Source of the DNA: Sedimentimonas flavescens
GTDB lineage: Bacteria > Pseudomonadota > Alphaproteobacteria > Rhodobacterales > Rhodobacteraceae
Direction: 5' to 3'
NCBI RefSeq assembly: GCF_019264375.1
Contig: NZ_JAHVAI010000001.1
Span: forward strand, 1-64,000
Length of the DNA stretch: 64,000 nt
The position numbers and the translations under genes are program-made. Positions 1-64,000 of the stretch are shown piece by piece; position 1 is the first letter of the stretch, and every line of letters starts with the position of its first letter. A model generated the notes under the pieces. The model did not search any database. It was not told where the DNA came from and saw nothing but the letters and a program-made list of their open reading frames with translations.

Positions 1-278
1 AGGGAATTCGCCCCACAAGCCATTGGAATTACAGTGCAATCTGAGGTGCATTTTGCCTCAAATCGGCTCAATTCAAGGAAATTCCCTGTAAATTGACCCG
101 TATCAGGGAAACCCGGTCAAAACCGGACCGCCGAAATCTGGTCTCTGAGACGCATCGCACAGGCTTGCGCAAACAGCCGAAGCAGGATCGTCTCAGCCAA
201 GAGACACCCCGGGAAAGGCTTTGAAATGTCGTGGAAAGTTTGGGGAAAACTGGCCGGTGCGGCAGAGACAGGGGTCGG
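1..278. other. AT-richer flank at the 3' side of tRNA-Ser, no gene seen
   Basis: No convincing reading frame lies here; the one open frame runs through the tRNA gene and looks like chance. By eye the stretch is richer in A and T than the rest of the window. It carries repeated AGGGAA/TTCCCT words: one at base 1, one at 82-88 and an inverted copy at 104-110, so that TTCCCTG and CAGGGAA form an inverted repeat with a 15-base spacer. The 3' end of a tRNA-Ser gene is a common integration site for mobile elements, so this may be the edge of an integrated element. That is inference; no integrase is visible within the window. Confidence 0.4.
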
Positions 279-368
279 TGGCGGAGGAGGTGGGATTCGA
301 ACCCACGGAGGGCTTTCACCCTCGTCGGTTTTCAAGACCGGTGCATTAAACCACTCTGCCACTCCTCC
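279..368 (-). tRNA. tRNA-Ser (anticodon UGA)
   Basis: Read on the minus strand the gene begins GGAGGAGTGGCAGAGTGG and ends with the matching acceptor arm CTCCTCC, discriminator G and an encoded CCA at 279-281. The anticodon loop CTTGAAA gives anticodon UGA. The long variable arm with a GAGGG/CCCTC stem and the 90-base length are typical of serine tRNAs. The T-loop GGTTCGAATCC is intact. It decodes UCA and, by wobble, other UCN codons. Confidence 0.95.
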
Positions 369-589
369 GACGCCCTTCGCGTAACGCCCTTCACGCGATT
401 CTGAAAGACCCGGGCTTACCGTTTTCCGCTTGCGGTCGGTTGCGCCGCTTTTCATGCCCGCGCGGACGGGGTAAAGTCCGCTCCAGTTCAGGGACGCGCA
501 TGATGCGCGGCGCGAGGCGGCCACGAGAGCCGGGGCAGGGCTCTGACGGGCCGGAGATGAGACGCGGCAACAGCCGCGCAGGAAGGGGC

Positions 590-1534
590 ATGATGCGCAA
601 GGGATCGTTGTCGCGATACGTTCTGATGCTGGGAACGGCAGTGGCGTTGGCGGGGTGCCAGATGGGCACGGGCGCCGACCCCGAGGAGGCGCCCGCCGAT
701 GGCACGCCCCCCGAAGCCGCCGCCGTCCGCACGGTCGAGCGTGACGTCGAAGCGCCCAAGGTTTTCTCGGTTGAGGATCAGGGCCTGTGGGACGGACGCC
801 CCTCGCTTGGGGGCGTATGGGTTGCCCATGCCTCGGTGAAAGACCCCGAGCGCGTCGTGGTGCGCAACCTTTCCAACGGCAAATCGGTGAACTCCGCGTT
901 GTTCCGGCGCGAGCGTGAGAATCCCGGCCCCAAGATCCAGGTTTCGTCTGATGCGGCGGCGGCACTCGGAATGCTGGCCGGGGCGCCTGCAAAGCTTTCC
1001 GTTGTGGCCCTGCGTCGCGAGGAGGTACCGGTTGAGCCTGCACCGCCGGCCACCGCCACGCCCTCGGTCAAACCGGCGGCCGATGTGAAACCCGTGCCCA
1101 AGCCCGCCGCCGCGATCGCCGCCACGGCCGCCGGGGCCATCGCGAAGGCCGAGGCAGACCCGAAAGCCAAGCCTGCCGAACCCGCGAAGGCGGCGGCCCC
1201 GCCGAAACCGGCAGCACCCGCCAAGGCGACAACCGCAAAACCCGAGGCCGCAGCGACCGCTCAAGCCAAACCCGCTGCCCCCGCGCCCGCCGCACCCGCA
1301 GGCAAGCTGCTGGTTCAGATCGGCACCTACAGCAGCGAAGCCAATGCGCAGCGCGCGGCAGGAGATCTGCTCAAGAAGGGCGTGAAAGACGTCGTCATCC
1401 GCAAGGAAGTCGGCGCGATCAAGACCGTATGGCGGGTCGTCGTCGGCCCGGTCGCCACGTCGGCCGAACGCGACAAGCTGTTGGCCCAGCTCAAGGGCTT
1501 CGGTTTCACCGACGCCTACGCCGTCTCGAAATAA
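590..1534 (+). CDS. SPOR-domain lipoprotein
   Basis: A 314-residue predicted lipoprotein. The N-terminus has basic residues, a hydrophobic stretch and the lipobox LAGC near residues 18-21, so it should be processed by signal peptidase II and anchored to a membrane. Residues about 60-140 look like a double-psi beta-barrel of the RlpA type (RVVVRNLSNGKSV followed by a strand rich in small residues). About 120 residues of low-complexity Ala/Pro/Lys linker follow, then a C-terminal SPOR domain (about 240-314, beginning LLVQIGTYSSEANAQ) of the kind that binds denuded peptidoglycan at the septum. The ATG at 590 is chosen because GGAAGGGG lies just before it and it starts the signal peptide; ATG 593 is equally possible and longer readings have no signal. 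It sits 14 bases before a D,D-carboxypeptidase gene, which fits a role in cell-wall remodelling or division. Confidence 0.8.
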   Translation: MMRKGSLSRYVLMLGTAVALAGCQMGTGADPEEAPADGTPPEAAAVRTVERDVEAPKVFSVEDQGLWDGRPSLGGVWVAHASVKDPERVVVRNLSNGKSVNSALFRRERENPGPKIQVSSDAAAALGMLAGAPAKLSVVALRREEVPVEPAPPATATPSVKPAADVKPVPKPAAAIAATAAGAIAKAEADPKAKPAEPAKAAAPPKPAAPAKATTAKPEAAATAQAKPAAPAPAAPAGKLLVQIGTYSSEANAQRAAGDLLKKGVKDVVIRKEVGAIKTVWRVVVGPVATSAERDKLLAQLKGFGFTDAYAVSK

Positions 1535-1548
1535 GGAATACCAGCCCG

Positions 1549-2712
1549 ATGCAACTGACCCGTCTTTTCACCGTCATCTGCCTTGCACTTCTGGCAGCCC
1601 TGCCCGCCCGCGCCTTCGAGACCCGCGCAACGGCCGCATGGGTCTATGACGTGACGACCAACACGGTGCTGCTTGAGAAGAACGCAGATATCCCGCTGCC
1701 ACCGGCGTCGATGTCCAAGCTGATGACCGTGAACATGCTGTTCGAGGCCCTGCGCGACGGACGCGTGACACTGGATACGAGCTTTGCCGTCTCGACCCGC
1801 GCCAAGCAGATGGGCGGCTCGACCATGTTCCTCAATGAGATGGACCGCCCGACGGTGGGCGAACTTCTGAAGGGCATCGTCATCAACTCGGGCAACGACG
1901 CTTGCGTGGTGGTGGCCGAGGGGTTGGCTGGTTCGGAAGATGCGTTCGCGCGCCAGATGGGCGAGCGTGCACGCCAGTTGGGCATGAACAACTCGATGTT
2001 CGCCAATGCCTCGGGCTGGCCGCATCCGGGGCAGCGCATGTCGATGCGCGATCTGGGCGTTCTGTCCGTGCGGCTGATCTCGGAGTTTCCCGACTATTAC
2101 CCGCTGTTCTCGGAAACCTCCTATAACTACAAGGACCGCTCGCCCGCCAATGCCAACAACCGCAACCCGTTGCTCAAGATCGCGGCGGCGGACTGGCACG
2201 CGGACGGTCTCAAGACCGGGCACACCGAGGAGTCGGGCTATGGCCTTGCCGGCTCGGCCGTGATGGGTGATCGCCGTATCGTCTTCGTGATCACCGGCCT
2301 GACCTCGGAAACCGAGCGCGCCCAGGAGGCAGAGGCCATCGCCAACTGGGCGTTCCGCCAGTTCGTACTGAAAACACTGGCCAACAAGGGCAGCCGTCTG
2401 GCCGAAGCGCCTGTCTGGCTTGGCGCTGCCGACAAGGTCGGGCTGACCCCGGCCGAGGATCTGTCGCTGCTGATCCCCGCCGCCGCGCAGGACGCCATCA
2501 AGGCCGAGGCGGTCTTTACCGGCCCCGTCGCCGCGCCGATCGCGACGGGCGATCAACTGGGCGAGCTGGTGCTGACGATCCCCGGCCTGAACGAACCCAA
2601 GCGCGTGGCACTGGTCGCGGCCGAGGACGTGGCCGCGGGCGGATTCATGGTGCGCGTCAAGGCTGCGTTTGCGCGCCTCACCGCCAAGGCCATGCAGGCT
2701 GCGAACAGCTGA
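1549..2712 (+). CDS. D-alanyl-D-alanine carboxypeptidase (PBP5/6 family, peptidase S11)
   Basis: A 387-residue periplasmic enzyme that trims the terminal D-Ala from peptidoglycan pentapeptides. Residues 1-20 are a signal peptide ending in ALPARA. All three penicillin-binding motifs are present: SMSK near residue 53 (nucleophile serine), SGN near residue 115, and KTG followed by HTEESG near residue 222. A C-terminal PBP5_C-type beta domain follows, and the end (AFARLTAKAMQ) is amphipathic as expected for membrane attachment. The start at 1549 is set by the signal peptide and an upstream AAGGAA. It follows the SPOR lipoprotein by 14 bases and is followed by tmk after 6 bases, so the three are probably co-transcribed. 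The family is certain; the exact dac paralogue is not. Confidence 0.92.
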   Translation: MQLTRLFTVICLALLAALPARAFETRATAAWVYDVTTNTVLLEKNADIPLPPASMSKLMTVNMLFEALRDGRVTLDTSFAVSTRAKQMGGSTMFLNEMDRPTVGELLKGIVINSGNDACVVVAEGLAGSEDAFARQMGERARQLGMNNSMFANASGWPHPGQRMSMRDLGVLSVRLISEFPDYYPLFSETSYNYKDRSPANANNRNPLLKIAAADWHADGLKTGHTEESGYGLAGSAVMGDRRIVFVITGLTSETERAQEAEAIANWAFRQFVLKTLANKGSRLAEAPVWLGAADKVGLTPAEDLSLLIPAAAQDAIKAEAVFTGPVAAPIATGDQLGELVLTIPGLNEPKRVALVAAEDVAAGGFMVRVKAAFARLTAKAMQAANS

Positions 2713-2718
2713 GGGCAG

Positions 2719-3330
2719 ATGTTCATCACCTTCGAGGGCATCGACGGATCGGGAAAATCCACGCAGGCGCGCCTGCTGGCCGAAGCCCTGCGCGCCGGTG
2801 GCTTCGATGTGGTGCTGACGCGTGAGCCGGGCGGATCGCCCGGCGCCGAGGAAATCCGCCGCCTCGTTCTGGAAGGCGACCCCGACCGCTGGTCCCCTGA
2901 GACCGAGATCCTGCTTTTCACCGCCGCCCGCCGCGACCATCTGGAGCGCACCATCGCCCCCGCACTGGCCGCCGGGCGCATCGTGATCTGCGACCGTTTC
3001 GCGGATTCGACCCGCATGTATCAGGGCCTCTCGCGCGGCGATCTGCGCGGGCTGGTGGATCAGCTGCACAGCCTGATGATCGGGCGCGAGCCCGACCTGA
3101 CCTTCCTTGTGGATATCGACCCTGCCGTGGGCCTTGCGCGTGCCAAGGGCCGTCGGGGCACCGAGGAGCGGTTCGAAGACATGGGCCTTGCGATGCAAGA
3201 GCGGATGCGCGCAGGCTTCCTGGCGCTGGCGCACGAGTTTGCCGAACGCTTCCGGCTGGTCAACGGCGCCCGCCCGACCGAGGAGGTCACAGCCGAGATC
3301 CTCTCGCTCACCCGGGCGGCGCTGGCATGA
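2719..3330 (+). CDS. tmk: Thymidylate kinase
   Basis: A 203-residue kinase that phosphorylates dTMP to dTDP with ATP, an essential step in dTTP supply. The sequence opens with the P-loop FEGIDGSGKST, has the REPGGSP motif near residue 35, the DRF/DS substrate motif (VICDRFADST) near residue 92, and a basic lid segment AKGRRGTEERFE near 145, all in normal order and at normal length. A GAGGG ribosome-binding site lies just before the ATG. The stop overlaps the start of holB in an ATGA arrangement, so the two are translationally coupled, a pairing common in bacteria. Confidence 0.96.
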   Translation: MFITFEGIDGSGKSTQARLLAEALRAGGFDVVLTREPGGSPGAEEIRRLVLEGDPDRWSPETEILLFTAARRDHLERTIAPALAAGRIVICDRFADSTRMYQGLSRGDLRGLVDQLHSLMIGREPDLTFLVDIDPAVGLARAKGRRGTEERFEDMGLAMQERMRAGFLALAHEFAERFRLVNGARPTEEVTAEILSLTRAALA

Positions 3331-4445
3331 GCAGCAAGACCGCCGACATCCCCGATCCGACGCAGGTCGAAGGTGCGATCCACCCGCGCGACACACTGCA
3401 CCTGATGGGGCAAACGCGCGCCGAGGCGGATTTCCTTGACGCCTTCACCTCGGGCCGGATGCACCACGGCTGGATGCTGACCGGCCCACGCGGCGTCGGC
3501 AAGGCGACGCTGGCGTGGCGCATCGCGCGCTTCCTGCTGACGCAACCCACCGATGATGGCGGCCTTTTCGGCGCACCCCCACCGCCCACCAACCTCGAAA
3601 CCGACCCCGAGCACCCTGTCTGCCGCCGCATCCACGCGGGCTCGGAACCCGGTGTGTTCCTGCTCAAACGCGGGTTGAACGCAACCGAAACGGCCCTGTC
3701 GCAGGACATCCGCGTCGATGAGGTGCGCAAGCTCAAAAGCTTCCTGCACCTGTCGGCAGCCGAGGGCGGGCGGCGCGTTGTCATCGTGGACAGCGCCGAC
3801 GAGATGAACACGCAGGCCGCCAACGCGCTACTTAAACTGCTCGAAGAACCGCCGCCGCGCGTGACCTTCCTTCTGATCTCGCACCAGCCCGCGGGGCTTC
3901 TGCCGACGATCCGCTCGCGCTGCCGCGAGTTGCGGCTGGCTACGCTTGCACCTGAAGATATGGCCGCCGCCCTCGCCGCAGCAGGTGAGGCGGTCGAGGC
4001 CGACACCGCCGCCCTTGCCGCGCTTTCGGGCGGATCGGTGGGCGAGGCGATCCGGCTTTTGAACCTCGACGGCCTTGCGACCTACGAAAAGCTCGTGGCG
4101 CTGTTCGGCAGCCTGCCCCGGCTTGACCGGGTGCGCGCGCTGGCGCTGGCCGACAGTATCACCGGCAAGCAAAACGAGCCGCGCTATGACCTGATGCTGG
4201 GGCTGATCGAACTGTTCCTGGCGCGCCTTGCCCGCGCGGGCGTGGCCGGACCTCCGCCCCTGGAGGGCGCGGCAGGCGAGGCGCAGGTGATCGCCCGCCT
4301 CAGCCCCGATGGCTACGCGGCGATGAAATGGGCGGCATTGCACCAGACCCTTGGCGCCCGCGCGCGCCATGGCAAGGGGGTCAACCTTGACCCTGCGGCG
4401 CTGGTCATGGATATGGTTCTTGAAATCACGGCGGCCGCCGCCTGA
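3327..4445 (+). CDS. holB: DNA polymerase III subunit delta'
   Basis: A 372-residue AAA+ protein of the clamp-loader complex that helps open and load the beta sliding clamp. The N-terminal half contains a P-loop GPRGVGKATLAW near residue 51 (Ala follows the lysine where active ATPases have Ser or Thr, as expected for the non-hydrolysing delta' subunit), then VVIVDSADEMNTQAANALLKLLEEPP near residues 150-175, the family signature. LISHQPAGLLPTIRSRCR near 183 is the sensor-like strand and SRC motif. The C-terminal helical collar domain follows. Its start overlaps the tmk stop by four bases and TatD follows after a short gap. Confidence 0.93.
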   Translation: MSSKTADIPDPTQVEGAIHPRDTLHLMGQTRAEADFLDAFTSGRMHHGWMLTGPRGVGKATLAWRIARFLLTQPTDDGGLFGAPPPPTNLETDPEHPVCRRIHAGSEPGVFLLKRGLNATETALSQDIRVDEVRKLKSFLHLSAAEGGRRVVIVDSADEMNTQAANALLKLLEEPPPRVTFLLISHQPAGLLPTIRSRCRELRLATLAPEDMAAALAAAGEAVEADTAALAALSGGSVGEAIRLLNLDGLATYEKLVALFGSLPRLDRVRALALADSITGKQNEPRYDLMLGLIELFLARLARAGVAGPPPLEGAAGEAQVIARLSPDGYAAMKWAALHQTLGARARHGKGVNLDPAALVMDMVLEITAAAA

Positions 4446-4467
4446 GCCGCCCATAAAGGACCTGCCC

Positions 4468-5271
4468 GTGGCCGAGACCGAAACCCATCCGCCCGAAATC
4501 GTCGACAGCCACTGCCACCTCGATTTCCCTGATTTCGCCGAGGAACTGCCCGAGGTCATCGCCCGCGCCCGCGCCGCTGGCGTGACGCGCATGGTCACCA
4601 TCTGCACGCGCCTGCGCAATGAACCCTCGGTTCGTGCCATCGCCGAGGCGCATGATGGCATCTATTACGCCGCAGGCACCCATCCGATGAGCGCGGCGGA
4701 AGAGCCCCTGGCCTCCGTCCAGGACCTCGTGGCTCTCGCCCGCCACCCCAAATTCGTGGGCATCGGCGAGACGGGCCTCGATTACCACTATACTGCCGAC
4801 AGCGCCGAGGTGCAGAAGGCCTCGCTACGCATCCATATCGAGGCTGCGCAGGAAACCGGCCTGCCGCTGATCATCCACGCCCGTGCCGCCGACGCTGATA
4901 TGGAGGCGATTCTGGCCGAGGGGCTGAAATCGCGCCCCTATAGCTGCATGATGCATTGCTACTCCTCGGGGCCGCGGCTGGCGCAGGCCTCGCTTGAGAT
5001 GGGCTTTTACCTGTCGATGTCGGGCATCGCGACCTTCCCGAAATCGACCGAGGTACGCGAGATCTTCGCCGCCGCCCCCCTCGACCGCATCTTGGTCGAG
5101 ACCGACGCCCCCTACCTTGCCCCCCCGCCCCATCGCGGCCGCCGCAACGAGCCCGCCTATACCGCGCTGACCGCAAAAATCGGTGCGGATCTCTACGGCG
5201 TCAGCTATGCCGAGTTTGCCGCCGCCACCTCGGCCAATTTCGACCGCCTGTTCTGGAAGGCCAAACGATGA
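4468..5271 (+). CDS. TatD family metal-dependent hydrolase
   Basis: A 267-residue TIM-barrel amidohydrolase-type enzyme of the TatD family, whose known members are Mg-dependent DNases or 3'-5' exonucleases. Visible metal ligands are VDSHCHLDF at the N-terminus, GIGETGLDY near residue 95, LIIHARAA near 133, MHCYSSG near 158 and VETDAPYLAP near 210, with the family end-motif RRNEPAY. The start is taken as GTG 4468, preceded by AAAGGA; upstream readings overlap holB and lack similarity. It sits between holB and a metallo-beta-lactamase-fold gene with a four-base overlap, so it belongs to the tmk-holB transcription unit. The cellular substrate cannot be told from sequence. Confidence 0.9.
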   Translation: MAETETHPPEIVDSHCHLDFPDFAEELPEVIARARAAGVTRMVTICTRLRNEPSVRAIAEAHDGIYYAAGTHPMSAAEEPLASVQDLVALARHPKFVGIGETGLDYHYTADSAEVQKASLRIHIEAAQETGLPLIIHARAADADMEAILAEGLKSRPYSCMMHCYSSGPRLAQASLEMGFYLSMSGIATFPKSTEVREIFAAAPLDRILVETDAPYLAPPPHRGRRNEPAYTALTAKIGADLYGVSYAEFAAATSANFDRLFWKAKR

Positions 5272-6068
5272 CCCGGATGCGTTTCACGATCCTCGGCTGC
5301 GGCTCGTCCGGCGGGGTGCCCCGCATCGGCGGGCACTGGGGCGAGTGCAACCCGGACAACCCGAGAAACCGCCGCACCCGCTGCTCGATGCTGGTCGAGC
5401 GCGTCTCGCCCCATGGCACGACCCGCGTGCTGATCGACACCTCGCCCGATCTGCGCGAGCAACTGCTGCGCGCAGGCGTGGGTGAGCTGGACGCCGTCGT
5501 CTACACCCACAGCCACGCAGACCATGTCCACGGGCTGGACGATCTGCGCCAGATCACCTTCAACATGCGCCGCCGCCTGCCGGTCTGGGCCGATAGCGAC
5601 ACGCAAGAGGCCCTTCTGAACCGCTTCGGCTACGCCTTCGTGCAGCCGCCGGATTCGAACTACCCGCCGATCTGCGACCTGCGCGCGATCCACGGCACCT
5701 TCGAGATCACCGGCGCCGGCGGCCCGATCGAGCTGCACCCCTTCCGCGTCGAGCACGGCAATATCGACGCGCTCGGCTTCCGCATCGGCGACGTGGCCTA
5801 CCTGCCCGATGTCAGCACCATCCCCGAGGAAGCCTGGTCGCATCTGAACGGCCTTGAGTGCTGGGTCCTCGACGCGCTGCGCCGCACGCCACATCCGACC
5901 CATGCGCATCTGGCCCTCGCGCTGGAATGGATCGAGCGTGTCAAACCGGCATCGGCGGTGCTGACCAACATGCATATCGACCTCGACTATGACGATGTCG
6001 CAGCCGAGACACCCGAACACATCCGCCCCGCCTATGACGGGCTGGTGTTGGAGTTCGCCGCGCAATGA
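5268..6068 (+). CDS. MBL-fold metallo-hydrolase (PhnP-like)
   Basis: A 266-residue metallo-beta-lactamase-fold hydrolase. The zinc motif is THSHADHVHGLDD near residue 80 (HxHxDH), with the early segment LGCGSSGGVPRIG typical of the PhnP/RNase Z-like branch and a later histidine in the metal set (FRVEHG near 162). PhnP enzymes are cyclic phosphodiesterases, but no phosphonate genes are nearby, so the substrate is open. The start overlaps the TatD stop (ATGA) and the stop overlaps the next start, placing it inside one coupled operon from tmk onward. Confidence 0.85.
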   Translation: MTRMRFTILGCGSSGGVPRIGGHWGECNPDNPRNRRTRCSMLVERVSPHGTTRVLIDTSPDLREQLLRAGVGELDAVVYTHSHADHVHGLDDLRQITFNMRRRLPVWADSDTQEALLNRFGYAFVQPPDSNYPPICDLRAIHGTFEITGAGGPIELHPFRVEHGNIDALGFRIGDVAYLPDVSTIPEEAWSHLNGLECWVLDALRRTPHPTHAHLALALEWIERVKPASAVLTNMHIDLDYDDVAAETPEHIRPAYDGLVLEFAAQ

Positions 6069-7015
6069 GCGCGCTGATCGACGTCATCCTGCCCGTCTTT
6101 CTCGTGCTCGGCTTCGGCTACGTCGTCTCGTGGCGCGGCCTCTTTTCCGACGCAGCGGTCGACGGGCTGATGCGCTTTGCGCAGAACTTCGCCGTGCCGG
6201 TGCTGCTCGCGCGCTCCATCGCGATGCTCGACCTGAGCACGAGCTATGACGCGGGGCTGATGATCTCGTTTTACGCCGGCGCGCTGACCTCATTTGCCAT
6301 CGGGATCACGGCGGCGCGGGTGATCTTCCGCCGCACCGGTCCGGATGCGGTCGCAATCGGCTTTTGCTGCCTCTTCTCGAACTCGCTCCTGCTCGGCATC
6401 CCGATCACCGAGCGCGCCTATGGCCCCGACGCGCTGGCGGGCAACTTCGCCATCATCTCAATCCATTCGCCCCTGCTGTACACCATTGGCATCGTCGCGA
6501 TGGAGGCCGTGCGCTCCGCAGGAACGGGCGCGGGGCTGAGCCGCGTGGGCTTCAACGCACTGATGGGTGTGCTGCGCACCCCCCTCGTAATCGGCATCCT
6601 GTGCGGTTTCGCGATTCAGATCCTGCGGAAAACGACGGGGCAAGACCTTCCGGGGCCTGTCTGGGCAGCGATGAACATGATGGCCAACGCTGCCCTGCCC
6701 GCCGCCCTCTTCGGCCTTGGCGGTGTGCTCTTCCGTTATCGCCCCGAGGGCGATGGGCGCGCGATAGTCATGGTCTCAGCGCTCTCGCTGATCGTGCATC
6801 CGGGTATCGCCTATCTGCTTGGGCATTGGGTCTTTGCGCTCGATACGGCGGCGCTGCGCTCAGCGGTGATAACAGCGGCGATGGCCCCGGGAGTGAACGC
6901 CTATCTCTTCGCCAATATGTATGGCGCCGCGCGACGGGTCGCCGCCTCTTCGGTCCTGGTTGCAACGGCAGCTTCGATCCTGACGATCTGGGCCTGGCTC
7001 GCGATTCTTCCTTAA
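6065..7015 (+). CDS. AEC (auxin efflux carrier) family transporter
   Basis: A 316-residue inner-membrane protein with about ten hydrophobic segments spread over its whole length and the AEC pattern of two five-helix halves. Segment GFCCLFSNSLLLGIPI near residue 100 holds the conserved asparagine and small-residue helix break of the family, and a matching segment NMMANAALPAALFGLGG lies in the second half. Members export or import organic acids and related anions by secondary transport; the substrate here is unknown. The start overlaps the metallo-hydrolase stop, so it is the last gene of the operon that begins near 590. A composite hairpin and repeat region follows. Confidence 0.88.
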   Translation: MSALIDVILPVFLVLGFGYVVSWRGLFSDAAVDGLMRFAQNFAVPVLLARSIAMLDLSTSYDAGLMISFYAGALTSFAIGITAARVIFRRTGPDAVAIGFCCLFSNSLLLGIPITERAYGPDALAGNFAIISIHSPLLYTIGIVAMEAVRSAGTGAGLSRVGFNALMGVLRTPLVIGILCGFAIQILRKTTGQDLPGPVWAAMNMMANAALPAALFGLGGVLFRYRPEGDGRAIVMVSALSLIVHPGIAYLLGHWVFALDTAALRSAVITAAMAPGVNAYLFANMYGAARRVAASSVLVATAASILTIWAWLAILP

Positions 7016-7052
7016 ACGTTGGGCGCGCTGCCCCCTCGGGCCTGGCGGCCCT

Positions 7053-7130
7053 CACCCCCGGGATATTTAGACAAAGACGAACACGGGCACCGTTCCCCTT
7101 TCGGCTTTGCGCAAATATCCCGGGGGGGTG
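7053..7130. repeat. Inverted pair of an intergenic repeat element between convergent genes
   Basis: Two copies of a CACCCCCGGGATATTT-like sequence face each other: one at 7053-7068 and its reverse complement at 7113-7130, with 44 bases between. Related single copies occur at about 47166 and 61969, each at the 3' end of a plus-strand gene. The pair lies between the converging AEC transporter and permease genes, so each arm points out of one gene. It may act in transcript ending or protection of mRNA 3' ends; that role is inferred from position only. Confidence 0.6.
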
Positions 7131-7148
7131 AATTTGCGAATAGCAAAG

Positions 7149-7172
7149 AGGGGGGCAGAGCCCCCCTTTTCG
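7149..7172. terminator. GC-rich hairpin with T-run after the repeat pair
   Basis: The sequence AGGGGGGCAGAGCCCCCCTTTT forms a stem of about seven G-C pairs with a short loop, followed by four T residues on the plus strand. It lies downstream of the AEC transporter and also just beyond the stop of the minus-strand permease at 7200, so it could end transcripts arriving from either side. Confidence 0.6.
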
Positions 7173-7199
7173 CATCGTTTGTCTCTAGTTGACTGCAGC

Positions 7200-8159
7200 T
7201 TACTGCGGGCTGACCCCGCGAAGCCGCTCCGAGCGCCGGCGCAGAAGCTCGACCGTCGTCAGCAACAGGATCGAGATCATCACCAGGATCGTCGCCACGG
7301 CGAGGATCGCGGGCGAGATCTGCTCACGGATACCGTTCCACATCTGGCGCGGGATCGTCTGCTGGGTGTGGTCGGCGATGAAGAGAACTGCGACCACCTC
7401 GTCGAACGAGGTCACAAAGGCGAATAGCGCGCCGGACACCACGCCCGGCATGATCAGCGGCATCACGACCTTGAAGAAAGCCGTGCGCGGGTTTGCCCCA
7501 AGGCTTGCGGCCGCACGCACCAGCGACTGGTCAAAGCCCGAGAGCGTGGCCGTCACCGTGATGATGACGAAGGGGATACCAAGTGCCGCGTGCGCCAGGA
7601 TGATCCCCAGGTACGAACCCGCCAGACGCGTCCATTCAAAATGGAAGCCCCCCTCAAAGCTCGGCACCGGCAGCTTCATCCAGGAATAGAAGAAGAACAT
7701 GCCCGTCGCCGAGATGATGATCGGCACGATCATCGGCGAGATAAGGACCGCCGTGATCTGCTTGCGGTAGGGCATTTCGGGCCGGGTCAGGCCCAGGGCG
7801 GCGATCGTGCCAAGCGCCGTCGACAGGATCGTCGCGAAGAAGCCGATGATGATCGAGTTCTTGGTCACCTGCATCCAGGTCGCGTTGCCCCAGAAGTCCG
7901 ACCAGAACGAGGCGCCGCGCTCGGCCTCGGGGTTCTGCATCCCGAAGGTCAGCAGGCTGTCATACCAGCGCATCGAGTACCCCTCGGGGTCGAGCGTCAG
8001 CATCTTCTCGGTGAAGGTGAAGTAGGGCTCGGCGTTGAAGCTGAGCGGGATCACGATCACGATCGGGGCGATCAGGAACAGGAAAATCAGTCCGCAGATC
8101 ACCAGGTAGCTATAATGCCAGGCTTTCTCGAGCGGGCTTGCGTAGGTGGGAAGCGCCAT
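7200..8159 (-). CDS. ABC transporter permease, PotC-like (spermidine/putrescine type)
   Basis: A 319-residue inner-membrane permease with about six transmembrane segments. The cytoplasmic EAA loop that contacts the ATPase is clear: VRAAASLGANPRTAFFKVVM near residue 222. It is the last gene of a four-gene minus-strand operon (ATPase 11797, binding protein 10606, permease 9420, this gene), starting 10 bases after the first permease. The order and sequence type match PotABCD-type importers for polyamines or related amines. The transported compound is not shown by sequence. About 45 polar residues (55-100) sit between the first two membrane segments. Confidence 0.9.
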   Translation of the reverse strand: MALPTYASPLEKAWHYSYLVICGLIFLFLIAPIVIVIPLSFNAEPYFTFTEKMLTLDPEGYSMRWYDSLLTFGMQNPEAERGASFWSDFWGNATWMQVTKNSIIIGFFATILSTALGTIAALGLTRPEMPYRKQITAVLISPMIVPIIISATGMFFFYSWMKLPVPSFEGGFHFEWTRLAGSYLGIILAHAALGIPFVIITVTATLSGFDQSLVRAAASLGANPRTAFFKVVMPLIMPGVVSGALFAFVTSFDEVVAVLFIADHTQQTIPRQMWNGIREQISPAILAVATILVMISILLLTTVELLRRRSERLRGVSPQ

Positions 8160-8169
8160 ATCTCTCTCC

Positions 8170-9420
8170 TCAGCCGAGCTTCATCTTGTCGATGCCAACC
8201 AGGCGATCGTAGATCCAGAAGAAGATCAGAACGATGGCCAGAAGCATTGCTGCCAGCGCCGCGGCGAGCGACCAGTTCAGCGACTTCTGCATGTGGAAGG
8301 CAATCATGTTGGAAATCATCTGCCCGTCGGCGCCACCGACAAGGGCGGGGGTGATGTAGTAGCCCATCGCGAGGATGAAGACCAACAGCCCCCCTGCGCC
8401 GATCCCCGGCAGGGTCTGCGGCAGATACACCCGACGGAACGCAGTCCACGAGGTTGCCCCGAGCGAGCGCGCGGCGCGCACATAGCTGGGCGGGATCGTT
8501 TTCATCACCGAGTAAAGCGGCAAGACCGTGAAAGGCAGTAGGATATGCGTCATCGCGACGATCGTGCCGGTCTGGTTATACATCATCTGTATTCGGCCGT
8601 TCTCGTCGATCAGGCCCGCCCAGACCAGCATGTCGTTCAGCACGCCCTGGCTTTGCAGCAGCACCATCCACGAGGTCGTACGCACCAGCAGCGAGGTCCA
8701 GAACGGCAGCAGCACCAGGATCATCAGGAGCATCGCTTTGCGCATCGGCAGCACCGCCAGAAGATGCGCGATCGGGAAGCCGAGCAGCAGGCAAAGCGCG
8801 GTGATCTCGATCGACATCGAAAGCGTGCGCCAGAACAGCGTCTTGTAGATCGCCTGCCCTTCCGCCACCGGCACGATCGAGCCGCTCGAGTCGCGCGTCA
8901 GATCAAGGGCCGCAAGGTAGAAGTCAAAGGTGAAGGGCGATGACGCCGAGCGCATGGCACGCCAGATATTCGGATCATCCCACTTCTTCTCCTCGGCCAG
9001 AACCGCCTCCTTGAAGGGGGGCTCGAACTTGTCGGCCTTGCGCGCGGTCGAAGTGAACATCGAGCGCGTGCCCGAGACGTCGTAGTTGATACGCGTCCCT
9101 GCCGCGCCCGCGGTCTTGTCCTTCTTCATCAGCGCAAGGTCGGCGGCGAGCGCGGCATAGGCGCTTTCGTCAATGGCCGAGCCTTCGGGGTTGGCGTCGA
9201 ACCATTCGGCCAGGTTCGGTGCAGCAGAACTGAAGGTGTCGTTATAGAACGACTGGTACAGCATCTGGCCGATCGGCACGATGAAGCTGATCATGATGAA
9301 CAGAAAGAGCGGCGCAACGAGCAGGAAGGCGCGGCGGCGCCGCGTCGCGAGCGAGGCCGCAAGCGCCGCCTTCAGCGGCTTGCCATCGGCTGTGGTCAAT
9401 AGGGCGGTTGCGTCGGTCAT
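8170..9420 (-). CDS. ABC transporter permease, PotB-like, with a long periplasmic insert
   Basis: A 416-residue permease partner of the PotC-like protein. After a cytoplasmic N-terminus and a first membrane segment (about residues 30-52) comes a polar stretch of roughly 140 residues (about 55-195) before the five-helix core; standard PotB proteins are about 280 residues, so the difference is this insert. The EAA loop VRAARSLGATSWTAFRRVYL lies near residue 327. The insert should face the periplasm and may help dock the binding protein. Several Rhodobacterales transporters share such a loop, so it is a lineage trait rather than an assembly error. The gene follows the binding-protein gene with a hairpin in the gap. 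Confidence 0.88.
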   Translation of the reverse strand: MTDATALLTTADGKPLKAALAASLATRRRRAFLLVAPLFLFIMISFIVPIGQMLYQSFYNDTFSSAAPNLAEWFDANPEGSAIDESAYAALAADLALMKKDKTAGAAGTRINYDVSGTRSMFTSTARKADKFEPPFKEAVLAEEKKWDDPNIWRAMRSASSPFTFDFYLAALDLTRDSSGSIVPVAEGQAIYKTLFWRTLSMSIEITALCLLLGFPIAHLLAVLPMRKAMLLMILVLLPFWTSLLVRTTSWMVLLQSQGVLNDMLVWAGLIDENGRIQMMYNQTGTIVAMTHILLPFTVLPLYSVMKTIPPSYVRAARSLGATSWTAFRRVYLPQTLPGIGAGGLLVFILAMGYYITPALVGGADGQMISNMIAFHMQKSLNWSLAAALAAMLLAIVLIFFWIYDRLVGIDKMKLG

Positions 9421-9490
9421 TCGGTTCCCTCTGGGAAAAATTCTACCAAACGCACCCAGATGGGCGCGCGATCAGGGATCTCTTACGAAG

Positions 9491-9523
9491 AAAAGGCGGG
9501 CGGCACCGCATCGGGTGCCGCCC
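9491..9523 (-). terminator. Hairpin with T-run between binding-protein and permease genes
   Basis: On the minus strand a ten-pair stem (9498-9507 with 9514-9523) with a six-base loop is followed by GCCTTTTC. It lies directly after the binding-protein stop at 9533. It is probably a leaky terminator or mRNA-stabilising hairpin that lets the binding protein be made in excess over the permeases, a common pattern in ABC importer operons. Confidence 0.6.
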
Positions 9524-9532
9524 TGCGCAGGA

Positions 9533-10606
9533 TCAGTTGGCGAGCCAGGCGTTGAACCGCTCGCTCAGTTCGACGTCGTGGTCAGCCCAGAAGGTCGGAT
9601 CGGTCCAGATCGGGTTGGTCAGGTTGTCCGGGTTGGTGGGCATGTGCGGCGCCATCTCGGTCTTGCCGTCCTGATACATGCCGACGAGGGCCGAGGACGA
9701 TTTGCGCGCCGGGCCGTACGAGATGTACTTGGCCTGGTCGGCAAGACGCTGAGTGTCGGTCGAGAAGGCCAGGAACTTCTTGGCATCTTCCAGGTGCGGC
9801 GCGCCCTTCGGAATGGCCCAGAGGTCATAGTCCATATAGGCGCCGTCCCAGATGATGTTGAACGGCTTGTTCTCGGCGATCATGGCGTTGAAGATACGGC
9901 CGTTGTAGCCGGTGGTCATGACAACTTCGCCATCGGCCAGCAGCTGCGGCGGCTGCGCGCCAGCTTCCCACCACACGACCGAGTCCTTGATCGTATCGAG
10001 CTTGGCGAGGGCGCGTGCGACGCCTTCCTCGGTGCCGAGGACTTCATAGACTTCGCTGCCCGGAACGCCATCGGCGACCAGAGCCATCTCGAGCGAGCGC
10101 TTGGCGGCTTTCAGCAGGCCGCGCTTGCCCGGATACTTTTCGGTGTCGAAGAAGTCGGCCAGGGTGCTCGGCGGATTTTCCGGGAACTTCGAGGCGTCAT
10201 AGGCGACAACCGTGGCCCAGACGATGTTCGCGACGGCACAGTCCTGGATAGCGCCCGGAACGAAGTCTTCGGTCGCCGGGGTGCCATCGGGCGCCGGGGG
10301 CAGCATCGCCGGGTCGATCTCTTCCAGCAGACCTTCGTCGCACAGACGGATCGCATCCGACAGCTCGATATCGGCGAGGTCGATCGAGACGTTGCCGGCC
10401 TCAACCTGCGCCTTGAGCGGCGTTGCCGGGTTGTCGGCATCGATCGAGTTCACCTTGACGCCGGTCATCTCGGTGAAGGGCTTGTGGTAAGCCTCCACCT
10501 GGCTGACGGTGTAGGCGCCACCCCAGGACACCACGTTGAGCTCTTGCGCGCTGGCAGCGAAGCCAGTCGCGATCAAGGCCGTGGTCAGCATCATTGCTTT
10601 CTTCAT
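9533..10606 (-). CDS. Periplasmic substrate-binding protein, PotD-like
   Basis: A 357-residue exported binding protein. The N-terminal signal peptide is followed by the mature start QELNVVSWGGAY, typical of the polyamine/opine/iron type binding proteins (bacterial solute-binding family 1 or PotD group). Conserved features include WDGAYMDYDLWAIPKGAP near residue 255, which in PotD relatives forms part of the ligand cleft. The ATG at 10606 is chosen because GGGAG lies just upstream and it starts the signal peptide. It captures the substrate for the two permeases downstream; polyamines are the best guess, but gamma-aminobutyrate-like or other amines are possible. Confidence 0.88.
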   Translation of the reverse strand: MKKAMMLTTALIATGFAASAQELNVVSWGGAYTVSQVEAYHKPFTEMTGVKVNSIDADNPATPLKAQVEAGNVSIDLADIELSDAIRLCDEGLLEEIDPAMLPPAPDGTPATEDFVPGAIQDCAVANIVWATVVAYDASKFPENPPSTLADFFDTEKYPGKRGLLKAAKRSLEMALVADGVPGSEVYEVLGTEEGVARALAKLDTIKDSVVWWEAGAQPPQLLADGEVVMTTGYNGRIFNAMIAENKPFNIIWDGAYMDYDLWAIPKGAPHLEDAKKFLAFSTDTQRLADQAKYISYGPARKSSSALVGMYQDGKTEMAPHMPTNPDNLTNPIWTDPTFWADHDVELSERFNAWLAN

Positions 10607-10693
10607 TGGTAACTCCCGTGTTGATTTTATGTACTTTTTTTCACGTTGGCCGCGCTGGCGCGGCAAGGAGGCGGGTTTTCCCGCCTTCCCGAC

Positions 10694-11797
10694 TTACATA
10701 GGTTCAAGGGCGCGGGCGTCCTGCGGATGCCAGCCGATCTTGATCTTCTCGCTCGGACGCAGCTTGGTCTGACCAAGCGTATTGCGCGATTTCATCACGA
10801 AATCCTCGGTGCCCGCGACCCGCATGCGCGTGCGGAAGATGTCGCCCATATAGATGACCTCAAGCACTTCTGCGTCAACCATATGCGCCCCCGGGGGCAT
10901 CATATCGGCCTTGAACTCGACCCGCTCGGGGCGGATCGAAACCAGGGTTTCCTGCCCCACGCTGCGCACGTTAACGGGCGTCGCGTCGATCAGTTCGCCC
11001 GTCGCAAGACGCACGGTGCAGCTATCGCCATCCAGCGTCTCGACCGTGCCCGGCAGCTTGTTGTTCTCGCCGATGAACTGGGCCACGAACGAGTTCTGCG
11101 GACGTTCGTAAAGCTCATCGGGCGGAGCCAGTTGCTGGATGCGGCCATCGTTGAACACGGCGACGCGGTCCGACATGGTCAGCGCCTCGCCCTGGTCGTG
11201 GGTCACATAGACCACGGTGATGCCGAGCGTCTCATGCAGGTGCTTGATCTCGAACTGCATATGCTCGCGCAGTTGCTTGTCGAGCGCGCCGAGCGGTTCG
11301 TCCATGAGCACGAGCTCGGGGTCGAACACGAGCGCGCGGGCCAGCGCGATCCGCTGTTGCTGGCCGCCCGAAAGCTGCGCAGGACGGCGGTTGGCAAATT
11401 TGCCCATCTGCACCATGTCGAGCGCGCGCATGACCTTGGCCTCGCGCTCGGATTTGCCCATGCCCCGCACTTCGAGCGGAAAGGCGAGGTTCTCGCCAAC
11501 CGTCATGTGCGGGAAAAGCGCATAGTTCTGGAACACCATCCCGATGCCCCGCTTGTGCGGCGGCATGTCGTTGATGTTCTTACCCGCAAGGCGGATCTCA
11601 CCATGTGTCGCAGTTTCGAAGCCGGCAAGCATCATCAGGCAAGTCGTCTTGCCCGAGCCGGAGGGGCCGAGCATCGTCAGAAACTCGCCCTTGCCAATCG
11701 AAAGGTTCAGGTCTTTGACGACAAGCGTTTCGCCGTCATAGCTCTTCTGGACATGGTCGAATACGACGAATCCATCGTCGGTGGCAGCAGTGTTCAA
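10694..11797 (-). CDS. ABC transporter ATP-binding protein, PotA-like
   Basis: A 367-residue ATPase energising the importer. Visible motifs are Walker A GPSGSGKTT near residue 44, Q-loop VFQNYALFPHMTV near 90, signature LSGGQQQRIALARAL near 142, Walker B LVLMDEPLGALD near 162 and the switch histidine VTHDQGEA near 198. A C-terminal TOBE-type regulatory domain (about 285-360) matches PotA and other family members. The start is an unusual TTG at 11797, supported by GGGGAG seven bases upstream and by the absence of any nearby ATG. It is the first gene of the operon. An 87-base gap with hairpins separates it from the binding-protein gene. Confidence 0.9.
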   Translation of the reverse strand: MNTAATDDGFVVFDHVQKSYDGETLVVKDLNLSIGKGEFLTMLGPSGSGKTTCLMMLAGFETATHGEIRLAGKNINDMPPHKRGIGMVFQNYALFPHMTVGENLAFPLEVRGMGKSEREAKVMRALDMVQMGKFANRRPAQLSGGQQQRIALARALVFDPELVLMDEPLGALDKQLREHMQFEIKHLHETLGITVVYVTHDQGEALTMSDRVAVFNDGRIQQLAPPDELYERPQNSFVAQFIGENNKLPGTVETLDGDSCTVRLATGELIDATPVNVRSVGQETLVSIRPERVEFKADMMPPGAHMVDAEVLEVIYMGDIFRTRMRVAGTEDFVMKSRNTLGQTKLRPSEKIKIGWHPQDARALEPM

Positions 11798-12143
11798 ATT
11801 CGGGCTCCCCGTCGGTTTTTTTGGTTCGTTAGCTCCCGTGCACCGAACTAAAGCAAGGGAATTTCAGGAATTCAACCCGCAATTCCATTCTGGCTCGTCA
11901 GTCTTTCCGCCCCCTCCGTTTCGGTCACAAAACCGTCAAAAAGCGTCGCCTTGCGCGCAGGCGGCGACCAGATTGCTCATGCTGCAAGAGCAAAATGCTC
12001 TACCGGGGGGAGTGCGAATAACGCGACGTCACGCAACCCAGGCGCGAGCGAATTGACGCAAGGAACCCCTAGAGCCGCGAATCACCTGTCGATTCGAGAT
12101 GGAATGCTGTCCGGAACGTGCGAAAAGCGATGCCGCCAGAGCC
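11798..12143. other. Non-coding stretch upstream of the Pot-like operon
   Basis: About 350 bases without a gene I can support. The part next to 11797 must hold the promoter of the minus-strand importer operon, but I could not pick a convincing -35/-10 pair. Short open frames here have no recognisable content. The stretch lies between the operon start and the terminator of tRNA-Leu. Confidence 0.5.
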
Positions 12144-12177
12144 AAAAAAGCATAGCCCGGACCAAGGTCCGGGCTAT
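12144..12177 (-). terminator. Rho-independent terminator of tRNA-Leu
   Basis: A near-perfect palindrome at 12152-12177 (ATAGCCCGGACC and its complement, tiny loop) is followed on the minus strand by GC and six T residues (12144-12149). It begins 17 bases after the CCA end of tRNA-Leu. Confidence 0.85.
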
Positions 12178-12193
12178 CGCGGCTTTCAGCCAA

Positions 12194-12280
12194 TGGTGCG
12201 GTCGAGAAGACTCGAACTTCCACGGGAGTTACCCCACAGCGACCTCAACGCTGCGCGTCTACCAATTCCGCCACGACCGC
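12194..12280 (-). tRNA. tRNA-Leu (anticodon GAG)
   Basis: On the minus strand the gene starts GCGGTCGTGGCGGAATTGG and ends with the pairing arm GACCGC, discriminator A and encoded CCA (12194-12196). The anticodon loop TTGAGGT gives GAG, which reads CUC and CUU leucine codons. The D-arm GGTAGACGC, long variable arm and T-loop AGTTCGAGTCT are typical of leucine tRNAs; 87 bases with CCA. Confidence 0.95.
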
Positions 12281-12466
12281 ACTGTCTTGGCTGGTGTGGC
12301 GGCGTATTAGCCGAGGCTTTCGCCGATGAAAAGCGGATTTTTCGCTCCTGATCGAAATTCTTTCCGGCTTAGAGCGCGCGCCTCGCAGGCACAGGCTTCG
12401 GGCGTAATTGCCTTGAGCGCGCGCGGCTCTTCCCCTAACTCGGAAGAGCTGACACCGGAGGCGCAG

Positions 12467-13141
12467 ATGGTCGAGTGGATCCGTTCCGACACCCCCGTTC
12501 CCTATGAAGAGGCTCTGGCCTTCATGGAGGCGCGCGTGGCCGCGATTGCCGCAGGCACAACTGATGAGGCGATCTGGCTACTCGAACACCCGCCGCTCTA
12601 TACAGCAGGCACCTCGGCCCGACGCGAAGATCTGGTCGATCCCGACCGCTTTCCCGTCCATGAGGCCGGCCGCGGCGGGCAATACACCTATCATGGCCCC
12701 GGCCAGCGCATCGTTTACGTCATGCTTGACCTTAACCGGCGCGGGCGCGACGTGCGCTGCTTCGTGCGCCAGCTCGAACGCTGGGTTATCGACACCCTGG
12801 CCGAGTTCAACGTGACCGGCGAAATCCGCGACGGGCGCGTGGGTGTCTGGGTCGCCCGCCCCGAGAAGGGTAGCGGCGCCGACGGCCACCCCGCCGAAGA
12901 CAAGATCGCCGCCATCGGCGTCAAACTGCGCCGCTGGGTCAGCTTTCACGGCATCTCGATCAACGTCGAGCCGGACCTGAACCATTTCGCCGGAATCATC
13001 CCCTGCGGCATCCGCGATCACGGTGTCACCAGCCTTGTCGATCTGGGGCTTCCGGTGACGATGGAGGATCTGGACGCGGCGCTGGAGCGCAGCTTCGGGC
13101 CGGTCTTCGACAATGGTCGGACGCCGGACCGCTGCGAATGA
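12467..13141 (+). CDS. lipB: Octanoyl-[acyl carrier protein]:protein N-octanoyltransferase
   Basis: A 224-residue enzyme that moves octanoate from acyl carrier protein to lipoyl domains of the 2-oxoacid dehydrogenases and the glycine cleavage system. The family signature [19 protein letters not shown] lies near residues 68-86. The catalytic Cys/Lys pair is visible as [15 protein letters not shown] near 147 (lysine) and [15 protein letters not shown] near 173 (cysteine). Start ATG 12467 has a GGAG seven bases upstream; the longer reading adds residues without family similarity. It stands alone between tRNA-Leu and the cytochrome c gene. Confidence 0.94.
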
Positions 13142-13257
13142 CGGAAATGTTGCTGACGCGACCTTTTGCCCCGTGGTAAGAGGGGGCAGCGCCCTTTAAG
13201 CGGCGTAACCGCCCTCCCGGCATCGCCGGGCCGAGATCAGTTATTAAGGAAGATGCG

Positions 13258-13662
13258 ATGAAGATCAGCCTTTACGCCACCCTCGCCGCTATGGCCCTTG
13301 CCACCCCCTCCTTCGCCGGTGACGCAGCCGTCGGTGAAAAGACCTTTGCCAAGTGCAAGTCCTGCCACATGATCGTTGCGCCCGATGGGACCGAGATCGT
13401 CAAGGGCGGCAAGGTTGGCCCGAACCTCTACGGCATCGTCGGCCGCGCGGCCGCCTCGGTCGAAGGGTTCAAGTACGGCGACGGCCTCACGAAAGCAGCC
13501 GAGAACGGCCTGGTGTGGGATGAGGCGCTGATCGCAGAATATGTCGTCGATCCGACCAAGTTCATCGACACCCACGGCGGCGAAGGCAAGTCGAAGATGA
13601 CCTTCAAGCTGGCCAAGGGCGGCGAAGACGTCGCGGCCTATCTGGCCTCGGTCGCACAGTAA
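13258..13662 (+). CDS. Periplasmic cytochrome c (c2/c550 type)
   Basis: A 134-residue precursor with a 20-residue signal peptide (ends PSFA) and a single haem site CKSCH near residue 36. The sequence KVGPNLYGIVGRAA after the haem site and a methionine in GKSKMTF near residue 119, which should be the sixth iron ligand, fit the class I cytochrome c2/c550 family. It carries electrons between the bc1 complex and terminal oxidases. The gene is followed by a strong terminator and then by the aa3 oxidase subunit I gene, an arrangement known from Paracoccus (c550 beside an oxidase subunit I), which suggests it is a natural donor to that oxidase. A GGAAG motif lies before the ATG. Confidence 0.9.
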   Translation: MKISLYATLAAMALATPSFAGDAAVGEKTFAKCKSCHMIVAPDGTEIVKGGKVGPNLYGIVGRAAASVEGFKYGDGLTKAAENGLVWDEALIAEYVVDPTKFIDTHGGEGKSKMTFKLAKGGEDVAAYLASVAQ

Positions 13663-15528
<1,866 letters not shown>

Positions 15529-15547
15529 GGCGCTTACAGATTGATGA

Positions 15548-15575
15548 ACGGCCCCGGAGCGATCCGGGGCCGTTT
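15548..15575 (+). terminator. Rho-independent terminator after ctaD
   Basis: An 11-pair perfect stem (15548-15558 with 15563-15573) with loop GCGA and a short T-run. It may also serve the convergent gene at 15580. Confidence 0.85.
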
Positions 15576-15579
15576 GCAT

Positions 15580-15954
15580 TCAGCCCCTTGGCAATGCCCG
15601 ATGCGCAACCAGCGCAAGCACCGCCCAGATCACGATGCGCAGGCTCATCGCACCCACCGTACGCATCTCATAGGCACCACCCCCAGCGATGTGGAGTGCC
15701 AGCGCCGCACCCACGGCGAGGCTTGCAAGCACGATCGCCGCCGAGAGGGGCCGGGCAAAGCGCCGTGCGGCCCACATTCCCCAGCCCGCCGCCAGATAGG
15801 CAAAGCCCGCGAGGAAGTTGAACCACAGCACGAAGGGCACGACCGCCCCCATGTCCTTGCCACCAAACAGCGCGCCCCAGCCCGAGAACAGCGTTAACGC
15901 GCCAAACGCCAACGCCACTGCGCCAGCCACTTTCAGCCCTGTCGATTTCACCAT
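15580..15954 (-). CDS. Small four-helix membrane protein of unknown function
   Basis: I do not recognise this 124-residue protein. It shows four hydrophobic segments (about residues 7-25, 40-60, 68-90 and 100-118), so it should be an integral inner-membrane protein with both ends on the same side. The short loops carry arginines, giving a plausible topology. Codon use fits its neighbours. It is a lone gene converging on ctaD and diverging from the DUF2244 gene. A GGAGGG lies just before the ATG, supporting the start. Confidence 0.6.
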   Translation of the reverse strand: MVKSTGLKVAGAVALAFGALTLFSGWGALFGGKDMGAVVPFVLWFNFLAGFAYLAAGWGMWAARRFARPLSAAIVLASLAVGAALALHIAGGGAYEMRTVGAMSLRIVIWAVLALVAHRALPRG

Positions 15955-16085
15955 CGGAAACCCTCCTCCGCTATCGAAAGGATAGCGGCAAGTGCCCCTT
16001 CACACGATGCGGCATGGACGCCCGCCAAGGCTTGCGCCCTGCCCCCCTGCGCCCTTAGGCTGCTCTGGCGCGAACGAGGGAGGCG

Positions 16086-16595
16086 ATGCCCTACAGGTGG
16101 TCCGAAGACGAGGCCGGCACGGTCAGGCTGCGGCTCTGGCCCTATCGGTCGCTGCCCAGGCGCGGCTTCGTTGCCTTCATCGGCGTGACCGCCGGATTCC
16201 TTGCCGTGCCGCTCCTGGCCGTTCTGGGCTCAAAGATCCTCTGGGCTCTGCTACCCTTCCTGCTGGCCACGATCTGGGCGATCTGGTTCGCGCTGTCACG
16301 CTCTTACCGCTCGGGCGAGGTGCTCGAAGAGCTGACGCTGTCCGCTGAACGCATCACGCTGACCCACCGCGCGCCAAGAAGCGATCCGCTTATCTGGGAG
16401 ACGAACGCCTATTGGGTTCAGCCGATGCTGCATCCGACCGGTGGGCGCGTGCCCGATTACCTCACCCTGCGCGGCGGACCGCGCGAGGTCGAGATCGGCG
16501 CCTTCCTGACCCCCGAGGAGCGCCGCGCGCTGTTTCGGGAACTCCTGCAACATCTGGCCGAACATCGCCACTCGGACCCCGGTGCGCAGGCATGA
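16086..16595 (+). CDS. DUF2244 domain membrane protein
   Basis: A 169-residue protein with two close membrane segments (about residues 28-48 and 52-70) followed by a soluble C-terminal domain of about 100 residues. The pattern of RSYRSGEVLEELTLSAERI and a following W-x-x-NAYWV stretch matches the DUF2244 family, which is widespread in Alphaproteobacteria near cytochrome oxidase genes and has no settled function. Here it lies downstream of ctaD, with one minus-strand gene between them. GGGAGGCG precedes the ATG. Confidence 0.75.
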   Translation: MPYRWSEDEAGTVRLRLWPYRSLPRRGFVAFIGVTAGFLAVPLLAVLGSKILWALLPFLLATIWAIWFALSRSYRSGEVLEELTLSAERITLTHRAPRSDPLIWETNAYWVQPMLHPTGGRVPDYLTLRGGPREVEIGAFLTPEERRALFRELLQHLAEHRHSDPGAQA

Positions 16596-16597
16596 AA

Positions 16598-16617
16598 AAG
16601 GGGGCCGAAGCCCCCTT
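16598..16617. terminator. Bidirectional hairpin between convergent genes
   Basis: AAGGGGGC and its complement enclose the tetraloop CGAA, flanked by A residues on the left and TT on the right, so it can act for the DUF2244 gene and for the minus-strand YqeY gene ending at 16645. Confidence 0.75.
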
Positions 16618-16644
16618 CGTCTATAGCTATTCCCGTGCAAGCAC

Positions 16645-17103
16645 TCAGCCGAGCTTGTCCTTGACCATCGGCCCCACCGCGCCGAAATCCATCTGACCGG
16701 TGTATTTCGCCTTCAGTTCGCCCATCACCCGACCCATGTCGCGGATCGAGCTGGCACCGACCTTGGCGATGGCTTTGTCGATGGCTTCCAAGACTTCCTC
16801 GGCGCTCAATTGGCGCGGCAGGAATTCCTCGATGACGCGGGCTTCGCCGATTTCCTTTTCGGCCAGTTCAAGCCGCCCACCCTCTTCGAAGGCGCGTGCG
16901 GATTCCTGGCGCTGCTTGACCATCTTGCCCAGGATCGCCAGCACCTCGGCATCGCCGACTGAGCCCCCGTCGCCCGTGCCGCGCAGCGCGATCTCGCGAT
17001 CCTTGATGGCCGCATTGATCAGGCGCAGCGTCGAAAGCCGCTCCTGCTCTTTCATCTTCATCGCATCCTTGAGCGCCGTGGCAATTCGCTCGCGCATGTC
17101 CAT
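16645..17103 (-). CDS. GatB/YqeY domain protein
   Basis: A 152-residue soluble helical protein of the YqeY family, related to the C-terminal tRNA-binding domain of GatB amidotransferase. The start MDMRERIATALKDAMK and the segment ESARAFEEGGRLELAEKE, followed by EEFLPRQLS, are the normal family signatures. YqeY proteins may bind tRNA, but no activity is settled for stand-alone members. It is divergent from carA, a stable pairing in Alphaproteobacteria; the 170-base gap must hold both promoters. Confidence 0.9.
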   Translation of the reverse strand: MDMRERIATALKDAMKMKEQERLSTLRLINAAIKDREIALRGTGDGGSVGDAEVLAILGKMVKQRQESARAFEEGGRLELAEKEIGEARVIEEFLPRQLSAEEVLEAIDKAIAKVGASSIRDMGRVMGELKAKYTGQMDFGAVGPMVKDKLG

Positions 17104-17273
17104 GGGGTCGTCCTCGTTTCAGAACCAAGAGCGCCAGAATAACCGTAAGCGCGGCCGGGTGCAATCTTGCTAACTTATTGATTTTATTACGCAACAGTAA
17201 TAACCCTTACCCCCTTGACCCCGACGCCCTCCCCCCGTAGGTTCCAGCAGATTTTGCCCCGGGGAGTCGCGCC

Positions 17274-18440
17274 ATGCCTGCAAGCCACCAGTCATCGGAA
17301 AAGCCCACCGCGCTGATCGCGCTGGCAGACGGGCAGCTGTTCTACGGCAAGGGTTTCGGTGCCGTGGGCGAGACGGTAGCCGAACTGGTGTTCAACACCG
17401 CCATGACCGGCTACCAAGAGATCATGACCGATCCGTCCTACGCCGGTCAGGTCGTCACCTTCACCTTCCCGCATGTCGGCAACGTCGGCGTGAACCCCGA
17501 GGATGACGAGACGACCGACCCGGTCGCCGCCGGTCTCGTGGTCAAATGGGACCCGACCGAGCCGTCGAACTGGCGCGCCTCGGAAAACCTCGTCCACTGG
17601 CTGGCCAAGCGCGGCCGGATCGGCGTGGGTGGCATCGACACCCGCCGCCTGACCCGCGCAATCCGCCAGCAAGGCGCGCCGCACGTGGCGCTGACCCACA
17701 ACCCCGATGGCGAGTTCGACATCGAGGCGCTGGTCAAGAAAGCGCGCGAGTGGAAGGGCCTCGTCGGCCTCGATCTGGCCAAGGAAGTCACCTGCGCGCA
17801 GAGCTATCGTTGGGATGAGATGCTTTGGGCCTGGCCCGATGGCTATTCCAAACGCAGCGAGCCGGGCCTGAAGGTCGTGGCTATCGACTACGGCGCCAAG
17901 CGCAACATCCTGCGCTGCCTCGCCTCGGCGGGCTGCGATGTGACCGTTCTACCCGCGACGGCGACGGCGGAAGATGTGCTCGCGCTCAATCCCGACGGCG
18001 TGTTTTTGTCGAATGGCCCGGGCGACCCGGCCGCGACCGGCACCTATGCCGTGCCGATGATCAAAGGTGTGCTGGAGAAAGACCTGCCGGTCTTCGGTAT
18101 CTGCCTTGGTCACCAGATGCTGGCCCTGGCGCTTGGCGCCAAGACCATCAAGATGAACCACGGCCACCACGGCGCAAACCACCCGGTGAAAGACCTCACC
18201 ACCGGCAAGGTCGAGATCACCTCGATGAACCATGGCTTCGCCGTCGATGCGCAGACCCTGCCCGAAGGCGTGACCGAAACACATGTCTCGCTCTTCGACG
18301 GGTCGAACTGCGGCATCGCGATGAAGGATCGCCCGGTGTTCTCGGTGCAGTATCACCCCGAAGCCAGCCCCGGCCCGCAGGACAGCTACTACCTGTTCGA
18401 CCGCTTCGCCGAGGCCATGCGCGCCCGCCGCAGCGCCTGA
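17274..18440 (+). CDS. carA: Carbamoyl-phosphate synthase small subunit
   Basis: A 388-residue glutaminase subunit that feeds ammonia to CarB for carbamoyl phosphate, used for pyrimidines and arginine. The N-terminal domain has FNTAMTGYQEIMTDPSYAGQ near residue 38. The C-terminal class I amidotransferase domain has the nucleophile GICLGHQM near residue 274 and the histidine-glutamate pair in QYHPEASPGPQD near 360. Start ATG 17274 follows GGGGAG. carB is not adjacent. A strong terminator follows. Confidence 0.95.
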   Translation: MPASHQSSEKPTALIALADGQLFYGKGFGAVGETVAELVFNTAMTGYQEIMTDPSYAGQVVTFTFPHVGNVGVNPEDDETTDPVAAGLVVKWDPTEPSNWRASENLVHWLAKRGRIGVGGIDTRRLTRAIRQQGAPHVALTHNPDGEFDIEALVKKAREWKGLVGLDLAKEVTCAQSYRWDEMLWAWPDGYSKRSEPGLKVVAIDYGAKRNILRCLASAGCDVTVLPATATAEDVLALNPDGVFLSNGPGDPAATGTYAVPMIKGVLEKDLPVFGICLGHQMLALALGAKTIKMNHGHHGANHPVKDLTTGKVEITSMNHGFAVDAQTLPEGVTETHVSLFDGSNCGIAMKDRPVFSVQYHPEASPGPQDSYYLFDRFAEAMRARRSA

Positions 18441-18455
18441 TTGAATATATTCCAC

Positions 18456-18497
18456 AAGAGCCCCCTTCGGCCTTCGCCGGAGGGGGCTCTTGTTTTG
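18456..18497 (+). terminator. Rho-independent terminator after carA
   Basis: A 15-pair stem (18456-18470 with 18477-18491), six-base loop, followed by TGTTTTG. Confidence 0.9.
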
Positions 18498-18526
18498 AAT
18501 TAACGACTTATTAACCCTCTTTGGGA

Positions 18527-20503
18527 ATGCTCGCCTCAGGCCCCCGCGCGGCCCCTATGGATGGCATGACCTCTGTGACACAGCTTCCGGTTGCTCTCGC
18601 TTCAGAACAGGCCATTCGGCCGATAGCCCCGATCGAGGCGCGCCCCTCCCTAAGTCAGATCTTGATGGAACGTGGGGCTGTTCAGCCGCTTGCGCTGCTG
18701 CGTGCCCTAGAAATCTGCAAGCGGCAGAATTTGCCGCTTGGCGAGGCGCTTCTGGCGCATGGCTTGGTCACCGAGGCGCAGCTGATCGCCGCACAGGCCG
18801 AGCTATTCGGCCTGTCGATCGTCGATCTTGCCGCGCAGCCGCCGGACCCGCGCCTGATCGACACCATCGGGGCCGCGCGCTGCCTGAAAGAACGCATCGT
18901 GCCGTGGCGGCGCATCGCGGGCGTCACGCTTGTCGCAACCGCGCACCCTGAGGGATTCGGACGGATCGACGAGGGCCTCACGGACACTCTTGGCCCCTGC
19001 CAAATGGTGCTTGCCGCACCCAGCACACTGGAAACGGCCATATTCGCCTGCCGTCGCACCGCACTGATCCGCCGGGCCGAGACCTGCGTGGCGCCGCACG
19101 AAAGCTGCCGCACCCTTGCCGGGGACCACGTGAGCCGAGCAGCCCTGGGCGCTGTTGTCGCACTGGCGATCGGCCTGTGGCTGATGCCATCGATCGTCTA
19201 TGCGGCGCTCTTCGGTTGGGCGATTCTGACACTGATCGCGACCGTGGGCCTCAAGCTGGTAGCCTGGCTGGCCGAGATGCGGGCTCCCGAACGGCCAACC
19301 CCGCCCCCCGTGCCAACCAACAGCCTGCCGACCATCTCGGTCATGGTGCCGCTCTTTCATGAAACCGATATCGCACCACGCCTGATTGCCCGGCTTGAAC
19401 GGCTCGACTACCCGCGCGAGCGGCTCGACATCGTTCTGGTCGTGGAAGAGGCCGACCGGATGACGCAGGCCGCGCTAACGCGCACAGAACTGCCGCGCTG
19501 GATGCGGATCGTCATCGTGCCCGAGGGCCCCATCAAGACCAAGCCCCGCGCCCTGAACTATGCACTGCCGCTGTGCCGAGGCTCGATCATCGGGGTCTAT
19601 GACGCCGAGGACATGCCCGACCCGGCGCAGCTGCGCATGGTGGCGGCGCATTTCGCCGGTGCCGATCCGACGCTCGCTTGCCTTCAGGGGATGCTCGATT
19701 ACTACAATCCGCGCACCAACTGGCTGTCGCGCTGTTTCACCATCGAATATGCGGCTTGGTTCCGCGCCATGCTGCCCGGCCTCGGGCGGCTCGGGCTGGT
19801 GATCCCGCTTGGCGGGACCACGCTGTTCTTTCGCCGCGAAATTCTGGAAGAACTGGGTGGGTGGGATGCACATAACGTGACCGAAGACGCGGACCTTGGG
19901 CTGCGTCTGGCGCGGCATGGCTACCGCACCGAGGTCATCCCCACCGTGACGCATGAAGAGGCGAACTGCCGCGCCCTGCCCTGGATCCGGCAGCGCTCAC
20001 GCTGGCTCAAGGGTTATGCGATGACCTGGGCCGTGCATATGCGCAACCCTGTGCGCCTTTGGCGCGAACTGGGGGCGAAGCGGTTCATCGGGATCCAGAT
20101 CCTGATGCTGGGCGGGTTGTCGCAATATCTGCTGGCGCCGCTGCTCTGGAGCTTCTGGTTGATGCCGTTTGGCATCTGGCACCCGATCGAGGCGCTGATG
20201 AGCCCGGCGATGATCCGCGCCCTCTTCGTCACCTTCACCGTGACCGAGATCATTCATATCGTCGTCGGGATCTGGGCGCTGCGCGGGCACGGCCATCGGT
20301 TCCTGATCCCCTGGGTGCCGATGCTACACCTCTATTTCCCGCTCGGGGCTCTGGCGGGCTGGAAAGCGATCTACGAAGTCGTCGTCAAGCCGTTCTACTG
20401 GGACAAGACGGCCCACGGGCTTTACGACGCGCCGCAAGCCTCGCCGGGCAAGGCGCGCAGACTCAGTTGCGCCGCTGTCGTCCGCTTGCCGCGTCAAGCT
20501 TGA
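18527..20503 (+). CDS. Family 2 glycosyltransferase with N-terminal MshEN-like domain
   Basis: About 658 residues. Residues about 40-175 resemble the N-terminal domain of GspE/MshE ATPases, with two tandem copies of the 24-residue MshEN pattern (LSQILMERGAVQPLALLRAL, then LGEALLAHGLVTEAQLIAAQ). Two membrane segments follow (about 205-250), then a GT2 catalytic domain of the cellulose-synthase-like type: VYDAEDMPDPAQ near 358, NVTEDADLGLRLA near 450 and QRSRWLKGY near 488 (QxxRW). Three or four C-terminal membrane segments follow. It should polymerise or transfer a sugar across the inner membrane. In MshE the N-domain binds cyclic di-GMP, but the leading arginine of each motif is missing here, so binding is uncertain. 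The start is unclear: ATG 18527, 18557 and 18566 all lack a clear ribosome-binding site. The 3' end overlaps the convergent GntR gene by 41 bases. Confidence 0.8.
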   Translation: MLASGPRAAPMDGMTSVTQLPVALASEQAIRPIAPIEARPSLSQILMERGAVQPLALLRALEICKRQNLPLGEALLAHGLVTEAQLIAAQAELFGLSIVDLAAQPPDPRLIDTIGAARCLKERIVPWRRIAGVTLVATAHPEGFGRIDEGLTDTLGPCQMVLAAPSTLETAIFACRRTALIRRAETCVAPHESCRTLAGDHVSRAALGAVVALAIGLWLMPSIVYAALFGWAILTLIATVGLKLVAWLAEMRAPERPTPPPVPTNSLPTISVMVPLFHETDIAPRLIARLERLDYPRERLDIVLVVEEADRMTQAALTRTELPRWMRIVIVPEGPIKTKPRALNYALPLCRGSIIGVYDAEDMPDPAQLRMVAAHFAGADPTLACLQGMLDYYNPRTNWLSRCFTIEYAAWFRAMLPGLGRLGLVIPLGGTTLFFRREILEELGGWDAHNVTEDADLGLRLARHGYRTEVIPTVTHEEANCRALPWIRQRSRWLKGYAMTWAVHMRNPVRLWRELGAKRFIGIQILMLGGLSQYLLAPLLWSFWLMPFGIWHPIEALMSPAMIRALFVTFTVTEIIHIVVGIWALRGHGHRFLIPWVPMLHLYFPLGALAGWKAIYEVVVKPFYWDKTAHGLYDAPQASPGKARRLSCAAVVRLPRQA

Positions 20504-21101
20504 GCCGCGTCTCGAATGCCTTTGAGATATGCGCCCGCAGCGCGGTCGCAGCGCCATCTTCGTCGCCGTTGCGAATTGCGTCCACAATCGCCTGATGCTC
20601 GGCCAGCGCTGTCGCACCGCGCCCCTCGGCCGCAAGCGACGTCGTGGCAACCAGCGCCATCGTGCGGTGCACGAGGTCAAGTTGCTGCACCAGATACCGG
20701 TTGTGAGAGGCCAGGTGGATCTGCTTGTGGAACCGCTTGTTGGCCCGCGACAAAGCCACCGGATCACCGATATGCTTGCGGTCTTCTTCGACCATGTCCT
20801 GAAGCACGCGCACCTCTTCGGGGGCCGCGTGCTTGGCGGCCAGCCGTGCGGCCAGCGCTTCCAGTTCGGCACGCACCACGTACAGCTCGGCAAGCTGGTT
20901 GTGATCAAGCGAGGCCACGATCAGCGAGCGTCCGTCGCGCGCCAGCATCGATTGCGTTTCAAGGCGTTGAAGCGCCTCTCGCACGGGGGTGCGGGATACG
21001 CCGAAGCGCTCGGCGAGTTCCGATTCCACCAGCCGATCGCCCGGCCGGTACACTCCTGCATCTATCGCTTCGAGGATCAGCGTGTAAGCATCTTTCTGCA
21101 T
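20463..21101 (-). CDS. GntR family regulator (FadR/FCD subfamily)
   Basis: A 212-residue DNA-binding repressor or activator. The N-terminal winged helix carries GDRLVESELAERFGVSRTPVREALQRLE (about residues 20-48), the typical GntR helix-turn-helix. Residues about 75-200 are an all-helical FCD ligand domain with the conserved aspartate/histidine set (HKQIHLASHNRYL near 130, EHQAIVDAIRNGD near 175) that usually binds a metal and a small carboxylate. Its own targets cannot be named; it neighbours a glycosyltransferase and a HAD phosphatase. It overlaps the end of the convergent glycosyltransferase gene. Confidence 0.9.
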   Translation of the reverse strand: MQKDAYTLILEAIDAGVYRPGDRLVESELAERFGVSRTPVREALQRLETQSMLARDGRSLIVASLDHNQLAELYVVRAELEALAARLAAKHAAPEEVRVLQDMVEEDRKHIGDPVALSRANKRFHKQIHLASHNRYLVQQLDLVHRTMALVATTSLAAEGRGATALAEHQAIVDAIRNGDEDGAATALRAHISKAFETRLKLDAASGRQRRN

Positions 21102-21216
21102 TGGTCTTTCCTTGCCCCGAGGCGCCGAACATTATGCGCGCGCTCAGGCGGTGGCAAGACGCCAATAAGTTGCAGTGCCGATTGCACTTGCACGGGCGTA
21201 GGGCTAGCCTGCCGCC

Positions 21217-21867
21217 ATGCCCGCACAAGATTTCGCCCATGTGACCGATTGGGTCTTCGATCTCGACAACACGCTCTATCCGCCCGAAGCGCAGCTTTTC
21301 GCGCAAATCGAAGTGCGGATGACCGATTATGTCATGCGCGCTCTCGGAGTTGACCGCCCCGAGGCTGATCGGTTGCGCAGGCACTACTGGCAGCTTTACG
21401 GCACGACGCTGGCGGGCCTCATGCACGAACACGACGTTGATCCCGCCCCCTACCTGACGGATGTGCACGATATCTCGCTCGATCACCTGACGCCGGATCT
21501 CGCACTGCGCGACGCGATCACGGCCCTGCCGGGGCGCAAGATTGTCTATACCAACGGCTGCGCACCCTATGCCGAGCGTGTATTGGCCGCGCGCGGTCTG
21601 TCGGGCCTGTTCGATGGCATCTATGGGGTCGAGCATGCCGACTTCCACCCCAAGCCGCAGCAGCGTGCCTTTGAGACCGTTTTTGCCAAGGCGGGAATCA
21701 CCCCGGCGCGCGCCGCGATGTTCGAAGACGACCCGCGCAACCTCACCGCGCCGTATGCTATGGGTATGCGCACGGTGCACGTGGCCCCCGCTCCGACCCG
21801 CGAACCGCATATCCAGCATCACACTCCGGACTTGCCGCGCTTTCTCGCTGCACTGCGGCATATCTGA
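21217..21867 (+). CDS. HAD-family hydrolase, pyrimidine 5'-nucleotidase type
   Basis: A 216-residue phosphatase. The HAD motifs are present: motif I VFDLDNTLYPP near residue 14 (nucleophile Asp), motif II VYTNG near 110, the lysine in FHPKPQQRAF near 146, and motif IV FEDDPRNL near 169. The LYPP extension of motif I and the short cap domain mark the pyrimidine 5'-nucleotidase (Sdt1/PynA-like) group that removes phosphate from nucleoside monophosphates. Divergent from the GntR regulator with about 115 bases between; the gene may be in its control, but that is only a guess. Confidence 0.88.
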   Translation: MPAQDFAHVTDWVFDLDNTLYPPEAQLFAQIEVRMTDYVMRALGVDRPEADRLRRHYWQLYGTTLAGLMHEHDVDPAPYLTDVHDISLDHLTPDLALRDAITALPGRKIVYTNGCAPYAERVLAARGLSGLFDGIYGVEHADFHPKPQQRAFETVFAKAGITPARAAMFEDDPRNLTAPYAMGMRTVHVAPAPTREPHIQHHTPDLPRFLAALRHI

Positions 21868-21971
21868 GGTATATTTTTCTGCGCCTGCGACAAGATGGCG
21901 CGGTTACGCGCGCGCGCATGCTCGCTAGAAGACCCGTGCTGTCAGGGAGACAGCCCTTGGGAGACTTTGCC

Positions 21972-22178
21972 ATGACCACGACCACCGCAGAGATTGCGCA
22001 CGCCACCGAAGAGAACAAGCAGATCAAAGCATCGACGATGTATCTGCTCGCGCTGCTGGTCCTCGTGATCACGGGCGCCATGACTGCGGTTTTCGGCCTG
22101 GGCGGCCTGATCCTGACCGCCGTCGTTGCAAGCTGGGCCATCCTTGCTTTCCTCGTTCTGCTGACCGCGGGCGGCTGA
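21972..22178 (+). CDS. 68-residue membrane protein of unknown function
   Basis: A small protein with a polar Thr/Glu-rich N-terminus (about 20 residues) and two hydrophobic segments (about 22-42 and 45-65) joined by a glycine-rich turn, so a hairpin in the inner membrane is likely. I do not recognise the family. The start at 21972 is supported by GGGAG seven bases upstream. It lies between the HAD nucleotidase and the hydroxylase gene. Confidence 0.6.
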   Translation: MTTTTAEIAHATEENKQIKASTMYLLALLVLVITGAMTAVFGLGGLILTAVVASWAILAFLVLLTAGG

Positions 22179-22243
22179 TCGCCTCCCTCGCCTCTGGCCT
22201 TCCGCCGCGCCGCCGCTAGAATGCGCGCAAACGGAGGATGCCC

Positions 22244-23449
22244 ATGCCCGAACAAGCGATCCAGACCGATGTACTGATTTCCGGGGGCGGCGTAGCGGGC
22301 CTGACCGCAGCCGCTGCCTTCGGTGCGGCCGGTTTCACCACCATCTGCGTGGACCCGACCCCCCCGGTCACGACCGAGACCGACCCCGGCGCGGACCTGC
22401 GCACCACGGCCTTCCTGCATCCCTCGCGCAAAGTCCTCGAAAGCTCGGGGCTGTGGGAGCGGCTGGCCCCCTTTGCGGCCCCCCTCCAGATCATGCGGAT
22501 CATCGACGCTGGCGGCGCCGAACCCGAAGCTCGGCTGACCCGCGATTTCGATGCCTCCGACATCTCGGACGAACCCTTCGGCTGGAACCTGCCGAACTGG
22601 CTGCTGCGCCGCGAGATGGTGGCGCGCCTTGCCGAACTGCCGCTGGTCGATTTCCGCCCCGGCGTGGCGACCACGGGCCTTGTCACCCGCGAAACCGGGG
22701 CCGAGGTAAGCCTGTCGGATGGCAGCCGTGTCACCGCGCGGCTGGTTGTCGCCGCCGACGGGCGCAACTCGTTCATCCGCGAGGCCGCCGGCATCCCGGT
22801 CAAGACCACGCGCTATGGTCAAAAGGCGCTTGCCTTTGCCGTCACGCACCCGATCCCGCACAACAACGTTTCGACCGAGATCCACCGCTCCGGCGGCCCG
22901 TTCACGCTCGTCCCCCTGCCCGACCGCGACGGCAGCCCCTCGTCGGCCATCGTCTGGATGGAGCGCGGTGCCGAGGCTGAACGCCTCGCCGCCCTGCCCG
23001 AAGCCGAGTTCGAGGCTGCTATGAATGCCCGCTCGACCGGCATCCTCGGCCCGCTCACCTTGGTCACCCGCCGCTCGGTCTGGCCGATGATGACGCAGAT
23101 CGCGTCGAGTTTCACAGCGCAGCGTGTGGCGCTCATCGCCGAGGCCGCCCATGTCATCCCGCCGATCGGTGCGCAGGGGCTGAACATGTCGCTCGCCGAT
23201 CTGACCTGCCTGCTTGATCTATGCGAGAAAGACCCCGCCCATATCGGCGAGCCTGCCATGCTGGCCGCCTATAACCGCCGCCGCTGGCCCGAGGTTAAGG
23301 CGCGCGAAATCGGGATCGACTTGCTGAACCGCGCCTCGATGGTTGAGTCCCGCCCGCTGCGCGACCTGCGCGCTGCCGCCCTTGGCGCACTCTACAGCCT
23401 GAAACCTGTTCGCAAGACATTGATGCGCGCGGGTCTGGGCGTGCGCTGA
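22244..23449 (+). CDS. FAD-dependent UbiH/UbiF-type hydroxylase
   Basis: A 401-residue flavoprotein monooxygenase. The FAD dinucleotide motif is TDVLISGGGVAGLTAAAAFG at the N-terminus; the DG motif appears as VVAADGRNSFIREAAG near residue 170, and the second FAD motif as VALIAEAAHVIPPIGAQGLN near 297, where GD is replaced by EA. The run IPPIGAQGLNMSLAD is the signature of ubiquinone-biosynthesis hydroxylases (UbiH/UbiF/UbiI/UbiL). Which ring position it hydroxylates cannot be told. ATG 22244 is preferred over 22238 because GGAGG directly abuts the first ATG and is correctly spaced for the second. Confidence 0.85.
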   Translation: MPEQAIQTDVLISGGGVAGLTAAAAFGAAGFTTICVDPTPPVTTETDPGADLRTTAFLHPSRKVLESSGLWERLAPFAAPLQIMRIIDAGGAEPEARLTRDFDASDISDEPFGWNLPNWLLRREMVARLAELPLVDFRPGVATTGLVTRETGAEVSLSDGSRVTARLVVAADGRNSFIREAAGIPVKTTRYGQKALAFAVTHPIPHNNVSTEIHRSGGPFTLVPLPDRDGSPSSAIVWMERGAEAERLAALPEAEFEAAMNARSTGILGPLTLVTRRSVWPMMTQIASSFTAQRVALIAEAAHVIPPIGAQGLNMSLADLTCLLDLCEKDPAHIGEPAMLAAYNRRRWPEVKAREIGIDLLNRASMVESRPLRDLRAAALGALYSLKPVRKTLMRAGLGVR

Positions 23450-23562
23450 CCAGGCCAAGCGGCGCGGGCGCGTAGTGGCATCAACTCTCGGCTCGCGCAT
23501 CCGAAGGCCAAAGCAAAGCCTGAAATCAAGGCTTTATGCCTGAAGAGCCCGCACAACGGAGA

Positions 23563-24021
23563 TCACCCCAATGGTCCGGGCCGGCGCTCCTCGGACAGCA
23601 CGACGTTGGCCTCGACCTGCCCCACGCCCGGAAGGGTCATCACACGGCGGCGCAACACGCGCTCGAAATCCGCGATGTCGCGGGCGCGCACTTTGAGCCG
23701 GTAATCGAACAGCCCCAGAACGTGCTGCACCACCTGCACCTCGGGGATGGCGGTTGCGGCGCGCTCGAAATCCTCAAGGCTGACGCGCCCCTTGGTCGCC
23801 AGCTTGATCCCGAGGAATACCGTCACCCCAAAGCCAAGCGCCTCCGGGTCGATCAACAACCGTCGCCCCGCCAGAATGCGCGCATCCTGAAGTCGCTTGA
23901 TCCGCCGCCAGCAGGCCGGCTGCGACAGGCCCAATTGCCGCCCCAAGGCACCGGCGCTGATCGTGGCATCAGCAGACAACGCCCGCAGGATCGCCCGGTC
24001 GGTATCGTCGAGCGCAATCAT
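23563..24021 (-). CDS. Lrp/AsnC family regulator (second of a tandem pair)
   Basis: A 152-residue regulator with an N-terminal helix-turn-helix (SADATISAGALGRQLGLSQP, about 14-33, continuing ACWRRIKRLQDARIL) and a C-terminal RAM ligand-binding/oligomerisation domain ending with the strand TLPGVGQVEANVVL. Its start overlaps the stop of the related gene 24018-24476 by four bases, so the pair is translationally coupled. The two proteins share the same architecture and length and look like an old duplication. Confidence 0.92.
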   Translation of the reverse strand: MIALDDTDRAILRALSADATISAGALGRQLGLSQPACWRRIKRLQDARILAGRRLLIDPEALGFGVTVFLGIKLATKGRVSLEDFERAATAIPEVQVVQHVLGLFDYRLKVRARDIADFERVLRRRVMTLPGVGQVEANVVLSEERRPGPLG

Positions 24022-24476
24022 AGCGGCAACTCCGGGCTGTCCTTGATAGTGGAGATCAGCATCAGCGCGTCGGTATCAGCGATATGCGGCAGGGTCAGGA
24101 TGCGGGTGCGGTAGATCTCTTGGTAATGCGGCATGTCGCGGGCGATGACGTTCAGGCGCACATCGGTCTGACCAAGGAAGGTCTGGATTTCCAGAACCTC
24201 GGGCACCTCGCGCGCGGCGGCGATGAACTCGTCAAAAGCGCGCGGATGCGTCTTGTCGAGGGTGAAGCGCAGGCTCACCTCGACCTCCCACCCAAGGGCG
24301 CGCCAGTCGATCACGGCCTGCTCGCCCAGGATCACGCCGCCCTCGCGCATCTTCTCGACCCGGCGCCAGCAGGTGGCGGCGGTCACGCCCGCCCGCTCGG
24401 CCAGCTCGGCCATGGCCAGACCGGGATCGGCCAGCATCTGCCGCAGAATGCGCCGATCCGTATCATCTACATGCAT
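24018..24476 (-). CDS. Lrp/AsnC family regulator (first of a tandem pair)
   Basis: A 152-residue regulator with DDTDRRILRQMLADPGLAMA and a helix-turn-helix through VTAATCWRRVEKMREGGVI, then a RAM domain (about 70-140) ending TLPHIADTDALMLIST. Start ATG 24476 has AGGTG eight bases upstream. It is divergent from ilvC with 125 bases between, so it may control branched-chain amino-acid synthesis, as Lrp does for ilv genes elsewhere. That target is inferred from position. Confidence 0.92.
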   Translation of the reverse strand: MHVDDTDRRILRQMLADPGLAMAELAERAGVTAATCWRRVEKMREGGVILGEQAVIDWRALGWEVEVSLRFTLDKTHPRAFDEFIAAAREVPEVLEIQTFLGQTDVRLNVIARDMPHYQEIYRTRILTLPHIADTDALMLISTIKDSPELPL

Positions 24477-24535
24477 GAATTTTTCACCTATAGCGCCAGC
24501 TGCGCATGACTTTTATCGCCATAAGGAAAAACTAG

Positions 24536-25624
<1,089 letters not shown>

Positions 25625-25645
25625 GCTGCGATCATTCGCAATACC

Positions 25646-25676
25646 GGGGGCGCCTTGCGGGGCGCCCCTTTTCTTT
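25646..25676 (+). terminator. Rho-independent terminator after ilvC
   Basis: GGGGCGCC (25647-25654) pairs with GGCGCCCC (25661-25668), followed by TTTTCTTT. Confidence 0.9.
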
Positions 25677-25704
25677 CTAGGGTCGCCGCCAAAGGAGACA
25701 CCCG

Positions 25705-26094
25705 ATGGACATGCCGCAAAAAGAGCTCGACGCGATTGCCGCCGAACGCGCGAAAATCTTTACGCCGAAATGGTTTGCGCGACTGCTTTCAGGTCGCCTC
25801 AGCCCCGGCGACACGTTCTGGCTGGGCAATTACGGCATTCTGCTTTGGGTCGTGCCCGCGCTAGTGATGCTGGCAATGCTCATTGCGATCGCTGCCCCGG
25901 GAAACCTGGACAAGCTGGTTGTTGTAGGTTGCGCGGTGATCGGCTTCTATCGGCTGGCGATCCTGCGCGCCCAGCTGAGAACGAACCGCGCCACGCCCGG
26001 CCCGAAAGGCTGGCGCCGGGCGGGTGTGGTCTGGACGCTGCTTGAGGCGGCAGGGCTGCTGCTGATCGCTGGCGTGTTCATCTTCAGGCGCTGA
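25705..26094 (+). CDS. Membrane protein of unknown function
   Basis: A 129-residue protein I do not recognise. A polar N-terminus of about 40 residues is followed by two hydrophobic segments (about 45-64 and 70-86), a basic loop and a third segment near the C-terminus (about 108-126). The Arg-rich loop and the final FIFRR suggest the cytoplasmic side for these parts. AAAGGAGA precedes the ATG. It converges on glmM with its stop one base away from the glmM stop. Confidence 0.6.
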   Translation: MDMPQKELDAIAAERAKIFTPKWFARLLSGRLSPGDTFWLGNYGILLWVVPALVMLAMLIAIAAPGNLDKLVVVGCAVIGFYRLAILRAQLRTNRATPGPKGWRRAGVVWTLLEAAGLLLIAGVFIFRR

Positions 26095-27444
26095 TCAGCG
26101 CGCCGTCGCCTCCTCGACCGCTGCCACGATCCCATCCACGGCCTGGGTCAGGACCGCCTCATCCTCGCATTCCGCCATGACGCGGATCAGCGGCTCGGTG
26201 CCGGACTTGCGGATCAGCAAGCGGCCCTTGCCAGCCAGATTGACCTCAGCTTCCGCTATCACTTTTCGAACATTATCTGTGCTCAGAGGCTCCTGTCCGG
26301 CCTGATACCGCACATTCTTCAACAACTGCGGAACCGTCTCGAATTGCCGCACCAGTTCCGAGGCGCGCAACCCCGTTTCCGCCATCGCGGCGAGGAACTG
26401 CAGCCCCGCCATCAGCCCGTCGCCCGTGGTGGCATAGTCAGTCATCACGATATGACCTGACTGCTCGCCGCCGAGGTTGAAGCCACCCTCGCGCATCCGC
26501 TCGACGACGTAGCGATCGCCGACCTTGGTGCGCTCAAGCCGCAAGCCGCGACCGTCAAGGAAGCGTTCCAGCCCGAGGTTCGACATTACCGTCGCCACCA
26601 GCGTGCCGCCCCGCAACTGGCCGGCATCGGCCCAACGGCTGGCAAAAAGCGCCATGATCTGGTCGCCGTCAGCCACACGCCCGGTCTCATCCAGGATCAT
26701 CACCCGATCCGCATCACCATCGAGCGCGATGCCCAAATCGGCGCCATGGGCGACAACGGCCTCGGCCGCGGTCTGGGTGTAGGTCGAGCCGCATTTGTCA
26801 TTGATATTGGTCCCGTTGGGGCTGACGCCGACAGGGATCACCTCGCAGCCAAGCTCCCACAGCACCTCGGGCGCGGCCTTGTAGGCAGCTCCATTCGCGC
26901 AATCGACGACAACCTTGAGGCCGCTCAGCCGTCCGCGCGCCGGGAAAGTCGTCTTGGCATATTCGACATAGCGCCCAAGCCCGTCATCGATGCGCTTGGC
27001 GCGCCCGATATTCATGGGCTGTGCAAGGCGGATCTCGCCCGCGACGATGGCCTCGATCTCTGCTTCAGCCTCATCCGACAGCTTGAACCCGTCAGGCCCG
27101 AAGAACTTGATACCGTTGTCCTTGGCCGGGTTGTGGCTGGCCGAGATCATGATGCCCAGATCGGCACGCATCGAGCGGGTCAGGTAGCCCACCGCGGGCG
27201 TCGGCACCGGACCGAGCAGCAGCACGTTCATCCCCGTCGAGGTCAGGCCCGCCGTCAGCGCGTTTTCCAGCATGTAGCCCGACAGGCGCGTGTCCTTGCC
27301 GATCACCACGCGATGCCGGTCCGAGCTGTCCTGACGGAAGTAACGCCCCGCCGCCGCGCCAAGACGCAGCGCCATCTCGGCGGTCATCGGCCAGCTATTG
27401 GCCTCGCCGCGCACGCCATCGGTGCCGAAAAGCTTTCTGCTCAT
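26095..27444 (-). CDS. glmM: Phosphoglucosamine mutase
   Basis: A 449-residue enzyme that turns glucosamine-6-phosphate into glucosamine-1-phosphate for UDP-GlcNAc, the precursor of peptidoglycan and lipopolysaccharide. It begins [14 protein letters not shown], carries the phosphoserine loop [17 protein letters not shown] near residue 100, the Mg site [11 protein letters not shown] near 241, the sugar-binding GGEQSGHI near 325, and the phosphate-binding [13 protein letters not shown] near 410. Full length. It overlaps folP by four bases (ATGA), the common folP-glmM pairing. Confidence 0.96.
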
Positions 27445-28460
27445 TCCTCGTAACCCTCTGTTATGGCACGCCAGAGCCGCAGCCCCTGCGCGATTTCGGC
27501 CACATCGTGCACGCGGTGGATCTGCGCGCCCTGCCCTAGCCCCATCAGCGTGACCGCCAGGGTTCCGGGTGCACGAGCATCGGCCGCATCGGCCCCACCA
27601 ATCGTGCCAATGAAGCGTTTGCGCGACACCCCGAGCAGGATCGGGCAGCCAAGCGCGTGGAACAGGCTCAACCCGCGCAAGAGCGTCAGATTGTGCTGGA
27701 GCGTCTTGCCAAAACCGATACCGGGATCGACCACGATCCGGTCGCGCAGAATGCCGCTGGCCTCGGCCAACTCAATGCGCTCTTCCAGGTAGTCATAGAC
27801 GTCGAGCAGCACATCGCCATAGCTCGGGTCGTCCTGCATGGTTTCGGGCAAGCCTTGGGCATGCATCAGGCAGATCGGCAGGCCGGTGATCGCGGCCAGT
27901 TCCGCCATCGCCGGGTCAAACTCCATCGCCGAGACGTCGTTGAGCATATCCGCCCCGGCCTCAACCGCCGCATCGCCCACCATTGCCTTGCGGGTGTCGA
28001 TGGAAATCGGGGCCGAGAGACCTTCATCGCGCAGCGCCGCGATGATCGGTGCGGTGCGCTCAATTTCCTCGTCCTCGGGCACTTCCTGCGCGCCGGGTCG
28101 GGTGGATTCGCCGCCGATGTCGAGAATATCCGCGCCTGCCGCGATCAGCGCCTCGGCACGTTCCAGCGCGGCGTCGAATTCGTCAAAACGCCCGCCGTCC
28201 GAGAAGCTGTCGGGCGTCAGGTTCAAGATGCCCATGATCTTGGGGCTTTCCATGCCCAGACCCGCCACGGGCGCACGGCGCGCGGTCAGGCGCTCGGCCA
28301 CGTCAAAGGGCAGATGCGCGGCGGGGATGATCTCACGCGCGCCGCCACGGGCGATCTGCTCGACCTCGGTGAACCAGCCCCAGCCGCCGGCAAGGGTCAG
28401 CGCCTCATCGGGGCGCGCGGCATCGGTCTGAACAAGCGGACGATAATAGAGCTTTTCCAT
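27441..28460 (-). CDS. folP: Dihydropteroate synthase
   Basis: A 339-residue enzyme joining p-aminobenzoate to dihydropterin pyrophosphate in folate synthesis; the classical target of sulfonamides. The TIM-barrel core starts near residue 76 with [16 protein letters not shown], with [15 protein letters not shown] near 115, a DxxN-type strand [11 protein letters not shown] near 170, and the phosphate site [15 protein letters not shown] near 275. About 70 residues precede the core, an N-terminal extension seen in relatives from this group. Start ATG 28460 is chosen because the longer reading runs into folB. It follows folB and overlaps glmM. Confidence 0.94.
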
Positions 28461-28498
28461 GCGCCCCTTTGAGCGCAAGCGCCCGGCCTTGGCAAGGC

Positions 28499-29416
28499 TC
28501 AGAGCGCCTTGCGCAGCACCGGCACGCGGCTTCCTGCCGGAACTGAAACATCCCCGTGAAGCTCCAGCCGCTCGGCGGCCATCTGTTCGGCCAGCCACAG
28601 CGACAGCGCCACCGCGTCACGCGCCGAGCCCTTCGGGCCATCCACGGCATCGAGCACGATCTTCGTGGGCGCCCAGACGACCATCTGGCCATGTTTCATC
28701 GCCCAGTCGATCTCGGTCCGGGTCGCGACGACGACACAGCGCGGATCGCGCGCGGCCAGAACCCAGGCGTTCTGTTCGATCGCCAGCAGGTCGATACGGC
28801 GCTGCGTCGGGCGTTGGCCAGTCTCGGGCAGCGCCAGATCGGGCAGACCGACCGTCAGGATCACCGGCGCTCCACCCGCCTGAAGCGCGTCGAGCCGCGC
28901 ACCCAGATCCTCGGCCGCAATCGCCGCGTTCGACAGGTAGGCCACAACGGGATGCAGCGCCTCGGCACCGTGCTCGTCGCTTGTTTGCACCGGCAGGCCG
29001 ACGCGCGAGCGCACGATCTCGACGCCAAGCGCGCCGGGGCCGCGATCGAGTTTTTCGATCCGCACGAAGACGCGCATTGACTGAGGTTCGGCCAGAATAC
29101 GTTCGGCCACGCGCTCGGCCAGCGTTTCCAAAAGGTTAAGACGTTCTTCGGCCAGTTCTGAGGCAATCGCCTCGGTGATCCGGTCGTAGGACAGGATGCG
29201 GTCGACATCATCCTCAAGCGGCGTCGGCGCGGCGCGCACCTCGACCACGACGTTGAAGCGCAGACGCTGCGTGTGGCCGCGTTCCTGCTGGAACGCCCCG
29301 ATATCGGCGCTGACGATATGGTCGCGCAGGCTGATGCGGTCGCGCGGATCCGCCGTCGCCGAGGCCAGCGCCCGCTCCTCGGGATGGGCAAAGGCAAGGG
29401 AAATATCGCTGGTCAC
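28499..29416 (-). CDS. folB: Dihydroneopterin aldolase with a C-terminal extra domain
   Basis: A 305-residue protein, more than twice the usual 120. Residues about 25-145 are the FolB/FolX fold: DHIVSADIGAFQQERG, RLRFNVVVEV, a YDRIT helix, LLETLAERVAERIL and FVRIEKLDRGPGALGVEI with the catalytic lysine. Residues about 150-305 form a second domain that I do not recognise; it is not HPPK, as the HPPK GPRTLDLDLL-type motif is absent. The start is GTG 29416 with GGAG six bases upstream; the longer TTG reading lacks a site. With folP downstream it supplies the pterin branch of folate synthesis; folK is not in the window. Confidence 0.85.
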   Translation of the reverse strand: MTSDISLAFAHPEERALASATADPRDRISLRDHIVSADIGAFQQERGHTQRLRFNVVVEVRAAPTPLEDDVDRILSYDRITEAIASELAEERLNLLETLAERVAERILAEPQSMRVFVRIEKLDRGPGALGVEIVRSRVGLPVQTSDEHGAEALHPVVAYLSNAAIAAEDLGARLDALQAGGAPVILTVGLPDLALPETGQRPTQRRIDLLAIEQNAWVLAARDPRCVVVATRTEIDWAMKHGQMVVWAPTKIVLDAVDGPKGSARDAVALSLWLAEQMAAERLELHGDVSVPAGSRVPVLRKAL

Positions 29417-29504
29417 TGGGCGCTCCGTTCCGTTCGGCGGGACTATAGAAAAAGGGTGGGCCAAGGCCCACCCCGAAACGTCACGCCAGCGGCTGTTCGC
29501 GACC

Positions 29505-30182
29505 TCAGTTCGAGGCGGTCTGCAGCGGCGCGCGGTAGAAGATATGCGCCCCGATCCGCGCAGTCTTGACGAAACGCTTGGACCAGGAGGGGCGCACGGC
29601 GGGCGTGTGGAAGTAGGTCGCGCCGTCCGTCAGATCGCGGGGCGCGCCATCCAGCATCGCCCGGGCGATCTTTTCGATGGAGGCGTAGACAGCGGCGTTG
29701 CGGATCGCGTCCGACTTGCCATCACAGACCCAGCTGAACTGGCATCCCCGGCTGTTGCCCTGATGGACAACGCCGCAAACCGTCTTGGGAAACTTCGGAT
29801 CGTCTACGCGGTTAAGGATAACCTCGGCTACGGCCACCTGCCCGTCGACGCCCTCGCCGCGAGCCTCGTGGTAGACAGCCTTGGCAAGGCATTGGAATTG
29901 CTCACCCCCGGTCGCGGCGGGCTGGGTTTGCAGCCACTCCGCAGTGATCTGCGACGGCGCATCTTTGGCGCCCTTCGCACGAGGGGTCGTGGTGAGCGCG
30001 GTTATGCGACTCGCCGAGAGTGCGCCCAGACCCGAGCGCTCCTGCACCAGCATCGAAACCAGCCCCTGGGCTGGCATCCCCGAGGGATCATTCGACTGGC
30101 TTACCGTAACTTCGGCACGCAAGCCTCCGGCAAGGGCCAGGAGGACAACAGCGCCCCCCGTCCAGCTTTTCAGCACTGACAT
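29505..30182 (-). CDS. Cell-wall hydrolase, SleB family
   Basis: A 225-residue exported protein with a signal peptide (residues 1-23) and a C-terminal hydrolase-2 (SleB) domain from about residue 95. The catalytic glutamate is in AKAVYHEARGEG near 103-109, followed by QVAVAEVILNRV and the cysteine-containing VCGVVHQG and CQFSWVCDG segments usual for the family, ending with the YFHTPAVRPSW motif. Such enzymes cleave peptidoglycan; spore germination members gave the family its name, but here it is a vegetative wall enzyme. Mid-region residues 25-90 are low in structure. Confidence 0.88.
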   Translation of the reverse strand: MSVLKSWTGGAVVLLALAGGLRAEVTVSQSNDPSGMPAQGLVSMLVQERSGLGALSASRITALTTTPRAKGAKDAPSQITAEWLQTQPAATGGEQFQCLAKAVYHEARGEGVDGQVAVAEVILNRVDDPKFPKTVCGVVHQGNSRGCQFSWVCDGKSDAIRNAAVYASIEKIARAMLDGAPRDLTDGATYFHTPAVRPSWSKRFVKTARIGAHIFYRAPLQTASN

Positions 30183-30407
30183 GTTTATCTTCCGATAAGG
30201 ACAATCGCCCCGGCCGAAGCCGCGACGGGCACGCGTTAGCCCTTACGGGTAGAGATGTCTACCCGTTGATTAGAAAATAATCGGCCAGCGCCACAAAAGT
30301 GGCGGATTCTTGCCTATAGGGGGAGGTGATTCGCTTTCACGAACCATGTCCAACAGATACCCACAAGATTTTGTGAACGCCAGTGGTTTTGGAGGGTTTT
30401 TCTACAA

Positions 30408-32951
30408 TCAGAAACCGTCTCTGCTCTTCGGTGCGAGCAGCGCGAAATGCGCCGCCGCCAGCCGGGCCACCGGCACCCGGAAGGGCGAGCAGGACACATA
30501 GTCGAAGCCCGCCGCCCGGCAGAAGGCGATCGATTCAGGGTTGCCGCCATGCTCGCCACAGACCGAGATGGTGATCTCCGGACTGGAGGAGCGGCCGCGC
30601 CCTGCCCCGATAAGCAACAACTCCCCCACACCCTCGACGTCGAGAATGTGGAACGGATCCTCGGCATAGACGCCCTGATTGACATAGGTGGACATGAAGC
30701 GCCCCGCGTCATCGCGCGAGAGGCCATAGGTCATCTGCGTCAGGTCGTTGGTGCCGAAAGAGAGGAAATGGGCGTGCTCGGCGATCTCACCGGCGCGCAG
30801 GGCGGCGCGCGGCGTTTCCACCATGACGCCAAGGCGATAGGTGAACTCAGCCTTCATCTCCATCTTGACGGCAGAGGCGACCGCATCGATCCGGGCCTTG
30901 ACGATCTCGACCTCGCGCGCGGCGGAAACCAGCGGGATCATCACCTCGGGCACAACCGGGGCACCCCGGCGACTGGCTTCGACCGTTGCCTCGAAGATCG
31001 CGCGGGCCTGCATGTCGTAGATCTCGGGAACAGTCACACCCAGGCGAACGCCGCGCATCCCCAGCATTGGGTTGAACTCGCTCAGCGCTTCCACGCGGCG
31101 GGTCACTTCGGAGAGCGGGCGATCCAGCGCCTCGGCCAATTCGCGCATCCCCTCGCGGTCATGCGGCAGGAACTCATGCAGCGGCGGGTCGAACAGACGA
31201 ATGCAGACCGGCAGGCCAGCCATGATATCGAACAGAGCCGTGAAATCCGCGCGCTGCATGGGCAACAACCGCTCCAAGGCCACACGCCGGTCATTGGCGG
31301 TATCCGCAAAGATCATCTCGCGCATCACCGTCAGACGGTCTTCGTCGAAGAACATATGCTCGGTCCGCGCAAGGCCGATCCCTTCGGCCTCGAACATGCG
31401 GGCGGTGCGGGCATCGTCAGGCGTATCGGCATTGGCGCGCACACCGATATCGCGCACGTTGTCGGCCCAGTGCAGCAGGGTGCGGAACCCGTCGTCCAGC
31501 GCGGGCTCAAGCATCTCGGCTGCGCCAACCAGAACCTCGCCGTTGGTGCCGTCGATGGTGATCACCTCTCCCTCGCGGAAGATGCGCCCGGCAGGGCCAC
31601 GGAAGACACGTTCGCGCGGGTTGATCTGAATATCGGCACAGCCAACGATACAGGGTAGCCCGAGGCCACGCGCGATCACCGCCGCGTGCGAGGTCATACC
31701 CCCGCGCTCGGTCAGCACCGCGACCGAGGCGTGCATCCCGCGGATGTCTTCAGGCACGGTCTCGCGACGCACGAGGATACAGGGCTCGTCCCGCGCAGCC
31801 GAAGCCTGCGCGGCAGCGGCGGTAAACACGATCTTGCCGGTCGCGGCACCCGGAGAGGCACCAATCCCGCGCGCGATCCGGTCGCGCGGGGCGCGCGGAT
31901 CGACCTGATAGTGCAGCAGTTCCGACAGCGCCCGCGGCTCGACGCGCAGCAGCGCATCCTCGCGCGAGATCACACCATCTTCGGCCAGCGCCACCGCGAT
32001 CTTGACCGCCGCGCGCGAGGAGCGTTGCACCCGCACAGCGTCAATGATCGAGACCGCGCCGCCCTCGACCGCGAATTCCAGCTGCATCTCCTCGCGCAGA
32101 CGCTCGCGGCAGGCATTGCCGTATCGCTTGAGATCCTCGAACACCTCGGGCGAGGCTTCCTCCAGCGAGGCCCCGCGCGGGTCGCGGGTCAGATAAAGCG
32201 TCTCGACAGCGGCCTTGCGGCCCTGGCTCTGGCCCCTGAAGCGGCCGGTGATGCGCGGCCCGCCGGTGACGGAATCCACGAATTGCATGGTCCCCGAGCC
32301 TGACAGCCCCGGACCGATCCCAAGCGCCATCTCCTGCACGACCAGCCCCAGAACGGCATCGACCGGCGCGCCCTTGGCCTGGCGCAGAAGCCGCGCGGTG
32401 GTGCCCTCCCAGGCGCGGGCCATCGAGCGCAGCACCTCGCCCATCTGGCGCGCGGGATCTTGCGGGAAAGGCTCGTCCATCTCGGCCTCATAGGCCGCCA
32501 GCGCCCGCGACAACGCGTCCGGACCCGGATCATCGTGGAACATGTCGGGATCGAGTCGCGCCACGTGGGTCGCGTAATTCTGCACGAAGCGCAGATAGAG
32601 CGCATCGGCCGCCTCGCGCCCATGGCTCTCGATCAGGTCCTTCTGCACAAGGTCGTTCATCCCGACGTTCAGCACCGTCCCCGGCCCGCCCCATTCGGGG
32701 TTCTCGGGGCTGGAGCGCACCGAAACCAGGAAATTCGGCCCGAAGGACGCGGCAATGGCTCGGGTGTCGGGCATCTGCCCCGAGGCGATGGCGCGCACGG
32801 TTTCGCAAGGAAGCGCAATGGTGCGCGGCACCGGCAGATCAAGCCGGATCAGGCGCTGAAGGCACTTTGCGCGCCAGCCGTGGCGCGCAACCATAACGTC
32901 CGCACCCGGCGAAAGCTCGACAAAGTCTTCAAGTTCTTCATGTTTCTGCAT
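30408..32951 (-). CDS. ppdK: Pyruvate, phosphate dikinase with altered N-terminal ATP motif
   Basis: An 847-residue enzyme, slightly shorter than the usual 870-890, that interconverts pyruvate and phosphoenolpyruvate. The phosphohistidine domain has ERGGMTSHAAVIARG with His422 and the regulatory Thr420. The PEP/pyruvate barrel has IRLFDPPLHEFLPH near 600, SFGTNDLTQMTYGLSRDD near 740 and the catalytic Cys798 in SVCGEHGGNPES. In the ATP-grasp domain the usual GGKG near the N-terminus reads ARHG and the SMPGMMDT segment reads WGGPG, so the ATP-binding half is divergent; SVRS and TVLNVGMND are kept. It follows glyS, as in relatives. Possibly the enzyme has altered nucleotide use; function is otherwise clear. 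Confidence 0.88.
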   Translation of the reverse strand: MQKHEELEDFVELSPGADVMVARHGWRAKCLQRLIRLDLPVPRTIALPCETVRAIASGQMPDTRAIAASFGPNFLVSVRSSPENPEWGGPGTVLNVGMNDLVQKDLIESHGREAADALYLRFVQNYATHVARLDPDMFHDDPGPDALSRALAAYEAEMDEPFPQDPARQMGEVLRSMARAWEGTTARLLRQAKGAPVDAVLGLVVQEMALGIGPGLSGSGTMQFVDSVTGGPRITGRFRGQSQGRKAAVETLYLTRDPRGASLEEASPEVFEDLKRYGNACRERLREEMQLEFAVEGGAVSIIDAVRVQRSSRAAVKIAVALAEDGVISREDALLRVEPRALSELLHYQVDPRAPRDRIARGIGASPGAATGKIVFTAAAAQASAARDEPCILVRRETVPEDIRGMHASVAVLTERGGMTSHAAVIARGLGLPCIVGCADIQINPRERVFRGPAGRIFREGEVITIDGTNGEVLVGAAEMLEPALDDGFRTLLHWADNVRDIGVRANADTPDDARTARMFEAEGIGLARTEHMFFDEDRLTVMREMIFADTANDRRVALERLLPMQRADFTALFDIMAGLPVCIRLFDPPLHEFLPHDREGMRELAEALDRPLSEVTRRVEALSEFNPMLGMRGVRLGVTVPEIYDMQARAIFEATVEASRRGAPVVPEVMIPLVSAAREVEIVKARIDAVASAVKMEMKAEFTYRLGVMVETPRAALRAGEIAEHAHFLSFGTNDLTQMTYGLSRDDAGRFMSTYVNQGVYAEDPFHILDVEGVGELLLIGAGRGRSSSPEITISVCGEHGGNPESIAFCRAAGFDYVSCSPFRVPVARLAAAHFALLAPKSRDGF

Positions 32952-33034
32952 TGCAGCGCGCCCCTAAACCCCGTGCAGAATAGGCGGAAATCCGCCCCAC
33001 GCAAGTGCGACAATCGGATGACGGGCAAAGGCGG

Positions 33035-33070
33035 CGTTCCGGCCGTTGCCGTAAGGGCACGGCCGGAACG
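33035..33070 (-). terminator. Hairpin after glyS
   Basis: A 12-pair stem (33035-33046 with 33059-33070) directly behind the glyS stop, followed on the minus strand by CCGCCTTTGCC. The T-run is poor, so it may only weaken read-through into ppdK. Confidence 0.5.
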
Positions 33071-33076
33071 AAAGGC

Positions 33077-35224
33077 TCAACCCTCGATACGGGTCAGATC
33101 GGCCACGCTCAGGCAAATCTGCCGGATGCGCGAGAGCAGATTGAGCCGGTTGCGGCGCACGATCTCATTGTCCGAGTTGATCTGAACGGCTTCGAAAAAC
33201 GCGTCGATCGGGGCGCGCAGGGCGGCCATGGCGCCCATGGCGGCGCCGAATTCCTCGGCCTGCATCGCGGGGCCAATGGCGGCCTCGGCGGCGTCGAGCG
33301 CGGCGAACAGCGCGCGTTCCTCATCGCTTTCGGCGAATTTGGCGTCGGCACCAAAGCTGTATTCAACCCCGTCCTTGGCCTCGGCCTGAGACAGGATGTT
33401 ATTGGCGCGCTTGAAGCCCTGGATCAGGTTGCCGCCATCTTCGGTCTTGAGGAAGGCCGAAAGCGCCTCGGCCCGCTTGACGACCAGCGTCAGGTCATCC
33501 GAGCCGGGCATCGCCAGCACCGCGTCGATCACGTCGTGACGAATGCCCTCGTCGCGCAGGTGGACCTTGAGACGGTCGTGGAAGAACGAGAGGAGGTCTA
33601 GCGCCCTCACGTCCAGCTTCCTCCCGGAAGCATCCGGCACGAGAAGTGTGTATGTCCCGCCCAAACCACCGGCGGCTTCATTTCGAGATCCGTCGACGGA
33701 CACAAAATGCTCTGAAAGCAGCGGCCCGAGGTTCGCTCTGAACTGCTGGCTGAGCACCAGCCGGATCACCCCAAGCGCTGCGCGGCGCAGGGCGAAGGGG
33801 TCTTTCGAGCCCGTGGGCTTCTCGTCGATGGCCCAGAAGCCAGTCAGCGTGTCGATCTTGTCGGCCAGCGCCACGGCCACGGTCACCGGCTCGCTCGGGA
33901 CTTCATCCGAGGGGCCAAGCGGCGAATAGTGGCCCTTGCAGGCTACGGCGACGGCCTCGGGCAGTCCCGCCGCGCGGGCGTAATAGCTGCCCATAAGCCC
34001 CTGAAGTTCCGGGAATTCCCCCACCATGGCCGAGCGCAGGTCGGCCTTGGCCACCCGCGCCGCCTCGGCCGCGAGATCGGGTGAGGCGCCAACCAGCGGC
34101 GCGATCTCGCGCGCCAGCGCCTCGATGCGTTCGATCCGCGCGGCCTGGCTGCCCAGTTTGTTGTGGAAGGTCACGTTGGCCAGGCCCGCGCCCATGCCCT
34201 CCAGCCCCTCGGTCTTGACGATGCGCAGATCGTGTTCCCAGAAGAACTTGGCATCCGACAGACGCGCCGAGAGCACCTTGAGGTTGCCCTTGAGGATCGT
34301 CGCGCCATGATCGGCGGTTTCGCGGTTGGCGACGGTGACGAAGCCCTCGATCCGGCCGGTCTTGGGGTTCTTCACCGAGAAGAATTTCTGATGTTCCTTC
34401 ATCGAGGTTTGCAGCACCTCGGGCGGCAGCGCCAGGAACTCATCGGCAATGTCGCCCAACAGTGCGACGGGCCACTCGACCAGCCCGGCAACCTCGGCCA
34501 GCAGGCCGGCATCCTCGACCAGCTCAAGCCCGCGCGCGAAGGCCAGCGTCTTGGCCTCGTGCCAGATCATCTCTTCGCGCTCGGCGCTGTCGAGGACGAC
34601 CTTGGCGGCTTTCAGCTTGGCGGCGTAATCGTCAAAGCTCGACACCGCGAAGCGGCCCGGCGCCATGAAGCGGTGCCCTTCGGTGGTGTTGCCCGACACG
34701 ATGCCGTCCACGTCGAGCGGCACAACCTCGGCCCCGGCCTCGCTCGTCAGGATGCACAGGATCGAGTGCAGCGGGCGCACCCAGCGCAGGCTGCCCGCGC
34801 CCCAGCGCATCGACTTCGGCCAGGGGAAGTTGCGGATCGTCTTTTCCAGCACCTCGGCCACGATCTCGGGCGCGGCGCGGCCGGGCTTTTCGACCACGGC
34901 GAAATAGACCTGCCCCTTCTTGTCGTCGCGCACTTCAAGCTGTTCAAGCGTCAGCCCGGTCGAGCGCATGAAGCCCTCGATGGCCTTTTCCGGCGCGCTG
35001 GTCGCGGGGCCCTTGCGTTCCTCGCGCAGGGTGGGGCTTTCGAGGCTGAGCCCCTCGATCGCCAGACACAGACGGCGCGGGGTCGAGAGCGCCTCGGCAT
35101 GGGCGTAATGCAGCCCGGCCTCGACCAGCCCGTCGGTGACCAGCTTCTTCAGGTCCTCGCGGGCCTTTTTCTGCATCCGGGCGGGGATTTCCTCGGAGAA
35201 GAGTTCAATTAGAAGATCAGCCAT
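33077..35224 (-). CDS. glyS: Glycyl-tRNA synthetase beta subunit
   Basis: A 715-residue subunit of the tetrameric bacterial glycyl-tRNA synthetase, which binds tRNA and the anticodon. It opens LLIELFSEEIPARMQKKARE, has SMRWGAGSLRWVRPLHSIL near residue 140, VEWPVALLGDIADEFLALP near 268 with the family motif SMKEHQKFFSV, and a C-terminal DALR-type anticodon domain (about 590-700). Length is standard. One base separates it from the stop of the small gene at 35226, and ppdK follows downstream. Confidence 0.96.
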   Translation of the reverse strand: MADLLIELFSEEIPARMQKKAREDLKKLVTDGLVEAGLHYAHAEALSTPRRLCLAIEGLSLESPTLREERKGPATSAPEKAIEGFMRSTGLTLEQLEVRDDKKGQVYFAVVEKPGRAAPEIVAEVLEKTIRNFPWPKSMRWGAGSLRWVRPLHSILCILTSEAGAEVVPLDVDGIVSGNTTEGHRFMAPGRFAVSSFDDYAAKLKAAKVVLDSAEREEMIWHEAKTLAFARGLELVEDAGLLAEVAGLVEWPVALLGDIADEFLALPPEVLQTSMKEHQKFFSVKNPKTGRIEGFVTVANRETADHGATILKGNLKVLSARLSDAKFFWEHDLRIVKTEGLEGMGAGLANVTFHNKLGSQAARIERIEALAREIAPLVGASPDLAAEAARVAKADLRSAMVGEFPELQGLMGSYYARAAGLPEAVAVACKGHYSPLGPSDEVPSEPVTVAVALADKIDTLTGFWAIDEKPTGSKDPFALRRAALGVIRLVLSQQFRANLGPLLSEHFVSVDGSRNEAAGGLGGTYTLLVPDASGRKLDVRALDLLSFFHDRLKVHLRDEGIRHDVIDAVLAMPGSDDLTLVVKRAEALSAFLKTEDGGNLIQGFKRANNILSQAEAKDGVEYSFGADAKFAESDEERALFAALDAAEAAIGPAMQAEEFGAAMGAMAALRAPIDAFFEAVQINSDNEIVRRNRLNLLSRIRQICLSVADLTRIEG

Positions 35225-35225
35225 G

Positions 35226-35702
35226 TCACTTCTCCGCTTCGTCGTTCAGCTGATGCCAGGCATAGGCGCGGCCATCGGGATAGATTGCAACGACCCGGTC
35301 AACGCCGGGCTTGATGTCATGCTCAGAGAGGAAGGCGACCGCGGCGCCCGCCTCAAGATCGGCACCGATGCGCGCGGCATCGAAGCAGCCGAACCAGCCG
35401 GGCGCGTTGAGCGGCGTGGCCGCCTCATAGACCTCGAAGGTCTCGGTCAGCAGCGCCAGCGACAGCGGCGTGCGGAAGCAGCTGCGAAACCGCAGAGGCG
35501 AGCTGTCCGCGTCGATGCCCTCAAAACCTTCGGCCAGGATCGGCTCGGGCTGGCCGGTCACGACCGAAGTCAGCCGGATCTCGGCTGCGGGCGCGGTGGC
35601 CTCCAGCTTGTCGTAAAAGCCGTAAACCTGGAGATACCAGACCGCAGCCCCCGTGATCAGCGCACTCAGCACGATCGCACCCCCGACCAGCTTGCCATTC
35701 AC
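35226..35702 (-). CDS. Small anchored protein between glyQ and glyS (DUF6446-like)
   Basis: A 158-residue protein with one N-terminal membrane segment (about residues 5-25) and a periplasmic domain. The domain contains the run [19 protein letters not shown] near residue 75 and a second cysteine in [10 protein letters not shown] near 105, then a [13 protein letters not shown] end. I believe this is the family DUF6446, seen in Rhodobacteraceae between glyQ and glyS; the name is from memory and the function is unknown. It overlaps glyQ by four bases, so it is translationally coupled to the synthetase genes. Confidence 0.65.
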
Positions 35703-36637
35703 GCCGTCACCTCGGCGGTCCAGCCGCCGGCCTCGGTCTGCACGAAGGCATCAGCGCATTTCTTGGCCAGCGCGCGCACGCGGCCGATATAGGCCTGCCG
35801 CTCGGTGACCGAGATCACACCGCGCGCGTCGAGCAGGTTGAAGAGGTGGCTGGCCTTGATGCACTGGTCATAGGCCGGGTGCGCCATGACGATGCGCTTG
35901 CCCGAGTTCGGATCGGCGGCCTCGAAGGCCAGCAGGTGCTCGCACTCGGCCTCGGCATCCTCGAAATGGCGCAGCAGCATCTCGGTCGTGGCGCCGTCGA
36001 AATTGTGGCGGCTGTATTCTTCCTCGGTCTGGCGGAAGATGTCGCCATAGCGCAGCGGGATCGGCGCTTCGGGCGCATTGAAAGGCATGTCCATGACGTG
36101 ATCGATGCCCAGAACATACATGGCAAGGCGCTCAAGCCCGTAGGTCAGCTCGCCCGAGACCGGCTTGCAGTCATGGCCGCCGACCTGCTGGAAATAGGTG
36201 AACTGCGACACTTCCATGCCGTCGCACCAGACCTCCCAGCCCAGACCCCAGGCGCCAAGGGTCGGAGATTCCCAGTCATCCTCGACAAAGCGGATATCGT
36301 GCAGATCAAGGTCGATGCCGATGGCTTCGAGCGAGCCCAGATACAGTTCCTGCAGGTTCGGCGGGCTCGGTTTGATCAGCACCTGGTATTGATAATAGTG
36401 CTGCAGGCGGTTCGGGTTCTCGCCATAGCGCCCGTCGGTCGGGCGGCGCGAGGGCTGAACATAGGCCGCAGCCCAGGGGCGCGAGCCAAGCGCGCGCAGC
36501 GTGGTGGCCGGGTGGAACGTGCCCGCGCCCACTTCCATGTCATAAGGCTGCAAGACCGCGCAGCCTTTCGACGCCCAATAGTTCATAAGGCGCAGGATAA
36601 TTTCCTGGAACGAACGGGGGGCTGCGGGTTTCGTCAT
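35699..36637 (-). CDS. glyQ: Glycyl-tRNA synthetase alpha subunit
   Basis: A 312-residue class II synthetase catalytic subunit that activates glycine. It shows [20 protein letters not shown] at the N-terminus, [17 protein letters not shown] near residue 36, [20 protein letters not shown] near 60, [10 protein letters not shown] near 83 and the [12 protein letters not shown] motif 3 region near 186. All family landmarks are in order. It leads the glyQ-small gene-glyS unit on the minus strand. Confidence 0.96.
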
Positions 36638-36813
36638 GGCTCACCTTTTGCTGAAAGCGCCCTCTCTCTAGGCAAGGGGCGCGCGGGGGTCAACGGGGGC
36701 AAGGGGGCGCGTGGCCACACTGCGGGCAAAAAGCTTCGCTTTGGGGGTGACGCGGGCGCAAGAGTTGCTAACTTGCCCGCATAAAGGCGAAGGCCAGAAA
36801 GAGGTTTTGAGGC

Positions 36814-38583
36814 ATGAGATTGGTGCGCAGGTCGGTTTCGGTAGTGGTGGCGGCAAGTCTGACCGGGATGGTCTGGACCGGAACCGCATGGGCGGAGCCC
36901 GCCTGGGTCCAGATCGAGGCGCGCCCCACGCTCGACCAGGCGCAAGAGCGCGCGCGCGATTGGTCCACGATCCTGCCTGCGGTCTCGGGCTTTGCGATGT
37001 CTACCGGCTGGTATGCCATCGCCCTTGGTCCCTATGCCGATGAGGCCGAAGCCGATTCGCAACTGCGCGTTCTGCGCGGCGAGCGGATGATCCCGCCTGA
37101 CAGCTATGTCTCGAACGGCAGCCGCTTCCGCGAGCAGTTCTGGCCCGCGGGCGCGGCCCCTGCCCCGGTGGCAGAACCCGCCGCGCCCGTCGCGGTAAAA
37201 CCTGCCCCCGTTGAGTTTCCGGCAGCCGAAGCACCCGCTGCCGAGACACCGGCCCCAGTTGAAACACTGGCCGAGTCCCGCAGGCTCGAGGCTGCGCTGA
37301 GTGCCGCGACGCGGATGGAAATTCAATCCGCTCTGCAATGGCAGGGCTTCTACAGTTCGACCATCGACGGCGCTTTTGGCCGGGGAACCCGCGCCTCGAT
37401 CGGCGCTTGGCAGCAGGCCAATGGTTATGAGGCGACCGGCGTTCTGGCCTCGGCGCAGCAGGCGCAACTTCTGGGCGCTGTGGCTGCGGAGCGCGCGGCC
37501 CTTGGCCTGACTGCCATCGACGAACCCGAAGCCGGGATCGCCATCGAATTGCCGTTGGGGCTGATCGAGTTTGACCATTACGATGCGCCCTTCGTGCATT
37601 ACCGCGCCAAGGACGGCTCGGGCGTGACCGTGCTGCTGATCTCGCAGCAGGGCGATCAGAACAGCCTGTTCGGCCTTTACGACGCGATGCAGACGCTCGA
37701 AATCGTGCCCATGGTGGGGGAGCGCAAGCGCGAACGCGCCTCCTTCCTGCTGACCGGGCAGAACGAGCGCATCCACTCCTATACGCAGGTCGGGCTTTCG
37801 GGCGGCCTGATCAAAGGCTTCACGCTGGTCTATCCGGCCGATCAGGCGGACCGCATGGCGCGCGTGCTAGAGGCGATGAAGGCAAGCTTCCGGCCGCAGG
37901 GCAAGAAGGCGCTGGATGCGACCCTTGGCAAGCCTCTGGCGGTGGAGCGCTCGGCGTTGATGGCCGGTCTGGACCAGCGCCACCCGGAATTCGCCCGCTC
38001 GGGCTTTTTCATCGCGGCCGATGGGGCCGTGCTGACCGCTGCCGCCGGGTTGCAAGCCTGCGGGAGGATCACGGTCGAGGATCATCTGGCCGATCTGGCC
38101 TATGCCGATGAGGCGCTTGGGCTGGCCGTGTTGCGGCCGCAAAAGCCGCTGGCCCCGGCAGCCGTCGCCGCCTTCCAGCCTGCCGAGCCGCGCCCCGGCG
38201 GAGAAATCGCCGTGGCAGGCTTTTCCTACCCCGAGGCGCTCTCGGCCCCGGTGCTCAGCTTCGGCACGCTGTCCGACATCAGTGGCCTTTCCGGCGAGGC
38301 CAGCCGCGCGCGTCTAGCGGTGCGCACGCTGGCAGGGGATGCGGGTGGCCCGGTTCTGGATACGACCGGCGCGGTCGTGGGGATGCTGCTGCCCACCGAG
38401 GCCACGCCCGACAAGCTGCTGCCCGAGGATCTGGCACAGGCCCTGCGCAGCTTCGACATCGTCGCGCGGCTGACCGAGAACGGCTATGCCCCCGCCGCTT
38501 CGGAACCTTCGGGTTCCATCGCGGCCGAGGATATCGCGGCACTCGCGCAGGACATGACCGTCCGCGTCGCCTGCTGGAAGTGA
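36814..38583 (+). CDS. SPOR/peptidoglycan-binding protein with trypsin-like domain lacking the catalytic triad
   Basis: A 589-residue exported protein. A signal peptide (1-27, ends TAWA) is followed by a SPOR-like domain (about 30-105), an Ala/Pro linker, a peptidoglycan-binding-1 domain (about 157-225, with GFYSSTIDGAFGRGTRASI), a middle domain (about 240-360) and a C-terminal trypsin-like fold (about 385-555). In that fold the TAAH position reads TAAA (Ala411), the D-L-A strand reads LGLAVL (Gly436) and the GDSGGP loop reads GDAGGP (Ala510), so it should be proteolytically dead. The alignment is by eye. The protein probably binds the cell wall and a partner instead. TTGAGG precedes the ATG. 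It lies alone between glyQ (divergent) and trkH (convergent). Confidence 0.8.
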   Translation: MRLVRRSVSVVVAASLTGMVWTGTAWAEPAWVQIEARPTLDQAQERARDWSTILPAVSGFAMSTGWYAIALGPYADEAEADSQLRVLRGERMIPPDSYVSNGSRFREQFWPAGAAPAPVAEPAAPVAVKPAPVEFPAAEAPAAETPAPVETLAESRRLEAALSAATRMEIQSALQWQGFYSSTIDGAFGRGTRASIGAWQQANGYEATGVLASAQQAQLLGAVAAERAALGLTAIDEPEAGIAIELPLGLIEFDHYDAPFVHYRAKDGSGVTVLLISQQGDQNSLFGLYDAMQTLEIVPMVGERKRERASFLLTGQNERIHSYTQVGLSGGLIKGFTLVYPADQADRMARVLEAMKASFRPQGKKALDATLGKPLAVERSALMAGLDQRHPEFARSGFFIAADGAVLTAAAGLQACGRITVEDHLADLAYADEALGLAVLRPQKPLAPAAVAAFQPAEPRPGGEIAVAGFSYPEALSAPVLSFGTLSDISGLSGEASRARLAVRTLAGDAGGPVLDTTGAVVGMLLPTEATPDKLLPEDLAQALRSFDIVARLTENGYAPAASEPSGSIAAEDIAALAQDMTVRVACWK

Positions 38584-38608
38584 CCCCTGCCGGGGGGCCG
38601 CGCGCCCC

Positions 38609-40135
38609 TCAGGCCCGCCAGAAGCGCGGCAGCAACAGCACGAAGACCGACATCAGCTCCAGCCGTCCAAGGAACATGCCGATCGACATCAACCATTTGG
38701 CGGATTCGGGGAAGGCGTTGATAGCGCCATTGCCCGACACCTCCGGCCCCCAGGCCGGCCCCACATTGGCGATAGCGGTCCAGGCTGCGGTCATGGCCGT
38801 CTTGGCCTCTAGACCGGTCAGCGACAGCCCCACGATCAGCAGGCCGAAGGTCAGAATGAACAGCGAAAAGAACGCGATGACCGAGTTCACGATCTCGTCC
38901 TCGACCGGCCTGCCCGAATAATTCACGCGCGCCACGCGATGCGGGCTGTGCAACCGCCGGATCTGGGTCTTGATGGCCTCGAACAGGATCAGGTAGCGGA
39001 ATACCTTGACCGAGCAGCCCGTCGAGGACGTGCAGCCCCCGATCAGCCCGGTGATGATCAGCACGACAAAGGCCAGATGCCCCCATTTCGTGATGTCCTC
39101 CGAGGCATAGCCTGTCCCGGTGAAAATCGAGACGACGTTGAACGTCACCTCGCGCAGGGTAGGCCAGAACTCGGCCTCGTGTCGGAACAACCGGTAAAGC
39201 ACGATCACCGCGATGGCATAAGCATGCCAGCGCAGGAAGGCGCGCACCTGCGGATCGCGCCAGAGCGGCGCAACATTTCCCTGCGCCATCTGGACAAAAC
39301 GGATGAACGGCATGGCGGCCAGCAGCATGAAGACCGAGGCCGCATATTCCGGCGCCCCGGTATAGACCGCAAAGCTGGCATCATAATTCGAGAAACCGCC
39401 GGTCGATACCGTGGTCAGCGCGTGCACCGCCGCGTCGAAGGTCGTCATTCCAAGCGCGCCATAGACCAGCGCGCAGGCCAGCGTCAGCCCCACATAGATG
39501 CGGATCAGCGCGCGCGAGATATCCATGGCGCGCGGCAGGATCTTGCCCAAGGTGTCAAAGCCTTCCGAGCGGAAGAACTGCATCCCGCCGACCTTCATCA
39601 CCGGCAGGAAAATCATCGCCACGATGATGATCCCCAGACCACCCAGCCATTGCAGGATGCCCCGCCACAGGTTCGCGCCCGCGGGTAGCGCATCCAGTTC
39701 GGGGATCGCCGTGGTGCCGGTGGTCGTCAGGCCGGACATCGCCTCGAAATAGGCGTCGGTGAAACTCAGCCCCGGCGCGCCGATCATGAAGGGCAAGGCC
39801 CCGAAGGCTGGCAGGATCGCCCAGACGGTCGCCGTCATCAGGAAGCTTTGCGGAATAGTCAGCATCTGTCGCATTCCGCTGGCCGAGGCCATCGCCAGCA
39901 GCCCACCGGCTGTTGCGCTGATGATCGCGGCCTCGACGAAGGCGCGCCAGTGCTCGTCCCCCGACATGTAATCGACCAGAGCCGGAATCAGCATCGCCAA
40001 CCCCAGAACCGCTGCAAGCAATCCGATGATGTAGCCCACGGGGCGCAAATCTATCATGCGCCTTGCTTGCCCGTGTGGTCGGCGCACTGTCAATAGCGCC
40101 GGGCGTGTCGCAATAGCGCGGGTTACGTCGTTCAT
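38609..40135 (-). CDS. TrkH family potassium uptake protein
   Basis: A 508-residue inner-membrane K+ channel-like subunit with four repeated membrane-pore-membrane units. The selectivity segments are visible as MSGLTTTGTTAI near residue 135, TTVSTGGFSNYD near 240 and GGCTSSTGCSVKVFR near 368. It takes up potassium together with a cytoplasmic TrkA subunit, which is not in this window. The start ATG 40135 has a strong GGGAGGTG eight bases upstream; an internal ATG at 40057 would give the more usual shorter N-terminus, but its ribosome-binding site is weak. Divergent from pyruvate carboxylase. Confidence 0.9.
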   Translation of the reverse strand: MNDVTRAIATRPALLTVRRPHGQARRMIDLRPVGYIIGLLAAVLGLAMLIPALVDYMSGDEHWRAFVEAAIISATAGGLLAMASASGMRQMLTIPQSFLMTATVWAILPAFGALPFMIGAPGLSFTDAYFEAMSGLTTTGTTAIPELDALPAGANLWRGILQWLGGLGIIIVAMIFLPVMKVGGMQFFRSEGFDTLGKILPRAMDISRALIRIYVGLTLACALVYGALGMTTFDAAVHALTTVSTGGFSNYDASFAVYTGAPEYAASVFMLLAAMPFIRFVQMAQGNVAPLWRDPQVRAFLRWHAYAIAVIVLYRLFRHEAEFWPTLREVTFNVVSIFTGTGYASEDITKWGHLAFVVLIITGLIGGCTSSTGCSVKVFRYLILFEAIKTQIRRLHSPHRVARVNYSGRPVEDEIVNSVIAFFSLFILTFGLLIVGLSLTGLEAKTAMTAAWTAIANVGPAWGPEVSGNGAINAFPESAKWLMSIGMFLGRLELMSVFVLLLPRFWRA

Positions 40136-40278
40136 GGTCTATTCACCTCCCCCACGCGGCGGTAAACTTTGCAAAACGGCGGAAATTGGTCAGTTAATTT
40201 GCTCAATTTCGCAATTTTTTCTTGCGCTGCACCGCAGCAGGGCTAGGGTTTGCGCCATCAAGACGGGGGAGAACTGCC

Positions 40279-43200
40279 ATGTTCCGTAAGATTCTGGTCG
40301 CCAACCGGGGCGAAATTGCCATCCGCGTGCTGCGTGCCGCGAACGAGCTGGGCAAGAAGACCGTCGCGGTCTATGCCGAGGAAGACAAGCTCAGCCTGCA
40401 CCGCTTCAAGGCGGACGAAGCCTATCGCATTGGCGAAGGCCTCAGCCCGGTCGGCGCCTACCTCAGCATCCCCGAGATCATCCGGGTCGCCAGGGAATCG
40501 GGTGCGGATGCGATCCACCCCGGCTACGGCCTGCTGTCCGAGAACCCCGATTTCGTCGAGGCCTGCGCCAAGGCGGGCATCACCTTCATCGGCCCCAAGG
40601 CCGAAACCATGCGCGCCCTTGGCGACAAGGCCTCGGCGCGGCGCGTGGCGATCGCGGCGGGCGTGCCGGTCATCCCCGCAACCGAAGTGCTGGGCAACGA
40701 TTTCGACGCGATCAAGTCGGAAGCCGCCGAGATCGGCTATCCGCTGATGCTCAAGGCCAGCTGGGGCGGCGGCGGTCGCGGCATGCGCCCGATCCTGGGC
40801 CCCGATGAGCTGATCGAAAAGGTCCGAGAAGGCCGCCGCGAGGCCGAGGCCGCCTTTGGCAACGGCGAGGGCTATCTGGAGAAGATGATCCTGCGCGCGC
40901 GCCACGTCGAGGTGCAGCTTCTGGGCGACACGCATGGCGATCTCTATCATCTCTATGAGCGCGACTGCACCGTGCAGCGCCGCAACCAGAAAGTCGTCGA
41001 GCGCGCGCCCGCCCCCTATCTGAGCGCCGAACAGCGCGCCGAGGTTTGCGAGCTTGCGCTCAAGATCGGCCGCGCGGTCGGCTATCAGAACGCAGGCACC
41101 GTCGAATTCCTGATGGATATGGACAGCCAGCAGTTCTACTTCATTGAGGTGAACCCGCGTGTTCAGGTCGAGCATACCGTGACCGAGCAGGTCACCGGCA
41201 TCGACATCGTGCAGGCGCAGATCAAGATCGCAGAGGGCGCGACGCTGGCCGCAGCGACCGGCGTGCCCGCACAGGCCGACGTGCGCCTGAACGGCCATGC
41301 GCTCCAGTGCCGCGTGACGACCGAAGACCCGCAAAACAACTTCATCCCCGACTATGGCCGCCTGACGGCCTATCGCTCGGCCACCGGCATGGGCATTCGC
41401 CTCGATGGCGGCACCGCCTATGCGGGGGGCGTTATCACGCGCTACTATGACTCGCTTCTGGTCAAGGTCACCGCATGGGCGCAGACGCCCGAGCAGACGA
41501 TCACCCGCATGGACCGCGCCCTGCGTGAATTCCGTATCCGGGGCGTCTCGACCAATATCGACTTCGTCATCAACCTGCTCAAGCATCCGACCTTCCTGGA
41601 CATGAGCTACACGACGAAGTTCATCGACACGACGCCCGAGCTGTTCCAGTTCAAGAAGCGCCGGGACCGGGCGACCAAGATCCTGACCTATATCGCCGAC
41701 ATCTCGGTCAACGGTCACCCCGAGACCGCAGGCCGCCCGAAACCCGCCGCCGAGGCCAAGCCGCCGCGCCTGCCCGAGTTGAAAGGCCCCGTGCAACCCG
41801 GCACCCGCGATCTGCTGGACGCCCAGGGGCCGAAGGCCGTGGCCGACTGGATGAAGGCGCAAAAGAAGCTGCTGCTGACCGACACCACGATGCGCGACGG
41901 GCATCAGTCGCTGCTGGCCACCCGGATGCGCTCGATCGACATGATCAAGGCCGCGCCCGCCTATGCGGCGAATTTGGGCGACCTCTTCTCGGTCGAGTGC
42001 TGGGGCGGGGCGACCTTCGACGTGGCCTACCGCTTCTTGCAGGAATGCCCCTGGCAGCGCCTGCGCGACATCCGCGCCGCCATGCCGAACATCATGACCC
42101 AGATGCTGCTGCGCGCCTCGAACGGCGTGGGCTACACGAACTACCCCGATAACGTGGTGCAGTTCTTCGTGCGTCAGGCCGCAACCACCGGGGTTGACGT
42201 GTTCCGCGTCTTCGACAGCCTGAACTGGGTCGAGAACATGCGCGTCGCCATGGATGCCGTGGTCGAGGCCGAGAAGGTCTGCGAAGGCACGATCTGCTAC
42301 ACCGGCGACATCCTGAACCCCGACCGCGCGAAGTATGACCTAAAATACTATGTCGGCATGGCCAAGGAGCTTGAGGCCGCGGGCGCCCATGTTCTGGGCC
42401 TGAAAGACATGGCCGGCCTGCTCAAGCCCGCTGCCGCGCGGGCGCTGATCAAGGCGCTCAAGGATGAGGTCGATCTGCCGATCCACTTCCACACCCATGA
42501 CACCTCGGGTATCGCGGGGGCGACGATCCTTGCGGCGGCCGATGCGGGCGTGGATGCGGTCGACGCGGCGATGGACGCCTTCTCGGGCGGCACCTCGCAG
42601 CCCTGCCTTGGCTCGATCGTCGAGGCGCTGGCACATACCGAGCGCGACACCGGCCTCGACATCGACGCGATCCGCCGGATGTCGAACTACTGGGAAGGCG
42701 TGCGCCACCAGTACACGGCATTTGAAAGCGGGCTCGAGGCCCCGGCCTCCGAGGTCTACCTGCACGAGATGCCCGGCGGCCAGTTCACCAACCTCAAGGC
42801 GCAGGCGCGTAGCCTCGGGCTTGAGGAACGCTGGCACGAGGTGGCGCAGGCCTATGCCGACGCCAACCAGATCTTTGGCGACATCGTCAAGGTCACGCCG
42901 TCCTCGAAAGTCGTGGGCGACATGGCGCTGATGATGGTGGCGCAGGGCCTGTCCAAGGCCGACGTGCTCGACCCGGCCAAGGACGTGGCCTTCCCCGACT
43001 CGGTCGTGGACATGCTGCGCGGCAACCTGGGCCAACCGCCCGGCGGCTGGCCCGAGGGTATCACCCGCAAGGTGCTGAAGGACGAGACCCCCTCGACCGA
43101 GCGCCCGGGCAGGCACCTGCCCGCCGTGGACCTTGAGGAAACCCGCGCCAAGCTTTCGGCCGAGTTGAATGGCTTTAACGTCGATGACGAGGATCTGGCG

Positions 43201-43713
43201 GGCTACCTGATGTATCCCAAGGTCTTCCTCGACTACATGGGCCGCCATCGCCAGTACGGCCCGGTGCGCACCCTGCCGACCCCGGTCTTTTTCTATGGGA
43301 TGGAGCAGGGCCACGAGATCTCGGCCGAGATCGACCCCGGCAAGACGCTCGAGATCCGCTACCAGACCATGAGCGAGACCGACGAGGCGGGCGAGGTGAA
43401 GGTCTTCTTCGAACTCAACGGCCAGCCGCGCGCGGTGCGCGTGCCGAACCGGGCTGTCAAGGCCCAGACCAAGGCACGCCCCAAGGCCGAGGCCGGCAAC
43501 GCCAACCACCTCGGCGCGCCGATGCCCGGCTCGGTCGCAAGCGTGGCGGTTACGCTTGGCCAGAAGGTCCATGCGGGCGATCTGCTGCTGACCATCGAGG
43601 CGATGAAGATGGAGACCGGCATCCACGCCGACCGGACGGCGGTGGTGAAAGCCCTGCACGTCACCCCCGGCGCGCAGATCGACGCCAAGGATCTGCTGAT
43701 CGAACTGGAATGA
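40279..43713 (+). CDS. pyc: Pyruvate carboxylase
   Basis: An 1144-residue biotin enzyme that carboxylates pyruvate to oxaloacetate. Biotin carboxylase domain: KILVANRGEIAIRVLRAANE at the start, the ATP-grasp loop KASWGGGGRGMR near 160, and EVNPRVQVEHTVTEQVTG near 293. Carboxyltransferase domain: LTDTTMRDGHQSLLATRMRS near 535 and GLKDMAGLLKP near 708. C-terminal biotinyl domain with the biotin lysine in TIEAMKMETGI near residue 1110. Start ATG 40279 has GGGGGAGA upstream. Complete single-chain form. With PPDK it forms the pyruvate/PEP/oxaloacetate node of central metabolism. Confidence 0.96.
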   Translation: MFRKILVANRGEIAIRVLRAANELGKKTVAVYAEEDKLSLHRFKADEAYRIGEGLSPVGAYLSIPEIIRVARESGADAIHPGYGLLSENPDFVEACAKAGITFIGPKAETMRALGDKASARRVAIAAGVPVIPATEVLGNDFDAIKSEAAEIGYPLMLKASWGGGGRGMRPILGPDELIEKVREGRREAEAAFGNGEGYLEKMILRARHVEVQLLGDTHGDLYHLYERDCTVQRRNQKVVERAPAPYLSAEQRAEVCELALKIGRAVGYQNAGTVEFLMDMDSQQFYFIEVNPRVQVEHTVTEQVTGIDIVQAQIKIAEGATLAAATGVPAQADVRLNGHALQCRVTTEDPQNNFIPDYGRLTAYRSATGMGIRLDGGTAYAGGVITRYYDSLLVKVTAWAQTPEQTITRMDRALREFRIRGVSTNIDFVINLLKHPTFLDMSYTTKFIDTTPELFQFKKRRDRATKILTYIADISVNGHPETAGRPKPAAEAKPPRLPELKGPVQPGTRDLLDAQGPKAVADWMKAQKKLLLTDTTMRDGHQSLLATRMRSIDMIKAAPAYAANLGDLFSVECWGGATFDVAYRFLQECPWQRLRDIRAAMPNIMTQMLLRASNGVGYTNYPDNVVQFFVRQAATTGVDVFRVFDSLNWVENMRVAMDAVVEAEKVCEGTICYTGDILNPDRAKYDLKYYVGMAKELEAAGAHVLGLKDMAGLLKPAAARALIKALKDEVDLPIHFHTHDTSGIAGATILAAADAGVDAVDAAMDAFSGGTSQPCLGSIVEALAHTERDTGLDIDAIRRMSNYWEGVRHQYTAFESGLEAPASEVYLHEMPGGQFTNLKAQARSLGLEERWHEVAQAYADANQIFGDIVKVTPSSKVVGDMALMMVAQGLSKADVLDPAKDVAFPDSVVDMLRGNLGQPPGGWPEGITRKVLKDETPSTERPGRHLPAVDLEETRAKLSAELNGFNVDDEDLAGYLMYPKVFLDYMGRHRQYGPVRTLPTPVFFYGMEQGHEISAEIDPGKTLEIRYQTMSETDEAGEVKVFFELNGQPRAVRVPNRAVKAQTKARPKAEAGNANHLGAPMPGSVASVAVTLGQKVHAGDLLLTIEAMKMETGIHADRTAVVKALHVTPGAQIDAKDLLIELE

Positions 43714-43718
43714 CCCCG

Positions 43719-43749
43719 ACGGCCCGCCCAACGGCGGGCCGTTTCCTTT
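43719..43749 (+). terminator. Rho-independent terminator after pyc
   Basis: A perfect ten-pair stem (43719-43728 with 43733-43742), loop CAAC, followed by TTCCTTTC. Confidence 0.85.
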
Positions 43750-43761
43750 CCGCGAGGCCCC

Positions 43762-44130
43762 ATGATCACACCGCTTTACGCCCTGCCCCTTACGGCGCTG
43801 TTCATCGTGCTTTCCGCGCGGGTCATCAATTACCGCAAGGCACAGCGAATCTCTCTGGGCGACGGCGATGACCCCGAGCTGCGAGGGCGCGTGCGGGCGC
43901 ATGGAAATTGCGCCGAATTCGCGCCGATGGGGCTTGTTCTGCTCCTGATGGCCGAGCTTGCGCAGGCCCCTGCCCCGGCGCTGCATTTCGCGGGCACAGC
44001 CCTGCTGACGGGTCGCGTGCTGCACGCATGGGCCATCGGCTGGCGCGGCCCCTTCGCCGCGCGGGTCGCCGGGATGGTGCTGACCTTCCTGTCGCTTGCC
44101 GCCGCGGCGCTTGCCGCGGTTCTGGCCTGA
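43762..44130 (+). CDS. MAPEG family membrane protein
   Basis: A 122-residue inner-membrane protein with four hydrophobic segments. The first loop has RVINYRKAQRISLGDGDDPELRGRVRAHGNCAEFAPMG (about residues 20-57), with the Arg-x-x-x-N-x-x-E pattern of glutathione-binding MAPEG proteins. Bacterial members are of uncertain function; some act on glutathione or related thiols. GAGG precedes the ATG. It follows pyc after a terminator. Confidence 0.88.
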   Translation: MITPLYALPLTALFIVLSARVINYRKAQRISLGDGDDPELRGRVRAHGNCAEFAPMGLVLLLMAELAQAPAPALHFAGTALLTGRVLHAWAIGWRGPFAARVAGMVLTFLSLAAAALAAVLA

Positions 44131-44184
44131 TCCCCGTGCGGACCGGACGGGAAAGTTTTTTCACGGGTCGCGCGAATTTTCCTC

Positions 44185-44213
44185 TTGCAGGCCCCCGCTC
44201 TATCCCCTAAATC
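44185..44213 (+). promoter_or_regulatory. Candidate promoter of the tRNA-Gly pair
   Basis: TTGCAG (44185-44190) and TAAATC (44208-44213) are separated by 17 bases and lie 22 bases before the first tRNA-Gly. The match to the sigma-70 consensus is moderate but spacing and distance are right. Confidence 0.45.
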
Positions 44214-44234
44214 CGCCTCCACCGAACCGGTAGC

Positions 44235-44309
44235 GCGGGCGTAGCTCAGGGGTAGAGCATAACCTTGCCAAGGTTAGGGTCGTGAGTTCGAATCTCATCG
44301 CCCGCTCCA
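44235..44309 (+). tRNA. tRNA-Gly (anticodon GCC), copy 1
   Basis: GCGGGCG acceptor arm pairs with CGCCCGC, followed by T and encoded CCA; anticodon loop TTGCCAA gives GCC; T-loop GTTCGAATC. 75 bases with CCA. The second copy, 21 bases downstream, is identical. Confidence 0.97.
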
Positions 44310-44330
44310 GTTCGGACAGTACCCAAGGAC

Positions 44331-44405
44331 GCGGGCGTAGCTCAGGGGTAGAGCATAACCTTGCCAAGGTTAGGGTCGTGAGTTCGAATCTCATCGCCCG
44401 CTCCA
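44331..44405 (+). tRNA. tRNA-Gly (anticodon GCC), copy 2
   Basis: Identical in all 75 bases to the copy at 44235. It is followed by a terminator and is probably cut from the same precursor transcript. Confidence 0.97.
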
Positions 44406-44410
44406 TTACA

Positions 44411-44440
44411 AAAAGCCTCCCTTCTGGGAGGTTTTTTGTT
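44411..44440 (+). terminator. Rho-independent terminator after the tRNA-Gly pair
   Basis: CCTCCC (44416-44421) pairs with GGGAGG (44426-44431), loop TTCT, followed by TTTTTTG; flanking A-tract on the left extends the stem. Confidence 0.9.
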
Positions 44441-44625
44441 GTTCTGCAGGTGGTTAGCGCCCCGCATCCATCTGCCTCCGCGCAAGGCGCGTGGCACCTG
44501 GCGCCGCCCCGAGCTCGCCCCCGAAACGACCTTCCCCGAACACCCCGCAGACAATGGGCGCTTAACGCTTAACAAGCCTGCGCGCGCGGCCTATAAGGCC
44601 CCGTAACCCCTTGGGAAGGACGACG

Positions 44626-45213
44626 ATGCGGACCGCCACCATCACCCGGAAAACCGCCGAAACCGAGATTTCGGTCGAGATCAATCTCGACGGCACTGGC
44701 AGCTACGACAACCAGACGGGCGTTGGTTTCTTCGATCACATGCTGGACCAACTGGCCCGGCACTCACTGATCGACATGGTGATCCGCGCCAAGGGCGATC
44801 TGCATATCGACGACCACCACACGGTCGAGGACACCGGCATCGCGCTTGGCCAGGCCTTGGTCAAGGCGCTTGGCGACAAGAAGGGCATCCGCCGCTATGG
44901 CCACTTCGCGCTCGCGATGGATGACACGCAGGTGCAATGCGCGCTCGATCTGTCGGCGCGCCCCTACCTCGTGTGGAATTGCGACATGCCCACGCCCAAG
45001 ATCGGCACTTTCGACACCGAACTGGTGCGCGAGTTCTTCCAAGCGCTCTCGACCAATGGCGGCATCACGCTGCATATCGATCGCGTGCACGGCTTCAACA
45101 GCCACCACATCGCCGAGGCGGCGTTCAAGTCGGTCGCCCGCGCACTGCGCATGGCGGTTGAGGTCGATCCGCGCACTGCCGGCATCCTGCCCTCGACCAA
45201 AGGGGCGCTTTGA
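44626..45213 (+). CDS. hisB: Imidazoleglycerol-phosphate dehydratase
   Basis: A 195-residue monofunctional dehydratase of histidine synthesis that forms imidazole acetol phosphate. The metal sites are visible as [16 protein letters not shown] near residue 33, [11 protein letters not shown] near 65, and [17 protein letters not shown] near 150. It has no N-terminal phosphatase domain, as usual outside enteric bacteria. ATG 44626 follows GGGAAGGA. It leads the histidine run; hisH overlaps its stop. Confidence 0.95.
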
Positions 45214-45851
45214 TGCTCACGGCGCTGGTCGATTACGACTCGGGCAACCTGCACTCGGCCCAGAAGGCGTTCGAGCGGATGGCGCATGAGGCCGGTCACG
45301 GCACCATCGTCGTGACATCGGAGCCTGACGTGGTCGCCAAGGCCGACCGGATCGTGCTGCCGGGCGACGGCGCCTTTCCGGCCTGCCGCCGCGCGCTCGA
45401 CCGGTTCACCGGTCTCTTCGAGGCAATCGAGGAAGGCGTCTACCAGCAGGGCAAGCCCTTCATGGGCATCTGCATCGGTATGCAGATGATGGCCACGCGC
45501 GGGCTGGAGTTTGAGCCGACCGAAGGCTTTGGCTGGATCCCTGGCGAGGTGCGCCATATCGAGCCCGCCGATGCCGCGCTGAAGGTGCCACATATGGGCT
45601 GGAACGATCTGGTGATCGACCGCCCGCACCCGGTGCTCGACGGCGTGCAGACCGGCGATCACGCCTATTTCGTGCACAGCTTCCACTTCGTGGTGGAACG
45701 CCCCGAGCACCTGCTGGCCCACGCCGACTATGCCGGCCCGATCACGGCCATCGTAGGGCGCGACAATATGGTGGGCACCCAGTTCCACCCTGAGAAATCG
45801 CAGGCCGTGGGTCTGCGGATCATCTCGAACTTCCTGAACTGGAAGCCGTAA
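45213..45851 (+). CDS. hisH: Imidazole glycerol phosphate synthase glutaminase subunit
   Basis: A 212-residue class I glutamine amidotransferase that makes ammonia for HisF. The nucleophile is in FMGICIGMQMMA near residue 87, the histidine and glutamate in GTQFHPEKSQ near 193. LVDYDSGNLHSAQKA is the HisH start. ATG 45213 overlaps the hisB stop (TGATG). Its partner hisF lies 1.4 kb downstream, with a minus-strand gene and hisA between. Confidence 0.95.
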   Translation: MLTALVDYDSGNLHSAQKAFERMAHEAGHGTIVVTSEPDVVAKADRIVLPGDGAFPACRRALDRFTGLFEAIEEGVYQQGKPFMGICIGMQMMATRGLEFEPTEGFGWIPGEVRHIEPADAALKVPHMGWNDLVIDRPHPVLDGVQTGDHAYFVHSFHFVVERPEHLLAHADYAGPITAIVGRDNMVGTQFHPEKSQAVGLRIISNFLNWKP

Positions 45852-45853
45852 GC

Positions 45854-45878
45854 AAAGGGCGCCCGAAGGCGCCCTTTT
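45854..45878. terminator. Bidirectional terminator between hisH and the DUF2147 gene
   Basis: AAAGGGCGCC (45854-45863) pairs with GGCGCCCTTT (45868-45877), loop CGAA, followed by T. It lies between converging genes and can act for both. Confidence 0.8.
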
Positions 45879-45881
45879 CAC

Positions 45882-46265
45882 TTACTTGATCCTCGTCCAG
45901 CTCTGCTTGGCGCAGAACAACCCGCCAGCCACGCAGCCCGCCAGCTTCATCGCATCGCCATTGAGCGCGATCTTGCCCAGATATGTCTTGCCGTTCGACG
46001 GCCGCCAGACCTGCCCCTGGTAAGCGCCCCCGCCCTTCGGCGTCATGTCGATCACGATGGCCTTGCCGAGGTTGGGCGAGGCGTATTCCCCCTCGGTCTT
46101 GAAGGTGCGCACGATGGTGCCGCAGTAATTCTCCCCGCAGGGGGCGATCTTCACATGGGCGAATGCGCCGTCATCGGGCTGGGTCTGCCACAGCCCCTCG
46201 ATCGGGTCGGCGAAAGCGGTGCCTGCGGCCAGCGCAAGTGCCGCCGCAAGAAGAGTGGTTTTCAT
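45882..46265 (-). CDS. DUF2147 family exported protein
   Basis: A 127-residue secreted protein. A signal peptide (1-19, ends TAFA) is followed by the DUF2147 start DPIEGLWQTQPDDGAFAHVKIAPC and conserved GTIVR, KTYLGKIAL and a final KQSWTRI. Cysteines in CGENYC and in GCVAGGLFC may pair. The family is a small beta-barrel of unknown function, sometimes involved in envelope stress. ATG 46265 has GGAGGAGA upstream. It lies on the opposite strand inside the histidine cluster, splitting hisBH from hisAFE. Confidence 0.8.
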   Translation of the reverse strand: MKTTLLAAALALAAGTAFADPIEGLWQTQPDDGAFAHVKIAPCGENYCGTIVRTFKTEGEYASPNLGKAIVIDMTPKGGGAYQGQVWRPSNGKTYLGKIALNGDAMKLAGCVAGGLFCAKQSWTRIK

Positions 46266-46401
46266 GGTGTCTCCTCCAAAACTCCGCGCGCAGGAGGGCA
46301 TGGGCGTCGATTCACGGCAAGAATGACGTGGCGTTGCACCGCCGCGCCTTGCCCGAAGGGAAATCGCGTGGCAAGAGGCCCGCAAGACGAAGGAGATACC
46401 G

Positions 46402-47121
46402 ATGATCCTCTACCCCGCGATCGACCTCAAAGACGGCCAATGCGTGCGACTGCTCCATGGCGAGATGGACAAGGCCACCGTGTTCGGCGACGACCCGGCC
46501 GCGCAGGCCGCGAAATTCGAGGCTGCAGGCTGCGAATGGGTGCATCTGGTAGACCTGAACGGCGCTTTCGCCGGTGAACCGGTCAATGCCGCCGCGGTCG
46601 AGGCGATCCTGGCGCGCATCAAGGTGCCCGCCCAGCTTGGCGGCGGCATCCGCGACATGGCGACGATCGAGCGCTGGCTCGACAAGGGCCTTGCCCGCGT
46701 GATCCTGGGCACCGTCGCGGTCGAAAACCCCGCCCTCGTGCGCGAGGCTGCACGCGCCTTCCCGAACCAGGTCGCCGTGGGCATCGACGCCCGCAACGGC
46801 CGCGTGGCGACGAAAGGCTGGGCCGAGGAGACCGACGTGATGGTCACCGATCTGGCGCGCAGCTTCGAGGACGCGGGCGTGGCCGCGATCATCTACACCG
46901 ACATCATGCGCGACGGCGCGATGACCGGCCCGAATATCGAGGCGACCGAGGCGCTGGCCCGCGCCGTCTCGATCCCGGTGATTGCCTCGGGTGGCGTGTC
47001 GTCGCTGCCCGACCTGATCGCCCTGCGCGACACCGGCGTGATCGCGGGCGCGATCTCGGGGCGGGCGATCTATGACGGGGCGCTGGATCTGACGCAGGCG
47101 CTTGCGGCGCTGAAGGGCTAA
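46402..47121 (+). CDS. hisA: Phosphoribosylformimino-5-aminoimidazole carboxamide ribotide isomerase
   Basis: A 239-residue half-barrel duplicated TIM barrel that isomerises ProFAR to PRFAR in histidine synthesis. The catalytic aspartates are in [14 protein letters not shown] near residue 8 and in [15 protein letters not shown] near 169. Phosphate sites: QLGGGIRDM near 75 and [10 protein letters not shown] near 197. AAGGAGAT precedes the ATG. It is followed by an intergenic repeat before hisF. Confidence 0.95.
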
Positions 47122-47126
47122 GCAAA

Positions 47127-47187
47127 GGGGGGCGCTGCCCCCTCGCCCGTACCGGGCTAACCCTAGGTATTTGGGCCAAGAAGAAGG
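47127..47187 (+). repeat. Intergenic repeat element, copy between hisA and hisF
   Basis: GGGGGGCGCTGCCCCC hairpin (about 47127-47142) is followed about 25 bases later by GGTATTTGGGCCAAGAAGAAG (47166-47186). The same order, G/C hairpin then GGTATTT and CCAAGAAGAA, is seen at 61930-62002 and, degraded and inverted, at 7053-7130. Confidence 0.65.
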
Positions 47188-47254
47188 GTGGGCGGTTTGA
47201 GGTGCTTCCCACGGGCGCGTTCAGGGCTTATGTAGGCGCCAAAGGAGCCCGCCC

Positions 47255-48013
47255 ATGCTGAAGACCCGGATCATTCCCTGCCTCGACGTGGCCGATGGGC
47301 GCGTGGTGAAAGGCGTCAATTTCGTCAATCTGATCGACGCGGGCGACCCGGTTGAGGCCGCGAAGGCCTATGACGCGGCGGGGGCCGACGAGCTGTGTTT
47401 TCTGGACATTCACGCGACCCATGAAAATCGCGGTACGATGTTTGACCTGGTCACGCACACGGCCGAGCAGTGTTTCATGCCGCTGACCGTGGGCGGTGGG
47501 GTACGCACACAGCAGGATGTGCGCGCGCTTTTGCTGGCGGGGGCCGACAAGGTCTCGTTCAACTCGGCGGCCGTCGCGAACCCCGATGTGGTCGCCGAGG
47601 CGGCCGATCGTTTTGGCAGCCAGTGTATCGTGGTGGCGATCGATGCCAAGACCGTCGAGCCGGGCCGGTGGGAGATTTTCACCCATGGCGGGCGCAAGCC
47701 CACGGGCATCGACGCGGTGGAGTTTGCCCGGCTGGTGGAATCGAAGGGCGCGGGGGAGATCCTGCTGACCTCGATGGACCGGGACGGCACACGGGCGGGC
47801 TTCAACCTGCCCCTGACCCGCGCGATTTCGGATGCGGTCAATATTCCGGTCATCGCCTCGGGCGGGGTTGGCAACCTTGACCACCTTGTTGAGGGCGTGA
47901 CCAAGGGCGGCGCCTCGGCGGTGCTGGCGGCCTCGATCTTCCATTTCGGCGAATACACGATCCGGCAGGCCAAGGAACACATGGCCGCCGCCGGTATTCC
48001 CGTCCGCCTCTGA
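47255..48013 (+). CDS. hisF: Imidazole glycerol phosphate synthase cyclase subunit
   Basis: A 252-residue TIM-barrel cyclase that uses HisH-derived ammonia to make imidazole glycerol phosphate. The catalytic aspartates are in [16 protein letters not shown] near residue 11 and in [15 protein letters not shown] near 175. [14 protein letters not shown] and IASGGVGNL are the phosphate sites; [11 protein letters not shown] closes the barrel. Complete and of standard length. hisE follows after 12 bases. Confidence 0.96.
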
Positions 48014-48025
48014 CAGGAGCCGATC

Positions 48026-48337
48026 ATGCACACGCTCGACCAACTCGCTGCGACCGTTGCCTCGCGCAAGGGGGCGGACCCGGACAGCAGCTGGACCGCG
48101 AAGCTCTTCGCCAAGGGTCCCGAGAAATGCGCCGAGAAATTCGGCGAGGAGGCCATCGAGGCGATCATCGCAGCCGCCAAGAACGACCGCGAGAACCTGG
48201 TCTATGAGGCCGCCGACGTGCTTTATCACCTCGTGGTCATGCTGGCCGCGCGGGATGTGAGCCTGAACGAGGTTCTGGCCGAGCTAGAAAGGCGCGAGGG
48301 CACCTCGGGCATTGCCGAGAAGGCCGCGCGCGGCTGA
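48026..48337 (+). CDS. hisE: Phosphoribosyl-ATP diphosphatase
   Basis: A 103-residue all-helical MazG-like pyrophosphohydrolase for the second step of histidine synthesis. The metal-binding [29 protein letters not shown] (in pieces from about 47 to 75) carries the EExxE and ExxD motifs. Short stand-alone form, as usual in Alphaproteobacteria. It follows hisF directly, so hisA-hisF-hisE form a unit. Confidence 0.94.
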
Positions 48338-48389
48338 GAGGTTGCATCCGCCGCCCTGCCCGGCAATGTTGGGCCAAACGGAGGCGGAG

Positions 48390-48692
48390 ATGAGCGACAC
48401 ACCCAAAGGATACTGGATCGGCCATGTCACGGTCGATGATCCGCAGGCCTATCAGGCCTACCGCGAGGCCAATGCCGTGGCATTCGCGAAATACGGGGCG
48501 CGGTTTCTGGTGCGCGGCGGTGCGCAAGAAGTCGTCGAGGGCGATCAGCGCCCGCGCTCGGTGGTGATCGAGTTCCCCTCGCTTGAGGCCGCGCGGGCCT
48601 GCTACCTCAGCCCAGAATACCAGCGCGCGCTGGCGCTGCGCACGCCGGTCTCGGACGCCGATCTGAGCATTGTCGAGGGTTATCTTGGGTAA
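48390..48692 (+). CDS. DUF1330 protein, first of a tandem pair
   Basis: A 100-residue ferredoxin-like fold protein of the DUF1330 (dimeric alpha-beta barrel) family. It shows GYWIGHVTVDDPQAYQAYRE, the RFLVRGGAQEVVEG strand and VVIEFPSLEAARACYLSPEY, all family landmarks. The function is unknown. ATG 48390 follows GGAGGCGGAG. The next gene encodes a clear paralogue and overlaps its end. Confidence 0.85.
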   Translation: MSDTPKGYWIGHVTVDDPQAYQAYREANAVAFAKYGARFLVRGGAQEVVEGDQRPRSVVIEFPSLEAARACYLSPEYQRALALRTPVSDADLSIVEGYLG

Positions 48693-48987
48693 GGCGAAGG
48701 GCTACTGGGTGGCCCATGTCACCGTGTCCAATCCGGCGGGTTACGCCGCCTACCGTGCCATGGCCGCCCCCGCGATCGCCGCGCAGGATGGGCGCATTCT
48801 GGCGCTTGGCGGGGCACAGCAGACCGTCGCCGGGCAGATGCGACCGCATACCGTCATCGTCGAGTTCCCCGATCTGGCCGCCGCGCGGGCCTGCTATTTC
48901 GGCGCGGCCTATCAGGCCACCATTGCCGCGCGCGACGCCTCGGCCGAAGTCGATCTGAGCATCATCGAAGGCCACACGATTGCCTGA
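48685..48987 (+). CDS. DUF1330 protein, second of a tandem pair
   Basis: About 100 residues, closely matching the upstream protein over its whole length (GYWVAHVTVSNPAGYAAYR, LALGGAQQTVAG, VIVEFPDLAAARACYFGAAY, DLSIIEGH). The start is not ATG: TTG 48685, overlapping the previous stop by eight bases with GAGGG upstream, is the best choice; TTG 48670 is an alternative. The pair is a local duplication, probably translated together. Function unknown. Confidence 0.75.
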   Translation: MGKAKGYWVAHVTVSNPAGYAAYRAMAAPAIAAQDGRILALGGAQQTVAGQMRPHTVIVEFPDLAAARACYFGAAYQATIAARDASAEVDLSIIEGHTIA

Positions 48988-49027
48988 GCCCGCTTGCCCC
49001 CGGCACCGGAGGCGTTAGATTGGGCGC

Positions 49028-49474
49028 ATGTTGAAATCGCTCTTCGGCCTTTTGGCCAATCCCCGCCCTGAACCCGCCGACAGCGACGATGTCGAACTGG
49101 CCCTGGCTGCGCTGCTGGTGCGGCTTGCGCGTTCGGACGGGCTGTATGAGGAAAGCGAGCAGGCTCATATCGACCGCCTCCTGATCGCGCGCAACGGCAT
49201 CGGCCCGTTTGAGGCCACCGCGCTGCGCCGCCGCGCCGAGGCGCTGGAGGACGAGGCTGCAGACACCGTGCGCTTTACCCGCGCGCTGAAGGACGGGATC
49301 GCCCATGACGACCGCATGAGCGTGATCGAGGCGCTGTGGGAAGTGGCGATGGCCGATGGCGCGCGCGGGGCCGAGGAAGACTCGCTCATTCGGCTTGCCG
49401 CAAACCTTCTTGGGATCAATGACCGCGATTCGGCACTGGCCCGACAGCGCGTGATCGCACGGCTCGATGATTGA
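49028..49474 (+). CDS. TerB-like (tellurite resistance B) family protein
   Basis: A 148-residue all-helical acidic protein with the TerB repeat pattern: LALAALLVRLARSDGLYEESE near residue 27 and VIEALWEVAMADGARGAEED near 97, each a helix followed by a D-G metal-binding turn and acidic residues. Such proteins occur widely outside tellurite operons; the job is unclear. It stands alone after the DUF1330 pair. Confidence 0.8.
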   Translation: MLKSLFGLLANPRPEPADSDDVELALAALLVRLARSDGLYEESEQAHIDRLLIARNGIGPFEATALRRRAEALEDEAADTVRFTRALKDGIAHDDRMSVIEALWEVAMADGARGAEEDSLIRLAANLLGINDRDSALARQRVIARLDD

Positions 49475-49513
49475 TGATGCCCCCGGTCATTTTGACCAGG
49501 CAAGGCTGGACTT

Positions 49514-49585
49514 TTGATCAATACCCTCACGTCACCCATCATTGTGCCGTTGCAATCGCACAAGAAATCGCGCCAACTTGATCAA
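49514..49585 (+). promoter_or_regulatory. Two TTGATCAA palindromes upstream of the amine transporter operon
   Basis: The perfect 8-base palindrome TTGATCAA occurs at 49514-49521 and again at 49578-49585, 64 bases apart (near six helical turns), ending 22 bases before the GTG of the transporter ATPase. A third copy lies at 57828-57835 before the related catabolic operon. I take them as candidate operators; the regulator is unknown. Confidence 0.55.
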
Positions 49586-49606
49586 ACGGACAAAGAGAAA
49601 CCCATA

Positions 49607-50383
49607 GTGACCAACAACGCGCCCGTCATCGAGATCCGCGATCTCCATAAAAGCTATGGCCAGCTCGAGGTGCTGAAAGGCGTCTCCATCCACGCCGAAA
49701 AGGGCCAGGTTATCTCCCTTATCGGCTCCTCGGGGTCGGGAAAATCGACGCTTCTGCGTTGCTGCAACCTGCTTGAGGACAGCCAGAGCGGCGAGATCCT
49801 GTTCGAGGGCGAGGCGGTGAAATGGACGGGCGAGGGCCTGCGTCGCCACCCGGCCGATCGCGCGCAGGTCACGCGCTTTCGCACCAACCTCGCGATGGTG
49901 TTCCAGCAGTTCAACCTCTGGTCCCACATGAGCGTTCTGCAAAATGTGATGGAGGCCCCCGTCACCGTCCTCGGGCGTCCCGCAGACGAGGTCGAGGTGC
50001 TGGCGCGCAGCCTGCTCGACAAGGTGGGCATCGGCGACAAGGCGGACAACTGGCCCGCGCAGCTTTCGGGCGGTCAGCAGCAACGCGCAGCCATCGCGCG
50101 CGCGCTCTGCATGCAGCCCGAAGCGCTCTTGTTCGACGAGCCGACCTCGGCGCTCGACCCGGAATTGCAGCAAGAGGTGGTCAAGGTGATCAAGGACCTC
50201 GCGGCAGAGCACCGCACCATGATCCTTGTGACCCATGACATGCGGCTGGCCGCCGATGTGTCCGATCACGTCGTCTTCCTGCACCAGGGCCGCATCGAAG
50301 AGGAAGGCCCGCCCGCCGCTCTCTTCGGGGCGCCGAAATCAGAACGCCTGCAACAGTTCCTGTCGGCCACCGCGCCGGCCTGA
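49607..50383 (+). CDS. Amino-acid-type ABC transporter ATP-binding protein
   Basis: A 258-residue ATPase of the polar amino-acid uptake (HisP/GlnQ/ArtP) class. Walker A GSSGSGKST near residue 40, Q-loop VFQQFNLWSHM near 100, signature LSGGQQQRAAIARAL near 152, Walker B LLFDEPTSALDPE near 174 and VTHDMRLA near 208. The QFNLWSHM Q-loop form is typical for His/Arg/octopine-type importers. The start is GTG 49607; the longer ATG reading contains the palindromes and no ribosome-binding site. First gene of a five-gene operon ending in a GS-family ligase. Confidence 0.9.
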   Translation: MTNNAPVIEIRDLHKSYGQLEVLKGVSIHAEKGQVISLIGSSGSGKSTLLRCCNLLEDSQSGEILFEGEAVKWTGEGLRRHPADRAQVTRFRTNLAMVFQQFNLWSHMSVLQNVMEAPVTVLGRPADEVEVLARSLLDKVGIGDKADNWPAQLSGGQQQRAAIARALCMQPEALLFDEPTSALDPELQQEVVKVIKDLAAEHRTMILVTHDMRLAADVSDHVVFLHQGRIEEEGPPAALFGAPKSERLQQFLSATAPA

Positions 50384-50419
50384 AACCAACAAAACAAACT
50401 CAACAGTGGAGTCTTGACT

Positions 50420-51130
50420 ATGAAGAAGCTGATCCTGACGGCCGCCGCGCTGGCGCTCAGCACCGGATTTGCGATGGCCGATACCGTGCGCATAGGCACC
50501 GAGGGCGCCTACCCTCCCTACAACTTCATCAACGACAAGGGTGAGGTTGACGGGTTCGAGCGCGAACTGGGCGATCTGCTGTGCGAAAAAGCCGGCCTGA
50601 CCTGCGAGTGGGTGACGAACGAGTGGGACTCGATCATCCCCAACCTGCTCTCGGGCAACTATGACACCATCATCGCCGGCATGAGCATCACCGACGAGCG
50701 GATGGAGACCATCGACTTTACCCAGAACTACATCCCGCCGGCGGCCTCGGCCTATGCGGCGCTGTCGGCCGATGCCGATCTGTCGGGCGTGGTCGCAGCA
50801 CAGGTGGGCACCATCCAGGCCGATTACGTTGCCAAGTCGGGCGCGACGCTGCTTGAATTCGCCACCCTCGACGACACCGTCGCCGCCGTGAAGAACGGCG
50901 AGGCCGACGCGGTCTTCGCCGACAAGGACGCGCTGGCGCCCTTCGTGGGCAGCGACATGTCCTGGGCGGGTGACGACGTTCCGCTTGGCGGCGGCGTGGG
51001 CATCGGTATGCGCAAGTCGGATGCCGAGCTGAAGGGCAAGTTCGACGCCCTCATCACCGAGATGAAGGCCGATGGTTCGCTCAACGCCATGATCAAGAAG
51101 TGGTTCGGCGACGAAGCCACCGTATTCTGA
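50420..51130 (+). CDS. Periplasmic amino-acid/amine-binding protein (family 3)
   Basis: A 236-residue binding protein. Signal peptide 1-20 (ends GFAMA), then RIGTEGAYPPYNFIND, the classical family 3 start, with GFERELGDLL and the ligand segment NLLSGNYDTIIAGMSITDER near residue 75-95. A Cys pair (LLCEKAGLTCEW) matches basic amino-acid binders such as ArgT/HisJ. ATG 50420 is preferred to the upstream TTG; GGAG lies nine bases away. It selects the substrate for the two permeases that follow; a cationic amino acid or amine is likely. Confidence 0.9.
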   Translation: MKKLILTAAALALSTGFAMADTVRIGTEGAYPPYNFINDKGEVDGFERELGDLLCEKAGLTCEWVTNEWDSIIPNLLSGNYDTIIAGMSITDERMETIDFTQNYIPPAASAYAALSADADLSGVVAAQVGTIQADYVAKSGATLLEFATLDDTVAAVKNGEADAVFADKDALAPFVGSDMSWAGDDVPLGGGVGIGMRKSDAELKGKFDALITEMKADGSLNAMIKKWFGDEATVF

Positions 51131-51175
51131 GAGTGACGGGCGGGCGGCCCTCGCGCCGCCTGCCCGGTTCCCGCC

Positions 51176-52057
51176 ATGTTTGAAAGCTGCGCTGATCCAT
51201 CTCAACTCGAGGGACTGAACTGGTTCCTGTGCTACCTGACCTCGGGCAAGCACATGCTGTTCTATACCTCGTTCCTTGTCGTCATGGCACTGATGGTCAT
51301 CACGGCTCCGATCGCGCTCATGTTCGGATTTGGCGGGGCGCTGGCTGCGCGCAGCCACGTGGCGCCGCTGCGCTGGCTCGGCAAGGGCTATACCGCCATG
51401 GTGCGCGGCGTGCCCGATATCATCTTCTTCCTCTTCGTGCCGGTTGCGATGGACCAGGGGCTCGAATACCTGCGCAACCTGTACAAATGCCCGCCCACGG
51501 ACGCACCGATCTGGGCCAATAACGAATTCAACGTCTGCGCCGCGGCCAAGCTGCCGCTTTCGACCAGCCCGCAGTTCTGGCACGAGGCCTATGGCTTCGC
51601 CCTTGCGGTCATCGCCTTCTCGATCGTGTTCGGCGCCTTTGCCGCCAACGTGCTGTACGGCGCAATGAACGCCGTGCCCCGCGCGCAGCTGGAAACCGCC
51701 GAGGCCTATGGCATGTCGCCCAAACAGGTGCGCCGGCGCATCCTGATCCCGCAGATGTGGACCTATGCGCTGCCCGGCCTGTCGAACCTGTGGTTGATCC
51801 TGATCAAGGCCACGCCGCTGCTGTTCCTGCTGGGCGTGGAGGACATCGTCTATTGGGCGCGGGAACTGGGCTCGACCAAATCCGCGATCTACGACTATCC
51901 GCACCCGGACTGGCGCGTGTGGTATTTCCTCGTGCTGCTGTTCTACTACCTCGGCATGACCCGAATTTCCGAGATCTACCTCGGACGTCTGTCGGCGCGG
52001 CTGTCGCGCGGGCAGGCCACGATGGCCGGTGAAGCGATGCGAAAGGCGGGCGCATGA
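51176..52057 (+). CDS. Amino-acid-type ABC transporter permease, first subunit
   Basis: A 293-residue inner-membrane permease of the HisM/HisQ class. Membrane segments lie near residues 20-50, 60-100, 140-175 and 205-260; the EAA-type loop ETAEAYGMSPKQVRRRILIP lies near 178-197. A polar stretch of about 40 residues (100-140) with two cysteines sits in the first periplasmic loop. It overlaps the second permease by four bases (ATGA). Confidence 0.9.
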   Translation: MFESCADPSQLEGLNWFLCYLTSGKHMLFYTSFLVVMALMVITAPIALMFGFGGALAARSHVAPLRWLGKGYTAMVRGVPDIIFFLFVPVAMDQGLEYLRNLYKCPPTDAPIWANNEFNVCAAAKLPLSTSPQFWHEAYGFALAVIAFSIVFGAFAANVLYGAMNAVPRAQLETAEAYGMSPKQVRRRILIPQMWTYALPGLSNLWLILIKATPLLFLLGVEDIVYWARELGSTKSAIYDYPHPDWRVWYFLVLLFYYLGMTRISEIYLGRLSARLSRGQATMAGEAMRKAGA

Positions 52058-52881
52058 GCTGCGTTGACATCATCGCCGACTACGGCCTGCGCTCGCTCGG
52101 GATCGGGGAACGCCTTCTGCCGCGCTCGGATTTCACGCTGTGCCACCAGTTTACGCTGATCGGTTCGGGGTTGATCTGGAACCTCTATTTCGGCGTTCTC
52201 GCGCTTGCCTTCGGCTTCTTCATGGCCACCGGCCTCGCACTGGCCAAGGCGGCCGAGAACCCGCTGCTGCGCAAACCGGCCGAGTGGTTCATCTTCGTCT
52301 TCCGCGGCTCGCCGCTCTTCATCCAGTTCTTCCTGGCTTATGAGGCGCTGGTGCTGCTGCCGAAGGCCGGGATCGATGTTTTCGGCATCACCATCCACAC
52401 CGCCTGGACCACCAAGGCCTGGGCGGGCGCACTGTTCGTGCTGTTCCTCAACACCTCCGCCTATGCCGCCGAGATCTTCTACGGCGCGTTGCGCTCGGTC
52501 CCGAAGGGCGACCTTGAGGCCGCCGACGCCTATGGCTTCACCGGCTGGAAAAAGTTCCGCAAGGTTGTCTGGCCGACCATGCTGCGGCTCGCCTGGCCGG
52601 CCTATACAAACGAGGCGATCTTTCTCTTCCATGCCACGACGCTGGTCTATTTCTCGGGCTTCCCGGCGTTCCAGCAGCGCGGCGATGCGCTTTATTACGC
52701 GAAGTTCTTCGCGGACAAGACCTTCAACCCATTCATCCCCTACCCGATCGCGGCCTTCTATTTCGTCTGTCTGACGCTGGCCCTGATCGCGGTATTCGGG
52801 GTGATCAACCGCCGCCTGAACCGGCATCTTCCGGGTGCGAGCCGCCCCAAACTGAAGGTCAGGCCGCAAATCATCAGGTGA
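52054..52881 (+). CDS. Amino-acid-type ABC transporter permease, second subunit
   Basis: A 275-residue partner permease. The segment FVFRGSPLFIQFFLAYEAL near residue 82 is the family-specific R-G-P/S-x-x-x-Q motif, and the EAA-type loop EAADAYGFTGWKKFRKVVWP lies near 152-171. It should pair with the gene product at 51176 to form the membrane channel. Five bases separate it from the GS-family ligase, so uptake and first metabolic step are co-expressed. Confidence 0.9.
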   Translation: MSCVDIIADYGLRSLGIGERLLPRSDFTLCHQFTLIGSGLIWNLYFGVLALAFGFFMATGLALAKAAENPLLRKPAEWFIFVFRGSPLFIQFFLAYEALVLLPKAGIDVFGITIHTAWTTKAWAGALFVLFLNTSAYAAEIFYGALRSVPKGDLEAADAYGFTGWKKFRKVVWPTMLRLAWPAYTNEAIFLFHATTLVYFSGFPAFQQRGDALYYAKFFADKTFNPFIPYPIAAFYFVCLTLALIAVFGVINRRLNRHLPGASRPKLKVRPQIIR

Positions 52882-52885
52882 GGAA

Positions 52886-54217
52886 ATGGACTGGCTGAGA
52901 GAGCACCCCGAGGTTCGCACCATTCGCGTGGCTGCGGCTGATCTCAACGGGGTCGCGCGGGGTAAGCGCATACCCGCTCGTTTTGCAGACAAGGTGTTCA
53001 CCGAGGGCACACGCTTTCCCTTTTCGGTGATGAACCTCGACATCTGGGGCGAGGACATTGAGGAAAGCCCGCTGGTTTTCGAGACCGGCGACTGCGACGG
53101 CCTTCTGATGCCCACCGAGCGTGGCTTCATGCCGATGCCCTGGCTTGAGGCGCCGACCGCGCTCTTGCCGATCTGGATGTTCCACATGGATGGCCGCCCC
53201 TATGACGGCGACCCGCGGCAGGTCCTGGCGCGCGTGATGGATCGCTACAAGGCGCTTGGCCTGACCCCGGTTGTGGCAACCGAACTGGAGTTCTTCCTGA
53301 TCGACGACTCGGGCAAGACGCTGCGCGTGCCGCCCTCGCCTCGCTCGGGCAAGCGCCGCACCGGCGGCGAGATCCTGAGCCTGCGGGCGCTCGACGCCTT
53401 CGACAATTACTTCACCGCGCTTTACGACGCCTGCGAGGCGATGGACATCCCTGCCGACACGGCGATATCCGAGGCCGGGCCGGGCCAGTTCGAGATCAAC
53501 ATGATGCATTCGAACGACGCGCTGAAGGCAGCCGACGATGCGTGGCTGTTCAAGATGCTGGTCAAGGGGCTGGCACGCAGCCACGGCTTTGCGGCCTCGT
53601 TCATGGCCAAGCCCTATGACCTGTGGTCGGGTAACGGAATGCACATGCATTTCTCGATCCTCGATAAGGCGGGCAAGAACATCTTCAACGACGGCTCCGA
53701 CAAGGGCTCGGACGCGCTGCGCCACGCGGTGGCGGGTTGCCTGGCCGCTCTGCCCGGCTCGACCCTGATCTTCGCGCCGCATGAAAACAGCTATGACCGG
53801 CTGGTGCCCAACGCCCATGCGCCCACCGGCATCGGTTGGGCCTATGAAAACCGTACCGCGGCGGTGCGTATCCCCGCCTCGGGGCCTGCCGCGCGGCGGA
53901 TCGAGCACCGCGTGGCCGGGGGCGACGTGAACCCTTACCTGATGATCGCTGCCGTACTGGGCGCCGCGCTGATCGGGATCGAGGACAAGATGACCCCGAA
54001 TGATCCGATTGCGGGCAACGCCTATGAGCAGGATCTGCCGCAACTGCCCGCGACCTGGAACCTCGCCATCGAGACCTTCGCGAACTGCGACTACATCAAG
54101 CGCATCTTCCCGCAGGAACTGGTCGCGAACTTCCTGATGACCAAGCGGCAGGAGGTCCACTACATGGCCGAACTGTCGGACGAAGAGCAGACCGAACTCT
54201 ACCTCGATACGGTCTGA
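52886..54217 (+). CDS. Glutamine-synthetase-family ligase (PuuA-like), first of two
   Basis: A 443-residue enzyme of the glutamine synthetase fold. ELEFFLID near residue 133, a Mg/nucleotide site in EAGPGQFEINM near 195 and NGMHMHFSILD near 250, and ASGPAARRIEHRVAGGDVNPYL near 330 are the conserved landmarks. The ADLNGVARGKRIP start is typical of gamma-glutamyl-amine ligases (PuuA/GlnA3-type), not of ammonia-assimilating GlnA. It probably joins glutamate to the amine imported by the genes upstream. A second paralogue lies at 59251. Substrate is inferred from context only. Confidence 0.85.
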   Translation: MDWLREHPEVRTIRVAAADLNGVARGKRIPARFADKVFTEGTRFPFSVMNLDIWGEDIEESPLVFETGDCDGLLMPTERGFMPMPWLEAPTALLPIWMFHMDGRPYDGDPRQVLARVMDRYKALGLTPVVATELEFFLIDDSGKTLRVPPSPRSGKRRTGGEILSLRALDAFDNYFTALYDACEAMDIPADTAISEAGPGQFEINMMHSNDALKAADDAWLFKMLVKGLARSHGFAASFMAKPYDLWSGNGMHMHFSILDKAGKNIFNDGSDKGSDALRHAVAGCLAALPGSTLIFAPHENSYDRLVPNAHAPTGIGWAYENRTAAVRIPASGPAARRIEHRVAGGDVNPYLMIAAVLGAALIGIEDKMTPNDPIAGNAYEQDLPQLPATWNLAIETFANCDYIKRIFPQELVANFLMTKRQEVHYMAELSDEEQTELYLDTV

Positions 54218-54228
54218 CGAACGATCCT

Positions 54229-54253
54229 CCGGGCCGCCAGTGTCGGGCGGCCC
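54229..54253. terminator. GC-rich hairpin between convergent operons
   Basis: GGGCCGCC (54231-54238) pairs with GGCGGCCC (54246-54253) with a seven-base loop. It lies between the GS gene and the minus-strand ATPase gene. No T-run, so only a weak candidate. Confidence 0.4.
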
Positions 54254-54255
54254 AC

Positions 54256-54999
54256 CTACTCGACCGTATGCGGCACCACGACCAGACAGGCATCGCGGTC
54301 GCGCAACAACTCGGGCGTCACGCACCAATGCGTTGCGACGCGCTCGGGCGTCAGCGCACCCTCGGGCGTGTCGTGGCAGATCAACCGCCCCTCGCCCAGC
54401 ACCATGACCCGGTCGCAAAACCGCGCAGCCAGCGTCAGGTCGTGCAGCGCCGCGATCACAGCAGTGCCGCTTTGCCGCGCATGGGTGCGCAACGCGGCCA
54501 GCGCGCCAAGCTGGTGATGCAGGTCCAGCGCCGAGGTGGGCTCATCGAGCGCCAGAAGCTGCGGATTGCGAAACAGCCGCTGCACCAGAAGAACACGCTG
54601 CTGCTGCCCGCCGGAAAGCGTGTTCATCCCGCGCGCGGCCAGTTCGGCCAGCCCGAAACGCCCAAGGATATCACGTGCCTGCGCGATCATCGCGGGCGGG
54701 ACGCTCCAGCCCAACCCTTCGCGCCGGCCTAGCAAGACGCAATCGAGCACTGACAGATTGGCCCGCACCGTGAAGCTTTGCGGCAAAAAGCCCACTGCGG
54801 CGCGATCGAGCACACGGCCCGCGCGACGCAGGATCGCACGCTCGGGCGAAAGCCCGGCGATGGCGCGCAGCAGCGTCGATTTACCCGCGCCATTCGGCCC
54901 GACGATGCCGGTCAGAGATCCGGCAGGCAGGCGCAATTCCATCGGTTGCAGAACCAGGCTACGTCCACGCCGCAGCGCCGGAAGGGTGATTTCGAACAT
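54256..54999 (-). CDS. FecE/BtuD-type ABC transporter ATP-binding protein
   Basis: A 247-residue ATPase of the iron-siderophore/haem/cobalamin importer class. Walker A GPNGAGKST near residue 35, signature LSGGQQQRVLLVQRL near 127, Walker B LALDEPTSALDLHHQ near 147 and AALHDLTLAARFCDR near 183, the last being typical of the FecE group. Its start overlaps the permease stop by one base. Last gene of the minus-strand import operon. Confidence 0.9.
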   Translation of the reverse strand: MFEITLPALRRGRSLVLQPMELRLPAGSLTGIVGPNGAGKSTLLRAIAGLSPERAILRRAGRVLDRAAVGFLPQSFTVRANLSVLDCVLLGRREGLGWSVPPAMIAQARDILGRFGLAELAARGMNTLSGGQQQRVLLVQRLFRNPQLLALDEPTSALDLHHQLGALAALRTHARQSGTAVIAALHDLTLAARFCDRVMVLGEGRLICHDTPEGALTPERVATHWCVTPELLRDRDACLVVVPHTVE

Positions 55000-56057
55000 C
55001 AGTTCCCCCTATGGGTCAGGATGACGGCGGCCAGCATCGGAATGCCAGCCACGGCGGTCACGATCCCGACCGGGATCGCCGCGCCCGAGGACAAGAGCTT
55101 GGACACCACAGAGGCCGAAACCAGGATCAGCGCCCCGGTCAGCGCCGCGAAGGGCAGCGCGAAGCGGTGATCCTCGCCCACCATCGCGCGGGCCACATGC
55201 GGCGCGATCAGCCCGACAAAACCGATCGTGCCGGTGAATGACACCGCCGCCGCCGTCAGTGCTGCGGTGATCAAGAAGACCCGGCGGCGCAGCGCATCGG
55301 TATCGAGCCCGAGGCTTTCGGCGTTTGCCTCGCCCATGCGCAGGGTCGTCAGCGCCCAGGTTTCGCGCGCGATCAGCGGCAGGCAGAGCGCAACGATCAC
55401 CCCCGCCGTCTTGACCGCCGTCCAGTTCGCTTTGAGCAGAGAGCCGAACAGCCAGAAGACGATCTGCTGCAAGACCTCGGGCGAGGCCATGAACTGCACC
55501 AGCGATTGCAGCGACTGGAAGAAGAACAAAACCGCGATGCCCGCCAGCACCAGAACCTCGGGCTGGCTGCCCTTGAGGCGCGCCACCAGCCAGACAAGCG
55601 CGGTCGCGCTGAGGGTTGCCACGAATGCGCAGGCGGGCGTCAGCAGCCAGCCGGGCACCGGCACCGCGAGCGCCGAGCCAAACATGATCGCAAGCGCCGC
55701 GCCAAACCCTGCCGCCGCCGAGAACCCCAGCGTGAAGGGCGAGGCCAGCGGGTTGGCCAGGATCGTCTGCATCATCAGCCCCGCCAGCCCAAGCGCGCCG
55801 CCTACGATCAGCGCCATCACCGTTTGCGGCAGGCGAATCTGGAACAGGATCGCCGCCGCCGCCCGGTCGGCGCCCTGCGGCCCGGCCAGAAAGGTCTGCC
55901 ACAGCGTCCCCGGCGACATCGCCGAGGGGCCGGTCATCAGATCAGCCAGAACCAGCCCGATCAGCAGAAGCAGGGCGGCGCCAACCGCCGCCCCACGCCG
56001 CGCAGACCGCGCCCGCCACGCCCGAACCGAAGTGTCGAGCCGGTCCTGCACGCTCAT
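54999..56057 (-). CDS. FecCD family iron/haem/B12 permease
   Basis: A 352-residue inner-membrane protein with about ten membrane segments, the BtuC/FecD fold. GGALGLAGLMMQTILANPLASPFTLGFS (in parts, about residues 85-112) is the classic FecCD signature, and GTIGFVGLIAPHVARAMVGEDHR near 270 is the loop that meets the ATPase. ATG 56057 overlaps the binding-protein stop (ATGA). A single permease gene implies a homodimer. Confidence 0.92.
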   Translation of the reverse strand: MSVQDRLDTSVRAWRARSARRGAAVGAALLLLIGLVLADLMTGPSAMSPGTLWQTFLAGPQGADRAAAAILFQIRLPQTVMALIVGGALGLAGLMMQTILANPLASPFTLGFSAAAGFGAALAIMFGSALAVPVPGWLLTPACAFVATLSATALVWLVARLKGSQPEVLVLAGIAVLFFFQSLQSLVQFMASPEVLQQIVFWLFGSLLKANWTAVKTAGVIVALCLPLIARETWALTTLRMGEANAESLGLDTDALRRRVFLITAALTAAAVSFTGTIGFVGLIAPHVARAMVGEDHRFALPFAALTGALILVSASVVSKLLSSGAAIPVGIVTAVAGIPMLAAVILTHRGN

Positions 56058-57148
56058 TTCAGCTGCGTCACAAATAGCCCATCCGCCATGACGGGCATCC
56101 ACTTGGCGTAGTAGTCGCTCAGCTCAGCCGCCGGATCGACATCGGCGAAGGCCTCGGGATAAAGCGCCTTGGCGATCGCACGGGCATAGACGAAATCCGA
56201 CAGCGTGCGGTTGCCGCCATGGTAGATGCCATAGACCTGCTTGCTACGCACCGCGGGCAGATCGGCCCAACCCGCGCGCGCGGCATAGGCGGCCATCTTC
56301 GGCTGCGCGGCCTCATCCGTGGCGCCGAAGCCCAAGAGCACCGCTTCGGGCTTGTTGAGCCATTCCGACCCCGCGAGCAGGATCACATCGGGTTGCTCTG
56401 CGATGACAAACTCGGGCGAAAGCGGCCCCCAGTTCTCGATCTGGCCCTTGGCGATATTGGCGCCGCCGACAAGGTCGATCACACCGGCCCACATCCCCTT
56501 GCCATAGCTGTTGCCCACCTCACCGGGGCCTTTCTGCGCAAGCTCGACATAGATCTTCTTGTTCGAAGGCCCCGCCTTGGCGATACGCGCGGCGGTGTCC
56601 TCGGTCTTGGCCTGATACATCTGCGCCAATTCCTCGGCGCGCTCGGGCTGGCCCATCACAGCGCCCAGAACCCGCGTGGACATCAGGTGCCGCTCAAGCG
56701 TCTGCGCGTTGTAATCGAGCGCGATCACCTTGATACCCGCATCCTCGATCTGCTTCACGCCCGGCGCGCCCAGAGACGCCGTCTGCCAGCTTGCCAGCAG
56801 CGCCACATCCGGCTTCGAGGCGATCAGCGCCTCGGCCGAAAAGCTGTTGTCATCGGTGCTGCCGAAATCGGGCAGGGTTTCCAGCGCCGGGAAGGCTGCG
56901 GTGTAGCGCTGCCACTGGCCCGGGCGCCAATCGGCCCAGGGTGCGCGCGAGAACGAAACGATCTTGGCGGCGCCCTCAGCGCCAGTCACGGCCAGGTAAT
57001 CCTCGTAATAAAAGCCTAGCGCCACGCGCTCGGGGACGCGTTCGAGGGTGACAGTACGTCCGTCCAGATCGGTCACGGTGATTTCAGCCATGGCGGGGGC
57101 CGTGGACATGAGCAGCGCCGACAGCGCCGCAAGTTTAGCGAGTTTCAT
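56054..57148 (-). CDS. Iron/haem/B12-type periplasmic binding protein
   Basis: A 364-residue exported class III binding protein. Signal peptide 1-21 (ends APAMA), then EITVTDLDGRTVTLERVPERV, the usual start of ABC iron-complex binding proteins, and two lobes joined by a long helix. Distinct points are FSRAPWADWRPGQWQRY near residue 70 and IYHGGNRTLSDFVYARAIAKALYP near 315. Ligand (siderophore, haem or cobalamin) cannot be told; no outer-membrane receptor gene is near. ATG 57148 follows AAGGAT. Confidence 0.85.
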   Translation of the reverse strand: MKLAKLAALSALLMSTAPAMAEITVTDLDGRTVTLERVPERVALGFYYEDYLAVTGAEGAAKIVSFSRAPWADWRPGQWQRYTAAFPALETLPDFGSTDDNSFSAEALIASKPDVALLASWQTASLGAPGVKQIEDAGIKVIALDYNAQTLERHLMSTRVLGAVMGQPERAEELAQMYQAKTEDTAARIAKAGPSNKKIYVELAQKGPGEVGNSYGKGMWAGVIDLVGGANIAKGQIENWGPLSPEFVIAEQPDVILLAGSEWLNKPEAVLLGFGATDEAAQPKMAAYAARAGWADLPAVRSKQVYGIYHGGNRTLSDFVYARAIAKALYPEAFADVDPAAELSDYYAKWMPVMADGLFVTQLK

Positions 57149-57266
57149 TTTGATATCCTTGGGTTGATCGCGGCGCCGCAGGCATGGCGGCACCGATATG
57201 CGCAATGAGCGAGCCGCAAGACGGCGCTCACGAGAACACGCCCGGCCATAGCGGCGGTTCAGCGGA

Positions 57267-57707
57267 TCAAGCCAGAGGGGGGGCGCGGGGCTGCGCGGGC
57301 CGCCATTCGGCGGCAACGATAGGCCGGGACACCGCCAGATCAGGAACGAAGGGCGCGAAACTCGCAGGGCTATGCGCCGCAAGCGCGGCATCCTGCACGG
57401 CCGCCAGCGCCAGCGTCACCGCAAGGCATTTCGATACTTCGTGGTTCTCGTCGGGAAGCGGCGCCTGATCGCTGACAGAACCGTCGGCGCGCATCCAGAT
57501 GTCGCGCGGCCCTTCGGGCGTACACAGCACCAGCCGGGTCGAGTCGGCATCGGCCACCCGCATCATCCCCTGCGGGACGATCCCCGAAAGGAACAGCGAC
57601 AGCAGCAGGACCATCGGCACCAGCCGCGCAAACAGCGCGCGCACCGCAAAGCCGCGCAGCTTGCGGGAGGCGGTGGGCCGAGGGTGATGCGCCTGTGCCA
57701 ATGCCAT
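57267..57707 (-). CDS. Small exported/anchored protein, DUF2946-like
   Basis: A 146-residue protein with a basic N-terminus and one hydrophobic segment (about residues 26-48), followed by a periplasmic part. LVLCTPEGPRDIW near 65 and HEVSKCLAV near 95 resemble the two-cysteine pattern of DUF2946 proteins, which often sit beside metal-uptake genes. It is upstream of the iron/haem/B12-type importer genes on the same strand with a 118-base gap, so it may be co-regulated and help metal handling. ATG 57707 has GGAAGG upstream. Assignment is tentative. Confidence 0.5.
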   Translation of the reverse strand: MALAQAHHPRPTASRKLRGFAVRALFARLVPMVLLLSLFLSGIVPQGMMRVADADSTRLVLCTPEGPRDIWMRADGSVSDQAPLPDENHEVSKCLAVTLALAAVQDAALAAHSPASFAPFVPDLAVSRPIVAAEWRPAQPRAPPLA

Positions 57708-57824
57708 GTGACCTTCCTGCCGCATAGGGTTACGCAGGAAGGCCCCGCGCCTCAAGCCTCTTGGACCGCCCTGCGGCGCTCCGACGCGGCCCGCCCGGTC
57801 AGCATCTCTTCGCTCAGATGAAAA

Positions 57825-57838
57825 TATTTGATCAAATT
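57825..57838. promoter_or_regulatory. TTGATCAA palindrome in the divergent region before the Puu-like operon
   Basis: The palindrome TTGATCAA (57828-57835), in an AT-rich setting that stands out locally, lies 73 bases before the amidotransferase start and 120 bases before the divergent DUF2946-like gene. The same palindrome occurs twice before the transporter operon at 49607. Candidate operator. Confidence 0.5.
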
Positions 57839-57908
57839 ATTCAGCAAGCCCCCTTGCCGCATGGGATCGGCCCCGCTAGGCTTCGCCCATCCAAGCAATG
57901 AGACGACA

Positions 57909-58589
57909 ATGCTGATCGGCATCCTGCAAACCGGCCAATCCCCCGATGTTCTTCGGGACGCGTCGGGCGACTACCCCGACATGTTCGCGCGCCTTCTGGC
58001 GGATCGCGGCCTGACCTTCCGCACCTATCACGTCGAGAACATGGAGTTCCCGGCCGATATCCACGAATGCGAGGGCTGGCTGATTACCGGCTCGCGCCAC
58101 GGTGCCTATGAAGATCATCCCTTCATCGCGCCGCTTGAAGACTTCATCCGCAAGCTCGTCGCAGCCAAGGTGCCGCTGGTGGGCATCTGCTTTGGCCATC
58201 AGATCATCGCGCAGGCGATGGGTGGCAAGGTCGAGCGGTTCGAGGGCGGTTGGGCCGTGGGCCCGCAGGATTACGACTTCGGCGGCGAGAAGATCACGCT
58301 GAACGCCTGGCACCGCGACCAAGTAACCGAGCGCCCCGAGGGGGCCGAGGTCGCCGGCTGCAACGAGTTTTGCGAGAACGCCGCGCTGGTCTATGGCGAT
58401 ACCGCCTTTACCGTGCAGGCCCACCCGGAGTTTCCCGACAGCTTCGTCGACGGCCTGATGCATACGCGTGGCAAGGGCCTCGTGCCCGATCCGCTGATGG
58501 AAGCTGCGCGCACGCGTCTCAACCAGCCCAATCAATCCGCAACCATTGCTGACCGGATCGCGGATTTCTTCCACAAGCCGCGGGGCTGA
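57909..58589 (+). CDS. Class I glutamine amidotransferase-like hydrolase
   Basis: A 226-residue stand-alone amidotransferase/peptidase-fold protein. The nucleophile cysteine is in VGICFGHQIIAQAMGG near residue 99, the histidine-glutamate pair in FTVQAHPEFPD near 176. LITGSRHGAYED near 60 is typical of the GMP-synthase-like group. In this setting, with PuuA- and PuuB-like genes, it may remove the gamma-glutamyl group, the job of PuuD, although it is not of the classic PuuD length. ATG 57909 follows GAGACGAC and the AT-rich palindrome region. Confidence 0.82.
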   Translation: MLIGILQTGQSPDVLRDASGDYPDMFARLLADRGLTFRTYHVENMEFPADIHECEGWLITGSRHGAYEDHPFIAPLEDFIRKLVAAKVPLVGICFGHQIIAQAMGGKVERFEGGWAVGPQDYDFGGEKITLNAWHRDQVTERPEGAEVAGCNEFCENAALVYGDTAFTVQAHPEFPDSFVDGLMHTRGKGLVPDPLMEAARTRLNQPNQSATIADRIADFFHKPRG

Positions 58590-58591
58590 TC

Positions 58592-59212
58592 ATGTATCGC
58601 CTGCCCGCCTTCGCCGAGACCGACCCCGAGCAGCTCAGCGCGCTGATCGCGCAGGCACCACTGGGGCTGCTGATTTCCTCGGGTCCGGCGGGCGTGATGG
58701 CGAACCCGATCCCCTTCCTGATCGAGGAACGCGCGGGCGGCCACGTCCTGCGCGCCCATCTGGCGCGGGCTAATCCGCAACTGGCGGAACTGGCTGCGGC
58801 CCCTCAGGTTCTGGTCGTGTTCCAGGCGGGCAACAGCTACGTCACGCCCTCGTGGTATCCTTCCAAGGCCGAGGCCGGAAAGGTCGTGCCGACATGGAAC
58901 TACGCCATGGTGCAGGTGCGCGGACAGGCGCGGCTCGATACCAGCACCGAATTCCTGCGCAACCAACTGGACGCCCTGACCGACCAGCAGGAAGGCGTAC
59001 GCGCGGACCCTTGGGCGGTTTCTGATGCGCCCGAGAGTTTCGTCGCCGCGCAAATGCGCGGGATTGTCGGGCTCGAGATCCTCGTCGAAACGATGGAAGG
59101 CAAGCTCAATCTATCGCAAAACCGGCCCGTCCAGGACCGCGTCGGCGTCCGCGCGGGCATGATGGCCGAGGGCGACCCGCTCTCCCGACTGATGCCAGAC
59201 CCTGGTGCGTGA
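58592..59212 (+). CDS. PaiB-like FMN-binding protein
   Basis: A 206-residue protein of the PaiB/FMN-binding split-barrel family. It has the signature YVTPSWYPSKAEAGKVVPTW near residue 88, where the W-Y and T-W-N-Y residues mark the fold, and LSQNRPVQDRVGV near the C-terminus. PaiB was first described in Bacillus as a negative regulator next to the polyamine acetyltransferase PaiA, which suits its position in an amine operon. Whether it binds DNA or acts as an enzyme is open. It starts two bases after the amidotransferase stop. Confidence 0.85.
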   Translation: MYRLPAFAETDPEQLSALIAQAPLGLLISSGPAGVMANPIPFLIEERAGGHVLRAHLARANPQLAELAAAPQVLVVFQAGNSYVTPSWYPSKAEAGKVVPTWNYAMVQVRGQARLDTSTEFLRNQLDALTDQQEGVRADPWAVSDAPESFVAAQMRGIVGLEILVETMEGKLNLSQNRPVQDRVGVRAGMMAEGDPLSRLMPDPGA

Positions 59213-59250
59213 AGCTCACCCTTCACGCAAACCATTGGAAAGTTATGAAA

Positions 59251-60618
59251 ATGTCTTCGAACACCGACAACTGGCTCGATCAAATTCCGCAAGCTGCCCG
59301 TGACTATGTCGCCGGGCGCCGCCTCGATGAGGTTGAATGCATCGTCGCCGACGTCGCGGGCGTTGCCCGTGGCAAGGCCATGCCCGCCTCGAAATTCCAG
59401 TTTCAGGATCGCTTCTTCCTGCCGAACTCGATCTTCCTACAGACCATCACCGGCGAATGGGCCGAGAACCCGATCGGCGCCTTCACCGAGCCGGACATGA
59501 TCCTGACCCCGGATTATTCGACCGCGACCGCCGCCCCCTGGACCGCCGACGTCACGCTTCAGGTGATCCATGACGTGAACGACCAGCAGGGCAACCCGGT
59601 GCCGATCGCGCCGCGCAACGTGCTCAAGCATATCGTCAGCCTCTACGAGGCCGAGGGCTGGAAGCCGATCGTCGCGCCCGAGATGGAGTTCTTCCTTGTT
59701 GCGCGCAACCTTGACCCGAACCAGCCGATTATTCCGCCGATGGGTCGCTCGGGGCGGCGCGCGGCTGGCAAGCAGGCCTATTCGATGTCGGCTGTGGACG
59801 AATACGGCAAGGTGATCGACGACATCTACGACTTCGCCGAGATGCAGGGCTTCGAGATCGACGGCATCTTGCAGGAAGGCGGCGCGGGCCAGATCGAGAT
59901 CAACCTCGCCCATGGCGACCCGGTCGCGCTGGCGGACCAGATCTTCTTCTTCAAGCGCCTGATCCGCGAGGCCGCGCTGCGCCACGACTGCTTCGCCACC
60001 TTCATGGCCAAGCCCATCGAGGGCGAGCCCGGCTCGGCCATGCATATCCACCAGTCGATCATCAGCACCAAAACCGGCGAGAATATCTTCTCGGAAGCCG
60101 ATGGCGGTGAGAGCGAAGAGTTTCTCTATGCCATCGCGGGGCTGCAAAACCACCTGCCGGCGGTGATCGCGCTGCTGGCGCCTTATGTGAACAGCTACCG
60201 CCGCTACGTCCCGGATTTCGCGGCGCCGATCAACCTCGAATGGGGTCGCGACAACCGCACGACGGGCCTGCGGGTGCCGATCTCGGGGCCGGCCGCGCGG
60301 CGGGTCGAGAACCGTCTGGCGGGGATGGATTGCAACCCCTATCTCGGTCTGGCGGCGACGCTGGCCTGTGTTTATCTGGGCCTCAAGGAGCGCAAGATGC
60401 CGCGCCCCGAATGCCTGGGCGATGCCTATATGGGCGACACCGACCTGCCCTACAACCTGGGCGACGCGCTGGACATCCTGGCCGATTCCGCGCCGGTGCG
60501 CGAGGTGCTGGGGATCGAGTTCTGCACCGTCTACGAGGCGGTGAAGCGCAACGAATACAAGGAGTTCCTGCAAGTGATTTCGCCCTGGGAGCGTGAGCAC
60601 CTGCTGCTGAACGTGTGA
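59251..60618 (+). CDS. Glutamine-synthetase-family ligase (PuuA-like), second of two
   Basis: A 455-residue GS-fold enzyme. EMEFFLVARN near residue 148, the active-site segment EGGAGQIEINLAHGD near 210, GSAMHIHQSII near 265 and ISGPAARRVENRLAGMDCNPYL near 345 are conserved. It differs clearly from the paralogue at 52886 at the N-terminus and in length but shares the VAGVARGKAMP motif. It probably forms a gamma-glutamyl amide of a polyamine or other amine as the first step before the PuuB-like oxidase 4 bases downstream. ATG 59251 has GGAAAG eight bases upstream; ATG 59245 is a close alternative. Confidence 0.88.
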   Translation: MSSNTDNWLDQIPQAARDYVAGRRLDEVECIVADVAGVARGKAMPASKFQFQDRFFLPNSIFLQTITGEWAENPIGAFTEPDMILTPDYSTATAAPWTADVTLQVIHDVNDQQGNPVPIAPRNVLKHIVSLYEAEGWKPIVAPEMEFFLVARNLDPNQPIIPPMGRSGRRAAGKQAYSMSAVDEYGKVIDDIYDFAEMQGFEIDGILQEGGAGQIEINLAHGDPVALADQIFFFKRLIREAALRHDCFATFMAKPIEGEPGSAMHIHQSIISTKTGENIFSEADGGESEEFLYAIAGLQNHLPAVIALLAPYVNSYRRYVPDFAAPINLEWGRDNRTTGLRVPISGPAARRVENRLAGMDCNPYLGLAATLACVYLGLKERKMPRPECLGDAYMGDTDLPYNLGDALDILADSAPVREVLGIEFCTVYEAVKRNEYKEFLQVISPWEREHLLLNV

Positions 60619-60622
60619 TGCC

Positions 60623-61927
60623 ATGAACCTGCTTTTCGCGAATGACAAACCGGGCCACTACCCGGCGAGCTTCTATGCCGATACGCGGGATGCCGCGCCC
60701 GAACGGGCGGCGTTGCAAGGGGCGGTGCAGGCCGATGTCTGCATCGTCGGCGCGGGCTACACGGGGCTTTCGGCCGCGCTGCATCTGGCCGAGGCCGGGC
60801 GCCGCGTGGTCCTGCTCGAGGCGCACCGGGTGGGCTTTGGCGCCTCGGGGCGCAACGGCGGGCAGATCGGCTCGGGCCAGCGGCTTGAGGTGACCGAGCT
60901 TGAGAAGATGATGGGTAAGCCCGCCGCCCGGCGGCTGTGGGATCTGGCCGAAGAGGCTAAGGCGCTGACCTACGATCTGGCCGCGCGCGCAGGCGTGCCG
61001 ACATATCGCGGCATCGCCCATGCCGCGCTGAAGCCCTCCGAGGTCGCCCATGCCCATGAGATGGCCGAGCATCTGGCGACGCATTACGGATATGATCAAA
61101 TCACGCCGCTTGACCGTGACGGGCTGCGCGCGCTGATCCCGTCCGAGCGTTATATCGGCGGCGACATCGACCGTGGCGCGGGCCATGTGCATCCGCTGAA
61201 CCTGACGCTTGGCATGGCGCGCCTGGCCGAGGCGGCGGGCGCGGTGATCCATGAAACCTCGGTCGTGACCGGGATCGAACATGGCACCGGCACACAGAAA
61301 AGCCGCGTTCGAACCGCGCAAGGCCATGTCGAGGCCGAGCATGTGATTCTGGCCGCGAACGGGTATCTCGACCGGCTGGAACCCAAGGTGACCGCGCGGG
61401 TCATGCCACTCAACAACTATATCGTTGCGACCGAGCCCTTGGGGGAGCGCGCGCGCGAGTTGCTGACGGAGAACATCGCCGCGCATGACACCAAGTTCGT
61501 GGTGAACTACTGGCGCCTGCACGAAGACCGGCTGATCTTCGGCGGCGGTGAGTCGGTGACCTATCGCTTTCCGCGCGACATTGCCGCCAAGGCGCGGGTG
61601 CCGATGCTGCAGGTCTATCCGCAACTGCGCGACGTCAAGATTACCCATGCCTGGGGCGGAACGCTGGCGATCACGCTCAACCGGATGCCCTATTTCGGGC
61701 GGCCTTCGCCGAACTGCCTCTCGGCCTCGGGGTTCTCGGGGCATGGGGTGGCGCTGGCGACGCTGGCGGGCAAGCTGATGGCGCAGGCGGTGACCGCGAC
61801 GGGCGACGGGTTCGACGTGATGGCCTCGGTGCCGACCTATCCCTTCCCCGGCGGCGGCTATCTGCGTTGGCCGATCCTTGTGGCGGGGATGACCTTCTAC
61901 GGGTTGCGCGACAAGCTGGGGATCTGA
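60623..61927 (+). CDS. FAD-dependent amine oxidoreductase (PuuB-like)
   Basis: A 434-residue flavoprotein of the DAO/glycine oxidase fold. The FAD motif is DVCIVGAGYTGLSAALHLAEAG near residue 38, with GFGASGRNGGQIGSG near 73 typical of the gamma-glutamylputrescine oxidase group, then GAGHVHPLNLTLGMARLAE near 190 and HAWGGTLAITLNRMPYFG near 340. It should oxidise the amine end of the gamma-glutamylated substrate to an aldehyde with release of ammonia. Last gene of the operon. No aldehyde dehydrogenase (PuuC) or aminotransferase follows, so later steps must be encoded elsewhere. Confidence 0.88.
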   Translation: MNLLFANDKPGHYPASFYADTRDAAPERAALQGAVQADVCIVGAGYTGLSAALHLAEAGRRVVLLEAHRVGFGASGRNGGQIGSGQRLEVTELEKMMGKPAARRLWDLAEEAKALTYDLAARAGVPTYRGIAHAALKPSEVAHAHEMAEHLATHYGYDQITPLDRDGLRALIPSERYIGGDIDRGAGHVHPLNLTLGMARLAEAAGAVIHETSVVTGIEHGTGTQKSRVRTAQGHVEAEHVILAANGYLDRLEPKVTARVMPLNNYIVATEPLGERARELLTENIAAHDTKFVVNYWRLHEDRLIFGGGESVTYRFPRDIAAKARVPMLQVYPQLRDVKITHAWGGTLAITLNRMPYFGRPSPNCLSASGFSGHGVALATLAGKLMAQAVTATGDGFDVMASVPTYPFPGGGYLRWPILVAGMTFYGLRDKLGI

Positions 61928-61929
61928 GA

Positions 61930-62002
61930 AGGGGGGCTATGCGCCCCCCTCTGCTCCTGCGGAGCATTCACCCCCGCAAGGTATTTTGCCCAAGAAGAAA
62001 GG
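61930..62002 (+). repeat. Intergenic repeat element, copy after the Puu-like operon
   Basis: GGGGGGCTATGCGCCCCCC hairpin (61931-61949) followed by CACCCCCGCAAGGTATTTTG (61969-61988) and CCCAAGAAGAAAG. It matches the copy after hisA in order and sequence. The hairpin may end the operon transcript. Confidence 0.65.
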
Positions 62003-62004
62003 GA

Positions 62005-62424
62005 TCACGCCATCAGGCGGCGGTATTCGATCTTGGGGCAACGGTTCATGATCACGGATTTGCCCGCAGCGATTGCGGTTTCGGCCGCAGCGTCGTGCTG
62101 GACGCCAATCTGCATCCAGATCGTGCGCAGCGCGGGAAGGTTCGCCAGCGCGGCCTCGACAATGGCGGGCACGGCGCTTGACTGGCGGAAGATATCGACC
62201 ATATCGACGGCGATCTCTTTGGGGATCGCGGCGAGGTCCGCATAGACAGTTTCACCCAGAATCACCTGCCCCGCGAGGCCGGGATTGACCGGGATGATGC
62301 GATACCCCGCCGCCTGGAGGAACTCGGAAACATAATGCGAGGGGCGACCGGGCTCGGCGGAAAAACCCATCACGGCGATGGTCCGGGTCTCGGTCAGTAT
62401 GTTTCGAATTTCAGGATCTTGCAT
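62005..62424 (-). CDS. CoA-binding domain protein
   Basis: A 139-residue Rossmann-fold protein of the succinyl-CoA-synthetase-like CoA-binding family (YccU type). Residues 15-25 form TIAVMGFSAEP with the following PSHYVSEFLQAAGYRIIPVNPG, and the C-terminus has LRTIWMQIGVQHD and SVIMNRCPKIEYRR, all usual for the family. It binds CoA in relatives, but its role is unknown. It converges on the PuuB-like gene, with the repeat between them. Confidence 0.9.
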   Translation of the reverse strand: MQDPEIRNILTETRTIAVMGFSAEPGRPSHYVSEFLQAAGYRIIPVNPGLAGQVILGETVYADLAAIPKEIAVDMVDIFRQSSAVPAIVEAALANLPALRTIWMQIGVQHDAAAETAIAAGKSVIMNRCPKIEYRRLMA

Positions 62425-62610
62425 GGCGCGCTCCGTTTTGGTGCGACACTAAAGAAAAAGGCGCCCAAGCCAAGGGCTGGGCGCCAAGTGGCGGAACGAG
62501 GGACAGTGAACCGAAGCGCGGAGGTTCCGCAACCGCGCTTCCACAATCATGAGATAGGTATGTAAAATCCCGATTAAAGGGCCTCACGGCGATCTCGCGT
62601 CCTTGTGAAC

Positions 62611-63393
62611 TCAGCGGTTCACTGCGGCATAGAGCGAAATCGCCGCCGCGTTCGAGACATTGAGCGAGCCGAACTCCCCCGCGAAGGGAATCTTGACGAG
62701 CTTGTCGCAGGTCTCGCGCGTCTTTTCGCGCAGGCCCGGCCCCTCGGCACCCAGCACCAGCGCAACGGGGCGGGTGCCCACTTCGGCAAGGCCCTCGGCA
62801 AGGGTCATCTCGGCCTCGCCCGCAAGGCCGAGCAGCACGAATCCCATGGCGCGCAGTTCCTCCATCGCATCGGCGAGATTGGTGACGCGCAGATAGGGCT
62901 GGCGTTCCAGCGCCCCCGAGGCGGTTTTCGCCAGCGCCCCGGTTTCGGGGGCCGAATGGCGTGCGGGCGCCACGACGGCGCGCGCACCGAAGACCTCGGA
63001 CGAGCGCAGGATCGCGCCGACGTTATGCGGGTCTGTCACGCGATCCAGCATCACCACCAGCGGCGCACCGCGGCCGGTCAGGCAGACCTCTTCGAGCGAA
63101 CCCCAGTTGAGCGGTTTGACCTCAAGCGCCGCGCCCTGGTGGACGGAATCGGGGGCCAGAGTGACGTGATTGTCAAACTTGCGCGGATCGACGATCTCGG
63201 GCTCGACCCCGCTCACCGCGATCGCCTCAAGCAGCTTGTCCGAGGCGTTTTTGGTCAGCACGAGGCGCAGCTTTTGTCGCGCGGGGTTCATGAGCGCATC
63301 ACGCACGGCGTGCAGGCCGAAAAGCCAGACCGTCTCGGCGGCGGCGGCACGTTTGGCGCGTTCCTTGTCGATTACCCAGCTCGGCTTTTTCAT
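62611..63393 (-). CDS. rlmB: 23S rRNA 2'-O-methyltransferase RlmB/TrmH family
   Basis: A 260-residue SPOUT methyltransferase. An N-terminal substrate-binding domain (about 20-95, with VWLFGLHAVRDALMNP) precedes the catalytic knot, whose motifs are DRVTDPHNVGAILRSSEVFG near 130, ALVLGAEGPGLREKTRE near 205 and GSLNVSNAAAISLYA near 240. The best match is RlmB, which methylates G2251 in 23S rRNA; a tRNA-directed TrmH relative cannot be fully excluded. It is a lone gene transcribed away from tRNA-Tyr. Confidence 0.9.
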   Translation of the reverse strand: MKKPSWVIDKERAKRAAAAETVWLFGLHAVRDALMNPARQKLRLVLTKNASDKLLEAIAVSGVEPEIVDPRKFDNHVTLAPDSVHQGAALEVKPLNWGSLEEVCLTGRGAPLVVMLDRVTDPHNVGAILRSSEVFGARAVVAPARHSAPETGALAKTASGALERQPYLRVTNLADAMEELRAMGFVLLGLAGEAEMTLAEGLAEVGTRPVALVLGAEGPGLREKTRETCDKLVKIPFAGEFGSLNVSNAAAISLYAAVNR

Positions 63394-63589
63394 GGCTTAC
63401 TCCTGCATTGCCGCCGTTGATGCGCGCAAATGCGCAAAATCGCAAGCCTGCCGCCGATGCAGGCAGCATTATGCAGGGGATCCAAGGGGCAAATTTCGGC
63501 CCCCGGGCGGCGTGTGTGATTTTCTTCACGCACCGCGTTCTGCCCCCCTTGACGCCCCCCGCCCCCTTCGGTATTCCCCGCCCCACGTC

Positions 63590-63673
63590 GGGTGACGAGC
63601 TGCAAGGTGCGGCAGCGGACTGTAACTCCGCCGGGGAGACCCATGCCTGGTTCGATTCCAGGGTCACCCACCA
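63590..63673 (+). tRNA. tRNA-Tyr (anticodon GUA)
   Basis: GGGTGAC acceptor arm pairs with GTCACCC, discriminator A and encoded CCA (63671-63673). The anticodon arm GCGGA-CTGTAAC-TCCGC gives GTA. A long variable arm (GGGGAGACCC) and T-loop TTCGATT fit bacterial tyrosine tRNA; 84 bases with CCA. Confidence 0.95.
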
Positions 63674-63791
63674 TCCCCCTCTCAGGAATGGTGATTACAC
63701 GGGGCCCGCGCCCCGCCGTACGCGGCGGGTGAGTGCCTTCCCCCCCTGCCGAATTCCGCTATAGTGCCGCAGCATTCAGGACTGCGGACCC

Positions 63792-64000
63792 ATGGGCACT
63801 TCGGCTGACAACCCTCTCGATTACAACGTTTTCTGCGTCGTTCAGGCGGGGCGGCTAGAGTATGAGGCGATCATCTTCGCGCGCTCGTTCCGCGCGGCGA
63901 ACCCGGGCTTTCGGGGCCGGCTGTTGATGGCCGAGCCCTCGGGCGCGCGCTGGTCGCAGCCCACACAAATCTCGGGTCCGGTGCGCGAACTGTTGCTGGC
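63792..64000 (+). CDS. Start of a gene cut by the right window edge, function unclear
   Basis: An open frame of 69 complete codons runs from ATG 63792 to the last base. GCGGACC precedes the ATG. The translated start has YNVFCVVQAGRLEYEAIIFA and later RSFRAANPGFRGRLLMAEPS, which looks like the first beta-strand and helix of a GT-A-type nucleotide-sugar fold, but I cannot name the family from this fragment. Codon use fits a real gene. Confidence 0.6.
   Translation, partial: MGTSADNPLDYNVFCVVQAGRLEYEAIIFARSFRAANPGFRGRLLMAEPSGARWSQPTQISGPVRELLL

Follow-up and report, generated by a model that had tools for sequence, protein, structure and literature searches.

Gene content of the locus and its palindromic sites

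The window (the whole stretch of DNA that was analysed, 64,000 nucleotides of Sedimentimonas flavescens) contains two plus-strand operons, the first comprising an ABC importer and a glutamine-synthetase-like ligase (GS1), and the second a class I glutamine amidotransferase (GATase), a PaiB-type protein, a second ligase (GS2) and an FAD-dependent oxidase (Table 1). The binding protein of the importer scores 159 bits against TIGR01096, below the curated cut-off of 256, and both ligases (GS1 196.7 bits, GS2 175.5 bits) lie far below the cut-off of 650 for NF045547 (GGputSyn), the model for gamma-glutamylputrescine synthetase. The reading frame of GS2 opens at 59209, and its start was set at 59251 after the orthologue in the sister genome G007 (L070), which begins MSS.

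An exact-word search located TTGATCAA at 49514-49521, 49578-49585 and 57828-57835 and at no other position in the window, as the initial annotation had reported. The first two copies (sites A and B) precede the ABC/GS1 operon, and their separation was confirmed as 64 bp, or 6.1 turns at 10.5 bp per turn. The third lies within a perfect 12-mer, ATTTGATCAAAT (site C), which has no second copy in the window; 72 nt separate the end of its inner 10-mer (57827-57836) from the ATG at 57909. Scans for sigma-70 promoters called none near either operon.

Table 1. Genes and operator-like sites of the two operons, in window coordinates
Feature	Coordinates	Strand	Remarks
Operator-like site A	49513..49522	.	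TTTGATCAAT, 9/10; ends 84 nt before ABC ATPase start
Operator-like site B	49577..49586	.	CTTGATCAAA, 9/10; ends 20 nt before GTG at 49607
ABC importer ATPase, polar amino-acid type, GTG start	49607..50383	+	PF00005; orthologues align from this start
Periplasmic binding protein family 3, Lys/Arg/Orn-like	50414..51130	+	PF00497
ABC permease 1	51176..52057	+	PF00528
ABC permease 2	52054..52881	+	PF00528
Glutamine-synthetase-like ligase GS1	52886..54217	+	PF00120
Operator-like site C	57826..57837	.	Perfect 12-mer ATTTGATCAAAT, upstream of GATase
Class I glutamine amidotransferase (GATase), PuuD-like role inferred	57909..58589	+	PF00117
PaiB/FMN_bind_2 protein	58592..59212	+	PF04299
Glutamine-synthetase-like ligase GS2	59251..60618	+	PF00120; start after G007 orthologue
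FAD-dependent oxidase, DAO family, PuuB-like role inferred	60623..61927	+	PF01266

The signal is carried by a longer palindrome

Shuffled windows gave an expectation of 0.53 copies of TTGATCAA, and three copies were reached in 3 of 100 shuffles, so that the count in the window is by itself just modestly unusual; words with one mismatch numbered 26 against 14.4 expected. Across the genome (3.38 Mb) there are 31 copies, of which 21 are intragenic, 5 precede amine or amino-acid operons and 5 are intergenic elsewhere (manual reading). The rarity of the word, on which the initial annotation had placed weight, is weak evidence, since some 28 copies are expected when the window rate is scaled up, and the count was dropped as an argument for the site. 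With the 8-mer at about chance frequency, the putative operator is better written as ATTTGATCAAAT. The longer form TTTGATCAAA has three genomic copies, and all three are upstream of amine or amino-acid operons: one precedes the GATase operon of the window, one precedes aapJ, and the third lies in the gap that a GntR-FCD gene shares with the divergent potFGHI operon. The signal is thus carried by the longer palindrome, ATTTGATCAAAT/TTTGATCAAA, and the bare TTGATCAA is weak. The FNR/FixK-type site, TTGAT-N4-ATCAA, was rejected as the identity of the palindrome on account of its spacing.

A GntR-FCD regulator with the site at its own promoter

This GntR-FCD gene answers the suggestion in the initial annotation to look for a helix-turn-helix gene, elsewhere in the genome, whose own promoter carries the palindrome. 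It is encoded on the minus strand of a contig other than that of the window (C12:215494-216144), with potFGHI running divergently and a putrescine-type aminotransferase gene downstream. Rhodobacter capsulatus has an orthologue of 66% (L166). The protein comprises an N-terminal GntR winged helix (PF00392, 49.6 bits, cut-off 27) and a C-terminal FCD domain (PF07729, 72.2 bits, cut-off 24.3). These are its only Pfam domains; no XRE-family DNA-binding domain of the E. coli PuuR type was found, and a MocR-type regulator was rejected because the protein has no aminotransferase domain.

A structure model of a sister regulator (L153, 96% identical; pLDDT 92.7) has six C-terminal helices (77-101, 104-123, 126-142, 149-171, 180-188 and 192-215). 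In the available part of the text (PMC7797058), the VanR group of FCD regulators is distinguished by an effector domain of six helices instead of seven, and the predicted fold of L153 has this form. The VanR group also has a metal-binding effector pocket; of its possible ligands, N133, H137 and H180 are invariant across 31 sequences.

Upstream of the regulator gene, TTGATCAA is found at 66 of 80 loci of relatives, the next palindrome at 5 of 80, and at least 8/10 of TTTGATCAAA at 77 of 80. These are the best 80 of 144 relatives; three of them (L153-L155) duplicate contigs of the genus genomes G007, G012 and G013, and the titles of a few records read Alphaproteobacteria, Sphingomonadales or Hyphomicrobiales. 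The flanking A, which was not used in choosing the sites, is 91% conserved in the 77 loci. Conservation of this kind upstream of the regulator suggests autoregulation. In two loci (L160 and L223) the neighbourhood of the regulator also contains GS2-like (57-59%) and oxidase-like (54%) genes.

Site conservation within the genus

A GATase orthologue was identified in 18/18 genomes of the genus. At least 9/10 of TTTGATCAAA is found upstream of it in 10 of the 11 genomes that carry the regulator and in none of the 7 that lack it (Fisher 0.00025, uncorrected for kinship); G005 has the regulator and no GATase site. Genomes G011 and G015 have neither regulator nor site, although their GATase is 81% identical to that of the window species, and five site-bearing species are more distant (73-75%). 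These counts exclude four additional, second-ranking GATase hits (three from genomes with the regulator, one from a genome without it), none of which has a 9/10 site. Overall, 38 sites were found in 14 genus genomes, against 14 matches in 18 genomes for the reversed-word control. By manual reading, 24 of 31 sites in regulator-bearing genomes are linked to amine or amino-acid genes (including 3 at aapJ, 4 at aldehyde dehydrogenase and 2 at aminotransferase-like genes), compared with 0 of 7 in regulator-less genomes.

The ATPase and GATase starts are just 4.7-4.9 kb apart in 12 of the 18 genus members, so that there the operons are parts of one cluster and are not independent witnesses to the site. 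In the lineage of the window, what was ancestrally one cluster appears to have been divided by a FecCD-type uptake operon.

Conservation upstream of orthologous operons holds for the GATase operon of regulator-bearing genomes but extends, for the ABC/GS operon, to a 9/10 word in the sister G007 only (2/11 regulator-bearing genomes with the window species). There the word of site A recurs one base further upstream and the 64-bp spacing is kept, but the second copy, at site B, is 8/10; cooperative binding or looping between the two sites is for this reason still a guess. G005 and G009 have 8/10 words before this operon at positions other than those of A and B. Sites A and B are weaker than site C and lineage-specific. 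It is conceivable, if rather unlikely, that they are chance words and that site C alone is a real operator: the other 16 of 18 genus genomes have no 9/10 word there, each site is just 9/10, and three 8-mers do arise in shuffled windows. What speaks against this is the presence of two copies at this spacing immediately before one operon, the retention of site A and of the spacing in G007, and an exact site before the orthologous operon of the more distant Celeribacter neptunius (L258).

Distribution across the family and content of the putative regulon

Across the family, at least one exact TTTGATCAAA is present in 94/94 regulator-bearing genomes and 68/104 others, a count in which base composition is uncontrolled, regulator-less genomes hold up to 38 copies (G155), and some regulators were possibly missed because at most 15 candidates were scored per genome. 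Of 53 genomes with the regulator, 37 have a 9/10 site in the 1.5-1.7 kb upstream of GATase, as against 1 of 36 regulator-less genomes (p 3e-11), a figure that may be biased since the 89 genomes represent the best-scoring of 166 GATase matches, lower-scoring orthologues being left out. The single regulator-less genome with a site is G124, listed as 77% complete; 16 of the 53 regulator-bearing genomes have no such site, and G167 was dropped for too little upstream DNA.

In eight named genomes, 20 of 43 sites were read manually as amine-linked, with targets comprising GntR/potF, GntR-spuC, GS1, GATase, ABC ATPase, oxidase, aldehyde dehydrogenase, aminotransferases and agmatinase, the last scoring above its curated cut-offs. 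The 43 sites are a subset of 69 found, from 8 of 12 genomes and with 11 of the 13 sites of G024. The remaining 23 were not read as amine-linked; three of these adjoin ABC genes that may be of polyamine type (L259, L260 and L278), and the SBP-like protein of L259 has no NCBIfam match at 1e-20.

Proposed mechanism and alternatives

The palindrome is very probably the operator of the VanR-type GntR-FCD protein whose gene lies outside the window, and this one regulator would control the import and degradation of polyamines in S. flavescens and in many of its relatives. Site occurrence, gene order, conservation, co-occurrence with the regulator and domain architecture are computed; from these we infer GntR binding, repression and a polyamine-like effector. 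The initial proposal that uptake and catabolism of a gamma-glutamylated amine share a regulator is supported as to the regulator, whose own promoter has the site and whose presence the GATase site tracks; gamma-glutamylation is suggested by gene content, with both ligases below the model cut-off.

A GntR dimer would bind ATTTGATCAAAT at its own promoter and that of potF, before the GATase-PaiB-GS2-oxidase operon and before aapJ; in the window lineage it may also bind the two weaker sites ahead of ABC/GS1. Repression of its targets most likely lasts until the FCD domain is occupied by a polyamine or an early catabolite, and the protein is likely an autoregulated VanR-type repressor of polyamine uptake and gamma-glutamylation-type genes. 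Repression is suggested by sites close to start codons: in other genera 10 of 16 near GATase sites begin only 21-25 nt ahead of the codon, and site B ends 20 nt before one. A position 21-25 nt before the start is unlikely for an activator site, and Atu1419, a VanR regulator, is in the available text an autorepressor acting on 10-bp palindromes (PMC7797058). The ten GATase sites of the genus, by comparison, begin 82-133 nt before the start codon, a distance compatible with activation, and binding by GntR as an activator is an improbable alternative that retains some weight.

Less probable still is that another transcription factor owns the site and controls both the polyamine genes and gntR, the latter merely adjoining one target. 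The evidence for GntR is all correlative, and two paralogues (40% and 38% identity) are encoded in the same genome. Site presence nevertheless follows this GntR in genus and family, and G005 and L205 keep the site at the regulator though potF is not adjacent. The paralogues were rejected as owners: all seven regulator-less genus genomes hold a 39-42% GntR relative, so that such relatives do not explain the sites, and the 38% paralogue sits in a second polyamine cluster whose gap has direct repeats and no TTTGATCAAA. That all the sequences are chance or compositional is hardly credible: the genomic 8-mer count is close to the composition prediction, but the words are conserved at orthologous promoters in 80 loci while their flanks vary, and this, with the tests of co-occurrence, contradicts it.

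Assignment to the VanR-type GntR could conceivably be extended to a hitherto undescribed Rhodobacterales-wide polyamine regulon combined with a loopable operator pair in the window lineage, a tentative reading to which we give slightly less than an even chance. The regulator on ATTTGATCAAAT would coordinate putrescine import, transamination and gamma-glutamylation, with agmatine hydrolysis in some lineages and general amino-acid import in the genus of the window. After the FecCD-type operon had split the cluster, the detached ABC/GS1 operon would have gained a helically phased operator pair, which a tetrameric regulator could loop.

Comparison with known regulators

The available text on Atu1419 of Agrobacterium fabrum describes a VanR-group GntR/FCD repressor of hydroxycinnamate catabolism with operator ATGTATACAT, for which a tetramer and looping are proposed from data (PMC7797058). 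As far as that text goes, the two systems share winged-helix and FCD domains, six C-terminal helices (modelled here), a 10-bp palindrome in a promoter region under autoregulation (putatively so here), a second palindrome and a degenerate one. They differ in operator (TTTGATCAAA here) and in targets, polyamine-type here, and the proteins have 20-21% identity and TM 0.53-0.59 among the matches listed. The nearest solved fold is that of E. coli McbR/YncC (PDB 4p9f; TM 0.89, 27% identity, phmmer 2.6e-19), a likeness of fold; the best NCBIfam model, NF008504, gives 93 bits against a cut-off of 225.

E. coli PuuR, in the part of PMC5320631 available, similarly places gamma-glutamylation-type polyamine genes (puu) under a single repressor, but of the XRE family. 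The same portion describes MocR-family regulators of GABA or putrescine genes in some bacteria, which share the GntR-type DNA-binding domain and carry an aminotransferase-like sensor domain in place of FCD. In the accessible sections of a R. sphaeroides network paper, GntR regulators concern uronate-type and TCA genes (PMC4344238). A full-text literature search returned, within the text portions available, no GntR-FCD regulator and no instance of this motif tied to polyamines.

Polyamines are a notable source of nitrogen and carbon for Rhodobacterales. A named regulator together with its putative operator of 12 bp and a list of targets from many genera makes the regulon directly testable, and would aid the assignment of roles to the glutamine-synthetase-like ligases in these clusters.

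Genomic copies of the palindrome

The three copies of TTGATCAA at two operons reported in the initial annotation were confirmed by an exact scan of the window, which returned positions 49514, 49578 and 57828 and no others. Dinucleotide shuffles of the window gave 0.53 expected copies and 3/100 shuffles reached three, so that the count alone is modest evidence. Across the whole genome (3.38 Mb) the 8-mer occurs 31 times versus approximately 28 expected at the window rate, and 21 of the 31 copies fall within genes, judged by reading of the annotation context. Random scatter, which had been set against a shared operator, is thus partly seen for the bare 8-mer, but the longer palindrome TTTGATCAAA has only three genomic copies, listed in the Table. 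The copy before the class I glutamine amidotransferase gene (GATase; site C) is a perfect 12-mer, ATTTGATCAAAT, and the sites before the ABC ATPase/GS1 operon (A and B) are weaker.

Table. Positions of TTTGATCAAA copies and of genes around the two operons
Feature	Location	Strand	Context
TTTGATCAAA copy 1	window, site C		upstream of GATase
TTTGATCAAA copy 2	C4:87928 (window species, G000; L029:7929-7938)		upstream of aapJ, general amino-acid ABC operon
TTTGATCAAA copy 3	C12:216236		divergent gap, GntR-type gene/potFGHI
Two overlapping tandem DUF1330 genes	window 48312-48987		just upstream of ABC/GS operon
TerB-domain gene	window 49028-49474		after DUF1330 pair, just upstream of ABC/GS operon
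FecCD-type uptake operon	window 54256-57755	-	between GS1 and GATase; extra stretch here

The regulator gene and its promoter

The initial annotation had seen no candidate regulator gene beside either operon, and the helix-turn-helix gene it had proposed to seek elsewhere, with the same site at its own promoter, is present: a gene for a protein with GntR and FCD domains diverges from potFGHI, with TTTGATCAAA in the gap. A putrescine-type aminotransferase gene comes after the GntR gene, and a DAO-family oxidase gene after the pot genes. The best 80 of 144 relatives, from named records that are nearly all Rhodobacterales, were scanned over a span running from 300 nt upstream of the aligned start of the gene to 30 nt past it. 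TTGATCAA is found upstream of the regulator in 66/80 of these loci, with the next palindrome in 5/80, and matches to TTTGATCAAA of at least 8/10 in 77/80. The base preceding the core, which was not used in selection, is A in 91% of the 77 loci and the following base is T in 69%, extending the putative operator to ATTTGATCAAAT. In some relatives, including Rhodobacter capsulatus, TTTGATCATC replaces it at the regulator promoter.

Co-occurrence of site and regulator

Orthologues of GATase and the ABC ATPase are present in all 18 genus genomes and the regulator (at least 61% identity) in 11. Counting matches of 9 or 10 of 10 within 250 nt upstream of GATase, the site occurs in 10/11 regulator-bearing genomes, the sole exception being G005, versus 0/7 without the regulator, where the best match is 7/10. 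Both regulator and site are missing from G011 and G015, in which GATase is 81% identical to that of the window species; five site-bearing species are more distant (73–75%). Before the ABC ATPase, 9/10 words are confined to the window species and its sister G007 (2/11 regulator-bearing, 0/7 others); G005 and G009 have 8/10 words there. The GATase and ABC ATPase genes are kept in G001, G006, G008, G010, G011, G014 and G015, with the regulator and GATase site missing.

In a family set of 198 genomes from 197 genera, the regulator, called at E 1e-55, was found in 94. At least one exact TTTGATCAAA occurs in 94/94 of these versus 68/104 others (Fisher 4e-12), base composition being uncontrolled and probably variable; the regulator-less G155 has 38 copies. 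For the 89 genomes with best GATase hits, a match of at least 9/10 lies within 1.5–1.7 kb upstream of GATase, a stretch reaching the start of GS1 where GS1 lies before GATase, in 37/53 regulator-bearing versus 1/36 other genomes, and is absent from that stretch in 16/53 regulator-bearing genomes. Within 200 nt the figures are 16/53 and 1/36. The single regulator-less genome with such a GATase site, G124, is listed as 77% complete.

Predicted regulon content

A survey covered 43 sites in 8 named genomes, out of 69 sites in 12 genomes. By reading of neighbours 20/43 are amine-linked, with candidate targets comprising gntR/potF, gntR-spuC, GS1, GATase, oxidase, aldehyde dehydrogenase, class III aminotransferases and agmatinase; in Celeribacter neptunius a site lies upstream of the ABC ATPase orthologue. 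Agmatinase scores above its curated cut-offs, and the aldehyde dehydrogenase below all curated cut-offs among the 25 shown. The regulator's own neighbourhood includes GS2-like and oxidase-like genes at two loci (L160, L223) and an oxidase-like gene at L200. The neighbouring genes suggest a polyamine-type substrate for the pathway; a different amine is possible, since GS1 and GS2 fall below the gamma-glutamylputrescine synthetase cut-off. The proposal of one regulator for amine uptake and catabolism is supported in its core by the GntR-FCD gene at potFGHI and by site/regulator co-occurrence, with its details corrected.

The site before aapJ is also kept in G007 and G017, and may tie polyamine control to general amino-acid uptake. 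At L057 (G013) and L071 (G012) a site lies ahead of a gene assigned by eye as class III aminotransferase-like. At L071 a third GS-like gene (37% to GS1) comes after it; the regulator possibly controls another amine pathway there. At L068 (G007) and L075 (G013), TTTGATCAAA lies upstream of a long secreted-protein gene whose product, by eye, resembles a peptide-type binding protein.

A paralogous second polyamine cluster (L378:6463-16367; own genome C60) contains GATase (54%), potIHGF (48–62%), oxidase and GS (52%) genes. On its divergent side lie the genes of a GntR paralogue (37%) and an aldehyde dehydrogenase, and in the gap there are two copies of TTGTGATAG with a 20-bp offset (13940, 13960) and no TTTGATCAAA.

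No description of the regulon appeared in the full-text literature covered on the motif, GntR and polyamine/putrescine in Rhodobacterales/alphaproteobacteria, nor in the available portions of PMC5320631, PMC4344238 and PMC7797058; RegPrecise and most subscription journals lie outside this scope. The assignment is new for a kind of regulator already known, with an earlier description possible outside the covered literature.

Mode of regulation

The regulator was modelled from an alignment of 31 sequences, with the 96%-identical protein of the sister species at its head; the model (pLDDT 92.7, pTM 0.88) has six C-terminal helices. Its closest structure match is E. coli McbR (TM 0.89), and VanR Atu1419 is also among the matches (TM 0.53–0.59 among rows shown). 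As described in the available part of PMC7797058, Atu1419 represses its own promoter via 10-bp palindromes; a degenerate copy is also present, and DNA looping by an Atu1419 tetramer has been proposed. We infer binding of the regulator at the site, its effector and the sign of regulation. Repression seems more likely than activation, given the analogy with Atu1419 and the position of near GATase sites, with 10/16 starting just 21–25 nt upstream of the start codon.

History of the two operons

The distance between the ATPase and GATase starts is 4.7–4.9 kb in 12/18 genus genomes. G005 has a spacing of 6.6 kb, the window species and G007 one of 8.3 kb, and in three genomes the genes are on separate contigs. 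The 8.3-kb spacing suggests that the FecCD-type operon is an insertion into the polyamine cluster; the operon has genes of the FecCD permease, ABC ATPase and periplasmic binding protein types, with an ORF weakly DUF2946-like (below cut-off). In four genomes with both ends visible (L059, L062, L074, L079), GS1 immediately precedes the site and GATase. The simplest reading is a single ancestral ABC-GS1-[site]-GATase cluster that was split in the window lineage, after which sites A and B would supply separate control for the detached ABC/GS1 half.
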